Assembly: GCA_947378425.1 (NCBI GenBank)
Contig: CANCJV010000024.1
Span: 1-59,344 of the forward strand
Direction: 5' to 3'
DNA: 59,344 nucleotides
Origin: Synechococcaceae cyanobacterium
GTDB lineage: Bacteria > Cyanobacteriota > Cyanobacteriia > PCC-6307 > Cyanobiaceae
This document shows, one piece after another, positions 1-59,344 of this stretch (position 1 is its first letter; the number at the start of each line of letters is the position of its first letter). Both the position numbers and the translations under genes were made by a program. The notes beneath the pieces are model-generated. The model did no database searches, was not told the DNA's origin, and was given only the letters and a program-made list of their open reading frames with translations.

Positions 1-139
1 CGGCCGTGATACTGCCGGCCAGGGCTGGAGTTGCCGCCAGGCTGAGCCCCGCCAGGACCAGGCTGAGTTTCGCCAGGGCAAGCCCATGCCTGGCCAGGAC
101 GGGCCCGTGGAGACAGAACGGGGACATCGGATCGGCCAT
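1..139 (-). CDS. N-terminus of a secreted protein (partial, runs off the left edge)
   Basis: Read on the minus strand from an ATG at 139 (second ATG at 127), the frame stays open to the window edge, about 46 codons. It has a short N-terminus, then a Leu/Ala-rich hydrophobic core of about 20 residues ending in ALAG, which looks like a Sec signal peptide with an Ala-x-Ala-type cleavage site. The gene is divergent from rsmA with about 77 bp between starts. The mature domain lies outside the window, so no function can be given. That it is real is inferred from the clean signal-peptide pattern and the divergent position. Confidence 0.6.
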   Translation of the reverse strand, partial: MADPMSPFCLHGPVLARHGLALAKLSLVLAGLSLAATPALAGSITA

Positions 140-216
140 CGATTCCAGCTGGCAACCCCTTCTCTAGCCAGCCTCGCCCCTGCTGCGGGCAATCTGGGGG
201 GAACTGAGGCCTGCAG

Positions 217-1065
217 ATGTCCTTTGGCGCCCATCGCGCCCGCAAGCGCTTCGGCCAGCACTGGTTGACGGACGCCTCGGTGCTGGATCGCATTGTCGCC
301 GCGGCCGAGATCGCCCCCGGGGAGCGGGTGCTGGAGGTGGGGCCCGGGCGCGGCGCCCTGACCGAACGGCTGTTGGCCACGCCGCTGGCGACGCTGTTGG
401 CGGTGGAACTAGATCGGGATCTGGTAGCCGGTCTGCGCCAACGCTTCGGCGACGAGCCCCGCTTGCTGCTGCTGGAGGGCGATGCCCTGACGCTGCCCCT
501 GGTGCCGCCCGAGGGGCCGGCGCCGCAGAAGGTGGTGGCCAACATCCCGTACAACATCACCGGTCCGTTGCTGGAGCGGCTCGTCGGTCGCCTCGATCGC
601 CCCGTCCTGCCCCCGTATCAACGGCTGGTGCTGCTGGTGCAGCAGGAGGTGGGGGAGCGCATCAGGGCCGTCCCCGGCAGCAGCGCCTACTCGGCCCTGA
701 GTGTGCGTCTGCAGTTGCTGGCTCGCTGCAGCGCCATCTGCGCCGTGCCGCCCCGCTGCTTTTCGCCACCCCCCAAGGTGATGTCGGAGGTGATCCTGCT
801 GGAGCCGCTGCCGCCGGAGCAGTTGCTGCCGCCCCAGAGCGCCCGCCAGGTGGAGATGTTGCTGCGTCGCTGCTTTGCGGCGCGCCGCAAGATGCTGCGC
901 AACAGCCTGGCCGGTCTGTTGCCGGACGATCAACTCAGCGAGCTGGCCGGCGCCGCCGGGGTGGAGCTCAGCCAGCGGCCCCAGGAGCTGGCGCCGCAGC
1001 GCTGGCTGGCCCTGGCGGCAGCGCTTGAGCAGCGGAGCAGCGGCCCGGGCCAGGGGGTTCCTTGA
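217..1065 (+). CDS. rsmA: 16S rRNA (adenine(1518/1519)-N6)-dimethyltransferase RsmA/KsgA
   Basis: This enzyme dimethylates two adjacent adenines in the 3' terminal hairpin of 16S rRNA during late 30S assembly, using S-adenosylmethionine. The 282-residue length is normal for the family. Visible motifs are FGQHWL near residues 12-17, the SAM-binding motif VLEVGPGRG at about 38-46, and the catalytic NIPYNIT motif at 109-115. The C-terminus carries the small helical domain typical of KsgA. The ATG at 217 places FGQHWL at the expected distance. It is followed by a 616-bp spacer and then ispE on the same strand, an arrangement known in picocyanobacteria. Confidence 0.96.
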   Translation: MSFGAHRARKRFGQHWLTDASVLDRIVAAAEIAPGERVLEVGPGRGALTERLLATPLATLLAVELDRDLVAGLRQRFGDEPRLLLLEGDALTLPLVPPEGPAPQKVVANIPYNITGPLLERLVGRLDRPVLPPYQRLVLLVQQEVGERIRAVPGSSAYSALSVRLQLLARCSAICAVPPRCFSPPPKVMSEVILLEPLPPEQLLPPQSARQVEMLLRRCFAARRKMLRNSLAGLLPDDQLSELAGAAGVELSQRPQELAPQRWLALAAALEQRSSGPGQGVP

Positions 1066-1108
1066 AGGCTGGCTGCGCTCCAACCGGGCGACTGCTGGTC
1101 TGGCGGCG

Positions 1109-1213
1109 CTCACCGGTCAGCGACAAGAGGTTCTGGGGCAAGCCGGTCAGTCTCAAGCTGATCAGCGGCAACCCGGCCAGCGCCAAGGATCGTCTGTCCA
1201 GGGTCCGCCCGGA
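1109..1213. repeat. Degenerate tandem repeat, 15-bp period (array A)
   Basis: About seven consecutive 15-base units start at 1109, 1124, 1139, 1154, 1169, 1184 and 1199. Most begin CAA or CAG and the clearest resemble CAAGCCGGTCAGCGN. Units 3, 4 and 5 are closest to each other. Read on the minus strand each unit is five codons with repeated Leu positions, giving a weak pentapeptide pattern, but no supported gene covers it. Confidence 0.6.
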
Positions 1214-1488
1214 ATCGGGCCGGCCTGCAGCGGCAGGCAAGGCGATCAGGAGCCGCTCCGCTGTGCAGAGCCTCAGGGCTGGCAGGGCTTGGGCCGCTCG
1301 GTCGGCTGGGATGTCCGCCGCGCCGGCCCACCACCCCATGGCACTGCCCCACTCCCCGGGATTCAGCAGGGCGGCAGCCCTGGGCCGATGGACACAGGGA
1401 TCCCCGAGCTGTCCAGGCCAGGCCAGAGCCTCCGGCCCATGGTGTTGACGCCCCTGATTCCGCAGTCCCCCACTGCTGAAGTCCATGA

Positions 1489-1607
1489 TTTCCAGGTCCA
1501 CGGTTCCCAGGTTCACGGTTTCCGCGCCCACCATTTCCGCGCCCACGGATTCGAAAGCCACGGGTTCCTTGCCCAAGGATCCAGGCCCAAGGTTTCGAGA
1601 TCGAAGG
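1489..1607. repeat. Degenerate tandem repeat, 15-bp period (array B)
   Basis: About eight units of 15 bases (one of 14) run from 1489 to 1607. The best pair is TTTCCGCGCCCACCA (1519-1533) followed by TTTCCGCGCCCACGG (1534-1548). Neighbouring units keep TTCC at the start and CCACGG or CCAAGG at the end. On the minus strand the period equals five codons. It ends 74 bp before the ispE start. Confidence 0.7.
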
Positions 1608-1681
1608 TCTTGGCCTGAACCCCCTGGAGTCCGAAGGGCGAGGCCTGCTCCCGATCGCCCATCCCTGCCCCTCTCCTGCCC

Positions 1682-2632
1682 ATGACCCTCACCGCCCTGG
1701 CCCCCGCCAAGATCAACCTGCATCTCGAGGTGCTGGGTCTGCGCCGCGATGGTTATCACGAGCTGGCGATGGTGATGCAGAGCCTCGATCTGGCCGACAC
1801 GCTCCGGTTCACCCCCACCGCCGATGGCCGGATCACCCTGCGCTGTGACCAGCCCGAGCTGCCCTGCGGCGCCGACAACCTGATCGTCAAGGCGGCCGAG
1901 CTGCTGCGCTCCCGTTCCGGCCTGCCGGAGCTGGGGGCAGCGATTGAGCTGGACAAGCGCATCCCCATCGGCGCCGGTCTGGCGGGGGGCTCCAGCGACG
2001 GTGCCGCGGCGCTTCTGAGTCTGAACCGGCTCTGGGGTCTGGGCTTCAGCCAGGAGGCCCTGCTGGGCTTTGCCGCCGAACTGGGCTCCGACATGCCCTA
2101 CTGCCTGGAGGGCGGCACCCGGCTCTGTTTCGGTCGGGGCGAGCGGCTGGAGTCGCTGGCCCCCGGGCTGCCGTCGCCGTCCTGGGGGGTGCTGTTGATC
2201 AAGCATCCGGCCGTGAGCGTCTCCACACCCTGGGCCTATGGCCGCTGCCGGGAGATGCGCTCCGACTTCTACCTCAGCAGCGAGGAGGACTTTGAGCAGC
2301 GGCGCCAGAACCTGCGCCAGGGCCCGCTGAGCCAGGCCCTGCGCGGTGAGGGCCCCGTGCCGCTGCTGCGCAATGACCTGCAGGCGGTGGTGGGCACCGA
2401 GGTGGAGAGCGTGGCCCAGGGGTTGCAGCTGTTGCGCGCTGCGGGCCAGCCCCTGGCCGTGGCGATGAGTGGCTCGGGCCCGAGCCTGTTCGCCCTCCAT
2501 CGCGACCTGGCGGCGGCGGCCGCCGCCCGACTGGAAGGCCTGGCCGCTCTGGAGGCGGCGGGGTTCGAGAGCTGGTGCTGCGGCCTGCTCCCGGGCGGTG
2601 TCACCCTGGGAGAGGCTGCCCCCTCCGCCTGA
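1682..2632 (+). CDS. ispE: 4-diphosphocytidyl-2-C-methyl-D-erythritol kinase IspE
   Basis: IspE phosphorylates the 2-hydroxyl of CDP-methylerythritol in the plastid-type MEP isoprenoid pathway, which supplies carotenoids, quinones and the phytyl chain. The protein has 316 residues, normal for the family. The N-terminal substrate motif PAKINL is at 8-13. The GHMP-kinase ATP loop [14 protein letters not shown] is near 95-108, and the C-terminal GHMP motif [12 protein letters not shown] is near 261-272. The start ATG is the first in frame and directly precedes a typical beta-strand. The next gene starts 6 bases after its stop, suggesting a shared transcript. Confidence 0.96.
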
Positions 2633-2638
2633 GTTCTC

Positions 2639-3052
2639 ATGCCTTCCGATCCCCCCACGGCCTCGGCCGACGCTCTGGACCCGGCCACGCCGGAGCCGGC
2701 AGGACAGGAGGTCGCTGGTGGTGCTGTGACCACCGCATCGACCTCCGAAGCGTTGGCCACGCCGGACTCCGCTCCGCCTCGCAAGGGGCCGCTGAGTTTT
2801 CTGACCGGCGCCCTCACCAGCGGCCTGCTGGCCTGGTTCTGCCTGGGGCTCAGTGGCCGCGTCGTCGGCTACTACGCCGAGCACCCTCCTCACTACGAGG
2901 CCCAGATCGCCCAGAGCATCGCCACCGCCCTCAAGACGCTTCTGGTCGGCATGTGTTTTCTGGCCACCTTCAGCTTCGCCTTCATCGGCATCGGGCTGCT
3001 GCTGACCTTTCTGCGCAGCCTGCGGCCGGCTGTGATCGAAAAGCCTTCCTAA
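2639..3052 (+). CDS. DUF3082-type membrane protein
   Basis: A 137-residue protein. The first 50 residues are rich in Ala, Pro, Thr and Asp and look disordered. Two hydrophobic segments follow, at about 52-75 and 100-124, so it is probably a two-helix inner or thylakoid membrane protein. The order ispE, this protein, pdhB is familiar from picocyanobacteria, where the protein is annotated DUF3082; I assign the family from that memory and from the C-terminal half. No function is known. It starts 6 nt after ispE and is probably co-transcribed. Confidence 0.8.
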   Translation: MPSDPPTASADALDPATPEPAGQEVAGGAVTTASTSEALATPDSAPPRKGPLSFLTGALTSGLLAWFCLGLSGRVVGYYAEHPPHYEAQIAQSIATALKTLLVGMCFLATFSFAFIGIGLLLTFLRSLRPAVIEKPS

Positions 3053-3089
3053 GCTGCCGCCGGCAACGGCCGCACTTCATCCAGTCCCC

Positions 3090-3185
3090 ATGACTCCCCA
3101 CGATCTCGGCCTGTTGGTGACCCTGTTACTGCCGGGCATGTTGCTGTCGGTGCTGCTGCTGAGCACCTTTGCCGCCGGTGGCTGA
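3090..3185 (+). CDS. Candidate 31-residue single-helix membrane protein
   Basis: ATG at 3090, TGA ending at 3185. The predicted peptide begins MTPHDLG and continues as one uninterrupted hydrophobic stretch (about residues 6-27) rich in Leu, ending in AAGG. Size and layout resemble the one-helix subunits of photosystem II and cytochrome b6f, and the start is vaguely like PsbM (NDLG near the N-terminus), but the similarity is too weak to name it. It sits 37 nt after the DUF3082 gene on the same strand. No clear ribosome-binding site is seen. It could also be a chance ORF. Confidence 0.4.
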   Translation: MTPHDLGLLVTLLLPGMLLSVLLLSTFAAGG

Positions 3186-3249
3186 GCCCCGCCACCGCCT
3201 CTCGCCCGATTTGCTCCCCGGCGCCCGTGACCGCAGCGGCTAGGGCCGG

Positions 3250-3294
3250 ATCGGCCAGGATCGGATCGGTCACGAGCGAATCGGCCAAGATCGG
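3250..3294. repeat. Short tandem repeat, three 15-bp units (array C)
   Basis: Three adjacent 15-base units lie at 3250-3264, 3265-3279 and 3280-3294. The first and third differ at a single position (ATCGGCCARGATCGG); the middle one is diverged. The period matches arrays A and B near ispE. It lies in the 234-bp spacer before pdhB. Confidence 0.6.
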
Positions 3295-3419
3295 CCTGAC
3301 TCAGCCAGAAACAGATCGGCGCCCTGAACCCGGCCTGCGTTCGGAGGCCAGTCAGCTGTCTGAGATAAGTTGAGCGCGCTCCGCTCCCAACGGTGCGCCA
3401 GCCCCCGAGCCTTTCTGTC

Positions 3420-4403
3420 GTGGCCGAAACCCTCCTGTTCAACGCCCTGCGCGAGGCCATCGACGAAGAGATGGCCAGGGATCCCTACGTGTGTGTGATG
3501 GGAGAGGACGTCGGCCAGTACGGCGGCTCCTACAAGGTCACCAAGGATCTCTACGAGAAATACGGCCATCTTCGGGTGCTCGACACGCCGATCGCCGAAA
3601 ACAGCTTCACCGGCATGGCCGTCGGCGCGGCGATGACCGGCCTGCGGCCGATCGTGGAGGGCATGAACATGGGCTTCCTGTTGTTGGCCTTCAACCAGAT
3701 CTCCAACAACATGGGCATGCTCCGCTACACCAGCGGCGGCAACTACACGATTCCCGCCGTGGTGCGCGGCCCCGGTGGCGTCGGCCGCCAGCTCGGCGCC
3801 GAACACAGCCAGCGGCTTGAGGCCTACTTCCACGCCGTACCCGGCATCAAGATCGTGGCGGTCAGCACGCCAACCAATGCCAAGGGCCTGATGAAGGCGG
3901 CGATCCGCGACAACAACCCGGTGCTGTTCTTCGAGCACGTGCTGCTCTACAACCTCTCCGAAGACATTCCTGAAGGGGATTACATCTGTGCCCTCGATCA
4001 GGCGGAGGTGGTGCGAGCGGGCAAGGACGTCACGATCCTCACCTATTCCCGCATGCGTCATCACTGTCTCAAGGCGGTGCAGCAACTGGAAGCCGAAGGG
4101 GTGGATGTGGAACTGATCGATCTCGTCAGCCTCAAGCCCTTCGACATGGAGACGATCGCCACCTCGATTCGCAAGACCCACAAGGTGCTGGTCGTGGAGG
4201 AATGCATGAAGACCGGCGGCATCGGCGCCGAGCTGCTCGCCCTGATCACCGAACACTGCTTCGACGATCTCGATGCCCGGCCGGTGCGCCTCTCCTCCCA
4301 GGACATCCCGACCCCCTACAACGGCAATCTGGAGAATCTGACGATCATCCAGCCGCACCAGATTGTCGAAGCCGCCCGCCAACTCAAGAGCGGGCGCATC
4401 TGA
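3420..4403 (+). CDS. pdhB: Pyruvate dehydrogenase E1 component, beta subunit
   Basis: The beta subunit pairs with PdhA to decarboxylate pyruvate with thiamine diphosphate and pass the acetyl group to E2. The sequence shows the conserved EDVGQYGGS near residue 22, [17 protein letters not shown], the [15 protein letters not shown] region that helps bind ThDP, and a complete transketolase C-terminal domain ending with the IPTPYN motif common to E1-beta. I chose GTG at 3420, which gives 327 residues and starts at the conserved AETLLFNAL block. A GTG at 3393 would add nine non-conserved residues. The secD ATG follows the stop by one base, so the two are translationally adjacent. Confidence 0.93.
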
Positions 4404-4404
4404 G

Positions 4405-5907
4405 ATGGCACGCCAACAGGGCTGGATTGCCTTCATCCTGGCGCTGGCCATCGCCAGCGGTGCCCTGCTCGCCACCTACGGCCTGCAACTGGGCCTGGAC
4501 CTGCGCGGTGGCAGTCAGCTGACGCTTCAGGTGATGCCGGCCGGCGCGATCACCAAGGTCGAAACGGAGCAACTGGAAGCCGTCAAGGATGTGCTGGAGC
4601 GGCGCATCAACGGGTTGGGGGTGGCTGAATCCACCCTGCAGACCGTCGGCTCCGACCAACTGGTGCTGCAGCTGCCCGGCGAACAGAATCCCGGCCGCGC
4701 CGCCAAGGTGCTCGGCAGCACAGCCTTGCTGGAGTTCAAGGCCCAGAGACCTGGTACCGAGAAGGAGATGCAGGGGCTTCTGCGGCTCAAGCGCCAAGCG
4801 GAGGCGGTGCTGGCTGCAAAACGTCCCCAGCCCACCACCACGGACAGCGGCCTGCCGGCTCCGCCGCCCAAGCCGAAGCTGGCCCCGGAAGATCTGGCCA
4901 TGTCTCTGCGATCCCTGGGTCTCACCGTGCCGGAGGGCAGCAGCGAATCCGATCAGATCGAGCTGCTGCTGGCGGAGGTCAATCACCGCATCGTCGGCCT
5001 CTACGGGCCCACCCTGCTCACTGGCAAGGACCTCACCAGTGCCGGCCGGCAGCAGAAAGCCACTGGTAACTTCTGGGACGTGACCCTGGGCTTCAACCGC
5101 GAGGGCGGCGAGAAGTTCGCCACGCTCACCCAGTCGATCGCCGGCACCGGACGCCTGCTGGGGATTGTGCTGGACGGTCGTTCGATCAGTGAGGCCAGCG
5201 TCGGCGAGGAGTTCAAGGCCGCCGGCATCGCCGGGGGAGCCGCCAGCATCACCGGCAATTTCACCGCTGATGAAGCCAGGGATCTGGAGGTGCAGCTGCG
5301 CGGTGGTTCCCTGCCCCTGCCGGTGAAGATCGTCGAGGTGCGCACCATCGGTCCCTCGCTCGGAGCGGAGAACATCCGCACCAGCCTGCTGGCGGCTCTC
5401 TCCGGCCTGGCCCTGGTGGGGGTGTTCATGGTCGTGGTCTACCGCCTGCCCGGCGTGGTGTCGGTGCTGGCCCTCAGCCTCTATGCCCTGTTCAACCTGG
5501 CGGTCTACTCCCTGATCCCGGTCACCCTCACCCTGCCTGGCATCGCCGGCTTCATCCTCTCGGTGGGCATGGCGGTCGATGCCAATGTGCTGATCTTTGA
5601 GCGGGTAAAGGAGGAACTGCGTTCCGGCAACACCTTGATCCGCTCGATCGATACCGGTTTTGCCCGGGCCTTCTCCTCGATCTTCGACGGCCACATCACC
5701 GGCCTGATCAGCTGCGCCGCCCTGTTTTTCCTGGGCACCGGCCTGGTCAAGGGCTTCGCCGTCACCCTGGCGATCGGCCTGCTGCTGAGCCTGTTCACGG
5801 CCCTCACCTGCACCCGCAGCCTGTTGCGGTTGTTGATGAGCTACCCGGCTCTGCGCCGTCCCACCTACTTCGTGCCCGCCGCTCAGTTGCCCGCATCGGC
5901 GCTCTGA
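4405..5907 (+). CDS. secD: Protein translocase subunit SecD
   Basis: SecD joins SecF as an RND-type accessory of the SecYEG translocon that helps pull proteins across the membrane using the proton gradient. This 500-residue protein begins MARQQGW at 4405 and has an N-terminal helix (about 6-26) followed by the family signature LGLDLRGGSQ. A large periplasmic/lumenal P1 region has a Pro-rich insert near 160-180. Four or five C-terminal helices (about 325-490) contain the RND motif GMAVDANVLIFERVKEE. It starts one base after pdhB, and secF follows after 21 nt. Confidence 0.95.
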   Translation: MARQQGWIAFILALAIASGALLATYGLQLGLDLRGGSQLTLQVMPAGAITKVETEQLEAVKDVLERRINGLGVAESTLQTVGSDQLVLQLPGEQNPGRAAKVLGSTALLEFKAQRPGTEKEMQGLLRLKRQAEAVLAAKRPQPTTTDSGLPAPPPKPKLAPEDLAMSLRSLGLTVPEGSSESDQIELLLAEVNHRIVGLYGPTLLTGKDLTSAGRQQKATGNFWDVTLGFNREGGEKFATLTQSIAGTGRLLGIVLDGRSISEASVGEEFKAAGIAGGAASITGNFTADEARDLEVQLRGGSLPLPVKIVEVRTIGPSLGAENIRTSLLAALSGLALVGVFMVVVYRLPGVVSVLALSLYALFNLAVYSLIPVTLTLPGIAGFILSVGMAVDANVLIFERVKEELRSGNTLIRSIDTGFARAFSSIFDGHITGLISCAALFFLGTGLVKGFAVTLAIGLLLSLFTALTCTRSLLRLLMSYPALRRPTYFVPAAQLPASAL

Positions 5908-5928
5908 GCCTGATCCTGCCTGCTCCTG

Positions 5929-6921
5929 ATGCTTTCCTCCCCAGCCCCAGTTCCCGAATCCAGCGCCGCGGCGATTCCCGTGCGCTACATGCGCATCAGC
6001 CGCCATCGCCGCCTGGCCTGGATCGCCTCCGCCATAGGTTGTGGTCTCAGCGTGCTGGGTCTGGTCCTCTGCTGGCTCAATCCAGCCATCGCCTCTCCGC
6101 TCAAGCCTGGCCTGGATTTCACCGGCGGCACCCAGATCCAGGTGGAGCGCCTCTGCCAGAGCGCCTGCGGCGAGCTCAGCGTCAGCGATCTGCAGAAGCG
6201 CCTCAACAGCCTCTCCCTGCCGGCCATTCCCGGCGAGATCACCCCCAATCTCAGCGGCACTTCCGTGCAGGTGCTCGATGGTGGCCGTTCCCTGGTGTTG
6301 CGGCTGCCGGCCCTGAGCGCTGATCAGAGCACGGCACTGATCGAAGGCCTCACGCCGGTCACCGGGCCGCTCAAGAGCACGGGTACCTCGGTGAACACGA
6401 TCGGACCGACCCTGGGCTCGAGGTTGTTACGGGGCAGCATCATCTCGCTGCTGGTCAGTTTCGCTGCGATCGCTGTCTATATCAGCTTCATGTATAACGG
6501 CGTCTTTGCTTTTCTCGCCCTGCTCTGCCTGGCTCACGATGTCTTGATCACCTGCGGCGTCTTTGCCTGGCTGGGTCTGTTGCGGGGAATTGAAGTCGAT
6601 TCACTTTTTGCCGTTTCCTTGATCACCGTGGCTGGTTATTCCGTCACCGATACGGTGGTGATCTACGACCGCATCCGCGAACAACGCAAACTCCTGGCCG
6701 ATCTGCCACTCATTGATCAGGTCGATGTCGCTGTTGACGCAACTCTCACCCGCTCGATTTACACCTCACTCACCACGCTGCTGCCCCTGATGGGTCTGCT
6801 GTTTTTCGGCGGCAGCAGCCTGTTCTGGTTCGCTGTCGCCTTGATTGTCGGCATTGCCGTCGGCAGTTGGTCCAGCATCGGCCTGGCTCCCACCCTGTTG
6901 CCCGTGCTCTCCCGCCGATGA
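5929..6921 (+). CDS. secF: Protein translocase subunit SecF
   Basis: Partner of SecD in the SecDF translocation motor. The 330-residue product has a first helix near 25-50, the LDFTGGTQ motif that mirrors SecD's LDLRGG, a smaller external domain, and five helices from about 165 on. These include the conserved SVTDTVVIYDRIRE segment of SecF and a C-terminal GSWSSI. The N-terminal 20 residues before RYMRISRHRR are Ala/Pro-rich, so a start slightly downstream is possible. Its stop overlaps the next gene's start (ATGA at 6918-6921). Confidence 0.95.
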   Translation: MLSSPAPVPESSAAAIPVRYMRISRHRRLAWIASAIGCGLSVLGLVLCWLNPAIASPLKPGLDFTGGTQIQVERLCQSACGELSVSDLQKRLNSLSLPAIPGEITPNLSGTSVQVLDGGRSLVLRLPALSADQSTALIEGLTPVTGPLKSTGTSVNTIGPTLGSRLLRGSIISLLVSFAAIAVYISFMYNGVFAFLALLCLAHDVLITCGVFAWLGLLRGIEVDSLFAVSLITVAGYSVTDTVVIYDRIREQRKLLADLPLIDQVDVAVDATLTRSIYTSLTTLLPLMGLLFFGGSSLFWFAVALIVGIAVGSWSSIGLAPTLLPVLSRR

Positions 6922-7142
6922 ACGCTGATTCACCCAGGCGTCAGCGCAGCTGGTCACTGTTGCCGCCACTGCTGTTGATCCTGGCGCTCGCCGATCTCGC
7001 CATCGAGTTTCAACTGCTGTTCGATCACTTCACCGTCACCACCCTGGTCACAGCCATCCGCAGCCATCCCCTGGCGGTGGTGGTGCTGGTGGCCCAGCCT
7101 TCGCTCTGGCGCCACTATGGCCGGCTGAGAACGCCGCAGTAG
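6918..7142 (+). CDS. Small hydrophobic protein downstream of secF
   Basis: 74 residues starting at the ATG that overlaps the secF stop by 4 nt, which implies translational coupling. A basic N-terminus (RRQRSW) precedes a hydrophobic segment at about 14-35, and a second moderately hydrophobic stretch lies near 48-58, so one or two membrane helices. I do not recognise a family. It ends 6 bp from the stop of the convergent permease gene. Confidence 0.65.
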   Translation: MNADSPRRQRSWSLLPPLLLILALADLAIEFQLLFDHFTVTTLVTAIRSHPLAVVVLVAQPSLWRHYGRLRTPQ

Positions 7143-7148
7143 GGGCAT

Positions 7149-8156
7149 TCAGCGCCCGTCCCAGCGATCCATGATGTCGCGTACCAGCACTTCTTCGCAG
7201 AGCACCTGCAGCACCACCACCAGGGGCAGGGCCAGCAGCAGGCCCGGCAGGCCCAGCAGTGCCCCCAGACACAACTGCGACATCAGGGCCACCGTGGGCA
7301 GCAGATTGACGGTGCGTTTCAGCAGCACCGGAGTCAGCAGGAAAGCCTCGGCGTTCTGAAGCACCAGGCGCAGCACCAGCACCTGAAGCACCTTCGCCGG
7401 TGACACCAGCAGGGCGACCGCCAGCGGCAGCAGAGTGGCGGCCGTGGGTCCGATCGTCGGCACGAAGGTGAGCAGTCCGCACACCAGACCGCTGAGCAGG
7501 GCCAGGGGGACCTGGAGCAGGGCCAGGCCCGCCCAGGTGGTTAGGAACACCACCACGCAGGAGAGAGTCATGCCGGCCAGCCAGCCGCCCAGAGCCTGGC
7601 GGCATTCGCTCAACAGGGTGCCCATACGGGCGCGATAGAAAGCCGGTGTGGCCGCCACGACCAGACGCTGATGGCTGCGGGGATCCAGAGCCATCAGAAT
7701 CGCCAGCAGGGCCATCAGCAGCAGCTGGATGGAGGTGTTGGCTGCTCCACCGGCGACGCCGAGCACCTGGGCACCGAGGGGCTGGAGCCGCTCCCAGTAG
7801 GCGCCGGAGGTCAGTTGCCGTTCCACGTCAGCCAACCAGGGCACTTGGCCGCCCAGGGCTGCCAGGCGATGCGTCAGCACCGGAACCAACTGAATCAGTT
7901 GCTGCACCTGCTGGATCACCTCCGGCAACAACAGGCTGGCGATCTGCCAGCCCACCAGCACCAGCACCACCAGCACGCTGGCCAGGGCCGTGGGTCGGTT
8001 CAGGGGCAGGATCCGCCGCAGCAGGCTGATCGGCACATCAAGGGCCACCGCCAGCACCACGGCACCGAAGAGCACCAGCAGCACCCAGCGCAGCTCCCAG
8101 ACCAGCAGGGACAGCACCACCAGCGCCAGGGCGCCCAGCAGGGTGCGGGCCTTCAT
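7149..8156 (-). CDS. AI-2E family transporter (PerM/YdiK-type permease), copy 1
   Basis: A 335-residue polytopic membrane protein of the AI-2E/UPF0118 family, whose members export small solutes or act as Na+/H+ antiporters; the substrate here is unknown. The start ATG at 8156 overlaps the stop of the upstream paralogue by 4 nt. The pattern is typical: paired N-terminal helices, a soluble amphipathic region, then helices containing FVPTIGPTAATLLPL, the counterpart of the family's conserved P-x-x-G-P motif, and a C-terminal LPLVVVLQVL helix. The longer open frame upstream lies inside the neighbouring gene and is rejected. Confidence 0.87.
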   Translation of the reverse strand: MKARTLLGALALVVLSLLVWELRWVLLVLFGAVVLAVALDVPISLLRRILPLNRPTALASVLVVLVLVGWQIASLLLPEVIQQVQQLIQLVPVLTHRLAALGGQVPWLADVERQLTSGAYWERLQPLGAQVLGVAGGAANTSIQLLLMALLAILMALDPRSHQRLVVAATPAFYRARMGTLLSECRQALGGWLAGMTLSCVVVFLTTWAGLALLQVPLALLSGLVCGLLTFVPTIGPTAATLLPLAVALLVSPAKVLQVLVLRLVLQNAEAFLLTPVLLKRTVNLLPTVALMSQLCLGALLGLPGLLLALPLVVVLQVLCEEVLVRDIMDRWDGR

Positions 8157-9226
8157 CGGTTCCACCGTTGCAATTTCCAGGGATCGAGGATGTCGTGGAT
8201 CAACAGCTCCCGCACCAGTACCTGCAGGCAGACCGCCAGAGGCAGGGCCAGCAGCAGGCCGAGGGGGCCGAAGACCACGGTGAACAGCAGCTGGGCCATC
8301 AGCGTGAAGCCCGGCAGCAACTTCAGCTGGTGATGCATCACCGAGGGGGTGATCACATAGCTCTCCAGGTTCTGGACGACCACGTAGAGCGCCAGCACGG
8401 CCAGCGCTTTCCAGGGTTCTTCCAGCAGGGCCACCGACATCGGGAACAGGGTGCTGAGTGTTGGCCCCACATTCGGGATGATGTTGAGCAGGCCGGCCAG
8501 CACCGCATTGGCGGCCACCAGCTTCACTCCCAGCAACGACAGCCCGAGGGCGGCCAGGCTGCCGACGCACAGGGAGCTGATCAGGACTCCCACCATCCAG
8601 GCACTGAGGGCATTGCCGCAGTGCAGCAGCGCCTGGCGCAGCCGGCGCCGATAAAAGGAGGGGGCCAGCAGCAGCAGCACCTCCCGATAGGCCTCCGGCT
8701 GAACCGCCACCATCAGGGCGACGGCCACGACGAACAGGGTCTGCAACAGAGCGGTGCCGAGATTGCCGGCAAAGTCCAGCAATTTCGACAAGCCGCCACC
8801 GAGGTTCGCCACCAGACCTCCCGCCGGTTCCGTCGGGGCGCTGAAGCTGTCACTCAGCCAGCCGAGGCTGCGATCGGAACTGCCGTAGACCATGCTTGAG
8901 GCCCGCTCCAGCCCTTGCTGCAGCAGCGAAAGCAGCAGGCTGGCCGCCTTGGGCAGCTTCTCGATCAGCTGGCTGAATTGCTCGATGAACGGCGGCACGA
9001 TCACGGCGCCGGCCACCACCAGCACCAGCACCAATCCCACCAGGCTCAGCAGCAGGGCCGTCAGCCGCGGCAGGCCCGATCGTCGGCGCACGGCCCCCAC
9101 CAGGGTGCACAGGGCCATGGCCAGCACCACCGCAGCGAAAATCAGCAGCACGGCGTGCCGCAGGCTCCACAGCAGCGCCAGCGCCGCCGTCAGACCGACC
9201 AGCCCCAGCCACTGCTCGAATTTCAA
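8153..9226 (-). CDS. AI-2E family transporter (PerM/YdiK-type permease), copy 2
   Basis: 357 residues with the same architecture as its downstream neighbour: N-terminal helices at about 7-45 and 58-80, a central amphipathic region, then [16 protein letters not shown], the same conserved P-x-x-G-P-type element, and a C-terminal [14 protein letters not shown] helix close in sequence to the copy at 7149. The two genes probably arose by tandem duplication. The start overlaps the psb28 stop by 4 nt, and the stop overlaps the next permease by 4 nt, so the three genes look like one translationally coupled unit. The substrate is unknown. Confidence 0.88.
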
Positions 9227-9600
9227 GCCTCCGCTTCTCCCTCTTCAGCCGGTACTTCGTCGTCCTTGCCGGCGAAACCAAGGTCATGACCGTCGGCGTA
9301 GCGCTGGGCGAAGCGCATGAAGCGTTCGAAATCGGCGGTGGTTTTCCAGGTGTAGGTGGCTTCCAGAGCAAAGGGCTTGCCATTGACGAAGCGGGCTTTG
9401 ACCTCGCGGGTCACCAGTTCCCCCTCCTCGTCGACCAGGAACATGCCGGTGATGTCGCCCATCGTTTCCGGCGCCAGGGCCACCGGCTCCTCGAACACGA
9501 ACAGGGCCTGGCCAGTGCGGCCATCACGGGAGCGGGTGAGCCGGATGTCGGGCACGACCGGTTCGTCCACGCCCCGAAAGAACTGAATGGCGGCGCCCAT
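9223..9600 (-). CDS. psb28: Photosystem II assembly protein Psb28
   Basis: Psb28 binds the cytoplasmic face of CP47-containing photosystem II assembly intermediates and helps coordinate chlorophyll supply and repair. From ATG 9600 the product has 125 residues. It shows the family blocks IQFFRGVDE near the start, [11 protein letters not shown], then [12 protein letters not shown] with [13 protein letters not shown], and the FMRFAQRYA helix near the end. The last 20 residues are acidic and extend beyond many homologues. It is the first gene of a run with two AI-2E permeases, and is divergent from gun4 with a 140-bp gap. Confidence 0.93.
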
Positions 9601-9740
9601 GACCTTTGAGCAAAACGGGATCCTAGGCAGGGCGCCGGCAGCGGACCCGCGCGGCTGGCTGCCCGGGATTCTGTTCTCCCTGACATAGTGGGGGGCGCCG
9701 ACGGCCCCCGGCCGCACGTCCCTTCGGCAGACCGTTCTCC

Positions 9741-10478
9741 ATGCTCTCCGGTCCCCCGGTCACCAGCACCGCCCGCGCCGATCAGCTGCTCGAACGCTTT
9801 CTTTCCGGCTCGACGCGTCAGCGCCGCAGCCTGTTGGCGCAGATCGAGCAACGTCGCAGCGAGTTGTTGCCCCTGATCCCAGATCAGCTCGATCGCCTCG
9901 ATGCCACCGGCGACGACTGGGCTGCGGGTCTGCTGGTGCAGCTGCTGCTGGCTGAGGGTCAGGCCGAGCCTTTCCTGGCCCGCCATCCGACGGGCTGGCT
10001 GGCGGTGGGCAGCGCCGCCGGCCTCGACTACGCTCCCCTGCAACAGCATCTGATGCGGCAGCAGTTCGAGGATGCCGATCGGCTCACCAGCACGATGCTG
10101 CGCCAACTGGCGGGTCCGGCAGCCGAGCAGCGCGGCTATGTCTTCTACAGCGAAGTCGCCCCGATTCCCCCCGTCGATCTCGAGTCGCTCGATCGGCTCT
10201 GGATCTGCTATTCACGCGGTCGTTTCGGCTTTTCGGTGCAGGGCAGGCTGCTGCAGGCCTGCAACGGCGCGTGGGAGCGTCTCTGGCCCCGTCTGGGCTG
10301 GAAACAGGAGGGTCGCTGGACCCGCTATCCCGGTTCCTTCACCTGGTCCCTGGAGGCTCCCGAAGGCCACATGCCCCTGGTCAACCAATTGCGGGGCGTG
10401 CGGCTGATGGATGCCCTGCTCCACCATCCGGCGATCGTGCAACGCAGCCAGGCAGCCTCCGGCCGAACATCGGGCTAG
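9741..10478 (+). CDS. gun4: GUN4-domain porphyrin-binding protein
   Basis: GUN4 binds protoporphyrin IX and Mg-protoporphyrin IX and activates the ChlH subunit of Mg-chelatase, steering tetrapyrroles into chlorophyll. The 245-residue protein has an N-terminal helical repeat-like domain (about 10-85) and the GUN4 core from about 90. The core includes [24 protein letters not shown], a Trp in [18 protein letters not shown], and [16 protein letters not shown] with the flexible ligand loop. It is divergent from psb28, so both chlorophyll-related genes share one intergenic region. Confidence 0.92.
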
Positions 10479-10521
10479 GGTCACAAAAGAAGCTGCAGAT
10501 CTCTGCAGGCCAATACCGCAG

Positions 10522-10965
10522 ATGCCATCGCGCTGGGCCGATTTCATCACGCCGTCAACGCTGCAGTTGGCTCCCCTGGTTGAGATTCTGCTGGAACCCG
10601 TCGACTGCGCGACCCGACTGGCTGAATTGCAGCTGGGGCTCCATGAAGCCCTGGTCAATGCCGTGCGCCATGGCAATGGCTGTGATCCGGGTAAGTGCCT
10701 GCGGGTGCGGCTGATCGTCACACCCCGCTGGTTGGTGTGGCAGATCCAGGATGAGGGACCCGGGGTACCGAAGTGCTCCCGGCTGCATGCCTTGCCCGAG
10801 GCCGTGGATGCCCTGGCCGGACGCGGGCTGTTTCTGATCCACCACTGTTTTGACGATGTGCGCTGGAGCCCCCGCGGCAATCGGCTGCAGCTGGCCGTGC
10901 GCCGTCCGGAGCGATCGCCACTGGCCCGGTTCAGTGCCCGTGGCTGGGGCAGCCCGGATCACTGA
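10522..10965 (+). CDS. Anti-sigma-factor-type ATP-binding protein (HATPase_c_2, RsbW-like)
   Basis: 147 residues from ATG 10522. It has the GHKL ATPase motifs of the RsbW/SpoIIAB serine-kinase group: N-box LHEALVNAVRHGN near 42, G1-type DEGPGV near 80, and G2-type GRGLFLI near 103. These proteins phosphorylate anti-sigma antagonists or bind sigma factors directly. No partner sigma or STAS gene is adjacent, so the target is unknown. The gene lies 43 nt after gun4 on the same strand. Its last 35 nt overlap the convergent gene at 10931. Confidence 0.8.
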   Translation: MPSRWADFITPSTLQLAPLVEILLEPVDCATRLAELQLGLHEALVNAVRHGNGCDPGKCLRVRLIVTPRWLVWQIQDEGPGVPKCSRLHALPEAVDALAGRGLFLIHHCFDDVRWSPRGNRLQLAVRRPERSPLARFSARGWGSPDH

Positions 10966-11332
10966 TTTCGGCCTTCAACCAACCGATCGCGTGCTCCAGC
11001 AGCGCGATCGCGTCCTGGCGGGCTGTACCCATGGCCCGATCCGCCGGCTGGTCGGCGCTCAACAGCAGCACGAGCGCGGCGGCGACCTGTTCGCTGGCCC
11101 GCCGGCAGCGCTGGGCTTTGAGAGCATGCCAATCACGATCGTGAATCACCAGCCGGCGCTGCAGATCCTGGGCCAGCTCCACGGCCCCCTCGGGCCACAG
11201 CTGCCGATCCGCCCCGCTGGTTGGCTTCGGCTGGGACAATGGATTCACCACTGGATGCGGACGGGGGGTTGACCACCATCCTGGCCCCCCTGGGTGGTCT
11301 GCTTCAGGTCCCTTGCTGCGATCGTTGCCCAT
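10931..11332 (-). CDS. Conserved cyanobacterial hypothetical protein (possibly DUF6439)
   Basis: 133 residues from ATG 11332. The first 40 residues are Pro/Gly-rich. The conserved-looking part is helical: WPEGAVELAQDLQ, then DRDWHALKAQRCRRASEQVAAALV, and a C-terminal AIGWLKAEISDPGCPSHGH. I recall similar small proteins in picocyanobacteria under the DUF6439 label, but cannot confirm it here. No function is known. It is convergent with and overlaps the anti-sigma-type ATPase gene by 35 nt, and its start codon overlaps that of the gene at 11331. Confidence 0.65.
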   Translation of the reverse strand: MGNDRSKGPEADHPGGPGWWSTPRPHPVVNPLSQPKPTSGADRQLWPEGAVELAQDLQRRLVIHDRDWHALKAQRCRRASEQVAAALVLLLSADQPADRAMGTARQDAIALLEHAIGWLKAEISDPGCPSHGH

Positions 11333-11621
11333 GATCCGACCTGTCCAGCGATCCGCTAGCCGAGGCGGGCGCACTGGCCTCACCCCGCCCGGGGTGTTGC
11401 ACCATCTCGCCGCCGTGCTGAGTCTCGGCCTGCGCCAGCCGCCACCGGAGCCCTGCGGGGCGCTGATGCGGCGCCGTCGTCAGCGCCTGGCCCTGGCCCA
11501 GCGATTGCTGGACCCCCTTCCCCAAGGTCTGCGCTCAAGCCGCCTGGGCGCTGAGCGGTTCTGGCAGGGGCTGCGCTGGGGCGGGCTGGGCTTGATCGTC
11601 GCCTGTCTGCTGCAGCGCTAG
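11331..11621 (+). CDS. Hypothetical protein, Arg-rich with C-terminal hydrophobic segment
   Basis: 96 residues from ATG 11331. The composition is Arg-rich (RRRRQR near 52) and a short hydrophobic tail (GGLGLIVACLL) lies at the end, which could anchor it to a membrane. Codon use is like its neighbours (mostly G or C at third positions), which is the main reason to list it. Its stop overlaps the convergent methyltransferase by 4 nt, and its start shares bases with the start of the minus-strand gene. No family is recognised and it could be spurious. Confidence 0.45.
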   Translation: MIRPVQRSASRGGRTGLTPPGVLHHLAAVLSLGLRQPPPEPCGALMRRRRQRLALAQRLLDPLPQGLRSSRLGAERFWQGLRWGGLGLIVACLLQR

Positions 11622-12706
11622 ACGGGCTTACGCGCCGCCCAGACCCGCGTCATGAAATGGGTCTCGGCAGCCACCGCCTCAAACCCCGCCTGCTGCAGCC
11701 TCGCTTCGATCGAGTCGCTGATGTAATCGCGGTAGTACGGCTCGTGGAAGACGCGGCGGAAGTTGTCCATCACCGGCTTGAAGTCTGGTGAATCCTGCAG
11801 TTGCACCGAATCGGCCAGCACCAGCACACCCCCGGGTTCCAGCAGGCGGAAGGCTTCGTCGATCACGTTCTGGCGCGCCTGGGCTGGCAGCTCATGCAGT
11901 AGGAATACGCAGCTCACGGCCTGGAAGCAGCCGTCGGCGAACGGCATGGCTTCGCCGTTGCCCTGCACCAGCTGGGGCAGCTCGCCGTTGAGCTGGGAGA
12001 GCCAGCGATTGGCCTGGCGCAGGTAGGCGCTCGAGAGATCCAGACCCACCAGCTGGGCGTGGGGCAGGGCGCCGCGCAGCTGGCGCAGGGTGCGGCCGGT
12101 GCCGGTGGCCACGTCCAGCACCCGCACGGAACTGGCTGGTCGATGGGAGAAGGACTCCAGGCCCCGGCGCAGGGGCTTGAGGATGCGGCGCCGCATCGGC
12201 TCGGCCGTGCCATTGAAGAGGATCTCCACTCCCAGGTCGTAGAGGGCGGCGGAATGATCGCTGAGGTAGCCGTCAGTCTGGTGGTGGAAGTTCTGGAGGT
12301 AGTACTCCGGAAAGGCCTCGCGGTTCAGATCCCTGGGGAGATCACGCACATTGCGCTCCTGGCGCCGCCGCCAGGTGAGGGGTAGATCCAGCCACAGCAG
12401 GGGATAGCGCGTGGCCCAGTCCAGCCAGGGGGCATCAAACAGCAGGGAAGTTGGATAGATGCCCTGCTCGGCTTCCTGCCAGTCCAGTTCGGTGAGACGG
12501 TCCATCGACTGGCGCAGCTGATCGAGCAGCTCGGCCGGCACCGGCTCGGTTCTGGGGGACCCATCCGGCGCCAGTAAGCCCATCAGACGGGTGCTGGCTT
12601 CCTTGTGGGCCAGGCCGACAAGGCTCTTGCCCTGCTGCATCGTCCGATAGGCCAGCTTGGTGAGCGTTTCAGGCACGGAAGCGGAATGGGGTTCGGATGT
12701 CGCCAT
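11618..12706 (-). CDS. Class I SAM-dependent methyltransferase
   Basis: 362 residues. The N-terminal 190 residues are a helical region with several Trp residues (PWLDWATRYPLLWLDLPL) and a conserved-looking FPEYYLQNFHHQTDGYLSD. The Rossmann methyltransferase domain follows with motif I VLDVATGTGR near 197, the motif II acid in LVGLDLS, NGEAMPFADG before motif IV, and LLEPGGVLVLAD as motif V/VI. It resembles ubiquinone/menaquinone-type C-methyltransferases in the core, but the substrate is unknown. Start ATG 12706 is well separated from the glnA terminator. Confidence 0.85.
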   Translation of the reverse strand: MATSEPHSASVPETLTKLAYRTMQQGKSLVGLAHKEASTRLMGLLAPDGSPRTEPVPAELLDQLRQSMDRLTELDWQEAEQGIYPTSLLFDAPWLDWATRYPLLWLDLPLTWRRRQERNVRDLPRDLNREAFPEYYLQNFHHQTDGYLSDHSAALYDLGVEILFNGTAEPMRRRILKPLRRGLESFSHRPASSVRVLDVATGTGRTLRQLRGALPHAQLVGLDLSSAYLRQANRWLSQLNGELPQLVQGNGEAMPFADGCFQAVSCVFLLHELPAQARQNVIDEAFRLLEPGGVLVLADSVQLQDSPDFKPVMDNFRRVFHEPYYRDYISDSIEARLQQAGFEAVAAETHFMTRVWAARKPV

Positions 12707-12760
12707 TCCAACAGGTTCTTACGCCAAACGAGGGCTGCCGCCATAGACGGCCCAGCCGGC

Positions 12761-12785
12761 AAAAAGCCCCGACGTCAGCCGGGGC
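12761..12785 (-). terminator. Intrinsic terminator after glnA
   Basis: On the minus strand the sequence forms an 8-bp stem (GCCCCGGC with GTCGGGGC, one G-T pair) around a TGAC tetraloop. Five Ts follow. It begins 29 nt after the glnA stop. Confidence 0.85.
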
Positions 12786-12813
12786 CCTGTGATCAACAGT
12801 GAACGACCTGAAA

Positions 12814-14232
12814 TCAGGCGTCGTAGTACATCACGAATTCGTGGGGATGGGGCCGCTGGCGCAGCTGCTGCACTTCCTCGTATTTGAGGGCGATCCAGTT
12901 GTTGATGAAGTCCTCGCTGAAGACACCACCGGCCAGCAGGTAATCCTTGTCACGATCCAGCGCCTCGAGGGCGCCATTGAGGGAGGCGGGAACTGTGGAG
13001 ATCTTCGCGAGCTCCTCCGCGGAGAGCTCAAACAGGTCGACATCGGTGCCATCGCCGGGATCGATCTGGTTCTTGATGCCATCGATGCCGGCCATCAACA
13101 TGGCCGAGAAGGCGATGTAGGGGTTGGCCAGGGCATCGCCGGAGCGGAACTCCAGGCGCTTGGCCTTGGGGCTGGGGCCGGTGAGCGGGATGCGCACCGC
13201 CGCTGAGCGGTTGCCCTGGGAATACACCAGGTTCACCGGGGCCTCGAAACCGGGCACCAGGCGCTTGTAGCTGTTGGTGGTCGGGTTGGTGAAGGCCAGG
13301 AAGCTGGGGGCGTGCTTGAGCAGTCCGCCGATGTACCAGCGAGCGGTCTGGGAGAGATTGGCGTAGGTGCCTTCGCCGAAGAACAGGGGCTGTCCGCCTT
13401 TCCAGAGGCTCTGATGCACGTGCATGCCGCTGCCGTTGTCCGCGAACACGGGCTTGGGCATAAAGGTGGCCGTTTTGCCATACTTTTTGGCAATATTACG
13501 AACCACATATTTGTAGATCATCACGTTGTCAGCTGCGCTGATCAGTTCGGCGAACTTGATGCCGAGTTCGTGCTGAGCTGTGGCAACTTCATGGTGTTGC
13601 TTTTCCACCGGCACACCCAGGGAGGCCATGGTCAGCAGCATCTCACTACGGATGTCCTGAAGCGTGTCATTGGGGGCGACGGGAAAGTAACCCTCTTTGA
13701 GCAGGATTTTATAAGCGAGGTTGCCGCCCTCTTCGGCCCGGTCCGTGTTCCAGGCCGCCTCGATTGAGTCGACGCTGTAGAAGCTGGAGCCGTTGCCGCT
13801 CTTGTAGCGAACATCGTCGAAAATGAAGAATTCGGGCTCAGGGCCAAAGAAGGCGGTGTCGGCCAGGCCGGTGGTGCCGAGATACTCCAGCGCCTTCTGG
13901 GCCAGAGCGCGGGGGCAGCGTCCGTAGGGCTTGCCGCTGCGCGGTTCCTGGATCGAGCAGATCAGGCTCAGGGTCTTGTGGCTGTAAAAAGGATCGATCC
14001 AGGCGGTGTTCGGATCGGGAACCATCGCCATGTCCGACTCGTTGATCGCTTTCCAGCCGCGGATCGAGGAGCCATCGAAGGCCACGCCTTCGGTGAACGA
14101 GGATTCGTCAATCAGGTCATTGCAGACCGTCAGGTGCTGCCACTTGCCATGGAGATCGACGAACTTCAGGTCGATCAGCTCAATGCCTTCGTCCTTGATC
14201 TGACGAAGAACGTCCTGGGCGGATTTGGCCAT
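12814..14232 (-). CDS. glnA: Glutamine synthetase type I
   Basis: GS makes glutamine from glutamate, ammonium and ATP and is the entry point of nitrogen assimilation (GS-GOGAT). The start at 14232 (MAKSAQDVL) gives 472 residues, typical of GSI. Visible are the [10 protein letters not shown] region, [12 protein letters not shown] (metal-binding Glu), [11 protein letters not shown] (substrate/His loop) and NRSAAVRIP. The tyrosine adenylylated in enterobacterial GS is Phe401 here ([10 protein letters not shown]), in line with cyanobacteria controlling GS with GifA/GifB inactivating factors instead. A consensus NtcA site and -10 box precede it, and a strong terminator follows. Confidence 0.97.
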
Positions 14233-14279
14233 GCCACGGTGAGAAACTGGGAATCGCCGCCCCAGGGACGGCAGGCTGG

Positions 14280-14322
14280 AAGGTACGGACCGAAACCGAT
14301 GCTTTTGTGTATCGGTTGCTAC
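14280..14322 (-). promoter_or_regulatory. NtcA-activated promoter of glnA
   Basis: A perfect NtcA palindrome, GTA-N8-TAC, spans 14309-14322. Reading toward glnA, 23 nt separate it from TACCTT (14285-14280), which fits the TAN3T -10 element. This is the canonical class II NtcA-activated layout (GTAN8TAC, about 22 nt, TAN3T). The start codon lies 47 nt beyond the -10 box. The assignment is from sequence match only. Confidence 0.85.
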
Positions 14323-14477
14323 CAAGCGGCCGGTTCGGGTTGGATCGCTGTCGCGGCAGAGGCGCTCCATGGCTGCGTAACCGTTTCTGTCAACTTGCCC
14401 AGATCGACTCTGGCCAAAGGACTCTGGCGGTTTGCGAGTGCTAGCTTCCGCTCCAGGTGCGTCGATTTGATCCGACC

Positions 14478-14999
14478 ATGCGCGATGCCATCAGTGGCCT
14501 GATCGGCCGCTACGACCAGCTGGGCCGCTATTTCGATCGGTCGGCTGTCGATCGTATCGATTTCTTTTTCGCCCAGTCCACGATTCGGCTGGCGGCGGTC
14601 GAGCTGATCAACCGCGAAGCGGCCACGATCGTGCGCGAAGCGTCCCAGCGCCTCTGGCTGGAGGATCCTGAGCTGATCCTGCCCGGTGGCAATGCCTACA
14701 CCACCCGTCGCCTGGCGGCCTGCCTGCGCGACCTGGATTACTTCCTGCGTTATGCCAGCTACGCGTTGATTGCCGACGATCTCACCATCCTCGACGAACG
14801 GGTGCTCAACGGTCTCGATGACACCTACAAGAGTCTTGGTGTACCCACCGGCCCGACAGTGCGCGGCATCGCCCTGCTGGGCGACGTGGTCAGTGAGATG
14901 CTGACGGAAGCGGGTGTGGCCGATGCCGCCTCAGTGGTGCGGGTGCCTTTTGAGCACCTGGTGCGTGGGCTCGCCACCAGCAATGTGCGCGCCCGCTGA
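14478..14999 (+). CDS. apcF: Allophycocyanin beta-18 subunit ApcF
   Basis: ApcF is a minor phycobilisome-core subunit that replaces one ApcB in the terminal-emitter trimer and interacts with ApcE to pass energy to photosystem II. From ATG 14478 it has 173 residues, close to the usual 169. The globin-like phycobiliprotein fold is visible. Asn72 in GGNAYTT is the site methylated in beta-type subunits, and Cys82 in AACLRDLDY is the phycocyanobilin attachment site. GPTVRGI near the C-terminus is also typical. It is divergent from glnA, with a 245-bp shared upstream region that includes the NtcA site. Confidence 0.93.
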
Positions 15000-15405
15000 G
15001 TGCCCAGGCCACGGCAGCGGTTGCCGACCAGTCCGTCTGGATTCAGCAAAGTTCATCCGGATTCAGATCGCAGGGCGATCGGGTGGGCTGTATTCGCTTG
15101 AGCGTTGAATCGCCGAGCGATGACGCTGCTCCCAGGCGGTGGCTGCTGGTTCACGACACGCCCTTCAGCTCATGCCGTGGCTGCCATGAAGGTGCCGCGA
15201 AGGGGTGCTGCAAGGGCGGCCTCCCGCCGGTCCCCTTCCCGCAGTCGTCTCACCCCTGCCGTTGTCAAGGGTTTTCAGCGCTGCCCGCTCCCAGCCCTGC
15301 TGCGTCTGGGGCCGTTGCATTCAGCCGCCCTGGGCAGCGGACGGGGTCCGCCGTTCCCTAATCTCAGCCCACCCGTCCGTCGCCGCTCCGGTCTTGGTTC
15401 TTTCC
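15000..15405. other. 406-bp region between apcF and the aminotransferase, no gene seen
   Basis: No supported ORF, tRNA or terminator with a T-run was found. The aminotransferase frame is open back to 15205, but the extension is Pro/Ser/Arg-rich and unlike the family. A short imperfect direct repeat with GGATTCAG occurs near 15040-15066. Confidence 0.5.
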
Positions 15406-16584
15406 GTGCAGCCTCCGATCAATTCCAGCCATCGGCTCCAGCTCGATCCGATCGCCACCCCAGAACGTCTGCTGCTCGGCCCGGGTCCCTCCAATGCCCA
15501 TCCCAAGGTGCTCGAGGCCCTGGCCCGTCCCCCGATCGGCCATCTCGATCCCCTCTACATCGAGTTGATGGGCGAGGTGCAGGAGCTGCTGCGCTACGCC
15601 TGGCAAACCGACAATCGGCTCACGATTCCGATGAGCGGCACCGGCAGCGCCGCCATGGAGGCCACCCTGGCCAACACCATCGAACCCGGCGACAAGGTGC
15701 TGGTGGCGGTGATGGGTTACTTCGGGCTGCGCCTGGTGGACATGGCCGGTCGTTACCGGGCCGAAGTGGTCAGTATCGAGAAGCCCTGGGGTGAAGCCTT
15801 CAGCCTCGAGGAGCTGGAGCAGGCGCTGATCACCCACAAGCCGGCCATCCTGGCGATGGTTCATGCCGAAACCTCCACGGGGGTGTGCCAGCCGATGGAG
15901 GGCATCGGTGAGCTCTGCCGCCAGCACGATTGCCTCCTGCTGCTCGACACCGTCACCTCCCTGGGCGCCGTCCCCCTGTTGCTGGACGAATGGCAGGTGG
16001 ATCTGGCCTACAGCTGCAGCCAGAAGGGGCTCAGCTGCCCTCCGGGACTCGGCCCCTTCACCATGGGACCGCGGGCTGAGGCCAAGTTGGCAGCCCGCAG
16101 CGGCAAGGTGCCCAATTGGTACCTCGATGTCTCCCTGCTCAATCAGTACTGGGGCAGCGACCGGGTCTATCACCACACCGCCCCGGTGAACATGAACTTC
16201 GGCATGCGCGAAGCTCTGCGGCTGCTGGCCGAAGAAGGCCTGGACAACGCCTGGATCCGCCATCGCCGCAATGCCGAGCGGCTCTGGGTCGGTCTCGAGC
16301 GGCTGGGCCTCAGCCTGCATGTGCCGCTCGAGCTGCGCCTGCCCACGCTCACCACCGTGCGGATTCCCGAGGGAGTGGATGGCAAGGCGTTCAGCCGGCA
16401 CCTGCTCGACACCCATGGCATCGAGGTCGGTGGCGGTCTCGGTGCCCTGGCGGGTAAGGTCTGGCGCATCGGCCTGATGGGCTACAACAGCACCCCGGAC
16501 AACGTCGATCGCCTGCTGGGCCTGCTGGAAGAGGAACTGCCCGCCTTCCTGCCCAGCTCGGCAGTACCCCTGTTGGTCGGCTGA
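15406..16584 (+). CDS. Alanine/serine--glyoxylate aminotransferase family protein (class V, PLP)
   Basis: A fold-type I PLP enzyme of the alanine-glyoxylate/serine-pyruvate group; in cyanobacteria it is thought to recycle photorespiratory glyoxylate, and older databases call relatives the small subunit of soluble hydrogenase. GTG at 15406 gives 392 residues starting just before the conserved LLLGPGPSN block. Other landmarks are MSGTGSAAMEA (PLP phosphate contact), HAETSTGV, the DTVTSLGAVPL aspartate that pairs with the PLP nitrogen, and YSCSQKGLSCPPG with the Schiff-base lysine. The actual amino donor cannot be read from sequence. It is convergent with tadA. Confidence 0.88.
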   Translation: MQPPINSSHRLQLDPIATPERLLLGPGPSNAHPKVLEALARPPIGHLDPLYIELMGEVQELLRYAWQTDNRLTIPMSGTGSAAMEATLANTIEPGDKVLVAVMGYFGLRLVDMAGRYRAEVVSIEKPWGEAFSLEELEQALITHKPAILAMVHAETSTGVCQPMEGIGELCRQHDCLLLLDTVTSLGAVPLLLDEWQVDLAYSCSQKGLSCPPGLGPFTMGPRAEAKLAARSGKVPNWYLDVSLLNQYWGSDRVYHHTAPVNMNFGMREALRLLAEEGLDNAWIRHRRNAERLWVGLERLGLSLHVPLELRLPTLTTVRIPEGVDGKAFSRHLLDTHGIEVGGGLGALAGKVWRIGLMGYNSTPDNVDRLLGLLEEELPAFLPSSAVPLLVG

Positions 16585-16595
16585 AGGCGGCGACC

Positions 16596-16619
16596 CCCAG
16601 GGGCGACTCCCCCCCTGGG
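16596..16619. terminator. Stem-loop between convergent genes
   Basis: A perfect 8-bp inverted repeat (CCCAGGGG with CCCCTGGG, 8-nt loop) lies 12 nt after the aminotransferase stop and 48 nt after the tadA stop. There is no T-run, so it is a weak candidate for a bidirectional terminator or RNA stabiliser. Confidence 0.4.
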
Positions 16620-16666
16620 CTAGGACCTTCCAGAGCCACGGTCCCCAAGGCCAGCTTTCCTGGCGC

Positions 16667-17137
16667 TCAGGCCTGGGAGCGGCGACGGCGAAACCAGTCG
16701 CTCAGCTGCTGTTGGGCCGCCGGCCCCTGCACCCCCCCCAGGATCACCATGTGGTGGTGGGCGCTGGGATCGGCGGCCAGGTTGAGACAGCCACCGAGGG
16801 CACCCCGTTTGGCATCGACGGCGCCGAACACCACCCGGCCGACACGGGCCTGAATCAGGGCACCGGCGCACATCGGGCAGGGTTCCAGGGTGACCAGCAG
16901 GCTGCAATCGTTGAAGCGCCAGTCCCCCCGCAGGGCCGCCGCCTGGCGCAGGGCCACCAGTTCGGCGTGGCCGAGGGGATCCTGCTGGCGATGGCGGCGG
17001 TTGCTGCCCCAACCGAGGCAATGCCCCTGGCGATCGAGGATCACCGCCGCCACCGGGATCTCCCCCTGGGCTCCCACGCGCCCGGCCTGGCGCAGCAGGC
17101 GTTCCATCCAGAATTCATCGTGCCGGCGCTGCTCCAT
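16667..17137 (-). CDS. tadA: tRNA-specific adenosine deaminase TadA
   Basis: TadA converts adenosine 34 to inosine in tRNA-Arg(ACG), allowing one tRNA to read three codons. The 156-residue protein has the zinc deaminase signature: GHAELVAL supplies the zinc-binding His and the proton-shuttle Glu, and LEPCPMCAGA supplies the two zinc-binding Cys. The C-terminal half with VFGAVDAKRGALGG is characteristic of TadA rather than cytosine deaminases. It is divergent from the PLP decarboxylase gene with 64 bp between starts. Confidence 0.92.
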   Translation of the reverse strand: MEQRRHDEFWMERLLRQAGRVGAQGEIPVAAVILDRQGHCLGWGSNRRHRQQDPLGHAELVALRQAAALRGDWRFNDCSLLVTLEPCPMCAGALIQARVGRVVFGAVDAKRGALGGCLNLAADPSAHHHMVILGGVQGPAAQQQLSDWFRRRRSQA

Positions 17138-17201
17138 GGCTCCCTTGTAGCCGCAGGCGGGGGGGCAGCGGGCAGAATGCCCCCCACAGCGTCCATCCCC
17201 G

Positions 17202-18641
17202 TTGGCCAGCGCGCCCTCCGTTCAGCGGCTTCCCCTGGCACCGGCTCTCGCTGGGACCGCCGAGCTCAGCAGCTTCGCCGCTCCCGTCGGGCTCGATCCC
17301 CAGCTGGAGCGCTTTCTGCATCAGGCGTCCAGCCTGCTCTGTTCGTGGCTCGGTCAGGCCGAATCCGGATCCCCCCTGCCAGCCCTGAGTGTGCTGCCGG
17401 CGGTGGAGCCGGAGCTTGAAGGTCTGCCGGCCGAGCGCTTGTTGGCGGATCTGCAGCTGGTGATGGAGGGAGCCTTCAACCCCAACCATCCCGGCGCTCT
17501 CGCCCATCTCGATCCCCCGCCTCTGGCGGCCTCGATCGCCGCCGATCTGATCTGCGCCGGTCTCAACAACAACCTGCTGGCTGAAGAGCTCTCCCCGAGC
17601 CTCACGCGCCTGGAGCGCAGCCTCTGCTCCTGGCTGGCCCAGCAGTTCGGCCTGGGAGAACAGGCCGGTGGCGTGGCGGCCAGCGGCGGCTCCCTCAGCA
17701 ACCTGATGGCCCTGGTCACCGCCCGCCGCAGTCGCGGCCTCGGCTGCCGCAGCGACGCGGTGGTGCTCTGCAGTGCCGATGCCCATGTCTCCTTCGACAA
17801 GGCGATGGCGGTGATGGGCCTGCCGGCCGCAGCGCTGATTCGCCTGCCGGTGGATGCTCAGGGCCAGATGGAGGCGGCTGCCCTGGCTGAGCGCCTTCAC
17901 CAGCTCGCTGCAGCCGGCATCCCGGTGCTGGCTGTGGTGGCCACGGCTGGAACCACGGTGCGCGGGGCCATCGATCCCCTGGTGGCCATCGCCGCCCTCT
18001 GCCGTCGCCACGGCCACTGGTTGCACGTCGATGGGGCGATCGGAGCCGTGTTCGCCCTGGCTCCACTGCAGCGCCAGCGGTTGCTGGGCCTAGACCTGGC
18101 CGATTCGATCACGGTCAACCCCCAGAAGCTGCTGGGCATCACCAAGACCTCGTCGCTGCTGTTGCTGGCCGAGCCGGCCCTGTTGCAGGCGGCCTTCGCC
18201 ACCGGTCTGCCCTACATGGAGCCCAGCTGGGGAGCCGGCCACGGCGGTGAATCCGGGCTGCAGGGCAGCCGGCCGGCCGAAATTCTCAAGCTCTGGCTCG
18301 GTCTGCGCCAATTGGGCCTGGCCGGGATCGCCGCGCTGGTGGAGGGGGCGCTCCAGCGGCGGCGCCAGCTGGTGTCCCTGCTGGCCGTCGATCCGCGCCT
18401 GGAGCTGCTGGGCGGCCCCTTACACCTGCTGGCTTTCCGCCCCCGGGGTCTCGATCCCCAGGGGGCTGAGGTTTGGTCCAGCCGCACCCGCCAGGCCCTG
18501 CTGGCCGAGCAGCTGATGCTCTCCAGGCCCTGCTACCAGGGCCACCATCATCTCAAGGCCGTGCTCGGCAATCCCCACACCCAGGTCAGCCATCTCGAGC
18601 GTCTGGCCCGCATCGTCCAGGAGACCACGCCCCATGGTTGA
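17202..18641 (+). CDS. Pyridoxal-dependent (group II) amino acid decarboxylase
   Basis: 479 residues from a TTG at 17202; no in-frame ATG or GTG is better placed. The fold is that of glutamate/aromatic/diaminobutyrate decarboxylases: GGVAASGGSLSNLMAL near 155 (phosphate-binding), HVSFDKA near 192, HVDGAIGAV (the Asp that contacts the PLP ring), and NPQKLLG with the Schiff-base lysine at about 309. In place of the usual HK pair the residue before the Lys is Gln. Substrate could be aspartate, diaminobutyrate or an aromatic amino acid; sequence alone does not decide. Its end overlaps the next gene by 8 nt. Confidence 0.85.
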   Translation: MASAPSVQRLPLAPALAGTAELSSFAAPVGLDPQLERFLHQASSLLCSWLGQAESGSPLPALSVLPAVEPELEGLPAERLLADLQLVMEGAFNPNHPGALAHLDPPPLAASIAADLICAGLNNNLLAEELSPSLTRLERSLCSWLAQQFGLGEQAGGVAASGGSLSNLMALVTARRSRGLGCRSDAVVLCSADAHVSFDKAMAVMGLPAAALIRLPVDAQGQMEAAALAERLHQLAAAGIPVLAVVATAGTTVRGAIDPLVAIAALCRRHGHWLHVDGAIGAVFALAPLQRQRLLGLDLADSITVNPQKLLGITKTSSLLLLAEPALLQAAFATGLPYMEPSWGAGHGGESGLQGSRPAEILKLWLGLRQLGLAGIAALVEGALQRRRQLVSLLAVDPRLELLGGPLHLLAFRPRGLDPQGAEVWSSRTRQALLAEQLMLSRPCYQGHHHLKAVLGNPHTQVSHLERLARIVQETTPHG

Positions 18642-18915
18642 CATCCCTGGGGATCAGGACCAACCGCCTGTTGTGCCGCCAGCGCCGGCTGGCCAAGCCA
18701 CGGCCAGAAACCCGGCCAAGGCCGGCTCCCGCTGGGTGGCGATCGTCACCGGGGCGATCTCGATCCTGATCGGTGTGCTCTATCTGCTGCTGATCACGGT
18801 TCTCGACAGTCGCGGTCCCCTGCGTCCGCCTCCGCCCGAGGCCCTCGGCTACGTCCAGTCGGACGGGGCGGCAAGCGCACCTGGCGGCGCTGCAGCGGTT
18901 CCACCACCCGGTTGA
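18634..18915 (+). CDS. Small single-helix membrane protein
   Basis: 93 residues from ATG 18634, overlapping the decarboxylase stop by 8 nt. A Pro/Ala-rich N-terminus of about 30 residues precedes one strong helix (AIVTGAISILIGVLYLLLI, about 35-53), then a Pro-rich tail (RPPPPEALG). Small proteins with this helix and tail occur in picocyanobacteria, from memory, with no known role. Its last 122 nt overlap the convergent GTPase gene, so the far C-terminus may not be conserved. Confidence 0.65.
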   Translation: MVDIPGDQDQPPVVPPAPAGQATARNPAKAGSRWVAIVTGAISILIGVLYLLLITVLDSRGPLRPPPPEALGYVQSDGAASAPGGAAAVPPPG

Positions 18916-20398
18916 CGGCGGTTTTGAGGAAGTTCCTGAGCACATCTTCGCGGCGATTGAGGTCGTATTCCCGTTGCAGCACGGACTGCAACCCGCCATC
19001 GCCCCAGTCCTGGTCCTGCTGGAAATAGACCAGAAAGCTGCGCCCGGCCACCCGGGTCAACCAGGCGGCACTCACCGCCTGAATCGCCCGACTCACCACC
19101 AGGGCGGGCAGGCTGAGGCTCATCACGCTGTTGATCAGGGCCACGCCCCCCTTCACCAGGCCCAAGCCGGCCAGGGTGCGGCCCACGGAGAGGGCCAGAT
19201 CCTGGGCCGAAGCACGGCTGAGGCTGACGCCGTAGATCTTGCCGATTTCCATCACCATCTGGGCATTCACCGCTGCCGCCCCCAGCAGGTCCACCCCGGG
19301 CAGGGGCGTCAGAGCCACGACGCCGGCGCCGATCCAGACGTAGCGATCGACAATCGCCTCCCCGTCCCGGCGGCGCTGGCGATCGAGCAGCGCCCGGCTT
19401 GTCTCCCCCAGCTGGCGGCATTGCAGCAGCAGGTTGTCGGCGATCAGCTCCTCGCCATCGGCCTGCAGCACAGCGGCGATGCGCCGCAGCAGCGCCCCCA
19501 CCTCCGGCTGGGGCTGGAGGGGTTTGCCGCCCGGCATCGGCACACTCTGGGGGGAGGCACTGGCGGCGATCACGTCCTCCGCGGCGATGCGGCCCGAACA
19601 GCGCTGGCGCAGCAGGGCCAGCAGTCGTTGCTCCTCCTGCTCACCGCGCAGATCGCACTTGTTGAGCACCAGCAGCAGGCGTTTGCCGAGGCTGGCCAAC
19701 ACATCGAACACCTCCAGCTCGCTGGCCCGCAGATCGCCATCCACCACCAGCAGCAGCAGATCGGCCTGGACGGCCTGGCGGCGGGCGGCCCGCTCGCGCT
19801 CCTGGCCGGCTCCGCCGGCTTCGAGGATGCCGGGGGTGTCTTCGAGAATCACGGCCCGGGGCAATTGCTTCAGCCGCAGCCGGTAACGGGCCGCTTCGGT
19901 GGTCGAGCCCATGGGAGCTCCCACCTCGCCCACCAGCTCCTGGAGCAGGGCCCGGATCAGGGAAGTCTTGCCGGTGGAGCCGCTGCCGAACAGGGTGATC
20001 ACCAGATCTCCCCGCTCCAGCTCCCGCTGCATCCGCTGGCGCTCCTGCTGCAGGGCCTGGCGCTCCACCTGATCGCGGATCCGTTCCAGGGTGCGATCGA
20101 TCGACGCCAGGTTCCGTTCGGCCGCCTCCCGCTTGCTGCTGGAGGGCTGGTGGGGCGTCTGGGCCGCTGTGCCGCCGGGCCCTTTGCGGGCCATGGCCCG
20201 CCACCAGGGCCAGCCGAACTGCACCGCCGCCAACAGCGCCACGGCGAGCACCAGCAGCAGCAGCGGCCCGATCAACCAGCCCGGCAGCCAGTAGCTCAGC
20301 TGCCAGATCAACTGGTTCACAGCCTGCAGCACCAGGCCCGCCAGAAGCAGGAGCACAAGGCCCAGGCCGATCCAGAGCCAGAGGCGACGGGGCAGCAT
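18794..20398 (-). CDS. Membrane GTPase with DUF697/YcjF-like C-terminal domain
   Basis: 534 residues. Two N-terminal helices lie at about 9-28 and 42-64. A charged coiled-coil-like stretch (about 85-130) leads to a TRAFAC GTPase domain with the P-loop GSGSTGKTSL near 140, the G3 motif DTPG near 190 and the G4 motif NKCD near 250. The C-terminal part has hydrophobic helices with TPLPGVDLLGAAAVNAQMV, typical of DUF697 proteins related to YcjF. The role is unknown; relatives are linked to envelope or stress functions. Its start overlaps the PBP stop by one base, and its end overlaps a convergent gene. Confidence 0.85.
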   Translation of the reverse strand: MLPRRLWLWIGLGLVLLLLAGLVLQAVNQLIWQLSYWLPGWLIGPLLLLVLAVALLAAVQFGWPWWRAMARKGPGGTAAQTPHQPSSSKREAAERNLASIDRTLERIRDQVERQALQQERQRMQRELERGDLVITLFGSGSTGKTSLIRALLQELVGEVGAPMGSTTEAARYRLRLKQLPRAVILEDTPGILEAGGAGQERERAARRQAVQADLLLLVVDGDLRASELEVFDVLASLGKRLLLVLNKCDLRGEQEEQRLLALLRQRCSGRIAAEDVIAASASPQSVPMPGGKPLQPQPEVGALLRRIAAVLQADGEELIADNLLLQCRQLGETSRALLDRQRRRDGEAIVDRYVWIGAGVVALTPLPGVDLLGAAAVNAQMVMEIGKIYGVSLSRASAQDLALSVGRTLAGLGLVKGGVALINSVMSLSLPALVVSRAIQAVSAAWLTRVAGRSFLVYFQQDQDWGDGGLQSVLQREYDLNRREDVLRNFLKTAVNRVVEPLQRRQVRLPPRPTGRSRGPRAEADAGDRDCREP

Positions 20399-22551
20399 CA
20401 GGGCGCCGGGCTTGAGGAGCGCACGATCTCGCCCCAGAGGGAGGCGGCTAGGGCGCTGCTGGCCCGGGTCGGGGCGTTGTTGTCATTGCCGAGCCACACC
20501 CCCATCACCCAGTGCCGTCGGGGCAGGAAGCCGATGAACCAGAGATCGCGGCCGTCATTGGTGGTGCCGGTTTTGCCGCCGGCGCCGCCCCCGACGTCGG
20601 CCGCCCTGCCCGTGCCGCTGCTTACCACCGATTCGAGCAGGCTGCGCATGGTTTTGGCGATGGCCGGGCTGGTGACGCGCCTGCCGGCGGCGCCGGCGCT
20701 GCGCTGGGTGGGTTGGGCTGCCGGAGTCGCAGGGGCGCCTGGCTTGTCGGCCCCATGGCAGCCGCCCTTGAGGGTCCGGGGACAGATCTCGGCATCGGTG
20801 AGTTTGCGGATCGTGTTGGGGGCATGCCAGATGCCGTCAGCGGCGATGGCGCCATAGGCGGCGGTGAGCTCCAGCAGGGTGACTTCGCTCTGGCCCAGGG
20901 CCAGTCCCGGTACCGGGTTGAGCGGCGAGCTGATGCCCAGATCCCGGGCTTTCTGAACGATGGACTCCAGGCCCACCCGACGGGCGATCCGCAGGGCGGC
21001 CGTGTTGCTGCTGATCGCCAGGGCCTGGCGCAGGCTGAGCTTGCCGCCACAGCCACTGCTGAACAGCTGGCCCCGCCATTCCAGTGGGCCGCAGTCCACC
21101 GGGTCGCTCGGCTTGCCGCCCCGTTCGAGGGCCAGCAGATAGGGCACCAGTTTGAAGGTGCTTCCCGGTTGGCGCAGGGCCATGGTCGCCCTGTTGAACT
21201 GGCTCTGGCGATAGTCCCGGCCCCCGGCGATGGCCAGGATGCCGCCGTTGCGGCTGTCGAGCACCACCACGGCTCCCTGGCTCACCCCCAGGGAACGACT
21301 GGCGTCGATGTGTTGGCGCAACAGCCGTTCGACCAGCTCCTGCAGGGAGGGATCGAGGTGGGTGTCGATGAGGAAATTGCCTTCGGCGGCCACGTCAACC
21401 CCGACCAGACTCTCGAGATCACGCCGCACCTGATCGGTGTAGAAAGGCGCAGCCCGGCGCGCTCGGGAGCTGCAGGCCTGCGGGGCCAGCTGGATCGGCT
21501 GGCGCCGGGCCGAGCGGGCCGTGTCGGCACTGATCCGACCGGAATCGGCCATCTTGGCGAGCACCTGGTTGCGGGCCGCCAGGGCCGCCTGCGGATCGAA
21601 GCAGGGGTCGTAGCCATTGGGCGAGGGCAACAGACCCACCAGCAGTGCCGCTTCATCCAGGTCCAGCTGGGCGGCGGGTTTGCCGAACAGGTGGCGGGAG
21701 GCGTCCTCGAAACCCCAGCCGCTGCCGAGAAAGACTCGATTCAGATAACTCAGCAGCAGCTCCTGTTTGCTGAAGCGCGCCTCCAGTTGCAGGGCCACCA
21801 GCAGCTCCCGCCATTTGCGAGCCAGGGTTTCCCCCTGGCCCACCTGCTCGGGATAGAGGCTGCGGGCCAGTTGCTGGGTCAGGGTGCTTCCCCCCTCGAG
21901 CACCCGGCCGCCCAGCAGGTTGGCGAGTAGGGCGCGGCCGGTGCCGACGGGATCGACCCCCGGGTGCCACCAGAAGCGGGTGTCCTCACTGGCCAACAGG
22001 GCATCGATCAACACCCTGGGGTACTGCCCCAGTTGCCACAGCTCGTGGTGCTGTTGGTCGTCCACCGAGGCGATCGGGCGGCTGTCCCGGTCGTAGAGCA
22101 CCAGGGGGCCCCGCACCGTGGCGAGGTCGCCGCGGATGGGAGTCTGCAGCAGCGAGAGCAGCAGCAGCAGCAGGCCACCGCCGAAGACCCCCGCCAGGAT
22201 CAGAGCGCCCGCCATGGCCCCAGCCATCCAGGGTGAGCTGGCCGTCCTGCAGAAGCGGAGCTCAGGCAGATCCGCCAGATGGCTGGGGCCGAATCGCACC
22301 CGGTCGCCATCCCGCAGCAACAACTCCTTGATGCGTCGCCCACGCCACCAGAGACCGTTGGTGGACTCCTGATCCAGCAGCAGCCAATGGCCGCCCCGCA
22401 GCTCCAGCAGCGCATGGCGGCGACTGACGGCAGCGTGGTCGATGACGATCTCGGCGCTGCCATCGCGCCCCAGCCGGTAACAGCCCCCCGCCAGGATCTG
22501 GCGTTGGCACGGCCGGCCAGGGAGCTCGATCTCCAGCTGGACTTCAGCCAT
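20398..22551 (-). CDS. Class A penicillin-binding protein with N-terminal FHA domain
   Basis: 717 residues from ATG 22551. Residues 1-95 form an FHA phosphothreonine-binding domain with its hallmarks: RLGRDG, VSRRHALL and STNGLW. One membrane helix follows (about 112-138). The GT51 glycosyltransferase domain starts with ASEDTRFWWHPG (catalytic Glu) and GGSTLTQQLAR. The transpeptidase domain carries PGSTFKLVP (SxxK nucleophile), SSNTAA (SxN) and GGKTGTTND (KTG). It should polymerise and cross-link peptidoglycan, and the FHA domain suggests control by a Ser/Thr kinase (inference). It overlaps lspA by 8 nt upstream and the GTPase by 1 nt downstream. Confidence 0.93.
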   Translation of the reverse strand: MAEVQLEIELPGRPCQRQILAGGCYRLGRDGSAEIVIDHAAVSRRHALLELRGGHWLLLDQESTNGLWWRGRRIKELLLRDGDRVRFGPSHLADLPELRFCRTASSPWMAGAMAGALILAGVFGGGLLLLLLSLLQTPIRGDLATVRGPLVLYDRDSRPIASVDDQQHHELWQLGQYPRVLIDALLASEDTRFWWHPGVDPVGTGRALLANLLGGRVLEGGSTLTQQLARSLYPEQVGQGETLARKWRELLVALQLEARFSKQELLLSYLNRVFLGSGWGFEDASRHLFGKPAAQLDLDEAALLVGLLPSPNGYDPCFDPQAALAARNQVLAKMADSGRISADTARSARRQPIQLAPQACSSRARRAAPFYTDQVRRDLESLVGVDVAAEGNFLIDTHLDPSLQELVERLLRQHIDASRSLGVSQGAVVVLDSRNGGILAIAGGRDYRQSQFNRATMALRQPGSTFKLVPYLLALERGGKPSDPVDCGPLEWRGQLFSSGCGGKLSLRQALAISSNTAALRIARRVGLESIVQKARDLGISSPLNPVPGLALGQSEVTLLELTAAYGAIAADGIWHAPNTIRKLTDAEICPRTLKGGCHGADKPGAPATPAAQPTQRSAGAAGRRVTSPAIAKTMRSLLESVVSSGTGRAADVGGGAGGKTGTTNDGRDLWFIGFLPRRHWVMGVWLGNDNNAPTRASSALAASLWGEIVRSSSPAP

Positions 22552-23038
22552 CGAGGTGCCTGCCGCTGCGCAGCCAGTCGATGGCAAAGCAGGCCACCGC
22601 CAGGTTGATGGCCACATCGGCGATGTTGAAGATCGGGAAGCGGATCGGCACGAACTCGAGAAAATCCACCACCGAACCCAGTCGCCAGCGATCGAGGCCG
22701 TTGCCCAGGGCCCCCGCCAGCAAAAAGGCCACGGCCAGTGCGGACCACAGCCGCGCCGGCGGTTGCCACAGCAGCCAGGCGACCGCCAGCAGCGTCACCA
22801 CGGCACTGATCAGCCCGAGGACGGCGCTGTTGCCGCTGAGCATGCTGAAGGCGGCCCCCGTGTTGCCCACCCGCTGCAACTGCAGCAGCCCCGGCAGCCA
22901 GGGCATCGTCTGGCCAGGGGCGAGCTGGTTGAGCGCCCAGGCCTTGCTGAGCTGGTCCAGGGCCACCACGGTGGCGGCCAGGATCCAGGGGGTCAGCCGC
23001 CGAGCGATGGGAAGACGCCCGTTGGGGTGCCGTCTCAC
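22544..23038 (-). CDS. lspA: Signal peptidase II (lipoprotein signal peptidase)
   Basis: LspA is the aspartic peptidase that removes signal peptides from diacylglyceryl-prolipoproteins in the membrane. The 164-residue protein has four predicted helices. The family motifs are complete: DQLSK near the first helix, NTGAAFSML, the first catalytic Asp in GNGLDRWRLGSVVDF, and the second in FNIADVAIN. The start at 23038 overlaps the bioY stop by 4 nt and the stop overlaps the PBP start by 8 nt, so bioY-lspA-PBP-GTPase look like one operon. Confidence 0.95.
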   Translation of the reverse strand: MRRHPNGRLPIARRLTPWILAATVVALDQLSKAWALNQLAPGQTMPWLPGLLQLQRVGNTGAAFSMLSGNSAVLGLISAVVTLLAVAWLLWQPPARLWSALAVAFLLAGALGNGLDRWRLGSVVDFLEFVPIRFPIFNIADVAINLAVACFAIDWLRSGRHLDG

Positions 23039-23604
23039 GATTCGATCAGCAGAATGCGCCGCAGCAGCCAGGCGAGCACCGCCACGGCGCAGCAGAGCAG
23101 CAGCTGGGGAAACACCGCCAGGGTGTAGCCGATCACCAGCGGCAACACATCGCTGCCCCAGCGCCCCACGAAGGCTCCGAGCAGCAGATTCGCCAGTCCG
23201 CAGAGCTGGATCACGAGCAGGCCCAATCCCGCCACCACCGCCAGGCTGAGCGGATCCCCCATGTCAGGTTGGCGCGCCAACCGTCCGCTGACCCAGGCGG
23301 CGGGAACGAAACCGGCCAGATAGCCAAAGCCCGGATCCAGCAGATATCCGACGCCTCCGCCCTCATGGAAGACCGGCAGCTGGAACAGGCCCACACTCAG
23401 GTAGGCGACGGCCGCCAGCAGGGCGCTGCGGGGGCCGGCCACCAGGGCGGTGAGCAGCAGGGCCGGCACCTGCAGGGTGATGCCCAGGGGTCTGAGACTC
23501 CATCCCGCGGCTTCGTGGATGGGGAAGGCCGTCGGAACCAGGCCTCCCACCACGATCAGCAGCAAACCGGCGATGGCGCCGCTCCAGGTGGCTAGGGCTC
23601 GCAA
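23035..23604 (-). CDS. bioY: Biotin transporter BioY
   Basis: BioY is the substrate-binding membrane component of ECF-type biotin uptake and can work with or without a shared energising module. From a TTG at 23604 it has 189 residues and six hydrophobic segments. LRPLGITLQVPALLL and the GGGVGYLLDPGFGYLAGFVPAAWVSG segment match the conserved BioY core. No ecfT/ecfA genes are nearby. It is first in the minus-strand run bioY-lspA-PBP-GTPase and is divergent from sipA. Confidence 0.88.
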   Translation of the reverse strand: MRALATWSGAIAGLLLIVVGGLVPTAFPIHEAAGWSLRPLGITLQVPALLLTALVAGPRSALLAAVAYLSVGLFQLPVFHEGGGVGYLLDPGFGYLAGFVPAAWVSGRLARQPDMGDPLSLAVVAGLGLLVIQLCGLANLLLGAFVGRWGSDVLPLVIGYTLAVFPQLLLCCAVAVLAWLLRRILLIES

Positions 23605-23669
23605 CGAATTGATCTCAGGCGCCCGCCCATCCTGCTGCAGCTAGGTTCAACTGAGAAGGGGCAGGTGCC

Positions 23670-24014
23670 TTGGCCAGCGTCGATACGCCCAGCGACAGCC
23701 ACCAGCCCGCCCTGCCGGAGCCTGAGGAGCCCACGCCGCCAGCAGCAGGGGAAGCCACGGGCGATGGTGCCGCTGCAGCACCATCGCCCCTCCCGTCCTT
23801 TGAGGTCGGCGATCGTGTGGTGCTGGAGGGACAGCTCACCTATCTCAAGAGTGCCGATCCGATGCCGATGCTGCGGCCGCCGGATCTGGTGGATGGCGGT
23901 GAACAGGGCCAGGTGGTGGAGATCCGGGCAATGGGACAGCTGGCGGTCCGGTTTCGCCGCGGCACCTTTCTGATCGCCACCCGGGATCTGCGGCCCGTCG
24001 GAAAGGATCGTTAG
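23670..24014 (+). CDS. sipA: SipA-type NblS-interacting regulatory protein (DUF3148)
   Basis: SipA binds the sensor kinase NblS (Hik33 group) and stimulates its activity in the high-light and nutrient-stress response. The conserved SH3-like domain is in the C-terminal 75 residues: FEVGDRVVLEG, then SADPMPMLRPPDLV, GEQGQVVEIR and VRFRRGTFLI. The first 40 residues of the 114-residue frame are Ala/Pro/Glu-rich and absent from typical 70-80-residue family members. The only clear start is the TTG at 23670. Its stop overlaps the convergent M16 gene by 4 nt. Confidence 0.85.
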   Translation: MASVDTPSDSHQPALPEPEEPTPPAAGEATGDGAAAAPSPLPSFEVGDRVVLEGQLTYLKSADPMPMLRPPDLVDGGEQGQVVEIRAMGQLAVRFRRGTFLIATRDLRPVGKDR

Positions 24015-25318
24015 GGCTGCCGGCCGAGGGGATGGGCCCGCCAGGCCTGGGTGGCGGCGTCCAGGGCCGGTGCCGGACCCACCAGGCTCAGCGACGGCTG
24101 GGCCAGCCAGGTGGCGGCGGCCTGGCGGATGGCTTCGGCGCTGAGGTGGTCCGCCTGCAGCAGGCAACGGTCCACGTGGTCGATCGGCAGACCATGGCTG
24201 AGCACCAGGGCCAGCCGTTCGGCCAGCTGGGAGCAGGTCTGCCGGCCCATCGCATCCTGGCCGCGGTATTTGGCCAGGGCCAGGGCCAGCTCGGCCTCCT
24301 CCAACGGTTGCTGCGCGACCCGCTGCCATTCCTGCAGCAGGCAATCGGTGGCCTCCTCAGCTCGCTCGGCTGAGGTCGAGAGGTGCATCACGAAGGGTGC
24401 CGCACCACAGCGGGCCGGCAGATGCACGCCGACGTCGTAGGCCAGGCCGCGCTCCTCGCGCATGGTCACGAACAGGCGGGACGACATCCCCAGACCCAGA
24501 TGGGCCTGCAGCAGTCGCAGCGCCACCGCATCGGGGTGGCCGAGCGGCACCGTCGGACAGCCCAGCATCAGCACCAGCTGTTCGGTGTCCTGTTCCAGCA
24601 GGGCCAGGGGAGACGGCGGGGAGGCGCTGGGGGCCGAGTCGGCTGCAGCCGGGCTCGGCAGGGACGTCGGCCAGGGTTGTCCCCCCAGGCCCTGCTCCAG
24701 CAGTTCGCTCAGATCGTCAGGGATTTCGCCGCTGAGCACCAGCACGGCGCCGGCCTTGCCCAGCTCGGACACGAGGGGCTCGAGATCACTGCCCTTGAGG
24801 GATTCCAGGTCGGCTTCAACCCCCAGGGGATCGTGACCGTAGGGGCCATGCCCGTAAAGGCTGTGGCGCAATTGGTCATGGGCCAGCTGGAAGGGGTCTT
24901 CCCGCTGGCGTTGCAGGGTCTGCAGATTCAGCTGGCGCTCCAGGTCCAGCTGGTCTGCCCTGAGTTGCGGTCGCCGCACCATCGAGAGCAGCAAGGGCAA
25001 CAGGCTGGCGGCATCGGCGGCGGCGCACTTGAGCCCGATCACCACGGCATCCTCCAGGGCCTCGGCCCGCAGGCCGGCCCCGGCCCCCTCGACCAGATCG
25101 GCCATGGCCTCGGCATCGAGATCGCCGCAGCCCCGGGTCATCAGACCGGCCAGCAGCTGATGGGCACCGCAGCCGCCCTCGGGATCGGCGCTGCTGCCAC
25201 CGCGAATCGCCAGGCGGGCCGACAGGATGGCCGGCCCGCGGCGCCGCAGCAGCGTCACCGGCAGTCCTCCTGAGAGGCTGAGGGATTCAGCCTGGGGTGT
25301 GCGTTGGCTGGGGGTCAT
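24011..25318 (-). CDS. M16-family peptidase-like protein, non-catalytic subunit
   Basis: 435 residues with the M16 (insulinase/processing peptidase) fold. The zinc motif HxxEH is lost: the equivalent position reads GCGAHQLLAGLM. The C-terminal M16 motif that helps bind substrate is present (GLGMSSRLFVTMREERGLAYDVG, shown here only in part by MREERGLAYD near residue 300). A Pro/Ser/Ala-rich linker occurs near 220-235. It starts 4 nt inside the end of the HxxEH-bearing gene, as expected for a heterodimer of active and inactive subunits. Substrate unknown; peptide turnover is plausible. Confidence 0.85.
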   Translation of the reverse strand: MTPSQRTPQAESLSLSGGLPVTLLRRRGPAILSARLAIRGGSSADPEGGCGAHQLLAGLMTRGCGDLDAEAMADLVEGAGAGLRAEALEDAVVIGLKCAAADAASLLPLLLSMVRRPQLRADQLDLERQLNLQTLQRQREDPFQLAHDQLRHSLYGHGPYGHDPLGVEADLESLKGSDLEPLVSELGKAGAVLVLSGEIPDDLSELLEQGLGGQPWPTSLPSPAAADSAPSASPPSPLALLEQDTEQLVLMLGCPTVPLGHPDAVALRLLQAHLGLGMSSRLFVTMREERGLAYDVGVHLPARCGAAPFVMHLSTSAERAEEATDCLLQEWQRVAQQPLEEAELALALAKYRGQDAMGRQTCSQLAERLALVLSHGLPIDHVDRCLLQADHLSAEAIRQAAATWLAQPSLSLVGPAPALDAATQAWRAHPLGRQP

Positions 25319-26589
25319 GCCGGCACTGCCTCGAGGATGTAGGCCTGGTCAGGATCGAGCCGCATCAGGGCCTGCTCCCGCAGCCGCCGCGGGGACCAGC
25401 TCTGCAGCAGCTCCAGCGGTTGCTGCAGGGACTGGCGCCGACCCCAGAGGGAACTGTTGCCGATCAGGCCGGCCACACTGCCGGCGGACTCGAGGCCGAA
25501 ACGGTAGGCGTTGGCCACCAACCGCTGGGCCCTCTGCCATTCGGCCTCGCCGATCTCCTCGGCCATCACTTCCGTCCACACCTGGCTGATCGCCTGGCGC
25601 ACCTCCGGCAGCTCCTCCGGTTCGCAGACCGCTTCCAGCAGGGCCAGGCTGCCGCATTCCATCGCATGCAGATCGAGATCGATGCTCTCGACAATGCGCA
25701 GTTGTTCCCGCAGCCGTTCCACCAGTCGGCTGCGCCGACCCTCCGCCAGCACCGTGGTGGCCAGATCAGCCCCCATCACTCCCTCAAGATCGTCGGCGGC
25801 GGGCTGCCACCAGGCCATCAGCAACCGGGCCGCCTCCAAGCGCGGCAACAACAGCCGCTCTTCTCCCTGGAACAGGCGCAGCGGGGCCGGGGTGGCAGCC
25901 GGCACTGCCGGCGCCAGCTCCGCCAGGGGGCCTGAAGCGATTCGTTGGGCGAGTTGGCCATCCTCAACAGCCCCGCTGATGGCCAGCACGCAGCGCCCAC
26001 CGCCATAGAGGCGTCGATGGAACGCGGCCATCGCCTCCGGGTCGTGGGAGAGCAGGGCCTGGCGCTGCCCCAGAATCGGCTCGCCATAGGGATGGTTCGG
26101 GCAGGCCCGGGCCAGCAGGCGCTGTAAGGCCACCTCCTCAGGCTGGTCCTCACTCTGGGCGAGTTCCTCCAGCACCACCTGGCGCTCCATGGCGAAGGCC
26201 TCCGCCTCGAGCCGGGGGTGGAGCACCAGATCGAGCAGCAGATCGAGGGCTTCCGGTGCCGCCTGCGGCGGGATCAGCACGTGGTAGTGAACGTCGTCAA
26301 AGCCGGTGGCGGCATTGCTGTTGCCGCCGAGGGCCTCGACGCGCCGATCGAACTCACCGGCCGCCAGGCTCTGGCTGCCCTTGAACACCATGTGCTCGAG
26401 GAAGTGGGCCAGGCCGCTCTCGCCGGGGTGCTCCCAGGCGCTGCCGGCCCGGCACCAGAAATCGAGACAGACCAGCGGGGCGTCCGCCAGGGGCAGGCTC
26501 ACCAGCTCAGCGCCGTTGGGGAGTTGGCGGCGATCGGGTTCACCCAGGCCAGGCAGCAACGGCCCGCAACAAGCTTCAGGAAGACTCAC
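25315..26589 (-). CDS. M16-family zinc metallopeptidase, catalytic subunit
   Basis: I chose GTG at 26589 (424 residues) because the longer open frame runs into pcyA. The inverted zinc motif H62-F-L-E65-H66 is intact, followed by the usual GN-containing segment ([18 protein letters not shown]) and the distal Glu in [13 protein letters not shown]. These features define an active M16B peptidase, probably acting on peptides in the cytoplasm or periplasm. No signal peptide is evident. Its stop overlaps the start of the non-catalytic partner by 4 nt. It is divergent from pcyA with 43 bp between starts. Confidence 0.88.
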
Positions 26590-26632
26590 AGATGCATGGC
26601 AGGATCGCCATTCTGCTGGCTGCAGGGCCGCG

Positions 26633-27385
26633 ATGACCCTTTCACCCCCCGCGAGTCCCTCCCGCTTTGGCGGCATCCACCCCTTGGTCGATGCCCTGGC
26701 GGAGCGCATCCGCCAGTGCCGGCAGCAGCTTCCCGAGCTGGCGCCCTTGGAGATTGACACCGATCTCGAGGCGATCAGCGGCAGTCTCGACGGCGAGCAG
26801 CTGTTCATTCTCAACGAGGTGCATCGCTGTCGCGGCCTGCGCAAGCTCCACCTGGAAACCGCCCGGCTCGGCAAGGGACTGCAGATTCTGCACTGTGTGT
26901 TTTTCCCCGATCCCCGCTACGACCTGCCGATCTTCGGCGCCGACATCGTCGCCGGGCCGGGCGGTGTCTCCGCTGCCATCGCCGATCTCTCCCCGGTGAC
27001 TCAAACCCTTCCTCAGGGCATTCTTGAGGCCCTAAGCCGTCACCCTCGGCCCCGGTTCGACCAACCGCGGGAGCTGCCGGCCTGGGGCTCGATCTTTTCG
27101 CCCCATGTGCTGTTCGTGCGGCCGGTCGATGCCGGCGAGGAGCAGCTGTTCATCGAAACGGTGGTCACGATGTTGGAGGTGCTGGCCGCAGCCATCCAGG
27201 CGGGCGTCCCTCAGGCGACGGATGATGCCGCTACGGTGAGTCGCTGGCAGGGACAGCTGAGCTATTGCAGGCAACAGAAACAGAACGACAAGACCCGGCG
27301 GGTCCTGGAGAAGGCGTTCAACCCGGCCTGGGCGGAGCGGTACATCGAGGAGCTGTTGTTCGACGACCCGCCCGCCCTCTGCTGA
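26633..27385 (+). CDS. pcyA: Phycocyanobilin:ferredoxin oxidoreductase PcyA
   Basis: PcyA reduces biliverdin IXalpha to phycocyanobilin, the chromophore of phycocyanin and allophycocyanin, with four electrons from ferredoxin. From ATG 26633 it has 250 residues. The three residues known to matter in catalysis line up by spacing with Synechocystis Glu76/His88/Asp105: Glu75 in KLHLE, His87 in LHCVFFP and Asp104 in PIFGAD. The family's [12 protein letters not shown] segment is also present. The 3' 121 nt overlap the longest version of the devB frame, so the two may be co-transcribed. Confidence 0.95.
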
Positions 27386-28269
27386 TCGCTCTGGTGGTGG
27401 TGGCCGGCGCCGCTGTCCTGCTGCTGGTCGGCCGGGATCGCTGGAAGCCCCAGGCCAAGCCGGCCAGCACGACTCGGGTGCAACGTCCGCTGGCCCAGGA
27501 GCCCGTGGCAGCTCTGGGACGGCTGGAACCCGCTGGTGACATCCGTGTCCTGGCCGCCCCGATCATCGGTATCGGTGGCAGTCCGAGGTTGAACCAACTG
27601 CTGGTTGAAGAGGGTCAACGGGTGGCGGCCGGTGCCGTGCTGGCCCGTTTCGACAACGGTCCCGCCCAGCTGGCGGAGCAGACGTTGCTGCGCGTCAGGA
27701 TCACCAACCTGGAGCGCCGGCTGGCCCTGGATCGCCGCGAGATCAAGCGCTATCGCCGGCTCACCGCCGTTGGAGCTTTCTCGGTCGATGACCTCGATCG
27801 CCGTGAACAGGCCCATCTGTTGCTGCAGGGGCAGCTGCAGGAGGCCAGGGCCCAACTGGTGCGGGTCAACACCGATCTGGTCAACACCGAACTGATCGCC
27901 CCGATCAGCGGCACCGTGCTGCGCATCCACAGTCGGGTGGGTGAGCGTCCCGGCGACAAGGGAATCCTGGAACTGGGCGCCAGCGACCGGATGGAGGCCT
28001 TGGTGGAGGTCTATGAAAGTGACATCAACCGGGTGCGCCTTGGCCAGCGGGTCACCTTCACCAGCGAGAACGGCGGATTCAGTGGCAACCTCAACGGCGT
28101 TGTCAGCCGCATCAGCCCCCAGGTGCGCCAGCGGGATGTGCTCTCCACCGATCCCACCGGCGATGCCGATGCCCGGGTGGTGGAAGTGCGCGTGCGGCTC
28201 GAACCCAGCGACGCCCACAAGGTGGAAGCCCTGACGGGCCTCAAGGTGATCGCCCGCTTCCAGCCATGA
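27265..28269 (+). CDS. devB: DevB-type membrane fusion protein of an ABC exporter
   Basis: HlyD-family adaptor that links an inner-membrane ABC transporter (DevCA) to an outer-membrane channel. It has a hydrophobic anchor ([18 protein letters not shown]), a lipoyl-like half ([16 protein letters not shown]), a Leu/Arg-rich coiled hairpin and the second half with [14 protein letters not shown]. The start is uncertain: the only recognised start codon that keeps the anchor is TTG at 27265, inside pcyA. GTG codons at 27394-27400 fall within the anchor. The adaptor gene lies 13 nt before devC. Confidence 0.85.
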
Positions 28270-28282
28270 GCGCCCGGATCCG

Positions 28283-29452
28283 ATGAGCGGCTTCTGGCAG
28301 CGGCGGGGCATTCCCCTGGCCTGGTTATTGCTCACCAGGCAACCGGCCCGGCTGGCGGTGGCGTTGGCGGGGATTGCCTTCGCCGGCATCTTGATGTTCA
28401 TGCAGCTCGGCTTCCGGGACGGCCTGTTTGACGCCAGCGTCACGGTTCACAAGCTGTTTGACGCCGACCTGGTGCTGATGAGCCCGCGCACGATGAGCTC
28501 CATCGGCATGGCCGGTTTTCCCAGACGTCGCCTGGTTCAGGTGATGGCCGATGCCGACGTGGTCGGCACCACCCCGGTGCACTGGAACCTGCTGCTGTGG
28601 CGCAATCCGGAAACTCGCCGCACCCGCTCGATCCTCACGATCGGTTTTGAGCCCGGCGATCCGCTGTTCACCGATCCCAGCCTGCGCGAGAAGGCCCACG
28701 TGCTCAACCAGCAAGGTCGGGTGTTGTTCGATGAGCGCTCCCGTCCCGAATTCGGGCCGATCGGCACCTGGTTCCGTCAGGGTCGCACGGTGGAAACGGA
28801 AGTGGCCGGCAAGCGGGTGCGGGTGGCGGGGCTGGTGGCCCTGGGCCCCTCCTTCGGCGCCGATGGCAACATGCTCACCAGCAGCGAGACCCTGCTGAGG
28901 CTGATGCCGAACACGCCGCCCGGCAGCATCGAACTCGGCCTGATCCGGCTCAGGAATGGCTCCGACCCCCTGGAGGTGGCCAGGCGTCTGCGGCAGAAGC
29001 TGCCCGAGGATGTGGCCATCTACACCAAGCAGGGCTTTGAGGAGTTCGAGAAGAACTATTGGCGCAGCAGCACGGCCATCGGCTTCATCTTCACCCTGGG
29101 TGCGGCGATGGGCTTCATCGTCGGCTGTGTGATCGTCTATCAGATCCTCTACTCCGATGTCAGTGACCATCTGCCGGAGTACGCCACCTTGATGGCCATG
29201 GGATACCCGCTTATCAATCTCCTCGGGGTGGTCGCTCGCGAAGGATTGTTGCTGGCGGTGCTGGGCTATGTGCCCGCCTGGTTCGCCGGCCAGGGCCTCT
29301 ACGCTCTGGTGCGCAACGGTACCAAGTTGCCGGTGTACATGAATACGGATCGTTCCGTGCTGGTATTCGTGTTGATTCTGGCCATGTGCATGGGTTCGGC
29401 CGCGATGGCGATGCGCAAGCTGGGTGATGCCGATCCTGCCGAGATTTTCTGA
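28283..29452 (+). CDS. devC: DevC-type ABC exporter permease
   Basis: 389 residues with the MacB/FtsX layout: one N-terminal helix (about 24-45), a large extracytoplasmic domain, and three C-terminal helices (about 268-295, 315-345, 355-378). The N-terminal IPLAWLLLTRQPARL and the YQILYSDVSDHLPEYATLMAMGY loop are characteristic of the DevC branch, in which the loop contacts the ATPase. In heterocystous cyanobacteria DevBCA exports glycolipids; here, in an apparently unicellular organism, the cargo is unknown. It is followed by devA after 5 nt. Confidence 0.9.
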   Translation: MSGFWQRRGIPLAWLLLTRQPARLAVALAGIAFAGILMFMQLGFRDGLFDASVTVHKLFDADLVLMSPRTMSSIGMAGFPRRRLVQVMADADVVGTTPVHWNLLLWRNPETRRTRSILTIGFEPGDPLFTDPSLREKAHVLNQQGRVLFDERSRPEFGPIGTWFRQGRTVETEVAGKRVRVAGLVALGPSFGADGNMLTSSETLLRLMPNTPPGSIELGLIRLRNGSDPLEVARRLRQKLPEDVAIYTKQGFEEFEKNYWRSSTAIGFIFTLGAAMGFIVGCVIVYQILYSDVSDHLPEYATLMAMGYPLINLLGVVAREGLLLAVLGYVPAWFAGQGLYALVRNGTKLPVYMNTDRSVLVFVLILAMCMGSAAMAMRKLGDADPAEIF

Positions 29453-29457
29453 CTGCC

Positions 29458-30243
29458 ATGCTCTCCAGCCTGCTCGCCACCACTCCCCGATCGGCTGCCG
29501 GTGAGCCCTGTGTGCAGCTGCAGGGACTCAACCACTGGTATGGCAGCGGCTCCAACCGTCGCCAGGTGATTCAGGGCGTGAATCTCACCATCAATCCTGG
29601 TGAAGTGGTGTTGCTGACGGGCCCATCCGGCTGTGGCAAAACCACCTTGCTGACCCTGGTGGGCGCCCTGCGCCAGGTGATGGATGGCTCCGTGCGGGTG
29701 TTCGGCCTCGAACTCAAGGGCTCCAGCCGGGGCGAACGCCAGCAACTGCGCCGCTCGATCGGCATGATCTTCCAGGGTCACAATCTGCTGCGTTGCCTGA
29801 GTGCTGAGCAGAACGTGCAGATGGGCGCGGATCTGCTCCCCGATCTCGGCTACCGGGCCCGTCGGGATCTGGCTCGCGAGTGGTTGCGGGCGGTGGGGCT
29901 GGCCGATCACCTCGGCAAGTTGCCCCACGATCTATCCGGCGGTCAGAAGCAGCGGGTGGCGATTGCCCGGGCCCTGGCGGCCCAGCCCCGCCTGCTGCTG
30001 GCCGATGAACCCACCGCCGCCCTCGACAGCCGCACCGGTCGGGAGGTGGTGGATCTGCTCAAGGGGTTGGCCCGCAACCAGGACTGCGCCGTGTTGATGG
30101 TGACCCATGATCCCCGCATCCTCGACATCGCCGATCGGGTGGTGCGCATGGAGGATGGCCAGCTGATCGCTGGCGGCCATGGCGAACGGCTCTGGGGTGC
30201 TGATCGGCTACCCGATGCCGGTGGTGAGGCTGTCGAGGGTTAA
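29458..30243 (+). CDS. devA: DevA-type ABC transporter ATP-binding protein
   Basis: The 261-residue ATPase of the exporter. Walker A is GPSGCGKTTLL near 56, the Q-loop is in GMIFQGHNLL, the signature is LSGGQKQRVAIARAL near 159, Walker B LLLADEPTAALD follows, and the switch His is in MVTHDPRIL. It is most like the LolD/MacB group used by tripartite efflux systems. It starts 5 nt after devC, so devBCA form an operon, probably with pcyA upstream. A start at 29458 leaves a short Ser/Ala-rich N-terminus before the first strand. Confidence 0.93.
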   Translation: MLSSLLATTPRSAAGEPCVQLQGLNHWYGSGSNRRQVIQGVNLTINPGEVVLLTGPSGCGKTTLLTLVGALRQVMDGSVRVFGLELKGSSRGERQQLRRSIGMIFQGHNLLRCLSAEQNVQMGADLLPDLGYRARRDLAREWLRAVGLADHLGKLPHDLSGGQKQRVAIARALAAQPRLLLADEPTAALDSRTGREVVDLLKGLARNQDCAVLMVTHDPRILDIADRVVRMEDGQLIAGGHGERLWGADRLPDAGGEAVEG

Positions 30244-30279
30244 GCTGAGTCATCGAACTTCCACGGAACGCTTCACCGC

Positions 30280-30435
30280 ATGTCCAAGCGCAGGAATCTC
30301 AAGAAGGAAAAGCAGGAACGCAACCGCGCCTACGCCCGCAAGTTCAAGAAGCGCAAGCTCCGCAACGATGGCCGTGGTGAAGGAGCCGGCAACGGCGTCA
30401 CCGGTACCGCCAACAACGGCGGCGCCGCCGACTGA
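30280..30435 (+). CDS. Conserved 51-residue strongly basic protein
   Basis: ATG at 30280, TGA ending at 30435. The first 30 residues are packed with Lys and Arg (KRRNLKKEKQERNRAYARK), and the last 20 are Gly/Ala/Asn-rich. I recall near-identical N-termini in picocyanobacterial genomes annotated as hypothetical protein, which supports a real gene. Such composition suggests RNA or ribosome binding, but that is inference. It starts 36 nt after devA and is followed by a strong terminator. Confidence 0.75.
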   Translation: MSKRRNLKKEKQERNRAYARKFKKRKLRNDGRGEGAGNGVTGTANNGGAAD

Positions 30436-30472
30436 GCTTTCACCAGATTCCTGATTTTTTGCCAGGGAGGAA

Positions 30473-30499
30473 GGGGGGTCCATCGGATCCCCCTTTTTT
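30473..30499 (+). terminator. Intrinsic terminator ending the pcyA-devBCA-basic protein run
   Basis: A 9-bp stem (GGGGGGTCC with GGATCCCCC, one G-T pair) closes a 3-nt loop and is followed by six Ts at 30494-30499. Confidence 0.88.
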
Positions 30500-30525
30500 C
30501 TGGCCCAATCGCACCGGCAGCGACC

Positions 30526-31476
30526 ATGTTTCTCAGCGTCGTCATCCCCACCTACAACCGGCTGCCGATCCTGCGCCAGTGTCTGCAGGCCCTCGAGGAT
30601 CAGCATCTTGAAGCCCCGATCGAGCGCTACGAGGTGGTGCTTGTTGACGACGGCTCCACCGATGACACGGTGCACTGGCTCGATGCCAATGCCACCGCCT
30701 TTCCCCATGTGCGCCTGATCCGCCAGGACCATGGCGGGCCCGCGGAGGGTCGTAACCGCGGCGTCGGGCACGCCCATGGCGATGTGATCGTCTTCATCGA
30801 CAGCGATCTGGTCGTCACTCCGAGCTTCCTGCTCAGCCATGCCCGGGCCCTGGATCGCCACTGGCGGGAGCGCGGCAACCGATTGTGCTTCACCTACGGC
30901 GCCGTGATCAACACCGCCGATTTCAACAATCCCACCGGCGAACCGCACAAGCCCACCGATCATTCCTGGGCGTATTTCGCCACCGGCAATGTGGCGATCG
31001 ATCGTCAGTTGCTGGAGCGATCCGGCCTGTTCGACACCAGGTTCCGGCTCTACGGCTGGGAAGATCTGGAACTGGGAGAACGGCTGCGGCGACTGGGCGT
31101 CAAGTTGGTGCGCTGCCCCGAAGCCGTGGGCTATCACTGGCATCCTGCCCTCAGCCTGGAGCAGATCCCCGATCTGATCCGAGTCGAGCGCGAACGGGCG
31201 AAAATGGGATTGGTCTTCTACCGCAAGCACCCGACCCGACGCGTGCGCTTCATCATCCAGTACACCTGGTTGCATCGCCTGCTGTGGGAACTGCTCACCC
31301 TCGGCGGGCTGGTCAATGAACGCAGCCTGCGCCCGCTCCTGGCCTGGTTGATCCGCCGGGGTCAACCGGCCTTGGCGATGGAGCTGCTGCGCCTGCCCCT
31401 CAATCGCCTGGGGGTTCGGGCCCTCTATGCCGAGGCCCGTCTGGCTGCTGGGGAGCGCTCTCAGCCCTCGGTTTGA
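30526..31476 (+). CDS. Family 2 glycosyltransferase
   Basis: 316 residues. The GT-A fold is clear: SVVIPTYNRLPIL at the N-terminus, VVLVDDGSTDDT near 40, GGPAEGRNRGV, and the metal-binding DSD in VIVFIDSDLVV near 90. The acceptor-side motif WEDLELGERLRRLG near 180 corresponds to the catalytic ED region of GT2 enzymes. No membrane helix is evident, so it is probably cytoplasmic. Donor and acceptor sugars are unknown. It stands alone between a terminator and the rpsB leader; glycan or exopolysaccharide assembly is a guess. Confidence 0.88.
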   Translation: MFLSVVIPTYNRLPILRQCLQALEDQHLEAPIERYEVVLVDDGSTDDTVHWLDANATAFPHVRLIRQDHGGPAEGRNRGVGHAHGDVIVFIDSDLVVTPSFLLSHARALDRHWRERGNRLCFTYGAVINTADFNNPTGEPHKPTDHSWAYFATGNVAIDRQLLERSGLFDTRFRLYGWEDLELGERLRRLGVKLVRCPEAVGYHWHPALSLEQIPDLIRVERERAKMGLVFYRKHPTRRVRFIIQYTWLHRLLWELLTLGGLVNERSLRPLLAWLIRRGQPALAMELLRLPLNRLGVRALYAEARLAAGERSQPSV

Positions 31477-31513
31477 TAGGTTGGTTTGTCCCCAACACAC
31501 CGCACACCTGCGA

Positions 31514-31619
31514 GTTTCGGGTGACCCGGATCGGTTCAAACCGATTCATCGCTGCCTTTGAGCCCATCGGCCAGAGCGCAGCTCAACGGGTCCCTGGCAG
31601 GTGGAGGCAAACCCGAAAC
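31514..31619 (+). promoter_or_regulatory. Candidate structured leader of rpsB
   Basis: A perfect 9-bp inverted repeat pairs GTTTCGGGT (31514-31522) with ACCCGAAAC (31611-31619), ending 10 nt before the rpsB start codon. Inside it a smaller hairpin ATCGGT-TCAA-ACCGAT spans 31530-31545. The long-range helix would cover the ribosome-landing area. Autoregulation by ribosomal protein S2 through its leader is known in other bacteria; applying it here is inference. Confidence 0.45.
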
Positions 31620-31629
31620 CCACACCACC

Positions 31630-32343
31630 ATGGCTGTTGTCACTCTCGCCGAGATGATGGAAGCTGGCGCCCACTTCGGGCACCAGACCCGGCGCTGGAA
31701 TCCCAAGATGTCGCGCTACATCTATTGCGCACGCAACGGGGTTCACATCATCGATCTCGTGCAGACCGCCGTCTGCATGAACAATGCCTACAAATGGACG
31801 CGCAGTGCTGCCCGCAGCGGTAAGCGGTTCCTTTTTGTCGGCACCAAGAAACAGGCCTCTGAGGTGATTGCCCAGGAGGCCACCCGCTGCGGCGCCTCCT
31901 ATGTGAATCAGCGCTGGCTCGGCGGCATGCTCACCAACTGGACGACGATGCGAGCTCGCATCGATCGCCTCAAGGATCTGGAGCGCATGGAATCCTCCGG
32001 CGCCATCGCCATGCGGCCGAAAAAGGAAGCTGCCGTTCTGCGCCGTGAACTCGACCGACTGCAGAAGTACCTGGGCGGTCTGAAGAACATGCGTCGCTTG
32101 CCCGATGTCGTGATCCTGGTGGATCAGCGCCGTGAAACCAACGCAGTGCTGGAAGCCCGCAAACTCGATATCCCCCTGGTGTCGATGCTGGACACCAACT
32201 GTGATCCCGACCTCTGCGACGTGCCCATTCCCTGCAATGACGACGCCGTCCGTTCGGTGCAACTGGTGCTGGGTCGCCTCGCTGACGCCATCAATGAAGG
32301 CCGTCACGGCGCCCAGGATCGCGGCGGTGACGACGAGGGCTGA
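31630..32343 (+). CDS. rpsB: 30S ribosomal protein S2
   Basis: S2 binds the platform side of the 30S subunit and is needed for S1 docking. From ATG 31630 it has 237 residues. It shows the N-terminal [17 protein letters not shown] block, [24 protein letters not shown], the coiled-coil stretch with RLKDLERME, and the C-terminal [13 protein letters not shown] and DTNCDPD segments. The last dozen residues are Gly/Asp-rich. It precedes tsf after 182 nt, the conserved rpsB-tsf pairing. Confidence 0.97.
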
Positions 32344-32440
32344 GTTCGGCCTGGGTCGGGCGGGTGAATCGCGGCACTGCAGCGACCTACCCTCCGGCAC
32401 CTGCCAGGGGGACCCGCGTCCCTCGATCGGCCCATCAAAA

Positions 32441-32476
32441 GGGGCGCCCATCAGGCACGACTGCCGAAGGCGCCCC
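32441..32476 (+). promoter_or_regulatory. Large stem-loop in the rpsB-tsf spacer
   Basis: A perfect 8-bp inverted repeat (GGGGCGCC with GGCGCCCC) encloses 20 nt that contain a nested GGCA-CGAC-TGCC hairpin. It ends 49 nt before the tsf ATG. No T-run follows, so it is more likely an RNA-processing or expression-balancing element than a full terminator. Confidence 0.5.
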
Positions 32477-32525
32477 GACTGCACTCCCCACACCGGATAC
32501 CCCGTTCCTCTCTTTCTCTCGACCC

Positions 32526-33185
32526 ATGGCTGAGATCACCGCCAAGCTCGTCAAAGACCTGCGCGACAAAACCGGCGCCGGCATGATGGATTGCAAGAAG
32601 GCCCTGGCTGAGTCCGAGGGCGACATGACCAAGGCTGCCGAATGGCTACGGCAGAAGGGCATCGCCACCGCCGAGAAAAAGTCAGGACGTACGGCAGCGG
32701 AAGGTGCCGTCGGCAGCTACATCCACACCGGCGCCAGGGTTGGCGTGCTGGTCGAAGTGAACTGTGAAACCGACTTCGTCGCCCGCGGCGAACTGTTCCA
32801 GGAACTGGTTCGCAATGTGGCCATGCAGATTGCCGCCTGCCCCAACGTCGAATACGTCAGCACCGAGGAGATCCCGGCGGCGGTGTCCGATCGCGAGAAG
32901 GCGATCGAAATGGGCCGCGACGACCTCTCCGGTAAACCCGAGGCGATGAAGGTGAAGATTGTCGAGGGGCGCATCGGTAAGCGACTCAAGGAGCTGGCCC
33001 TGCTCGAGCAGGCTTTCATCCGCGACAACACCATCACGGTGGGCGAGATGGTCAAGCAGGCCGCTGGCAAAACCGGCGAAAACATCCAGGTGCGTCGCTT
33101 CACCCGCTACACCCTGGGCGAGGGTATTGAAGTGCAGAAGACCGATTTTGCCGCTGAAGTTGCGGCGATGACCCAGTCAGCCTGA
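32526..33185 (+). CDS. tsf: Translation elongation factor Ts
   Basis: EF-Ts is the nucleotide-exchange factor that recycles EF-Tu. From ATG 32526 it has 219 residues, the short form typical of cyanobacteria with a single core module. The signatures are [16 protein letters not shown] at the N-terminus, [19 protein letters not shown] (contacting the EF-Tu nucleotide-binding domain) and a C-terminal [12 protein letters not shown]. The open frame extends upstream, but the extension is Pro/Arg-rich and unlike the family. Confidence 0.97.
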
Positions 33186-33208
33186 TCCCCGGCCCCGCGC
33201 TCAGCCCG

Positions 33209-34735
33209 GTGAACCCTGCCGCAGATCGAGGCGTCCCCCCCGATGCGATCGAGGCCATGGCCGCTGCTCTGGCGGCCTCCAATCCCACCCTGTATCGCCA
33301 TCTGGCCCTGTACCTGCAGGTGCTCAGGCAGGTGCTGCCGGCGCGGGTGGAGCAGGCCTGCTTCCATCTGGCCACCCAGGTGCATCCCCAGCGCTATGCC
33401 GCCTTGCCAGCCCAGGAGCGCCAGGGCTTGCATGGTCGGCTCCTGGCGTTGGTGCAGCGCTGCTCCAGCTTGCTCACCGTTGAGCAACTGACGGCTCTGG
33501 CCGACCAGATCGATCGCGAAACTCAGCATCGCCAGCGGCGCCAGCAGCGGGAACTGCTGGAGCAGTTGACCTCTGGTGCTGCGGACGACGACAGCGAGGA
33601 CGACGATCCGGATACGGATCACGACGAAGCTGCTCTCGAGCGAGCCCAGGCCGATCCAGCGCTGGATCCGGGCTTGAACCCGGATCCAGCGGCCCTGCCG
33701 GCTGGCTCGATTCGCCTCGACTTTTCCTTGCCTCTCAGTGGCAACTGGCGGTCCCTTCCTCCTCCTGGGTCGCGGCTGACGGGCCTGAAACGCCCGAACG
33801 ATGCCGATTCCCAGAGTTCACCCCATCCAGCGGATCCGGGGGCTGACTCTCCTGAATCCGGCGCCAGTGGCGCTGGCGGCGCCGTCTCCGGCCAGGGCGA
33901 CGCCGCCGCTGAGGCTGGCGTCGCTGGGGAGGGGTTTGAAACGAGTGGCGGTGAAAACAGTGGCAGTGAAAGCCGTTTCCCCGACACCAGTGGCATTGCC
34001 GACCAGGAGCAACGCGATGACGAACATCGCGATGACGATGCCAGCGACGACGTTGACGACGGCGGGAGCGGCCCAGATGCCGTGGGTCCCGATCGATCAG
34101 CGATCGACAGGGAAGCCGAGGAGCCGGCAGCGGAAAGCCTGCAGCAGCGCCTGGCCCAGGGACCCGATGCGGCGGAGATCCTCAAGATCGTCCGGGAAGC
34201 CATGGATGACTCCAGGGACCGCGGCCGCCAGGACTCCCCCTTCAGCGATCGTGGGGCCAGCTCCCCCTGGCGAGACGCCACGCTGCCGCGGGATCCGGTC
34301 ACCCTGCTGCGCTGGCTGGATGGCGTCGACAAGGCCCTGTTGCGCCGCCTGCGCAATTTGTCCCACGCCCTCAACGTTGAACTGCTGAGGGTCGGCATCA
34401 GCCGGGGTCTGCTGCCGGTCAGCCTGCTCGATGCCGTGCTGGAGGGTCAGGTGGACTCCATGGCCTCCCCCTCCAATGTGCTGCATCTGCAGATGCCGAT
34501 CGGCCTGAGTCCCGGTACGGCAGAGGTCCATGCCCTGGCGATCCTGCTGAGGCCGGTGGATCTGGAGATGGATGAACCGCGGCTGCGAACCTGTCGCCGC
34601 CGCCTGCAGCAACAGCGCCAGGAGTTGCGCAGAATGGCCCATCAATTCCGTCGCCTGCAACGGCGGCTCCAGGCGCACGAGGCGGAACGACTGTGGCTGC
34701 AGGACATTCGCAACAGCCGTCCGCCCCAGGCCTGA
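33209..34735 (+). CDS. Conserved hypothetical protein with acidic low-complexity centre
   Basis: 508 residues from a GTG at 33209. Three zones are visible. Residues 1-120 are helical and Leu/Gln/Arg-rich (LYRHLALYLQVLRQVLPARV). Residues about 120-345 are low-complexity, rich in Asp, Gly, Ser, Pro and Glu, and probably disordered. Residues about 355-508 are helical and basic (LLRWLDGVDKALLRRLRNLS; tail of Arg/Gln coiled coil). I recall a protein in this slot between tsf and recG in picocyanobacteria, without a function. The 3' end overlaps the recG start by 43 nt. Confidence 0.7.
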   Translation: MNPAADRGVPPDAIEAMAAALAASNPTLYRHLALYLQVLRQVLPARVEQACFHLATQVHPQRYAALPAQERQGLHGRLLALVQRCSSLLTVEQLTALADQIDRETQHRQRRQQRELLEQLTSGAADDDSEDDDPDTDHDEAALERAQADPALDPGLNPDPAALPAGSIRLDFSLPLSGNWRSLPPPGSRLTGLKRPNDADSQSSPHPADPGADSPESGASGAGGAVSGQGDAAAEAGVAGEGFETSGGENSGSESRFPDTSGIADQEQRDDEHRDDDASDDVDDGGSGPDAVGPDRSAIDREAEEPAAESLQQRLAQGPDAAEILKIVREAMDDSRDRGRQDSPFSDRGASSPWRDATLPRDPVTLLRWLDGVDKALLRRLRNLSHALNVELLRVGISRGLLPVSLLDAVLEGQVDSMASPSNVLHLQMPIGLSPGTAEVHALAILLRPVDLEMDEPRLRTCRRRLQQQRQELRRMAHQFRRLQRRLQAHEAERLWLQDIRNSRPPQA

Positions 34736-37293
34736 ATCAGGCTCCGGCTTCGCCTGCGTCGGCCAGCGGCGCGCCCCAGCCTGCTGCTGCAGCGTCCGGC
34801 TCGGCCACGGCCCCTCCAGCCGACTTCGAGCGTTGGTATGGGGCCCTGCAACAGGCCTGTCAGCTGGAGGCCGATCGAGGCTTCACGGACGTCAAGGGAC
34901 GGCAGCTCACCTACAGCACCTTCGTGGTGCAGAGCCTCAGTCAGCCCAGCTGCACGCTTCAGAACGCCCAGCAGCAGGCCCTGGCGCCCCTGCTGAGTGG
35001 TTTTCGCGCCTACGGCCAGCAGGGGGATGGTCGGCGCCGACAGCTGGTGGCCCAGCTGCGTCAGAAGTTGCATGAGCTGCGCCGTAGCCAGCTCCCCGTG
35101 CTGCCGATGGCACCACCGCGCCTGAGGCTGGGGCCAGCCCCCGTGGGGCACGCCCCTGGCCCCGCCCAGGGGGGCAGCCGGCCGCTGGAGGCGGATCACG
35201 CTCTGGTGGAGATCCCAGGCATCGGCCCCAAGCTCGCCACCCTGCTCGCGGGCCTGGGGCTGCTGGTGGTCAGAGATCTGCTGCATTACTACCCCCGCGA
35301 CTATCTCGATTACGCCCACCTGGTGCGCATCGCCGGCCTTGAGAGCGGCCGCAGCGCCACGATCGTGGCGACCGTGCGCAGCAGCCATGCCTTCGCCAGT
35401 CCCCGCAATCCCAACCTGGCCATCCTGGAGCTGCAGCTGCAGGACGTCACCGGTCGTCTGCGGGTGTCGCGCTTTTTCGCCGGCAAGCGCTTCTCCAGCC
35501 CCGGCTGGCTCAAGGCCCAGCAGCGCCAGTACCCCCCCGGCACCACGGTCGCCGTCAGTGGGCTGGTGCGCGAATCCCCCTATGGCCCCAGCTTCAACGA
35601 TCCGCTGATCGAGGTGCTTGAGTCCCCCGGCGCTGAAGTGCGCTCCGAGCAGATCGGCCGGCTCGTGCCCGTCTATTCGCTCACCGAGGGGCTGAGCGCC
35701 GATCGGCTGCGGCGGGCCATCGCCAGCCTGCTGCCCCTGGTGAGCCACTGGCCGGATCCCTTGCCCGAGGCGTTGCGCCAGGAGCTGGCCTTCGCCGGTC
35801 GCTACGAGGCCCTGCAGCAGATTCATCAACCGCGGGATCGCGACCAACTGCAGGCCAGTCGCCGGCGGCTGGTCTTCGACGAATTCCTGCTGCTGCAGCT
35901 GGCCCTGGGCCAGCGCCGGGAACGCCAGCGCCGCCGGCAGGCACCACCACTGCAGCTGTTGCCGGGACAGGTGGATCTGGTGGCCCGCTTCCTGGAGCTG
36001 CTGCCCTTTCGATTCACCGGAGCCCAGCAGCGGGTGCTGGCGGAGATCCGCGCCGACATGGCCAGGCCCCAGCCGATGGCTCGCCTGGTGCAGGGGGATG
36101 TGGGCAGCGGCAAAACCGTGGTGGCGCTCGCCTCCCTGCTCGCCGCGATCGAAGCCGGTTGCCAGGGCGCCCTGATGGCTCCCACCGAAGTGCTGGCCGA
36201 GCAGCACTACCGCAAATTGGTGGAGTGGCTCAATCCATTACAGGTCACGGTCGAGCTGCTGACGGGTTCAACCCCGGTACGCCGCCGGCGCCAGATGCTG
36301 CAGGATCTGGCCAATGGCCAGCTGCAGCTGTTGGTGGGCACCCATGCGCTGCTGGAGGATCCGGTGCAGTTCGACCGGCTCGGCCTCGTGGTGGTCGATG
36401 AGCAGCATCGCTTCGGGGTGCGCCAGCGCAACCGGCTGTTGGCCAAGGGCCTCCAGCCCCATCTGCTGACGATGACCGCCACGCCGATTCCCCGCACCCT
36501 GGCCCTGGCGGTGCACGGGGATCTTGATGTCAGCCAGATCGACGAGCTGCCGCCCGGGCGCACGCCGATCCGCACCCGGTTGCTGCGCGGTGGCGATCGG
36601 GATCAGGCCTGGGCGCTGATCCGGGAGCAGGTGGCTCTGGGACAGCGGGCCTATGTGGTGCTGCCGCTGGTGGAGGAGTCGGAGAAGGTCGATCTGCGCT
36701 CGGCGGTGGAGGTGCATCAGCATCTGGCCGAGGTCGTGTTCCCCGATCTGCAGGTGGGCCTGCTGCACGGGCGACTGAACAGCGAGGACAAGCAGCGCGC
36801 CATCGGCGCCTTTGCCGAGGGCGTCTGCCAGGTGCTCGTCTCCACTACGGTGGTGGAGGTGGGGGTGGATGTGCCGGCCGCCAGTGTCATGGTGATCGAC
36901 CACGCCGACCGTTTCGGTCTGGCCCAGCTGCACCAGTTGCGCGGCCGGGTCGGCCGGGGGGCGGCGGCCTCCCACTGCCTGTTGATCAACGACGGGCGCA
37001 ATGCCAGCGCCAAACAGCGACTGGAGGTGCTGGTGCGCAGCAACGATGGCTTCGAGATCGCCGAAATGGATCTGCGCCTGCGGGGGCCGGGCCAGGTGCT
37101 GGGCACCCGCCAGTCCGGCCTGCCCGATCTGGCCCTGGCCAGTCTCAGTGACGATGGCGACATGCTGGAGCTGGCCCGGGATGTGGCCCGTAACCTGCTG
37201 GAGGATGACCCTGAACTCAATCGCCATCCCCTGCTGCGCCAGGCTCTGGAGGATCAGCGTCGACGCCTCGTGGATGCCGCCCGCCTGAACTGA
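34693..37293 (+). CDS. recG: ATP-dependent DNA helicase RecG
   Basis: RecG reverses stalled replication forks and migrates Holliday junctions. The GTG at 34693 gives 866 residues, longer than the about 690 of E. coli. Cyanobacterial RecG usually carries an N-terminal extension, here about 160 residues beginning with Ala/Ser/Pro-rich sequence; the exact start is therefore uncertain. The wedge (OB) domain begins near 170. The SF2 motor has Walker A GDVGSGKT near 469, DEQH near 570, TATPIPRTL and the C-terminal motif VI QLRGRVGRG. It overlaps the upstream gene and is followed by a VanX-type gene after 3 nt. Confidence 0.94.
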   Translation: MAAGHSQQPSAPGLNQAPASPASASGAPQPAAAASGSATAPPADFERWYGALQQACQLEADRGFTDVKGRQLTYSTFVVQSLSQPSCTLQNAQQQALAPLLSGFRAYGQQGDGRRRQLVAQLRQKLHELRRSQLPVLPMAPPRLRLGPAPVGHAPGPAQGGSRPLEADHALVEIPGIGPKLATLLAGLGLLVVRDLLHYYPRDYLDYAHLVRIAGLESGRSATIVATVRSSHAFASPRNPNLAILELQLQDVTGRLRVSRFFAGKRFSSPGWLKAQQRQYPPGTTVAVSGLVRESPYGPSFNDPLIEVLESPGAEVRSEQIGRLVPVYSLTEGLSADRLRRAIASLLPLVSHWPDPLPEALRQELAFAGRYEALQQIHQPRDRDQLQASRRRLVFDEFLLLQLALGQRRERQRRRQAPPLQLLPGQVDLVARFLELLPFRFTGAQQRVLAEIRADMARPQPMARLVQGDVGSGKTVVALASLLAAIEAGCQGALMAPTEVLAEQHYRKLVEWLNPLQVTVELLTGSTPVRRRRQMLQDLANGQLQLLVGTHALLEDPVQFDRLGLVVVDEQHRFGVRQRNRLLAKGLQPHLLTMTATPIPRTLALAVHGDLDVSQIDELPPGRTPIRTRLLRGGDRDQAWALIREQVALGQRAYVVLPLVEESEKVDLRSAVEVHQHLAEVVFPDLQVGLLHGRLNSEDKQRAIGAFAEGVCQVLVSTTVVEVGVDVPAASVMVIDHADRFGLAQLHQLRGRVGRGAAASHCLLINDGRNASAKQRLEVLVRSNDGFEIAEMDLRLRGPGQVLGTRQSGLPDLALASLSDDGDMLELARDVARNLLEDDPELNRHPLLRQALEDQRRRLVDAARLN

Positions 37294-37296
37294 AGC

Positions 37297-38001
37297 ATGC
37301 GCCCCTGGAGCCCGATCCCGATCGATGACAACGGCGAGCCGCTGACGGAGCTGCCATCGCCGCTGTGGCGCCTCGAACCCCATCCCTACCAGGCTCTCGG
37401 CGCCCCTTACGGCCAGCTCGGATCACCCTTTCGGCTGCGCCAGGGGGTTGTCGAGCGTCTGCTGAGGGCCCAGGCGCTGCTGCAGCGTGAGTGTCCGCAC
37501 TGGCGCCTGGCGGTTTTCGATGCCTGGCGACCGCTGGCGGTGCAGCAGTACATGGTGGATCACGCCATCGCCAGCGAATGCCGCAAGCGCGGCATTGACG
37601 CCGATCGACCCAGCCCCATGCGAACCGAGGTGGTGGCGGAGGTGGGCCGCTTCTGGGCTCCCCCCAGCGCTGATCCGGCCACGCCGCCTCCCCACAGCAC
37701 CGGCGCCGCCGTTGATCTGACCCTTGGGCAGGCCAGCGGCCGGCCGCTGGCGATGGGGGGCGACATTGATGCGATCGGTCCGGTCTCCGAACCGGAGCAC
37801 CACGCTGCGGCCGCCGGTCTCGACCCCGCTGGCGAAGCCGGCCTCTGGCATGGACGCCGCTTGCTGTTGCGGCAGGTGATGGAGAGCGCCGGATTTGCCC
37901 AGCATCCCAACGAGTGGTGGCATTTCAGCCACGGCGATCAGCTCTGGGCCTGGCGGACTGGCAGCGCCGGGGCGATCTACGGGCGGGCCCCGGAGGGCTG
38001 A
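37297..38001 (+). CDS. VanX-family D-alanyl-D-alanine dipeptidase
   Basis: 234 residues of the M15D zinc peptidase family, which hydrolyse D-Ala-D-Ala. The DAWRPLAVQQ segment contains the substrate-binding Arg. PHSTGAAVDLTL supplies the zinc His and Asp of the SxHxxGxAxD motif. EWWHFSHGD supplies the catalytic Glu and third zinc ligand. In bacteria without vancomycin resistance genes such enzymes probably recycle peptidoglycan dipeptides. No signal peptide is seen, which fits cytoplasmic recycling. It starts 3 nt after recG and overlaps the end of a convergent gene by 25 nt. Confidence 0.88.
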   Translation: MRPWSPIPIDDNGEPLTELPSPLWRLEPHPYQALGAPYGQLGSPFRLRQGVVERLLRAQALLQRECPHWRLAVFDAWRPLAVQQYMVDHAIASECRKRGIDADRPSPMRTEVVAEVGRFWAPPSADPATPPPHSTGAAVDLTLGQASGRPLAMGGDIDAIGPVSEPEHHAAAAGLDPAGEAGLWHGRRLLLRQVMESAGFAQHPNEWWHFSHGDQLWAWRTGSAGAIYGRAPEG

Positions 38002-38372
38002 ACCACTTCAGGGCCGCTTTGCCCCAGGGTCTTTTCAAGGCTGCTGGCCGCCTCCGGGCTCAACAGCCCCTTGCTGACGCAGCGCTTCAGAGTGGCCTGC
38101 AGCATCTCCAGCTGCACCTGGCGCAACCGGGCCTGCACGGCGGCGGGTTGATCGGACCAGGGACGCAGCTGCTGCTGGAAGCTGCTCTGCAGTGCCGCCG
38201 GCTGGCAGATGGCCGGATCCGGGTCGTAGAGCACCTGCCGCGGCGGTGGTGGCGGCGGCATGGTGGCGGCTGCCGCCGGCAGGGCCGGGCTGGCCGCGCC
38301 AAAAACCAGGAACCAGCTCAGGGGGGCCAGGAGCAGCCCCAAGGGGGGGTGGCGTCGCTTGGTCTGACTCAT
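37977..38372 (-). CDS. Small secreted/periplasmic hypothetical protein
   Basis: 131 residues. The N-terminus is basic (KRRH) followed by a hydrophobic core (LGLLLAPLSWFLVFGAASP) and AAAA before a Pro run, a plausible Sec signal peptide. The mature part is short and helical (LRQVQLEMLQATLKRCVSKGLL) with two Cys. It starts 4 nt inside the end of sir, so it may be co-expressed with it. No family is recognised. Confidence 0.65.
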   Translation of the reverse strand: MSQTKRRHPPLGLLLAPLSWFLVFGAASPALPAAAATMPPPPPPRQVLYDPDPAICQPAALQSSFQQQLRPWSDQPAAVQARLRQVQLEMLQATLKRCVSKGLLSPEAASSLEKTLGQSGPEVVQPSGARP

Positions 38373-40123
38373 GCGCTGGCCAACAGCTCCCTGACCCGAT
38401 CATCGCCCACTTTGTTGATCCAGTCGCCGAGGCTGGTGCGGGGACCCGCTTCCTGTTGCCAGCAGCTCAGCAACGGCTCCAGGGTGGTCTCCAGCTGCTC
38501 GAGGGGCATCTTTTCAAGGAAGGGCCGGGCCAGCTGGGTCAGTCCGGGGGTGCCCCCCAGCCAGAGCTGGTAACTTTCCACGGCGCTGCCCACCAGACCG
38601 ATCTCGGCCATGTAAGGGCGGGCGCAGCCATTGGGACAGCCGGTCATGCGGATCAGGATCGGCTTCTCGATCTGCAGCGACGCCAGCAGCACCTCCATCC
38701 GCTCCAGCACCTGGGGCAGGATGCGCTCCGATTCGGTGATCGCCAGGCCGCAGGTCGGCAGGGCCGGGCAGGCGATCGCATGGCGGGCCAGGGGAGCCGG
38801 CGCTTCGGGCGCCTGGAAGCCAAGCCGATCCAGGGCCTCGCGGATGCCCGGCCGCTGATTGCTGCCGATGTTGCAGAGCAACAGGTCCTGGTTCGGGGTG
38901 AGGCGAACGTCCAGCTGGTAGGTGGCCACCAGCTGACGCAACCCGGCCTTGGCCTCACCTTCGAGGCGGCCGCACATCAGGGGCAGGCCCACGAACCAGA
39001 GTCCATCGCCCTGACGGTTCCAGCCGAGGTAGTCGAGCAATCGGGCCTTGGGTTCCAGCCGCATCCGTTTGATCGGATGGGGGAAGTAGCGCTCCAGCTC
39101 CTGCCGGAACCAGGCCACGCCCCGGTCCTGAATCAGGTATTTCATCCGGGCATGGCGCCGCTGCTGGCGATCGCCATGGTCCCGCTGGAGAGCGGCGATG
39201 GCCTGCACCAGATCGAGCACGTGGTCGATCGCCACCCAGCCCAGGGGATCGGCGCTGCGGGCGAAGGTCTCCTCCTTGTTGTGGGTGCGGCCCATGCCAC
39301 CGCCCACATAGACGTTGCAGCCCAGGGGCCGGCCGGAGGCATCGCTGAACAGCACCAGGCCGATGTCCTGGGTGAGCAGGTCCACCGAGTTGTCGCCCGG
39401 AACCGTGACGGCGATCTTGAACTTGCGCGGCAGATAGGTGGCGCCGTAGAGGGGTTCGGTGACATCGCCACTGAAGATCTGCCCTTCGCCCTGGCGGGCC
39501 TTCACCTTGCGCACGGCGGTGCGAGGTTTGATGCGATAGCTGAGGTCCCCATCGACCCAGAGATCGAGATAGGAACCCTCCGCGGCCTGGGGCGTCAGCA
39601 GGTCGGCGATGTCATCGGCCAGCTGCCGGGCGGCGGGGTAACCACCGCTCTGGAGCGGTGTCGCCGGTGCCATCACATTGCGATTGATGTCGCCACAGGC
39701 CGAGAGCGTGGAACCCAGCGAACGCACGATCGTGCCGATCACCTCGCGCAGATCCGCCTTGGCGATGCCGTGCATCTGGAAGGCCTGGCGGGTCGTCGCC
39801 CGGAGCGTGCCGTTCCCGAGCCGATCGGCGAGCTCGTCGAGGGCTAGATAGAGGCCGGGGGGGATGCGACCACCGGGGCTGCGCAGCCGCAGCATCATCT
39901 GCCAGTCCTTCTCAGCGCCCTTGCGGCGGTTGTCACGGTTGTCCTGTTGATAACTGCCGTGGAACTTGAGGATCTGGACAGCCGGTTCCGAGAAATTGTG
40001 GCTCTCGTTGTCGAGTTCGCTGAGCAGAGGTTCCTTCAGGTGACCACTGGCGGCTTTCAGGGCCTCGAACTTGGTCGGCGCCGATCCGGTGGACGGGTTA
40101 TCGGCTACCGGCGTCGGGGGCAT
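38369..40123 (-). CDS. sir: Ferredoxin-sulfite reductase
   Basis: This enzyme reduces sulfite to sulfide with six electrons from ferredoxin in assimilatory sulfur metabolism. From ATG 40123 it has 584 residues, normal for cyanobacterial Sir. The duplicated nitrite/sulfite reductase fold is visible, with siroheme-contacting segments (LRATTRQAFQMHGI; SACGDINRNVMAPA) and the four Fe-S/siroheme cysteines in CPALPTC and TGCPNGCARPY. I chose this start because the upstream open frame enters glyS. The following small secreted-protein gene overlaps its stop by 4 nt. Confidence 0.95.
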   Translation of the reverse strand: MPPTPVADNPSTGSAPTKFEALKAASGHLKEPLLSELDNESHNFSEPAVQILKFHGSYQQDNRDNRRKGAEKDWQMMLRLRSPGGRIPPGLYLALDELADRLGNGTLRATTRQAFQMHGIAKADLREVIGTIVRSLGSTLSACGDINRNVMAPATPLQSGGYPAARQLADDIADLLTPQAAEGSYLDLWVDGDLSYRIKPRTAVRKVKARQGEGQIFSGDVTEPLYGATYLPRKFKIAVTVPGDNSVDLLTQDIGLVLFSDASGRPLGCNVYVGGGMGRTHNKEETFARSADPLGWVAIDHVLDLVQAIAALQRDHGDRQQRRHARMKYLIQDRGVAWFRQELERYFPHPIKRMRLEPKARLLDYLGWNRQGDGLWFVGLPLMCGRLEGEAKAGLRQLVATYQLDVRLTPNQDLLLCNIGSNQRPGIREALDRLGFQAPEAPAPLARHAIACPALPTCGLAITESERILPQVLERMEVLLASLQIEKPILIRMTGCPNGCARPYMAEIGLVGSAVESYQLWLGGTPGLTQLARPFLEKMPLEQLETTLEPLLSCWQQEAGPRTSLGDWINKVGDDRVRELLASA

Positions 40124-40255
40124 CGTTTCGAGGGCATTCGGAATCGATCCGAAACTAGCGAATGACTCCGGGGCAGGATCGTGCTGACGGGGTTCCTGCG
40201 GGATTCCATCGGTTGGCGGCCGTTGCATACAGTCGCGCTGTTCCTGCCTAGATCC

Positions 40256-42421
40256 ATGGCCACGTTCCTGCTGGAAATCGGCACCGAGGAGCTGCCGGCC
40301 GATTTTGCCCGTCTGGCTCTGCCCCAGCTCGAGCAGGCTGTGAAGGCGGATCTCGAGGCCAGTCGGCTCGATTCCACAGGGTTGTGGCTCACGAGCACCC
40401 CCCGTCGCCTGGTGGTGAGCGTGGCGGGCCTGGCACCTCAGCAACGCGATCTGGCGGAGGATCGCAAGGGCCCCCCAGCCCAGCAGGCCTTCAAGGACGG
40501 ACAGCCGACGCCGGCCGCGATCGGTTTCGCCAAGCGCTGTGGCATCGACGCCAGCCAGCTGGAGGTGCGCGACACCGAGAAAGGGCCCTTCGTGTTTGCC
40601 CGCACCCTCGAACCGGGACGCGCCACGAACGCCGTGCTGGCCGAGCTGGTGCCCCACTGGATCGCCGGTCTGCAGGGCCGTCGCTTCATGCGCTGGGGGG
40701 AAGGTGAAGCCCGCTTCAGCCGCCCGATCCGTTGGCTGGTGGCCCTGCTTGACGGCGAGCTGGTGCCGGTGGAACTGCCGGACTGTGATCCTCCCCTGCG
40801 CAGCGGGCGCCTCAGTCGCGGTCATCGCCTGCGGGCCGAATTCCTCACCATCAACGACGCGACCAGCTACGCGAGCCAGCTGGCTGCCGCCGATGTCCAG
40901 GTGGACCGGGAAGCCCGGGGCCGCTGGATTCGCGAGCAGCTGGAGGCGGGCGCCGCCCGGCTGGACGCCAGGATCGATCTGCCGGAAGCGCTGCTGGCGG
41001 AACTGATCGATCTCGTCGAATCGCCCCAGTTGATCGAGGGCACGATCGAGGAGCGCTTCCTGCAGCTACCGCCGGAGGTCCTCAGCACCGTGATGCGCGC
41101 CCACCAGCGCTATGTGCCCCTGCTGCAACCCGCCGCCTGCGTTGATCCCCTGGCCCTGGAGGCCCGATCCAGTCTGCTGCCCCGTTTCTTCTGCATCGGC
41201 AACGGACTGGCGGCGGCGACGGCCACGATCCGGCGGGGCAATGAGCGGGTGCTGCGAGCCAGGCTGGCTGATGCGGAGTTCTTCGTCGCCGCCGATCGCC
41301 GCGTCGCCAGCATTGATCGCCGCGACCAGCTGGATCGCGTCACCTTCGCCGAGGGGCTCGGCAGCCTGCGGGACCGCAGCGAACGGCTGGAGTGGTGCAC
41401 CGATGTCCTGCTGGAGCAACTGCACCTGGGTGAAACCTGCGGAAGCCATGCCCGGCGGGCGGCCCATCTGTGCAAGCACGATCTGGTCAGTCAGATGGTG
41501 GGGGAGTTCCCCGAGCTGCAGGGGGTGATCGGCGGTAAGTACCTGCTGGCCGAAGGTGAACCGAGGGCCGTGGCCCTGGCGGTGCTGGAGCACTACCTGC
41601 CCCGGGGCGCCGGCGACCAGCTGCCCGGCTCGGATGCGGGAGCGGTGCTGGCGATGGCCGAGCGGCTTGAGCTGTTGCTCAGCATCTACGCCAAGGGAGA
41701 GCGACCCAGCGGCTCCTCCGACCCCTACGGCCTGCGCCGCGCCGGCAATGGCCTGTTGCAGATCCTCTGGGATCGGGGCTGGAGCCTGAATCTGCTGAGC
41801 CTGCTCGAGCGGGCCTGCGGCCACTGGGCCCAGCTGTTGGCCCAGTACCGGATTCAGGCCGAGCAGCTGGCTATGGAGCTGGCGGAGTTTCTGCGCCAGC
41901 GGCTCATCAGCCTGCTGGAGGAGCAGGGGATGGCCGTGGATGTGGTGCAGGCGGTGGCCGGCAGCGGCGTTTCGCTCCAACGGGTGCTGGCTGATCCCGC
42001 CGATGCGCGGCAACGGGCGTCCCTGCTGCTGCAGTTGCGCTCCGAGGGACGGCTCAGCGCCGTCCAGGCCGTTGTACAGCGAGCCTCGAGGCTGGCGGAG
42101 AAAGGCGATCTTCCCCAGACGGTGCTGAGTGCCGAGAAGGTGGTCAACCCCGAGCTGTTCAGTTCCCCGAGCGAAAATGCCATGCTGGCGGTGCTGCAGC
42201 GGCTGGAACCGATCGTCCGGGGCGATCAGCCCGGCCGGTACGACGCCCTGGCCACGGCCCTGGCCGAGAGTGCCTCCGTGTTGGCGGCCTTCTTCGATGG
42301 CGAGCAGAGCGTGATGGTGATGGCGGACGACCCGGCGGTGCGCAGCAATCGACTGAACCTGCTGGCGGTGCTCCGCAATCAGGCCTCGGTGCTGGCTGAT
42401 TTCAGCCGCCTGCAGGGGTGA
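40256..42421 (+). CDS. glyS: Glycyl-tRNA synthetase beta subunit
   Basis: The beta subunit of the bacterial alpha2beta2 glycyl-tRNA synthetase recognises tRNA and carries HD-like and anticodon-binding regions. From ATG 40256 it has 721 residues, the usual size. The N-terminus MATFLLEIGTEELPA is diagnostic. Other landmarks are RFMRWGEGEARFSRPIRWLVAL, RAHQRYVPL, HLCKHDLVSQMVGEFPELQG and SSDPYGLRRAGNGLL. It is divergent from sir with 132 bp between starts. glyQ is not in the window, so the two subunits are encoded apart. Confidence 0.96.
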   Translation: MATFLLEIGTEELPADFARLALPQLEQAVKADLEASRLDSTGLWLTSTPRRLVVSVAGLAPQQRDLAEDRKGPPAQQAFKDGQPTPAAIGFAKRCGIDASQLEVRDTEKGPFVFARTLEPGRATNAVLAELVPHWIAGLQGRRFMRWGEGEARFSRPIRWLVALLDGELVPVELPDCDPPLRSGRLSRGHRLRAEFLTINDATSYASQLAAADVQVDREARGRWIREQLEAGAARLDARIDLPEALLAELIDLVESPQLIEGTIEERFLQLPPEVLSTVMRAHQRYVPLLQPAACVDPLALEARSSLLPRFFCIGNGLAAATATIRRGNERVLRARLADAEFFVAADRRVASIDRRDQLDRVTFAEGLGSLRDRSERLEWCTDVLLEQLHLGETCGSHARRAAHLCKHDLVSQMVGEFPELQGVIGGKYLLAEGEPRAVALAVLEHYLPRGAGDQLPGSDAGAVLAMAERLELLLSIYAKGERPSGSSDPYGLRRAGNGLLQILWDRGWSLNLLSLLERACGHWAQLLAQYRIQAEQLAMELAEFLRQRLISLLEEQGMAVDVVQAVAGSGVSLQRVLADPADARQRASLLLQLRSEGRLSAVQAVVQRASRLAEKGDLPQTVLSAEKVVNPELFSSPSENAMLAVLQRLEPIVRGDQPGRYDALATALAESASVLAAFFDGEQSVMVMADDPAVRSNRLNLLAVLRNQASVLADFSRLQG

Positions 42422-42547
42422 GGCCTGTAGGCGGTGTCTGGTTAGTTTCAGTCCGATGTGCCGCTGAGGTCCAGAGGTGAGGCGGGCTGACTCAAGAGGC
42501 AGTTGGTGCTTGTCAGCGATCGTCCCTGGTCTGGCCTTGGCTGCTGC

Positions 42548-43396
42548 CTATCGCTGTACTGGCGATTCCTCCTGCGAAGCCCATCGCTGCCACGCCTCCT
42601 GTCGGGCTTCCCAGACCTGGCGCTCCAGCGCCTGGCGAGCTTCACGTTCCTCAAGCCGGGCGATCAGATGAGATCCGAGACAGTGCCAATGGCGTTGCCA
42701 GCCTGCCTGCCACTGCTCCAGCCGTGAGAAGTGATGGCCTGGTCGTTGGGCTGCCGCGGCAAAGACCAGGGCAAGAGCCACGGCCTCGAGGCTGAGCAGC
42801 AAACGGTTGAACAACAGGGCACTGAGTTGATTCAGTGTGGTGCCACTGAAGCGCTGCCTGGCTTGCTCCTCGCTGCGCCTGAGGCCCTCCAGCATCTGCT
42901 GCTTGAGCTGGGGTAAGGGGTTGTGCAGATCGAGAGGCCGCAGGGGCGGCAGACTCAGGTTATGGAGCGTGATCTGCAGCTCAGAAGCACTTCTGGATTG
43001 ATCAATTGCCCGGTGCAATTCAGCAAAGCGCTGGTTGGAAGCCTGCAGGGCCTGCGATGGGTTGATCCCCACGAGGATGGCAGAAAGTTGCAGGGATATG
43101 AGCAACAGAAAACCGAACACCACGGCCATACTCCATTGCCGCATGGCATCGCGCCGGGCCAGGCGTCGACCATGCTCTGGGTCGAGATCAACCGCCAGAT
43201 GCAGCAACAAAACAGCCAGCAGTGCCAGCTAAGCGTTGTGGATCAGGGCTTCACTGACGTTCAGTTGCCAGCTGGGACCGAGCAGACGCGGCGGCATCGA
43301 TGCCACCAGCATCGCCAGTACAAAAAACAGCAACAGAGTTGTGGAGACTGTGGCCAGGAGGGAACTGAGCCGGGCAGGATCAGGTTCCGGTCGCAT
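42548..43396 (-). pseudogene. HpsJ-like membrane protein gene interrupted by an in-frame amber codon
   Basis: Reading from ATG 43396, the frame encodes a helix (LLATVSTTLLLFFVLAMLVA), reaches TAG at 43231-43229, and resumes in the same frame to 42548. The sequence after the stop continues the second helix without a shift (LALLAVLLLHLAV), then has a third helix (about WSMAVVFGFLLLISLQLSAIL) and a fourth (LLLSLEAVALALVFAAAA) with a charged C-terminus. Four helices and a charged middle match my memory of picocyanobacterial HpsJ-family proteins (283 codons in all). One base change explains the break. It could also be a sequencing error or a split gene. Confidence 0.65.
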
Positions 43397-43712
43397 GGAA
43401 GGGTTGAAGCTGTCCTCGATGCTCCGTTCCGGCGCAGCCGTCTTCTCAGACGACGGCTCCAATGGAAAGCCGTGGCGGCACCAAGTGCTGGCAGTGGTCC
43501 GGGTACGGCTCCGATGCGGAGACTGTTGAGGCTGAACGTGGCAGTGGAAGATCCCCCGACAGAGGCGATTGAAATTGTGCTGGCGGGCTGCGGCGCATTG
43601 GCCGCTTGCCAAAGAGCATAGGTGCCGAAATAGTTCTAAAAATAGGTGGCTGGGTTTGGTAAGGGTAAAGTGATGATTGGGCTATAGGCAATAAAAGGGA
43701 AAGCCTTGGGGC
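43397..43712. other. 316-bp non-coding stretch with a locally AT-rich segment
   Basis: No supported gene. The part at about 43620-43705 is markedly richer in A and T than its surroundings. Near 43436-43456 there is a short hairpin (CGTCT-TCTC-AGACG). Together with the broken neighbours it looks like decaying or imported DNA. Confidence 0.45.
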
Positions 43713-44165
43713 TCAGATTAAATGCAACAGAGCCAATCGCATTTGAATCGGCCGCGACCCAATCCCTTGGACAATACTTGAGGCGAGACTGCCGGCCCAA
43801 TAGCGGTTGTCAGCCCCAAAACTAGCCGCAGGATTATTGAAGATTGTCAGGCCGTTGCTCGGCGGCAGCGAGGTATTCAGGCTCCCGCTGATTCCCGTGC
43901 CGACGAAGCTATAGTAAAGCAACGGATTTGCGGAAAACGATTGAACCCAGGCGAAGGTCCCGTTCTGCGCTGATCCAGGCGGAACAGCCGAGACGGCATC
44001 AACCACAACCCAGTCAAAGGAAACACTTTCTCCCAGCTGATAACCCAGGCCAGCGCTACTGACGACGCCTGAGGCCGTGAATTTCACATTGGCGGCCTGA
44101 GCAGGCCCTGCGGGCGCACTGATCGCACGGAGGTTCAGCAGCACAGCGCCTAAGGAGCTGATCAT
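43713..44165 (-). CDS. Orphan secreted protein, possibly truncated
   Basis: 150 residues from ATG 44165 (an ATG at 44234 would add 23). A hydrophobic, signal-peptide-like N-terminus ends in AQAA. The mature part is beta-rich with Gly, Ser, Asn and aromatic residues (FTASGVVSSAGLGY, SVSFDWVVVDA), the style of secreted PEP-CTERM-type proteins, but no PEP-CTERM anchor or other end domain is present. The C-terminus (RPIQMRLALLHLI) is unlike the rest and may be a frameshifted tail. Function unknown. Confidence 0.45.
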   Translation of the reverse strand: MISSLGAVLLNLRAISAPAGPAQAANVKFTASGVVSSAGLGYQLGESVSFDWVVVDAVSAVPPGSAQNGTFAWVQSFSANPLLYYSFVGTGISGSLNTSLPPSNGLTIFNNPAASFGADNRYWAGSLASSIVQGIGSRPIQMRLALLHLI

Positions 44166-44384
44166 GCCGCATGAGCTTCCGGGCCAAGGAGCCAGCAACC
44201 GGTGTTGGATCCCGCAGGGCATAGCACCAAGCAAGTGAAAAATGAGTGAAGGCTCGCAAATGCCTACTCAATCCCCCCCTAACAGATAGCTAACTCGTTA
44301 CCAGTGGCGCCGGACTGCTATCGGGTCTGCCAACAGCCAGGGCCAAGCGGATCAGACGGTCGCTACGCGCCGATCCTGTCGCCA

Positions 44385-45782
44385 TCAGCTCTTGCCGGCC
44401 AGGATCGCCTCGCGCTCGCCACTTTCTGCTGCAGGCGTGGGGCCATCGAGGCCAGCTGAGGCTCCACGGGTGCTGTCCAACATGTCGGAGCCCGCAGCAT
44501 CAGCCGCCAGCAGCTCCGCCATCTCCTGTTCACTGCGCACGGCACTGGGCACGGGCTTGTAGCCGGAGGGCGCGAAAGCCTGCCCGCGCAGGTAGGCACC
44601 CACGGTCAGCAGCGTCAGCTTGAGGGTCTGCCAGGGATTCACCGGCACCACCCGCTTGTAGAGGTAGCTGTCGAAGGTGAGCCGCTGCACGTCCTTGTCG
44701 TCGCACATCTCGACGAAGGCTTCGCGAGCAGGGTCGTTGCTGTAGAAGACGTTCTGGAGGATTTCCAACACCTTGTAGGTGGCGCTGTACTTCCTGTCCC
44801 ACTTCTTCAGATACACCTTGAGATCCTTCTCGCTGGGTATCCGTTGGCCTTTGCCACTGGCGGCAACGATCTCTTCAGCGCACATCCGCCCGCTCTTGGC
44901 GGCGAAGTAAATACCCTCCCCCGAACTCTTGGTGACGTAGCCGGCGGCATCGCCCACCAGGGCCATGCGACCCACCACACGCCGCGGGCGGGGATGTTCT
45001 GGAATCGGGTGGGCTTCCACCTTGATGACTTCGCCGTGCAGCAGGCGATTGCTGGCCCGCAGACGGATGCCTTTCTGCAGACCCTTGATCAGGCTCTGGT
45101 TTTTCTGCATCGTGCCGGTGCCGACAGCCACATGGTCGTATTTGGGGAAAACCCAGGCGTAGAAGTCGGGTGACACATCAGTGCCCACATACATTTCTGC
45201 CAGATCTTCGTAATACGCCATTTCTTCAGGTGGGAGGCGAATCCGCTCCTGAAAAGCAATGGCAACGTTGTAGTCGCCGGCATCCATCGCCTTGGCAACC
45301 CGGCTGTTAGCCCCGTCAGCCCCGACAATCAAGTCCACCTCAAGCGTCTTGAGCTCCCCGGTGGGACCACCGCCGGAGTAGTCGGCGTAATGGAGGGTGT
45401 AGGGGCCCTGGCGCTTGCTGCCGGTGTCGATGCTCTGAACCAGGCCATTGATGAGCCGGGCGCCGAGGTCGGCGGCACGATTGCGCAGAAAGGCATCAAA
45501 GACCTCGCGGCGACACATGCCGATGTATTCATCGGGGTTGTCCAGATGGATGTCCACTTCCCGATTGGAGGGGGAAATCATCTTCATGTTGTTGACCTTG
45601 CGGTCAATGATCGATTCCGGCAGGTCGAACTCCCTGACCATGCACAGGGGAATCGCTCCCCCGCAAGGTTTGGCATTGTCGAGCTTGCGCTCGAACAGCC
45701 AGGTTTCGATGCCTGCCTTGGCCAGCACTTCGGCAGCACAAGAACCGCTCGGGCCGCCGCCCACCACCGCGACTCGCAACAT
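44385..45782 (-). CDS. chlP: Geranylgeranyl diphosphate/chlorophyll reductase ChlP
   Basis: ChlP reduces three double bonds of the geranylgeranyl group, using NADPH, to make phytyl for chlorophyll a and tocopherols or phylloquinone. The 465-residue flavoprotein starts MLRVAVVGGGPSGS (FAD-binding GxGxxG at residues 8-13). It continues with ERKLDNAKPCGGAIPLCMV, DLIVGADGANSRVAKA, the MALVGDAAGYVTKSSGEGIYFA segment of the FAD site, and NVFYSNDPAREAFVEMC. The last 30 residues are Ala/Ser/Gly-rich and variable. It is divergent from the VanY-type gene. Confidence 0.96.
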   Translation of the reverse strand: MLRVAVVGGGPSGSCAAEVLAKAGIETWLFERKLDNAKPCGGAIPLCMVREFDLPESIIDRKVNNMKMISPSNREVDIHLDNPDEYIGMCRREVFDAFLRNRAADLGARLINGLVQSIDTGSKRQGPYTLHYADYSGGGPTGELKTLEVDLIVGADGANSRVAKAMDAGDYNVAIAFQERIRLPPEEMAYYEDLAEMYVGTDVSPDFYAWVFPKYDHVAVGTGTMQKNQSLIKGLQKGIRLRASNRLLHGEVIKVEAHPIPEHPRPRRVVGRMALVGDAAGYVTKSSGEGIYFAAKSGRMCAEEIVAASGKGQRIPSEKDLKVYLKKWDRKYSATYKVLEILQNVFYSNDPAREAFVEMCDDKDVQRLTFDSYLYKRVVPVNPWQTLKLTLLTVGAYLRGQAFAPSGYKPVPSAVRSEQEMAELLAADAAGSDMLDSTRGASAGLDGPTPAAESGEREAILAGKS

Positions 45783-45907
45783 CTTGAAACGTGCTCCACC
45801 AAAGGGATCCTGGCCGAAAAAACTAACACCGCCTCACGTTGAGCTGCGGGCTGACTGCCGCTCTTGGCCCGGTTGGCAGCCGCCTTTACGATCGGCCTCA
45901 CTGACTG

Positions 45908-46636
45908 GTGGCTGTGCCCGCACCGTTGATCGGGGAGGAGATTCCACTGGCTCGTCGCACACAGGCTCCCAGGCCCCGAAAGCCTTCGATGCTCGGGCGC
46001 CTGCTGAGGCTGTTGCTGATCACGGGATTGGTCACGGGCACCGTGCTGGTGCTGATGGCAGGCCCCCTGCGCCGCTGGCTGATGCCACCGCCGGTGGCCG
46101 GTCTCAATGACCGCCTGAGCGCCGATGGACGTCTGCTGGGGCACTTTCCCTATCCGGAGGCACCGGCGGACCAGCTGGTCACGATCGATGCCGATCTACA
46201 GCTGCAGACCGATGCGGCCCAGGCTCTGTTGGCGATGCAACGGGCCGCAGCGGTCGACGGAGTTGATCTGGTGGTGCTCAGTGCCTTCCGCTCGATCGCT
46301 TTGCAGCGCCAACTGTTCTTCGACGTCCAGGCCGCTCGCAACCAGAGCGCCAGGGAACGGGCCCGGGTCAGTGCCCCTCCAGGGTTTTCCGAGCACAGCA
46401 CGGGCTATGCCGTCGACCTTGGCGATCGGCAGCGGCCAGCCACCAACCTCTCCACCGGTTTCGATCAGACGCCCACCTATCGCTGGCTGGCAGCCCATGC
46501 CCATCGCTTCCATTTCCAGCTGTCGTTCCCGCAGGGGAATGCCCAGGGGGTGAACTACGAGCCCTGGCACTGGCGTTATGAGGGCTCAACCGAAGCCCTG
46601 CGACTGTTTGAGCCCGCCCAGCGACTGGCACGCTAG
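45908..46636 (+). CDS. VanY-family D-alanyl-D-alanine carboxypeptidase, membrane-anchored
   Basis: 242 residues from a GTG at 45908. A basic N-terminus (RRTQAPRPRK) and a single helix (about 33-52) suggest an anchored periplasmic enzyme. The M15B zinc site is complete: SEHSTGYAVDLGD (His and Asp ligands), and EPWHWRYEG (catalytic Glu and His ligand). SAFRSIALQRQLF provides the substrate-binding Arg. It should trim the terminal D-Ala from peptidoglycan pentapeptides. It is divergent from chlP. Confidence 0.88.
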   Translation: MAVPAPLIGEEIPLARRTQAPRPRKPSMLGRLLRLLLITGLVTGTVLVLMAGPLRRWLMPPPVAGLNDRLSADGRLLGHFPYPEAPADQLVTIDADLQLQTDAAQALLAMQRAAAVDGVDLVVLSAFRSIALQRQLFFDVQAARNQSARERARVSAPPGFSEHSTGYAVDLGDRQRPATNLSTGFDQTPTYRWLAAHAHRFHFQLSFPQGNAQGVNYEPWHWRYEGSTEALRLFEPAQRLAR

Positions 46637-46837
46637 AGGGACTGAACGAGCGCGTCGCAAGGTAAGATCAAGTTTCGCTTCAGAAATGTCACGCACCTTG
46701 CCAGTGGCTCTCGATCCCCGCGTCGAGCCCTCTGGCCGTTGATACGGCACGACCTCCCTGTCAGCCGGAGTTGATCAGGCGGCGAGATTTCAGACGACGC
46801 GACACCCGAGCCCAACTCCCTTTCTCTGCAGGATCCG

Positions 46838-48652
46838 ATGCCCATGAGTGGCGAAGTCAAAGGTGTGCCGATTCGCAACATTGCGATCATTGCGCACGTC
46901 GACCACGGCAAGACCACCCTGGTGGACGCCCTTCTCACCCAGTCCGGCATCTTCCGGGAGGGCGAGGCCGTGCCCACTTGCATCATGGACTCCAACGATC
47001 TGGAGCGGGAACGGGGTATCACGATTCTCTCCAAGAACACGGCTGTCGATTACAACGGCATCCGCATCAACATTGTCGACACCCCCGGCCACGCCGATTT
47101 CGGTGGCGAGGTGGAGCGGGTTCTCGGCATGGTCGATGGCTGCCTGCTGATCGTCGACGCCAATGAGGGGCCGATGCCCCAGACCCGCTTCGTGCTCAAG
47201 AAGGCCCTGGAAAAAGGGTTGCGCCCGATCGTGTTCGTCAACAAGATCGACCGGGCCCGGGTGGATCCCGAACAGGCTGTCGACAAGGTGCTCGACCTGT
47301 TCCTTGAGCTCGGCGCCGACGACGATCAGTGCGATTTCACTTACTTGTTCGGCAGCGGCATGGGCGGTTACGCCAAGCCGGACATGAAGACCGAAAGCGA
47401 CAACATGAAGCCGCTCTTCGACGCGATTCTGCGCCATGTTCCGCCGCCGGTCGGCGATCCCACCAAGCCCCTGCAGCTGCAGGTCACCACGCTCGATTAC
47501 AGCGATTTTCTTGGTCGCATCATGATCGGCCGCATCCACAACGGCACCATCAGGGGCGGCCAGCCAGCGGCGCTGATCCGCGACGACGGCACCATCAAGC
47601 GGGGTCGGATTTCCAAATTGCTCGGCTTCCAGGGGCTGCAGCGGGTCGAGATCGAGCAGGCCAGTGCCGGCGATCTGGTGGCGGTGGCCGGCTTTGATGA
47701 GGTCAACATCGGCGAGACCATCGCCTGCCCCGACCACCCGGAGGCTCTGCCGCTGATCAAGGTGGATGAACCCACCCTGCAGATGACCTTCGTCGTCAAC
47801 GACTCTCCGTTTGCAGGCAAGGAGGGCAAGTTCGTCACCAGCCGTCAGCTGCGGGACCGGCTGCAACGGGAACTGCTCACCAACGTGGCTTTGCGCGTTG
47901 AAGACACGGACTCCCCGGACCGGTTCGCCGTCAGCGGTCGCGGTGAACTGCACCTGGGCATCCTGATTGAAACCATGCGCCGTGAGGGCTATGAGTTCCA
48001 GGTGAGCCAGCCCCAGGTGATCTTCCGCACCATCGATGGCACGCCCAGCGAGCCCTACGAAACCCTGGTGATGGATGTGCCGGAGGAATCCGTCGGCTCC
48101 TGCATCGAGAAGCTCGGCACGCGCAAGGGCGAGATGCAGAACATGGAGAACACCAACGACGGCCGTACCCAGCTGGAGTTCGTGGTGCCCGCCCGTGGCC
48201 TGATCGGCTTCCGCGGCGAGTTCATCCGCGCCACCCGGGGCGAGGGCATCATGAGCCATTCGTTCCTCGACTACCGGCCGATGCAGGGGGACATGGATGC
48301 CCGCCGCAATGGCGTGCTGGTGGCCTTCGAAGAAGGCACCGCCACCTTCTATGCCCTCAAGGGGGCTGAAGACCGTGGACAGTTCTTCATCACGCCTGGC
48401 ACCAAGGTCTACAAGGGCATGATTGTCGGCGAACACAATCGACCGCCCGATCTTGAGCTCAACGTCTGCAAGGCCAAGCAGGTCACCAACATCCGCTCCG
48501 CCGGAGCCGAGGTGCTCGACACCCTGCAGGCGCCGATTCAGATGACGCTGGAGAGGGCACTCGAGTACATCGGTCCCGATGAGATGCTCGAAGTCACGCC
48601 CGAGTCGATCCGGTTGCGCAAGCTGCCGATGAAGAAGCCAGCCAAGCGTTGA
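46838..48652 (+). CDS. typA: Ribosome-associated GTPase TypA/BipA
   Basis: TypA is an EF-G-like GTPase that binds 70S ribosomes and supports 50S assembly and growth under stress. It has 604 residues. G1 is AHVDHGKT near 19, G2 ERERGITI, G3 DTPGHADF and G4 NKIDR. Domain V and the TypA-specific C-terminal domain ([22 protein letters not shown]-like region as [17 protein letters not shown]) follow. ATG 46838 and 46844 are both possible starts. Its stop overlaps the TTG start of the DUF309 gene (TTGA). Confidence 0.96.
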
Positions 48653-49086
48653 GTGCCACTGCCGATTCGCCCGCCCTCCAACCTGGTTGCGAGGGCGGGC
48701 TTCTGGCTGAAGAGGTCCTGCTGCTGGCCGATCCTCGCTGGCAGCAAGCCGTTGATCTGTTCAATGCGGCCGACTGGTATGGCTGTCACGATGGCTTTGA
48801 GGAGCTCTGGCACGAAACCCAGGGGCCGATGAGGCTTGTGCTGCAAGGCATCCTGCAGATCGCCGTCGGACAGCTCCACATGGACCGCGGCAATCGCCAC
48901 GGGGCCATGGTGCTGACAGGCGAGGGCCTGGGTCGCCTGCGCAGCTGCGACGACCAGGCTCTGGGGCTGGACCTGAGGGATCTCTGCCAGCAGGGTTCCC
49001 TGTGGTTGCAGGCCTTGCAGGCCGATGCCGAGACCTGCAGCTTGCCCAGACCGAGCCTGCGGAAGCCGGGCACGTCACCCCGGTAA
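48649..49086 (+). CDS. DUF309 family protein
   Basis: 145 residues from a TTG at 48649 that overlaps the typA stop codon, implying translational coupling. The DUF309 signature is present: FNAADWYGCHDGFEELWHE near 38-56, with the conserved Cys-His and Glu pairs, followed by a helical LVLQGILQIAVGQLHMDRGN. The family is widespread in cyanobacteria and Firmicutes, and its function is unknown. The C-terminal 20 residues are basic and Pro-rich. Confidence 0.85.
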   Translation: MSATADSPALQPGCEGGLLAEEVLLLADPRWQQAVDLFNAADWYGCHDGFEELWHETQGPMRLVLQGILQIAVGQLHMDRGNRHGAMVLTGEGLGRLRSCDDQALGLDLRDLCQQGSLWLQALQADAETCSLPRPSLRKPGTSPR

Positions 49087-49122
49087 ATTAGTCCGACGTT
49101 TCACCGCCTGCCGAGCTGATTG

Positions 49123-49665
49123 ATGCAGGTCAGAACCCTGTTCCAGTTGCGATCACTTTGGCATTCGCCACTGGGCTCAGCGCTGCGTGCCACCACCAGC
49201 CATCGTCGTCGCACGCTGACGGTGACAGCCGTGCTGTCCCTTCTGGCCCTGGCGCTTCCCCATCCCGGAGCGGCCCAACCCGCCAGCCAGGCCAAGCCGG
49301 TGGTGGTCAGCCCGGCATCGGCATCTGACGCCGGGCTGGTCACGATTGAATCCGATACCCAGCAGGCCGACAACCGCACCGGCGTGGTCACAGCCATCGG
49401 CAATGTGCGCATCGAGTACCCCGATCGCCACATGGTCGCCACCTCACGCCAGGCCCAGTACTTTTCCAAGGAAGGCCGGCTTGTCTTGACCGGCGATGTC
49501 GATGTGATCGATGCCGATGGCCAACGCATCCGTGCCGAACGGCTCGTGTATCGGCTGGACAGTGAGCGGCTCCTGGCCGAACCTCCCGCCGGCAAACAGG
49601 TCTACAGCCGCCTGAGGTTGCAGAACAAGGCCCCGACCCCCGCCGCCCGACCGCAGCTGCCATGA
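49123..49665 (+). CDS. lptA: LptA/OstA-like periplasmic lipopolysaccharide transport protein
   Basis: 180 residues from ATG 49123. A basic region (HRRR) and a hydrophobic stretch (LTVTAVLSLLALALP) form a signal sequence or anchor. The OstA-fold domain follows, with TIESDTQQADNRTGVVTAIGNVRI, YFSKEGRLVLTGDVDVIDADGQRIRAERLVY, the repeating beta-jellyroll strands seen in LptA. It should bridge the inner-membrane LptB2F/G complex to LptD. The stop overlaps the fused lptB-lptF gene by 4 nt, which supports the role. Confidence 0.85.
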   Translation: MQVRTLFQLRSLWHSPLGSALRATTSHRRRTLTVTAVLSLLALALPHPGAAQPASQAKPVVVSPASASDAGLVTIESDTQQADNRTGVVTAIGNVRIEYPDRHMVATSRQAQYFSKEGRLVLTGDVDVIDADGQRIRAERLVYRLDSERLLAEPPAGKQVYSRLRLQNKAPTPAARPQLP

Positions 49666-51719
49666 GTCTTGCCCTGGAACGGGTGTGTATCACCCTGGGG
49701 GGTCGGCCTCTCGTCGATGACGTCAGTCTTGAACTTCGCCCCGGTGAAGTGGTGGGCCTGCTGGGCCCCAATGGCGCTGGCAAGACGACCACCTTCAATC
49801 TCGTCACCGGGCTGCTGCGACCTGACAGCGGTGATGTGCTGCTGGATGGCCAGTCGGTCACGGCTCTGTCGATGCCGGTTCGAGCCCGGCTCGGTATCGG
49901 TTATCTGCCCCAGGAAGCGAGTGTCTTCCGCCAGCTCACCGTGCGCGACAACCTGCGGCTGGCATTGGCTGAAAGCGGCACACCGGAACATCGGCGGCGG
50001 GATCGCCTCGAGCAACTGATCGAGGATTTCCATCTCGGACCGTTCCAACATCGGCGCGGCTACCAGCTTTCGGGAGGTGAGCGGCGTCGCTGTGAGGTGG
50101 CACGAGCTCTGGCGGTCGGTGAATCGGGGCCCCGTTATCTGCTCCTCGATGAGCCCTTCGCCGGGGTGGACCCCCTGGCGGTGGCCGATCTGCAGGATCT
50201 GATCAGTGGTCTGCGGGATCGGGGCATGGGCGTGTTGATCACTGACCACAACGTTCGTGAGACGTTGGCGATCACCAATCGGGCCTACATCCTCACCGAA
50301 GGCTCCCTGCTGGCCTCGGGCAGCTCCGCCGAGGTGGCGGACAATCCCCTGGTACGACGCCACTACCTGGGTGAAGCCTTCGCCATGTTGGCGGCCCCTT
50401 CCTTCTGGAGCGGCGAACGCGATGAACCCCAGGCCACACTGCTCGAACCGCCGAGTCAGCCTGAGCTGCTCCCGGAAAGCGAGGCTGCTGCTGCGACGCC
50501 TTGGGCCCGTCGTCTGGATGGGCTCCCGGTGGTGCGGGCCAGCCGGACCTGGTCGGCGGCGGCCTTCGCTCCCCTGCGCCCCTGGCTGCGCCGTATCCCC
50601 CTGCTCGATCGCTGGCTGATCGGCGAACTTCTCGGTCCGCTGCTGTTCGGCACCGCCGCGTTCACGGCGGTGTCCCTGTCCGTTGGAGTGGTGTTCGAGC
50701 TGGTCAGGCGGGTGTCGGAATCGGGACTGCCGGTGACGGCGGCGCTGCTGGTGTTGCTGCTGCGTCTGCCCGGGTTTCTGGTGCTGGCATTCCCGATGGC
50801 CACCTTGATGGCCACCCTGCTGGCCTACAGCCGCCTGTCCGGCAGCAGTGAACTCACGGCCCTGCGCAGCGTCGGGGTGAGCACGCGCCGCATGGTGATG
50901 CCTGCGTTGATGCTGTCCGTGGTGATGAGTCTGATGACCTTCACCTTCAACGATCTGATCGTGCCGAGATCCAACCTGGCCGCCTCCAACACCCTGGAGC
51001 GGGCCCTGGGCAAAGCCATTGCCAGTGAGAAAGGCGACAATATTCTTTATTCCCGTTTTGGTCGTATCAAAATGGAAGAGGGGGAATCGACCCGAATGTT
51101 GACCCATATTTTTTACGCTCGTAAGTTCCTGCGTGGCGAGATGAATGATGTGACGTTGATTGATTTTTCCCGTTCCGGTCAGCGCCAGATGTTGATGGCC
51201 AAGCAGGGACATTGGAACGATGACAAGGCGATGTGGGAGTTCTCGAATGGCAGAATCGTCAATATCGATGAAATCAATGGCACCACCACCTCGGCTGAAT
51301 TTGACCGTTATTTCTATCCCCTTTCGCGCGATCCGCTTGAGGTGGCAAAGCTTCCCACCGATGCCAGCGTGATGACGGTGGGCCAGGCGCTGCGGGCGGA
51401 ACGGCTGCTCAAAGAAGCCAACAACCTCAAGGAAGCCCGGCGTCTGAGAGTGCGGATACAGGAGAAGTTTGCCTTTCCTGCAATCTGTCTGGTCTTCGGC
51501 TTGATCGGCAGCAGCCTCGGGGTTCGTCCCCACTCCCGCACCAGCCGCAGCCAGGGCTTCGGCATCAGCGTGCTGTTGATTTTCGGCTATTACTTGATGT
51601 CCTTCATTTTCAGTTCCCTCGGTATCACCGCCACCCTCACCCCGGTGCTGGCTGCCTGGATGCCCGTTCTGATCGGCCTATCCGGTGGGCTCTGGCTGCT
51701 GCGGCAGGCCAGCCGCTGA
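49662..51719 (+). CDS. lptB: Fused LPS-export ATPase LptB and YjgP/YjgQ (LptF/G) permease
   Basis: One uninterrupted 685-residue frame. Residues 1-240 are a full LptB ATPase: Walker [10 protein letters not shown] at 35-43, signature [15 protein letters not shown] near 137, Walker [13 protein letters not shown] and the switch His in ITDHNV. Residues about 241-312 are a variable linker with an acidic patch and Ala/Pro/Arg. From about 313 it is an LptF/G permease: helices ([33 protein letters not shown]), an external jellyroll domain (about 430-570) and C-terminal helices. In most bacteria these are separate genes; here a full half-transporter is in one chain. The external domain also has more A/T at third codon positions. 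Confidence 0.9.
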
Positions 51720-51798
51720 GAAGGCGAGCGACCGATGCCCTGACCCGGCCCGGATCGCCTGGCTGGACGGCAGACTGGGCCGATCTGAACCTTGCTGC

Positions 51799-52710
51799 GT
51801 GAACGATCCGGTTTTTGCCCTGGGCCTGATGGCCTTCGGTCTGCTGCTGTTGGTGTTGCCCCTGTCGTTCTGGTCCCTCAGCGGTGGCAAGAACAGTTCA
51901 GTTGTGCGCCTGCTGGTGGCTGCCGCAAACCTCTGCCTCACCGCCCAGTTGGTCCTGCGCTGGTGGGACTCAGGTCATTTTCCGATCAGCAACCTTTATG
52001 AGTCCCTGTGCTTCCTGGCCTGGGGCTGCACCCTGACCCAGCTGTTGGTGGAACGCAGCTGGCCCAGTCCGCTGGTGCCGGCGGCAGCCACACCGATGGC
52101 CCTGGGCTGCGTGGCCTTTGCCAGCTTCGCCCTGCCGGATCAACTCCAACAGGCCTCACCCCTGGTGCCTGCCCTGCGTTCCAGCTGGCTGGTGATGCAT
52201 GTGAGCGTGATCATGCTCAGCTATGCCGCCCTGCTGGTGGGCTCGCTGCTGTCGCTGGCGGTGTTGTTCACCGAGCGCAACCAGGCCTTGGAACTGCGCA
52301 GCAGCTCCATCGGCAGCGGTGGCTTTCGCCAGGCCCAGCTGGCCTCCGATGGCCCCGGTGCCATGGCGCTGAGCAGCACCGAATTCCGGATCAGCGAGCA
52401 ACTCGACAGCCTCAGCTACCGCACCATCACGGTTGGCTTTCTGCTGCTTTCGGTGGGACTGGTCAGCGGTGCCGTCTGGGCCAACGAGGCCTGGGGCAGT
52501 TGGTGGAGCTGGGACCCCAAGGAGACCTGGGCTCTGATCTGCTGGTTGGTCTATGCGGCTTATCTGCACACCCGGCTGATCCGCGGCTGGCAGGGGCGCC
52601 GACCCGCGATCGTCGCTGTCGTGGGGCTGGTGGTGATCGCGGTCTGCTACATCGGCGTCAACCTGCTGGGCATCGGACTGCACAGCTATGGCTGGTTCTT
52701 CGACAGCTGA
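51799..52710 (+). CDS. ccsA: Cytochrome c biogenesis protein CcsA
   Basis: CcsA carries heme across the thylakoid/plasma membrane and, with CcsB (Ccs1), attaches it to apocytochromes c in system II. The GTG at 51799 (MNDPVFALG) gives 303 residues and about eight helices. The tryptophan-rich WWD motif [14 protein letters not shown] lies near 232-245, and the heme-ligand His residues are in [10 protein letters not shown] and near the C-terminal LHSYGWF. The open frame runs further upstream, but that extension is not family-like. ccsB is not in the window. Confidence 0.93.
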
Positions 52711-53068
52711 GTGACCAGCTCTGGAAAGCGTCTGGCGCGGCCACAGCCGCGCTGTGATCGGTTTATTGGCCGCGATTGCGGCGGTCAGAGAGCGCCGTGG
52801 TGCAGCCGGCACTCCCTGACTTCAGCCGACGATGCAGTGTCGGCCAGCTCGCTGGCCAATGCGCTGGTGCCTGGACGGCCCGCATGTGGAGCGCGGGCTT
52901 CCCGTGCTCTCCTGCAGGCCACCACTGGATGGCATCCGGCTTGCTCCCTGTTCTGCTGGGGAGTCCACCCGGAGGCAGACCTCCAGAGCGGCTGATTCAA
53001 GGCGGACGTCGACACAGACATCGGACGCCTCGGCCTGACGAGAAGCTGCCGACAATCTTCCTCGCAAC
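52711..53068. other. Region between ccsA and rpe, no gene seen
   Basis: Frames are open on both strands, but codon composition is irregular and nothing resembles a family. No tRNA or RNase P-type signature was found. The terminator of rpe lies at the right end. Confidence 0.5.
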
Positions 53069-53095
53069 AAAAAGAGGCCCCCATGCAGGAGCCTC
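53069..53095 (-). terminator. Intrinsic terminator of rpe
   Basis: On the minus strand an 8-bp stem (GAGGCTCC with GGGGCCTC, one T-G pair and a short GC-rich closing region) is followed by five Ts at 53073-53069. It begins 27 nt after the rpe stop. Confidence 0.8.
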
Positions 53096-53121
53096 CTCAA
53101 CGCAAAGCCTGGGATTCGACT

Positions 53122-53805
53122 TCAGACCAACGCTGGCTCAGGACGCCGGCTGCTGCGGATGCCGCGGATCGCCTCGGCGTAATCGCTGGCGCCGAACACC
53201 CCCGAACCGCTGACGATGGCGTTGGCACCGGCTTCGATCACCTTCCAGGCGTTGGACGGCTTGACGCCGCCATCCACTTCGATCCAGGGGTCCAGACCGC
53301 GCTCATCGCAGAGCCGGCGCAGATCCCGGATCTTCTGAACCTGGTTCTCGATGAAGCTCTGGCCGCCGAAACCAGGGTTCACACTCATGATCAGGACCAG
53401 ATCGCAGAGCTCCAGGCAGTACTCCAGCGTGTCGAGCGGGGTGCTGGGGTTGAGCACGGCTCCCGCCAGCTTGCCCAATTCCTTGATCTGGGCCAGGTTG
53501 CGATGCAGGTGGGGGCAGGCTTCGACCTGCACGCTGATGATGTCAGCACCGGCCTTGGCGAAGTCAGCCACGTACTTCTCCGGCTCGACGATCATCAGGT
53601 GCACGTCGAGCGGCTTGGTGGTGACCGGCCTGAGGGCCTCGACGATCAGGGGGCCGATGGTGATGTTGGGCACAAAGCGGCCATCCATCACGTCCACATG
53701 GATCCAGTCGGCGCCGGCCTCATCGACAGCCCGTACGTCCTCCCCCAGCTTCGAGAAGTCGGCGGAGAGGATCGACGGGGAAACCACCAGGGGTTTGGTG
53801 CTCAT
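53122..53805 (-). CDS. rpe: Ribulose-5-phosphate 3-epimerase
   Basis: Rpe interconverts xylulose-5-P and ribulose-5-P in the Calvin cycle and oxidative pentose phosphate pathway. From ATG 53805 it has 227 residues in a TIM barrel. [16 protein letters not shown] contains the first catalytic residues, [12 protein letters not shown] the metal-binding His/Asp, DVHLMIVEP the next ligand, [11 protein letters not shown] the phosphate loop, and [10 protein letters not shown] the last catalytic Asp. An ATG at 53859 would add 18 unconserved residues. It is followed by a strong terminator and is divergent from glpX. Confidence 0.96.
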
Positions 53806-53978
53806 GGACGGCGTCCGGGGCGAAAGCGGATCAGGATTGTAAGGAGCCGCCTTCCGCACTGATACGATTGCCGCGCTTCAAGCCTCAGAGGGCCTGCAGT
53901 TGCTGGCGCCTTCGGCTACCACCGGGCGTTTCTCCTCTGTCGCTTCTCCCTGAAGCCCCGTACCTCCGCCCGACCGCC

Positions 53979-54983
53979 GTGGATCGCACCCTCATTCAGG
54001 AAATACTCGAGGTCGTAGAACAGGCCGCCATCGCATCCGCAGAGCTCACCGGCCTCGGTCAGAAGGATGAAGCCGATGCCGCAGCGGTCGAAGCCATGCG
54101 CAAGCGCATGGGCCAGATTCAGATGCAGGGTCGCATCGTCATCGGTGAGGGGGAGCGTGACGAAGCCCCCATGCTGTACATCGGCGAGGAAGTCGGCAGT
54201 GGCACCGGTCCCGGTGTGGACTTCGCCGTTGATCCCTGCGAAGGCACCAACCTCTGTGCCAACAGCCAGCGCGGTTCGATGGCCGTGCTGGCCGCCTCCG
54301 ACCGTGGCGGTCTGTTCAATGCACCCGACTTCTACATGAAGAAACTGGCTGCCCCCCCGGCCGCCAAGGGCAAGGTGGACATCCGCAAGTCGGCCACCGA
54401 GAACATCCAGATCCTCAGCGAATGTCTGGGTCTGGCCGCCAGCGAGCTGACCATCGTGGTCATGGATCGCGCCCGCCACAAGGACCTGATCGCCGAAATC
54501 CGTTCCACCGGAGCCCGGGTCCAGCCCATCTCCGACGGCGATGTGCAGGCCGCCATCGCCTGTGGCTTCGCCGGCACCGGCACCCACTGCCTGATGGGCA
54601 TCGGCGCTGCTCCCGAAGGCGTGATCTCCGCGGCCGCCATGCGCGCCCTGGGCGGGCATTTCCAGGGCCAGCTGGTCTATGACCCCGCCGTCGCCCAGAC
54701 CAGCGAGTGGGCCGACTACACCAAGGAAGGCAACATCGCCCGTCTCAACGAGATGGGGATCACCGATGTCGACAAGGTGTACGAAGCTGAAGAGCTCGCC
54801 TCAGGCGAGAATGTGGTGTTCGCCGGCAGCGGCATCACCGATGGCCTGCTGTTCCATGGCGTCAAGTTTGAGAAGGACTGCACCCGGACCAGCAGCCTGG
54901 TGATCAGCACCCTCGACAACAGCGCCAGGTTCACCAACACCATCCACATCAAGCCAGGCGCCCAGAGCATCGCTCTGGTCTGA
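53979..54983 (+). CDS. glpX: Class II fructose-1,6-bisphosphatase / sedoheptulose-1,7-bisphosphatase
   Basis: Cyanobacterial FBP/SBPase dephosphorylates both sugar bisphosphates of the Calvin cycle. The GTG at 53979 gives 334 residues, the standard length for the cyanobacterial enzyme. The GlpX fold is visible: [22 protein letters not shown] (metal-binding Glu), [12 protein letters not shown] (metal-binding Asp/Glu with the CEGTN loop), [12 protein letters not shown], and [15 protein letters not shown] near 215. It lies upstream of hemA by 36 nt, a familiar picocyanobacterial neighbour. Confidence 0.95.
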
Positions 54984-55019
54984 TTGCCGGCAGCCCGAGC
55001 GAGCTCCTTCTCCGACTCC

Positions 55020-56330
55020 ATGCACATCGCCGTCGTCGGTCTCAGCCATCGCACCGCTCCGGTTGAGCTCCGTGAACGGCTCAGCATCCCGGAGCAGACG
55101 ATGGAGGCATCCCTCCAGCAGTTGCGTTCCGACGATCAGGTGCTGGAGGCCTCCATCCTCAGCACCTGCAATCGCCTGGAGATCTATGCCCTGTTGCGGC
55201 ATCCGGATCAGGGCATCACGGCGGTGGGCAGCTTCCTGAGCCAGGTCTCCGGCCTGGCCCTCGATCAGCTCACTCCCCACCTGTTCACCTTCCATCACGA
55301 GGAGGCCGTCGGTCACCTGTTGCGGGTGGCCGCCGGCCTGGACAGCCTGGTGCTGGGCGAGGGCCAGATCCTTTCCCAGGTGAAGAAAATGGTGCGGCTG
55401 GGTCAGGAGTATCGCTCCGTTGGCCCCATCCTCAATCGGCTCCTCAATCAGGCGGTGAGTACCGGTAAACGGGTGCGCACTGAAACCAATCTCGGTACTG
55501 GAGCCGTTTCGATCAGCTCGGCGGCCGTCGAGCTGGCCCAGCTCAAGATCGGCCAGTCCCGAGGGCTGGATGAGCTGGTCTCCCTCGAACAGGAACAGGT
55601 GGCGGTGGTCGGAGCGGGCCGGATGGCCCGTCTGCTGCTCCAGCATCTCCAGTCCAAGGGCTGTCGCGGTGCAGTACTGCTGAATCGCACCGTGGCCCGG
55701 GCCGAAGCCCTCGCCGCCGACTTTCCCGCCCTGCCGGTGCAGTGCCGTCCGCTTGGCGATCTCGATCACTGTCTGAGCACCTGCTCCCTGGTGTTCACCA
55801 GCACCGGCGCTGAGGAGCCGATCATCACGGCTGATCGGCTGCAGGGCCTTAATCGGCGCTCAAGCCTGATGCTGATTGATATCGGTGTGCCGCGCAACAT
55901 CAGTGCCGATGCCGGCGAACTCAGCGGTGTCGAATCGTTCGATGTCGATGATCTCCAGGAGGTGGTGGCCCGCAACCAGGAGAACCGCCGTGAGATGGCC
56001 GCCGAAGCCGAAGGGTTGCTGGCGGAGGAATCGCGGCTGTTCCTGGAGTGGTGGGATGGACTGGAAGCGGTGCCGCTGGTGAATCGTCTACGCAATCAGC
56101 TGGAAGACATCCGCGAACAGGAGCTCCAGAAAGCCCTCAGCCGCATGGGTCCCGATCTCTCAGCACGGGAGCGCAAGGTCGTGGAAGCACTCAGCAAAGG
56201 CATCATCAACAAGATCCTGCACACCCCGGTGACCCGGCTGAGGGCGCCTCAGCCACGCCAGCAACGCCATCAGGCTATGAAGGTTCTGCAGGATCTGTTT
56301 GAACTGCACGAGGGGCCCTTTGATGGCTGA
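55020..56330 (+). CDS. hemA: Glutamyl-tRNA reductase
   Basis: HemA reduces glutamyl-tRNA to glutamate-1-semialdehyde, the first committed step of chlorophyll, heme and bilin synthesis. From ATG 55020 it has 436 residues. The catalytic region LSTCNRLEIY has the nucleophile Cys50. GLDSLVLGEGQILSQVKK marks the catalytic domain end, VAVVGAGRMARLLLQHL the NADPH domain, and IDIGVPRNI the next strand. The C-terminal helical dimer domain has VEALSKGIINKILHTP. It lies between glpX and glgC on the same strand. Confidence 0.96.
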   Translation: MHIAVVGLSHRTAPVELRERLSIPEQTMEASLQQLRSDDQVLEASILSTCNRLEIYALLRHPDQGITAVGSFLSQVSGLALDQLTPHLFTFHHEEAVGHLLRVAAGLDSLVLGEGQILSQVKKMVRLGQEYRSVGPILNRLLNQAVSTGKRVRTETNLGTGAVSISSAAVELAQLKIGQSRGLDELVSLEQEQVAVVGAGRMARLLLQHLQSKGCRGAVLLNRTVARAEALAADFPALPVQCRPLGDLDHCLSTCSLVFTSTGAEEPIITADRLQGLNRRSSLMLIDIGVPRNISADAGELSGVESFDVDDLQEVVARNQENRREMAAEAEGLLAEESRLFLEWWDGLEAVPLVNRLRNQLEDIREQELQKALSRMGPDLSARERKVVEALSKGIINKILHTPVTRLRAPQPRQQRHQAMKVLQDLFELHEGPFDG

Positions 56331-56407
56331 GATGCGCTTGCATCGAAGTGTTCCCGGCACTCGCAGGCGTGCCCCTCGCTCTTGTACGGTCAGCCCATTA
56401 AAAAGAA

Positions 56408-56415
56408 AGGAAGAG
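56408..56415 (+). promoter_or_regulatory. Shine-Dalgarno sequence fixing the glgC start
   Basis: AGGAAGAG lies 5 nt before the ATG at 56421. It is one of the clearest ribosome-binding sites in the window and supports that start over the upstream TTG at 56382. Confidence 0.75.
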
Positions 56416-56420
56416 AGTCC

Positions 56421-57716
56421 ATGAAACGCGTTCTTGCGATCATCCTTGGCGGCGGGGCTGGTACCCGTCTTTACCCCCTCACCAAAACACGAGCCAAGCC
56501 GGCCGTGCCCTTGGCGGGTAAGTACAGGCTCATCGATATTCCTGTCAGCAATTGCATCAACTCTGAGATCAACAAGATCTATGTGTTGACTCAGTTCAAC
56601 AGCGCCTCGCTCAATCGTCACCTGACGATGAGTTACAACTTATCCGCAGGATTTGGCCAGGGTTTCGTTGAAGTGCTGGCGGCTCAACAAACTCCTGACA
56701 GCCCCAGCTGGTTTGAAGGTACGGCTGATGCCGTACGCAAATACCAGTGGTTGTTCCAGGAATGGGATGTCGATCACTACTTGATTCTTTCCGGTGATCA
56801 GCTGTACCGGATGGATTATAGTCAATTTGTGCAACATCATATCGATACGGGCGCCCAGCTCTCCGTAGGCGCCCTGCCTGTCGATGCGGCCCAGGCTCAG
56901 GATTTCGGTTTGATGCGCACCACTCCCGATGGCCGTATCCGTGAATTCCGGGAGAAGCCCAAGGGAGCTGACTTGGAGGCGATGCAGGTGGATACCGAAA
57001 AGCTGGGGCTCTCAGCGGCGGATGCACAGCGCAAGCCGTATCTGGCCTCGATGGGCATCTATGTCTTCAGCCGTGACACCCTGTTTGACCTGTTGGCGAC
57101 CAATCCCTCCGCCACGGATTTTGGCAAGGAGATCATCCCAGCTTCCCTGAATCGCGGTGATAATCTGCAGAGCTTTCTCTTCAATGACTATTGGGAGGAT
57201 ATCGGGACGATCGGCGCCTTCTATGAGGCAAATCTCGCCCTCACGGATCAACCCAATCCCGCCTTCTCCTTCTACGACGAGAAATTCCCGATCTACACCC
57301 GTCCTCGCTACCTGCCTCCCAGCAAGCTGCAGGACAGTCAGGTCACCGCATCGATCATCGGCGAGGGCTCGCTGCTCAAAGCCTGCAGCATTCACCATTG
57401 CGTACTTGGCGTGCGAACCAGGGTTGAGGACGAGGTGGTCCTGCAGGACACCCTGGTGATGGGTGCTGACTATTTCGAATCCATGGAGGAACGCGCCGTT
57501 CTGCGGGAACGGGGTGGAATCCCGATTGGTGTGGGCAGGGGCACGACCGTCAAACGGGCGATCCTTGATAAGAACGTTCGCATCGGCGAAAACGTCACGA
57601 TAGTCAACAAAGATCACGTCGAAGAAGCCGATCGGCCGGAGTTGAATTTCTACATCCGCAACGGCATTGTCGTGGTGGTCAAGAACGGCACCATTGCCGA
57701 CGGTTCCGTCATCTGA
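56421..57716 (+). CDS. glgC: Glucose-1-phosphate adenylyltransferase (ADP-glucose pyrophosphorylase)
   Basis: GlgC makes ADP-glucose, the rate-limiting step of glycogen synthesis, and in cyanobacteria is activated by 3-phosphoglycerate and inhibited by phosphate. The 431-residue protein has the nucleotidyltransferase motif [50 protein letters not shown] (catalytic Asp) and FREKPKG near 195 (glucose-1-P lysine). [19 protein letters not shown] belongs to the C-terminal beta-helix that holds allosteric sites. Codons with T or A at third position are more common here than in neighbours. A short hairpin follows the stop. Confidence 0.97.
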
Positions 57717-57729
57717 GACGTTCCGCCGC

Positions 57730-57747
57730 CAGGGTGTTCCAACCCTG
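57730..57747 (+). terminator. Short hairpin after glgC
   Basis: A perfect 6-bp inverted repeat (CAGGGT with ACCCTG, 6-nt loop) begins 14 nt after the glgC stop. No T-run follows, so termination here is doubtful. Confidence 0.3.
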
Positions 57748-57877
57748 AACGCTGCAGCGATCGCTTCAGTGCCGCTGGCCACCGCCGACAGCAGTTGCTG
57801 ACACGGTGGCCTCCGGACCCGAATTCGACGCCTTCACTAGCCAGAATGAGTCTGAATTTGCGGTTTACCAAGGCCCC

Positions 57878-59311
57878 ATGAGCAAGGCTCACTTCGGTCT
57901 GATCGGCCTCGGCGTCATGGGCGAAAATCTCGTCCTCAATGCCGAGCGCAACGGGTTCTCCAGCGTTGTCTACAACCGTACTTACGCCAAGACCCAGGAG
58001 TTCCTGGCTGGCCGCGGAGCGGGCAAGGACATCATCGGCGCCGAAACCCTGCCGGAGTTTGTGGCTGCTCTTGAGCGTCCCCGGCGCATCTTGATGATGG
58101 TGAAGGCAGGTCAACCCGTGGACGACATGATCGCCACCCTGTCGCCTCTGCTGGAGGAGGGGGATCTGCTGATCGACGGGGGTAACTCCCTCTACGCCGA
58201 TACCGAACGCCGGGTGGCTCAGCTCGAAAGCCTCAGCTTCGGCTTCATCGGCATGGGCGTTTCCGGTGGTGCCAAAGGAGCTCTGGAGGGGCCCAGCATG
58301 ATGCCGGGTGGAACCAGGGCCGCCTACGACGCCATTGAGGGCCTGGTCACCAAAATGGCAGCCCAGGTGGATGACGGCCCCTGTGTCACCTACATCGGTC
58401 CCGGTGGTGCCGGCCACTTCGTCAAAACCGTGCACAATGGCATCGAATACGGCATCGAGCAGATCCTGGCCGAGGCCTATGACCTGATGAAGCGCGTCGC
58501 CGGTCTCAACGGCGACGCCATGGCCCAGGTGCTGGGGGCCTGGAACCAGACCGAAGAGCTGGCCTCTTTCCTGGTGGAAATCACCGAGATCTGCTTGGCC
58601 ACCAAGGATCCCGAAAGCGGTGGCGATCTGGTGGAACTGATCGTCGATGCGGCGGGTCAGAAGGGAACCGGTCTGTGGACCGTGGTCAGCGCTCTGGAGA
58701 TGGGCGTGCCGGTGCCCACCATTTATGCGGCCCTCAATGCCAGGGTGCTCAGTTCCCTGCGTAGCGAACGGATGGCAGCGGAAACCGTGTTGCCGGCCGG
58801 TCGGCCTGGCTCCATCCCGACCCACAGCTTCGATCTGGGCTCCCCCGACAGCGGCATGGAGCCGCTGCGCGATGCCACGATCCTCGCCTGCATCGCCAGC
58901 TACGCCCAGGGCATGGCGCTGCTGCAGGAGGCCTCAAAATTGCATGACTACCATCTTGATTTCGCCGCCATCGGCCAGATCTGGAAAGGTGGTTGCATCA
59001 TCCGGGCACGCCTGCTGCAGCGGATTCAGGATGCGTACACCGCCAATCAGGAGCTGCCCAACCTGATGGTGGATCCCTGGTTTGCCGAGCAGATCAACCG
59101 TCGCCTGCCCGGCCTGCGCCAGGTGGTGGCCGGTGCCGCCCTCGCCGGCATTCCCGTGCCCTGCTACAGCAGCACGCTTGATTACATCAGCAGCTACGCC
59201 ACCGGCCGCCTGCCCCAGAATCTGGTGCAGGCGATGCGCGACTGCTTCGGCTCGCACACCTATGAGCGCACCGACCGCCCCGGCAGCTTCCACACTGAAT
59301 GGCTGACATGA
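57878..59311 (+). CDS. gnd: 6-phosphogluconate dehydrogenase (decarboxylating)
   Basis: Gnd oxidises 6-phosphogluconate to ribulose-5-P and CO2 with NADP+ in the oxidative pentose phosphate pathway, the main night-time NADPH source in cyanobacteria. From ATG 57878 it has 477 residues. The Rossmann motif LIGLGVMGENL is at 8-18, and MMVKAG and LIDGGNS follow. FIGMGVSGGAKGALEGPSMMPGG and GPGGAGHFVKTVHNGIEYG carry the substrate-binding and catalytic Lys/Glu region. The frame is open from 57806, but that N-terminal extension is not conserved. Its stop overlaps the pgl start (ATGA). Confidence 0.96.
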   Translation: MSKAHFGLIGLGVMGENLVLNAERNGFSSVVYNRTYAKTQEFLAGRGAGKDIIGAETLPEFVAALERPRRILMMVKAGQPVDDMIATLSPLLEEGDLLIDGGNSLYADTERRVAQLESLSFGFIGMGVSGGAKGALEGPSMMPGGTRAAYDAIEGLVTKMAAQVDDGPCVTYIGPGGAGHFVKTVHNGIEYGIEQILAEAYDLMKRVAGLNGDAMAQVLGAWNQTEELASFLVEITEICLATKDPESGGDLVELIVDAAGQKGTGLWTVVSALEMGVPVPTIYAALNARVLSSLRSERMAAETVLPAGRPGSIPTHSFDLGSPDSGMEPLRDATILACIASYAQGMALLQEASKLHDYHLDFAAIGQIWKGGCIIRARLLQRIQDAYTANQELPNLMVDPWFAEQINRRLPGLRQVVAGAALAGIPVPCYSSTLDYISSYATGRLPQNLVQAMRDCFGSHTYERTDRPGSFHTEWLT

Positions 59312-59344
59312 CCACCTATCACCTGACCGTGGCCAGCTCGCCCG
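59308..59344 (+). CDS. pgl: 6-phosphogluconolactonase, N-terminus only
   Basis: ATG at 59308 overlaps the gnd stop by 4 nt. Only twelve codons are in the window (MTTYHLTVASSP). The name rests on the known gnd-pgl pairing in picocyanobacteria, not on the sequence itself. Confidence 0.5.
   Translation, partial: MTTYHLTVASSP

Follow-up and report, generated by a model that had tools for sequence, protein, structure and literature searches.

The stretch of DNA analyzed here (the window) comprises 59,344 nucleotides of contig CANCJV010000024.1 in assembly GCA_947378425.1, from a Synechococcaceae cyanobacterium. It contains a gene in which LptB, the ATPase of the lipopolysaccharide (LPS) exporter, is joined through a linker to an LptF/LptG-type permease in a single polypeptide (Table 1). 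An earlier reading of this DNA from its letters alone (referred to as the sequence-only reading) had described one open frame encoding LptB followed by a full permease. The ORF listing and translation, which show no internal stop, together with NCBIfam and Pfam matches and the nine genomes discussed below, confirm this frame at the same coordinates.

Table 1. Features of the fused lptB-permease gene and its upstream neighbor, with positions in the window
Feature	Position	Strand	Description
lptA-like periplasmic bridge gene	49120..49665	+	181 aa frame (start provisional)
Fused LptB-permease gene	49662..51719	+	685 aa/685 codons; ATG start, TGA stop 51717-51719
LptB domain	49662..50387	+	residues 1-242
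LptB motifs			Walker A 35-42, Q-loop 81-90, LSGGE 136-140, Walker B 160-165, H-loop 194-196
In-frame ATG, residue 242	50385..50387	+	old LptB-permease junction; possible internal start; in 8/9 fused genes
Linker	50388..50597	+	residues 243-312, 70 residues
LptF/LptG-type permease domain	50598..51716	+	residues 313-685; PF03739 and fold match
Coupling helix (10 residues)	50847..50876	+	conserved glutamate E397; within SELTALR
Periplasmic beta-jellyroll domain	51024..51341	+	about residues 455-560; strands 458-552 in both predicted models

The N-terminal part of the fused protein (residues 6-242) matches the LptB equivalog model TIGR04406 of NCBIfam with 307.8 bits, above its cut-off of 240, and Pfam places ABC_tran at residues 19-167 and BCA_ABC_TP_C at residues 216-241. 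The C-terminal part (residues 317-681) matches PF03739 (LptF_LptG) with 253.8 bits, against a gathering cut-off of 27.9, over positions 1-352 of the 353 in the profile. Its scores against the two equivalog models of this family, 169.9 bits for LptG (TIGR04408, cut-off 240) and 135 bits for LptF (TIGR04407, cut-off 230), fall below both cut-offs. No ABC2-type (ABCG) membrane domain was found, the only Pfam matches at E 0.001 being ABC_tran, BCA_ABC_TP_C, and LptF_LptG. The Walker A, Q-loop (YLPQExS[VI]FR), LSGGE, Walker B, H-loop, and coupling-helix motifs are intact in all nine fused proteins; the sequence-only reading had likewise reported all LptB motifs. The protein keeps both the FR in the Q-loop and the glutamate in SELTALR. 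According to a study of the E. coli exporter, the coupling-helix glutamates E84 of LptF and E88 of LptG and the LptB groove residues F90 and R91 link ATP use to LPS extraction, and the glutamate and glycine described there match those of the fused protein (PMC5082905).

Two compositional features of the gene were also observed. The GC content dips to 47.8% over the periplasmic-domain stretch (window 51019-51340), where GC3 is 0.574, while three other parts of the gene have GC3 values of 0.71-0.87. Four other fused genes tested show the same dip (GC3 0.57-0.66), which is weaker or absent in G019, one of the nine fused genomes, and in five separate-gene relatives. In addition, an antisense frame of 643 codons (window 49602-51533, minus strand) spans nearly all of the fused gene and is probably a by-product of GC-rich codon use.

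Structure comparisons agree with the domain assignment. In a sequence search of the PDB, residues 8-241 matched LptB chains at 255 bits (best 60 of 431 sequences), and the permease part matched 11 LptG/LptF sequences with a best score of 47.7 bits. As these 11 sequences are only 355-375 residues long, none of them is a fusion, in keeping with the earlier statement that the exporters studied so far have separate chains. Of two predicted models, the first has a mean pLDDT of 49.8 and leaves the LptB domain unresolved, while the second forms both domains (mean pLDDT 62.2, pTM 0.35), with a placement of LptB relative to the permease that is not informative. The permease part of the first model aligned with LptF/LptG chains at Z 13.0-19.6 in the first 19 rows of the list, the best being LptF 9dok_F (VIA-align Z 19.6, rmsd 5.4, 337 residues aligned; model confidence modest), compared with Z 7.4 for ABCG25. 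Its predicted fold, a helical membrane domain with a periplasmic jellyroll, appears to be that of LptF_LptG, and the jellyroll stretch also matches LptC, LptA, and LptD chains. With the ATPase part of the second model, the first 23 rows of a Foldseek search were LptB chains, save four Burkholderia chains titled "ABC transporter related protein"; entries 5l75 and 5x5y in that search carry bland titles.

Upstream, the stop codon of the lptA-like gene overlaps the start of the fused gene by 4 nt (ATGA), as the sequence-only reading had reported, both in the window and in all seven named fused loci of the genome collection (listed below). The encoded protein scores just above the cut-offs of PF03968 (31.4 bits) and PF06835 (22 bits), and below that of TIGR03002 (37.2 bits, cut-off 71.7). 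The 4-nt lptA/lptB overlap was present in 78 of 80 collection rows; for the other two, L172 and L182, the match used for the measurement starts elsewhere than at a start codon. The gene order typA, DUF309, lptA, lptB, permease, and ccsB is common to fused and separate loci wherever the flank is covered. The clustering of lptA, lptB, and permease was seen in 80/80 rows examined (L108-L187; window 46838-52710); a survey of 85 genomes reports clustered lpt genes for Proteobacteria only (PMC8871954). The sequence-only reading had further proposed that two genes make up the whole bridge-and-motor unit, which does not hold, since an LptC homolog is encoded on contig 20 of the same genome (51.1 bits; 56 bits as protein) and a DUF3769 protein on contig 28 (96.7 bits, with a sub-threshold OstA-like match of 17.1 bits). 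DUF3769 has been described as the cyanobacterial LptD (PMC4365693).

We searched 42 genomes of the genus with the whole protein. Nine carry the fusion, with residues 1-685 in a single match and no internal stop, 32 have separate genes (four of them, G359, G539, G614, and G659, judged from search rows only), and the one without a match (G708) is 73% complete. The fused share is therefore 9 of the 41 genus genomes with a match. At the 37 junctions that were read, LptB and permease lie in one frame in these nine genomes (G000, G007, G014, G016, G019, G020, G021, G028, and G032), and are separate and always offset in frame in the other 28, including G015, where the LptB gene is cut by the contig end with the stop and frame offset still visible, and G005, where the permease is cut. 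In 27 of the 28, there is a 4-nt overlap between the LptB stop and a TTG, GTG, or ATG start. In G030 (loci L057 and L142), a TAA stop overlaps the ATG by 1 nt (TAATG) instead of the usual TGA overlap, and this locus also sits on a long branch in the tree described below. The fusion is conserved: the fused proteins are 82-95% identical to the window protein. With the separate-gene relatives, domain identity within the genus is 77-83%. One of the nine assemblies, G019, consists of one 3.67 Mb contig and is 99% complete.

In the genome collection, 80 loci out of 165 relatives were retained, of which 79 contain both genes, seven fused and 72 separate; the eightieth, L119, is cut within LptB. The seven fused loci are in the metagenome assemblies Umea1p2_bin-0011, LacPavin_0818 MAG_64_39, MAG_65_9, Umea1_bin-0606, Loc090519-5m_bin-1412, HRS-ES1-bin-439, and LH-02apr19-271, all of which are already counted among the nine. 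Relatives with separate genes include Aphanothece cf. minutissima CCALA 015, Synechococcus sp. BO 8801, and several Cyanobium strains. The collection loci are cyanobacterial by title with one exception, L113 (CALPNT020000049.1), which is titled Bifidobacterium breve and holds a cyanobacterial locus with a 98.7% identical TypA, so that the record name is evidently wrong.

When the search with the full protein was extended to 400 genomes of the family, 355 had a match at E 1e-100 and 45 had none, and the 1-685 span occurred in the same nine only, among the matches listed. Likewise, no further fusion was seen among the matches listed for 386 genomes of the phylum, for which conspicuously long frames and all genus frames were read. 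The spread of the fusion, on which the sequence-only reading had taken no position, is thus limited to these nine genomes among the matches listed. Several long frames were rejected as fusions: in G479, G516, G073 C29, and G078 C96, the long frame is open by chance in GC-rich DNA, and LptB is encoded in a different one; G073 C314 and G078 C19 have no LptB match in the stretch, their frames running out of frame through the neighboring permease; and those in G062 and G075 are C-terminal extensions, again with no LptB match in the stretch. In these last two, distant members of the phylum (L099 and L100 respectively), an LptF/G-type permease carries an in-frame C-terminal extension of more than 200 residues with hydrophobic stretches (judged by eye). 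In the plasmid collection, nothing among the 5000 best records covered 80% of the query.

The sequence-only reading had put the linker at roughly 70 residues, which is its length in the window protein, and across the nine fused proteins it ranges from 66 to 73 residues, with differences of whole codons. By comparison, the N-terminal extensions of the permeases in separate genus members are about 11-40 residues, mostly 28-34. The linker has about 14 conserved residues at its start, followed by a variable middle rich in Pro, Ala, and acidic residues, and then by weakly predicted helices leading into the permease. In the second model, residues 241-280 are disordered (pLDDT 28-36) and helices are placed at 280-286 and 289-310 with pLDDT of about 56-65. 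Among the fused genes, divergence at codon positions 1/2/3 is 0.35/0.29/0.52 in the linker, 0.05/0.04/0.36 in LptB, and 0.09/0.04/0.37 in the permease; at the linker start (the first 14 residues, LAAPSFWSG onward), divergence at positions 1 and 2 is about 0.10, compared with 0.43 and 0.38 in the middle. Six pairs of fused genes that do not include G019 gave dN/dS values of 0.25-0.42 for the linker, 0.01-0.07 for LptB, and 0.03-0.06 for the permease; for the linker, three of the pairs have more than one synonymous change per site, and the middle aligns uncertainly. The whole-codon indels, the excess of third-position changes, and the dN/dS values together show that the linker is translated and under mild constraint. 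A long extension of the permease need not mean fusion: at four separate loci (L162, L168, L170, and L177), 176-239 nt lie between the end of LptB and the permease core, enough for long N-terminal extensions.

Neither LptB nor the permease was found a second time. In the window's own genome, which is 98.6% complete in 84 contigs, scoring all seven PF03739 candidates gave a single match, so that the second LptF/LptG gene that the sequence-only reading suggested looking for did not appear. This genome also has one LptB above the cut-off (311.1 bits), the next-best ATPase scoring 155.8 bits. Each of the nine fused genomes, some of them incomplete assemblies (64-99%), has one PF03739 match with all candidates scored, and none has a second match to the whole fused protein at E 1e-60 among the 28 best candidates scored per genome. 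The single, nearly complete contig of G019 leaves little room for hidden separate copies. A single permease is in fact the rule, with one LptF/LptG match in 58/58 family genomes, two of them fused (at most five candidates scored each), and one PF03739 match in all 37 genus genomes (all candidates scored). A homodimeric permease would therefore be common to all of these bacteria and not a creation of the fusion; the fusion itself took the gene number from two to one, not from three to one as the sequence-only reading had it. Single LptF/G homologs have also been described in Negativicutes and Halanaerobiales (PMC5007114).

We built a tree from 85 distinct, near-full-length LptB plus permease proteins from loci with both genes, leaving out the linker and permease matches below 55% identity. 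All nine fused rows group together as a clade (SH-aLRT 99), and their distribution can be accounted for by one change; the clade is also recovered, again with one change each, from LptB alone (SH-aLRT 97) and from the permease alone (92). The fusion thus appears to have one origin. As the fused clade is nested among separate rows, the fusion would be the derived state, unless the root is misplaced (a quick method with a midpoint root was used). Under this scenario, a single ancestor in a freshwater picocyanobacterial genus (Cyanobium-like) may have lost the stop codon that separated lptB from the single lptF/G-type permease gene beside it, together with the frame offset, and gained a longer linker between them.

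The explanation we favor, and consider quite likely, is that the gene encodes an LPS-export half-transporter, derived from the fusion of lptB and the single permease gene in one ancestor, which dimerizes and works with LptC, LptA, and the DUF3769-type LptD. Two fused chains would form an LptB2-permease2 exporter, in which the two LptB domains may close into an ATP sandwich, each LptB Q-loop groove docking on the coupling helix of either the same or the partner chain. LPS would be lifted out of the inner membrane by a cavity formed by the two permease domains and handed on along the jellyrolls to LptC, LptA, and LptD. A function in LPS export is suggested by homology, by the locus, and by the presence of LptA, LptC, and DUF3769/LptD homologs in the genome. 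The sequence-only reading had likewise derived an LptB2-permease2 complex of two identical chains; the fusion on which it built is confirmed, and the exporter is probably a homodimer of one chain, although its assembly is a prediction. One point that counts against this explanation is that LptF and LptG play unequal roles in E. coli (PMC10094684, PMC5082905), so that a homodimer must either do without this asymmetry or create it in some other way.

A second point against it is the ATG at residue 242, from which a separate permease could also be made. The fused gene might accordingly give two products, the fused chain and a free permease of about 444 aa started internally at this codon, and the complexes may be mixed. 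This ATG is kept in eight of the nine fused genes, a Shine-Dalgarno-like GGTGAAG lies upstream of it (judged by eye), and the separate permeases of relatives appear to start at the equivalent place, with the TTG, GTG, or ATG that overlaps the LptB stop. G019, the ninth and most divergent fused gene, however, has CTG at position 242, and its whole linker is free of in-frame ATG, GTG, and TTG codons, so that a separate permease cannot start there at a usual start codon; this species, at least, must manage with the fused chain. Initiation at the old junction is possible in the other eight, and we regard a dual product as improbable. Still less probable, in our estimate, is a cut of the finished chain within the flexible linker that would restore separate LptB and permease. 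The variable, Pro/Ala-rich middle with its predicted disorder would suit such a cut, but the conserved first 14 residues are not needed by a mere cut site. Finally, a missed stop or frameshift in sequencing or assembly might be suspected, since seven of the nine fused genomes are titled as metagenome assemblies and 32 of the 41 relatives with a match have separate genes. The sequence-only reading had itself raised an assembly error in the linker, with two separate genes in close relatives, as a ground against the fusion; nine assemblies share the fusion. Their agreement, with one of them a single 3.67 Mb contig and with 82-95% identity to the window protein, the whole-codon linker indels and predominance of third-position substitutions, and the single clade of fused genes lead us to reject an artefact, which we consider next to impossible.

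A stronger form of the favored half-transporter explanation is that these bacteria possess an obligate one-gene LPS extractor, in which a pair of identical LptB-permease chains assembles with strict two-fold symmetry. The asymmetry of LptF and LptG, i.e., one LPS entry gate, one jellyroll path, and one LptC site, would then be dispensable or imposed only by LptC, and the conserved linker start would be a new structural element between the ATPase and the membrane domain. We see this form as about evenly poised between right and wrong. In solved exporters, LptF and LptG are described as differing in role, with LPS thought to enter at one interface and leave via the LptF jellyroll (PMC10094684). 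With the only permease tied to its own ATPase, the exporter should instead consist of identical halves with ATPase and permease at 1:1. The fused exporter would therefore be a ready construct with which to test the need for LptF/LptG asymmetry and for a separate ATPase supply, and to ask whether an ATPase acts on the permease of its own chain or on that of its partner. The survival of the lineage also shows that the C-terminus of LptB, usually free, tolerates covalent attachment to the N-terminus of the permease.

An LptB-LptF/G fusion was not found described in the portions of open-licence PMC full text available to us. The fusion is new as a variant, and the exporter type itself is already known, so that it does not constitute a new kind of system. 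Compared with the type VI exporter LptB2FG(C) of E. coli and other bacteria, the fused protein shares an LptB above the equivalog cut-off, the LptF/LptG fold with a jellyroll, and the coupling-helix glutamate, and the adjoining lptA-like gene is a further likeness. It differs in that LptB and permease are on separate chains in LptB2FG(C) and on one chain in the fused clade, and in that LptF and LptG are replaced by the product of one permease gene that reaches neither equivalog cut-off. A classification of ABC transporters from 2020 describes type VI exclusively as a heterodimer (PMC8386196). Other picocyanobacteria have the same locus, neighbors, and single permease, but with two genes offset in frame and overlapping by 4 nt in 27/28 cases, where the fused clade has them joined with an added linker. 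In its domain order, the fused protein resembles half-size ABC exporters such as ABCG2 and MacB, which have an N-terminal ATPase and a C-terminal membrane domain on one chain and, as expected for the fused protein, dimerize. The membrane domain of these exporters, however, is of the ABCG or MacB type, whereas that of the fused protein is of the LptF/LptG type.
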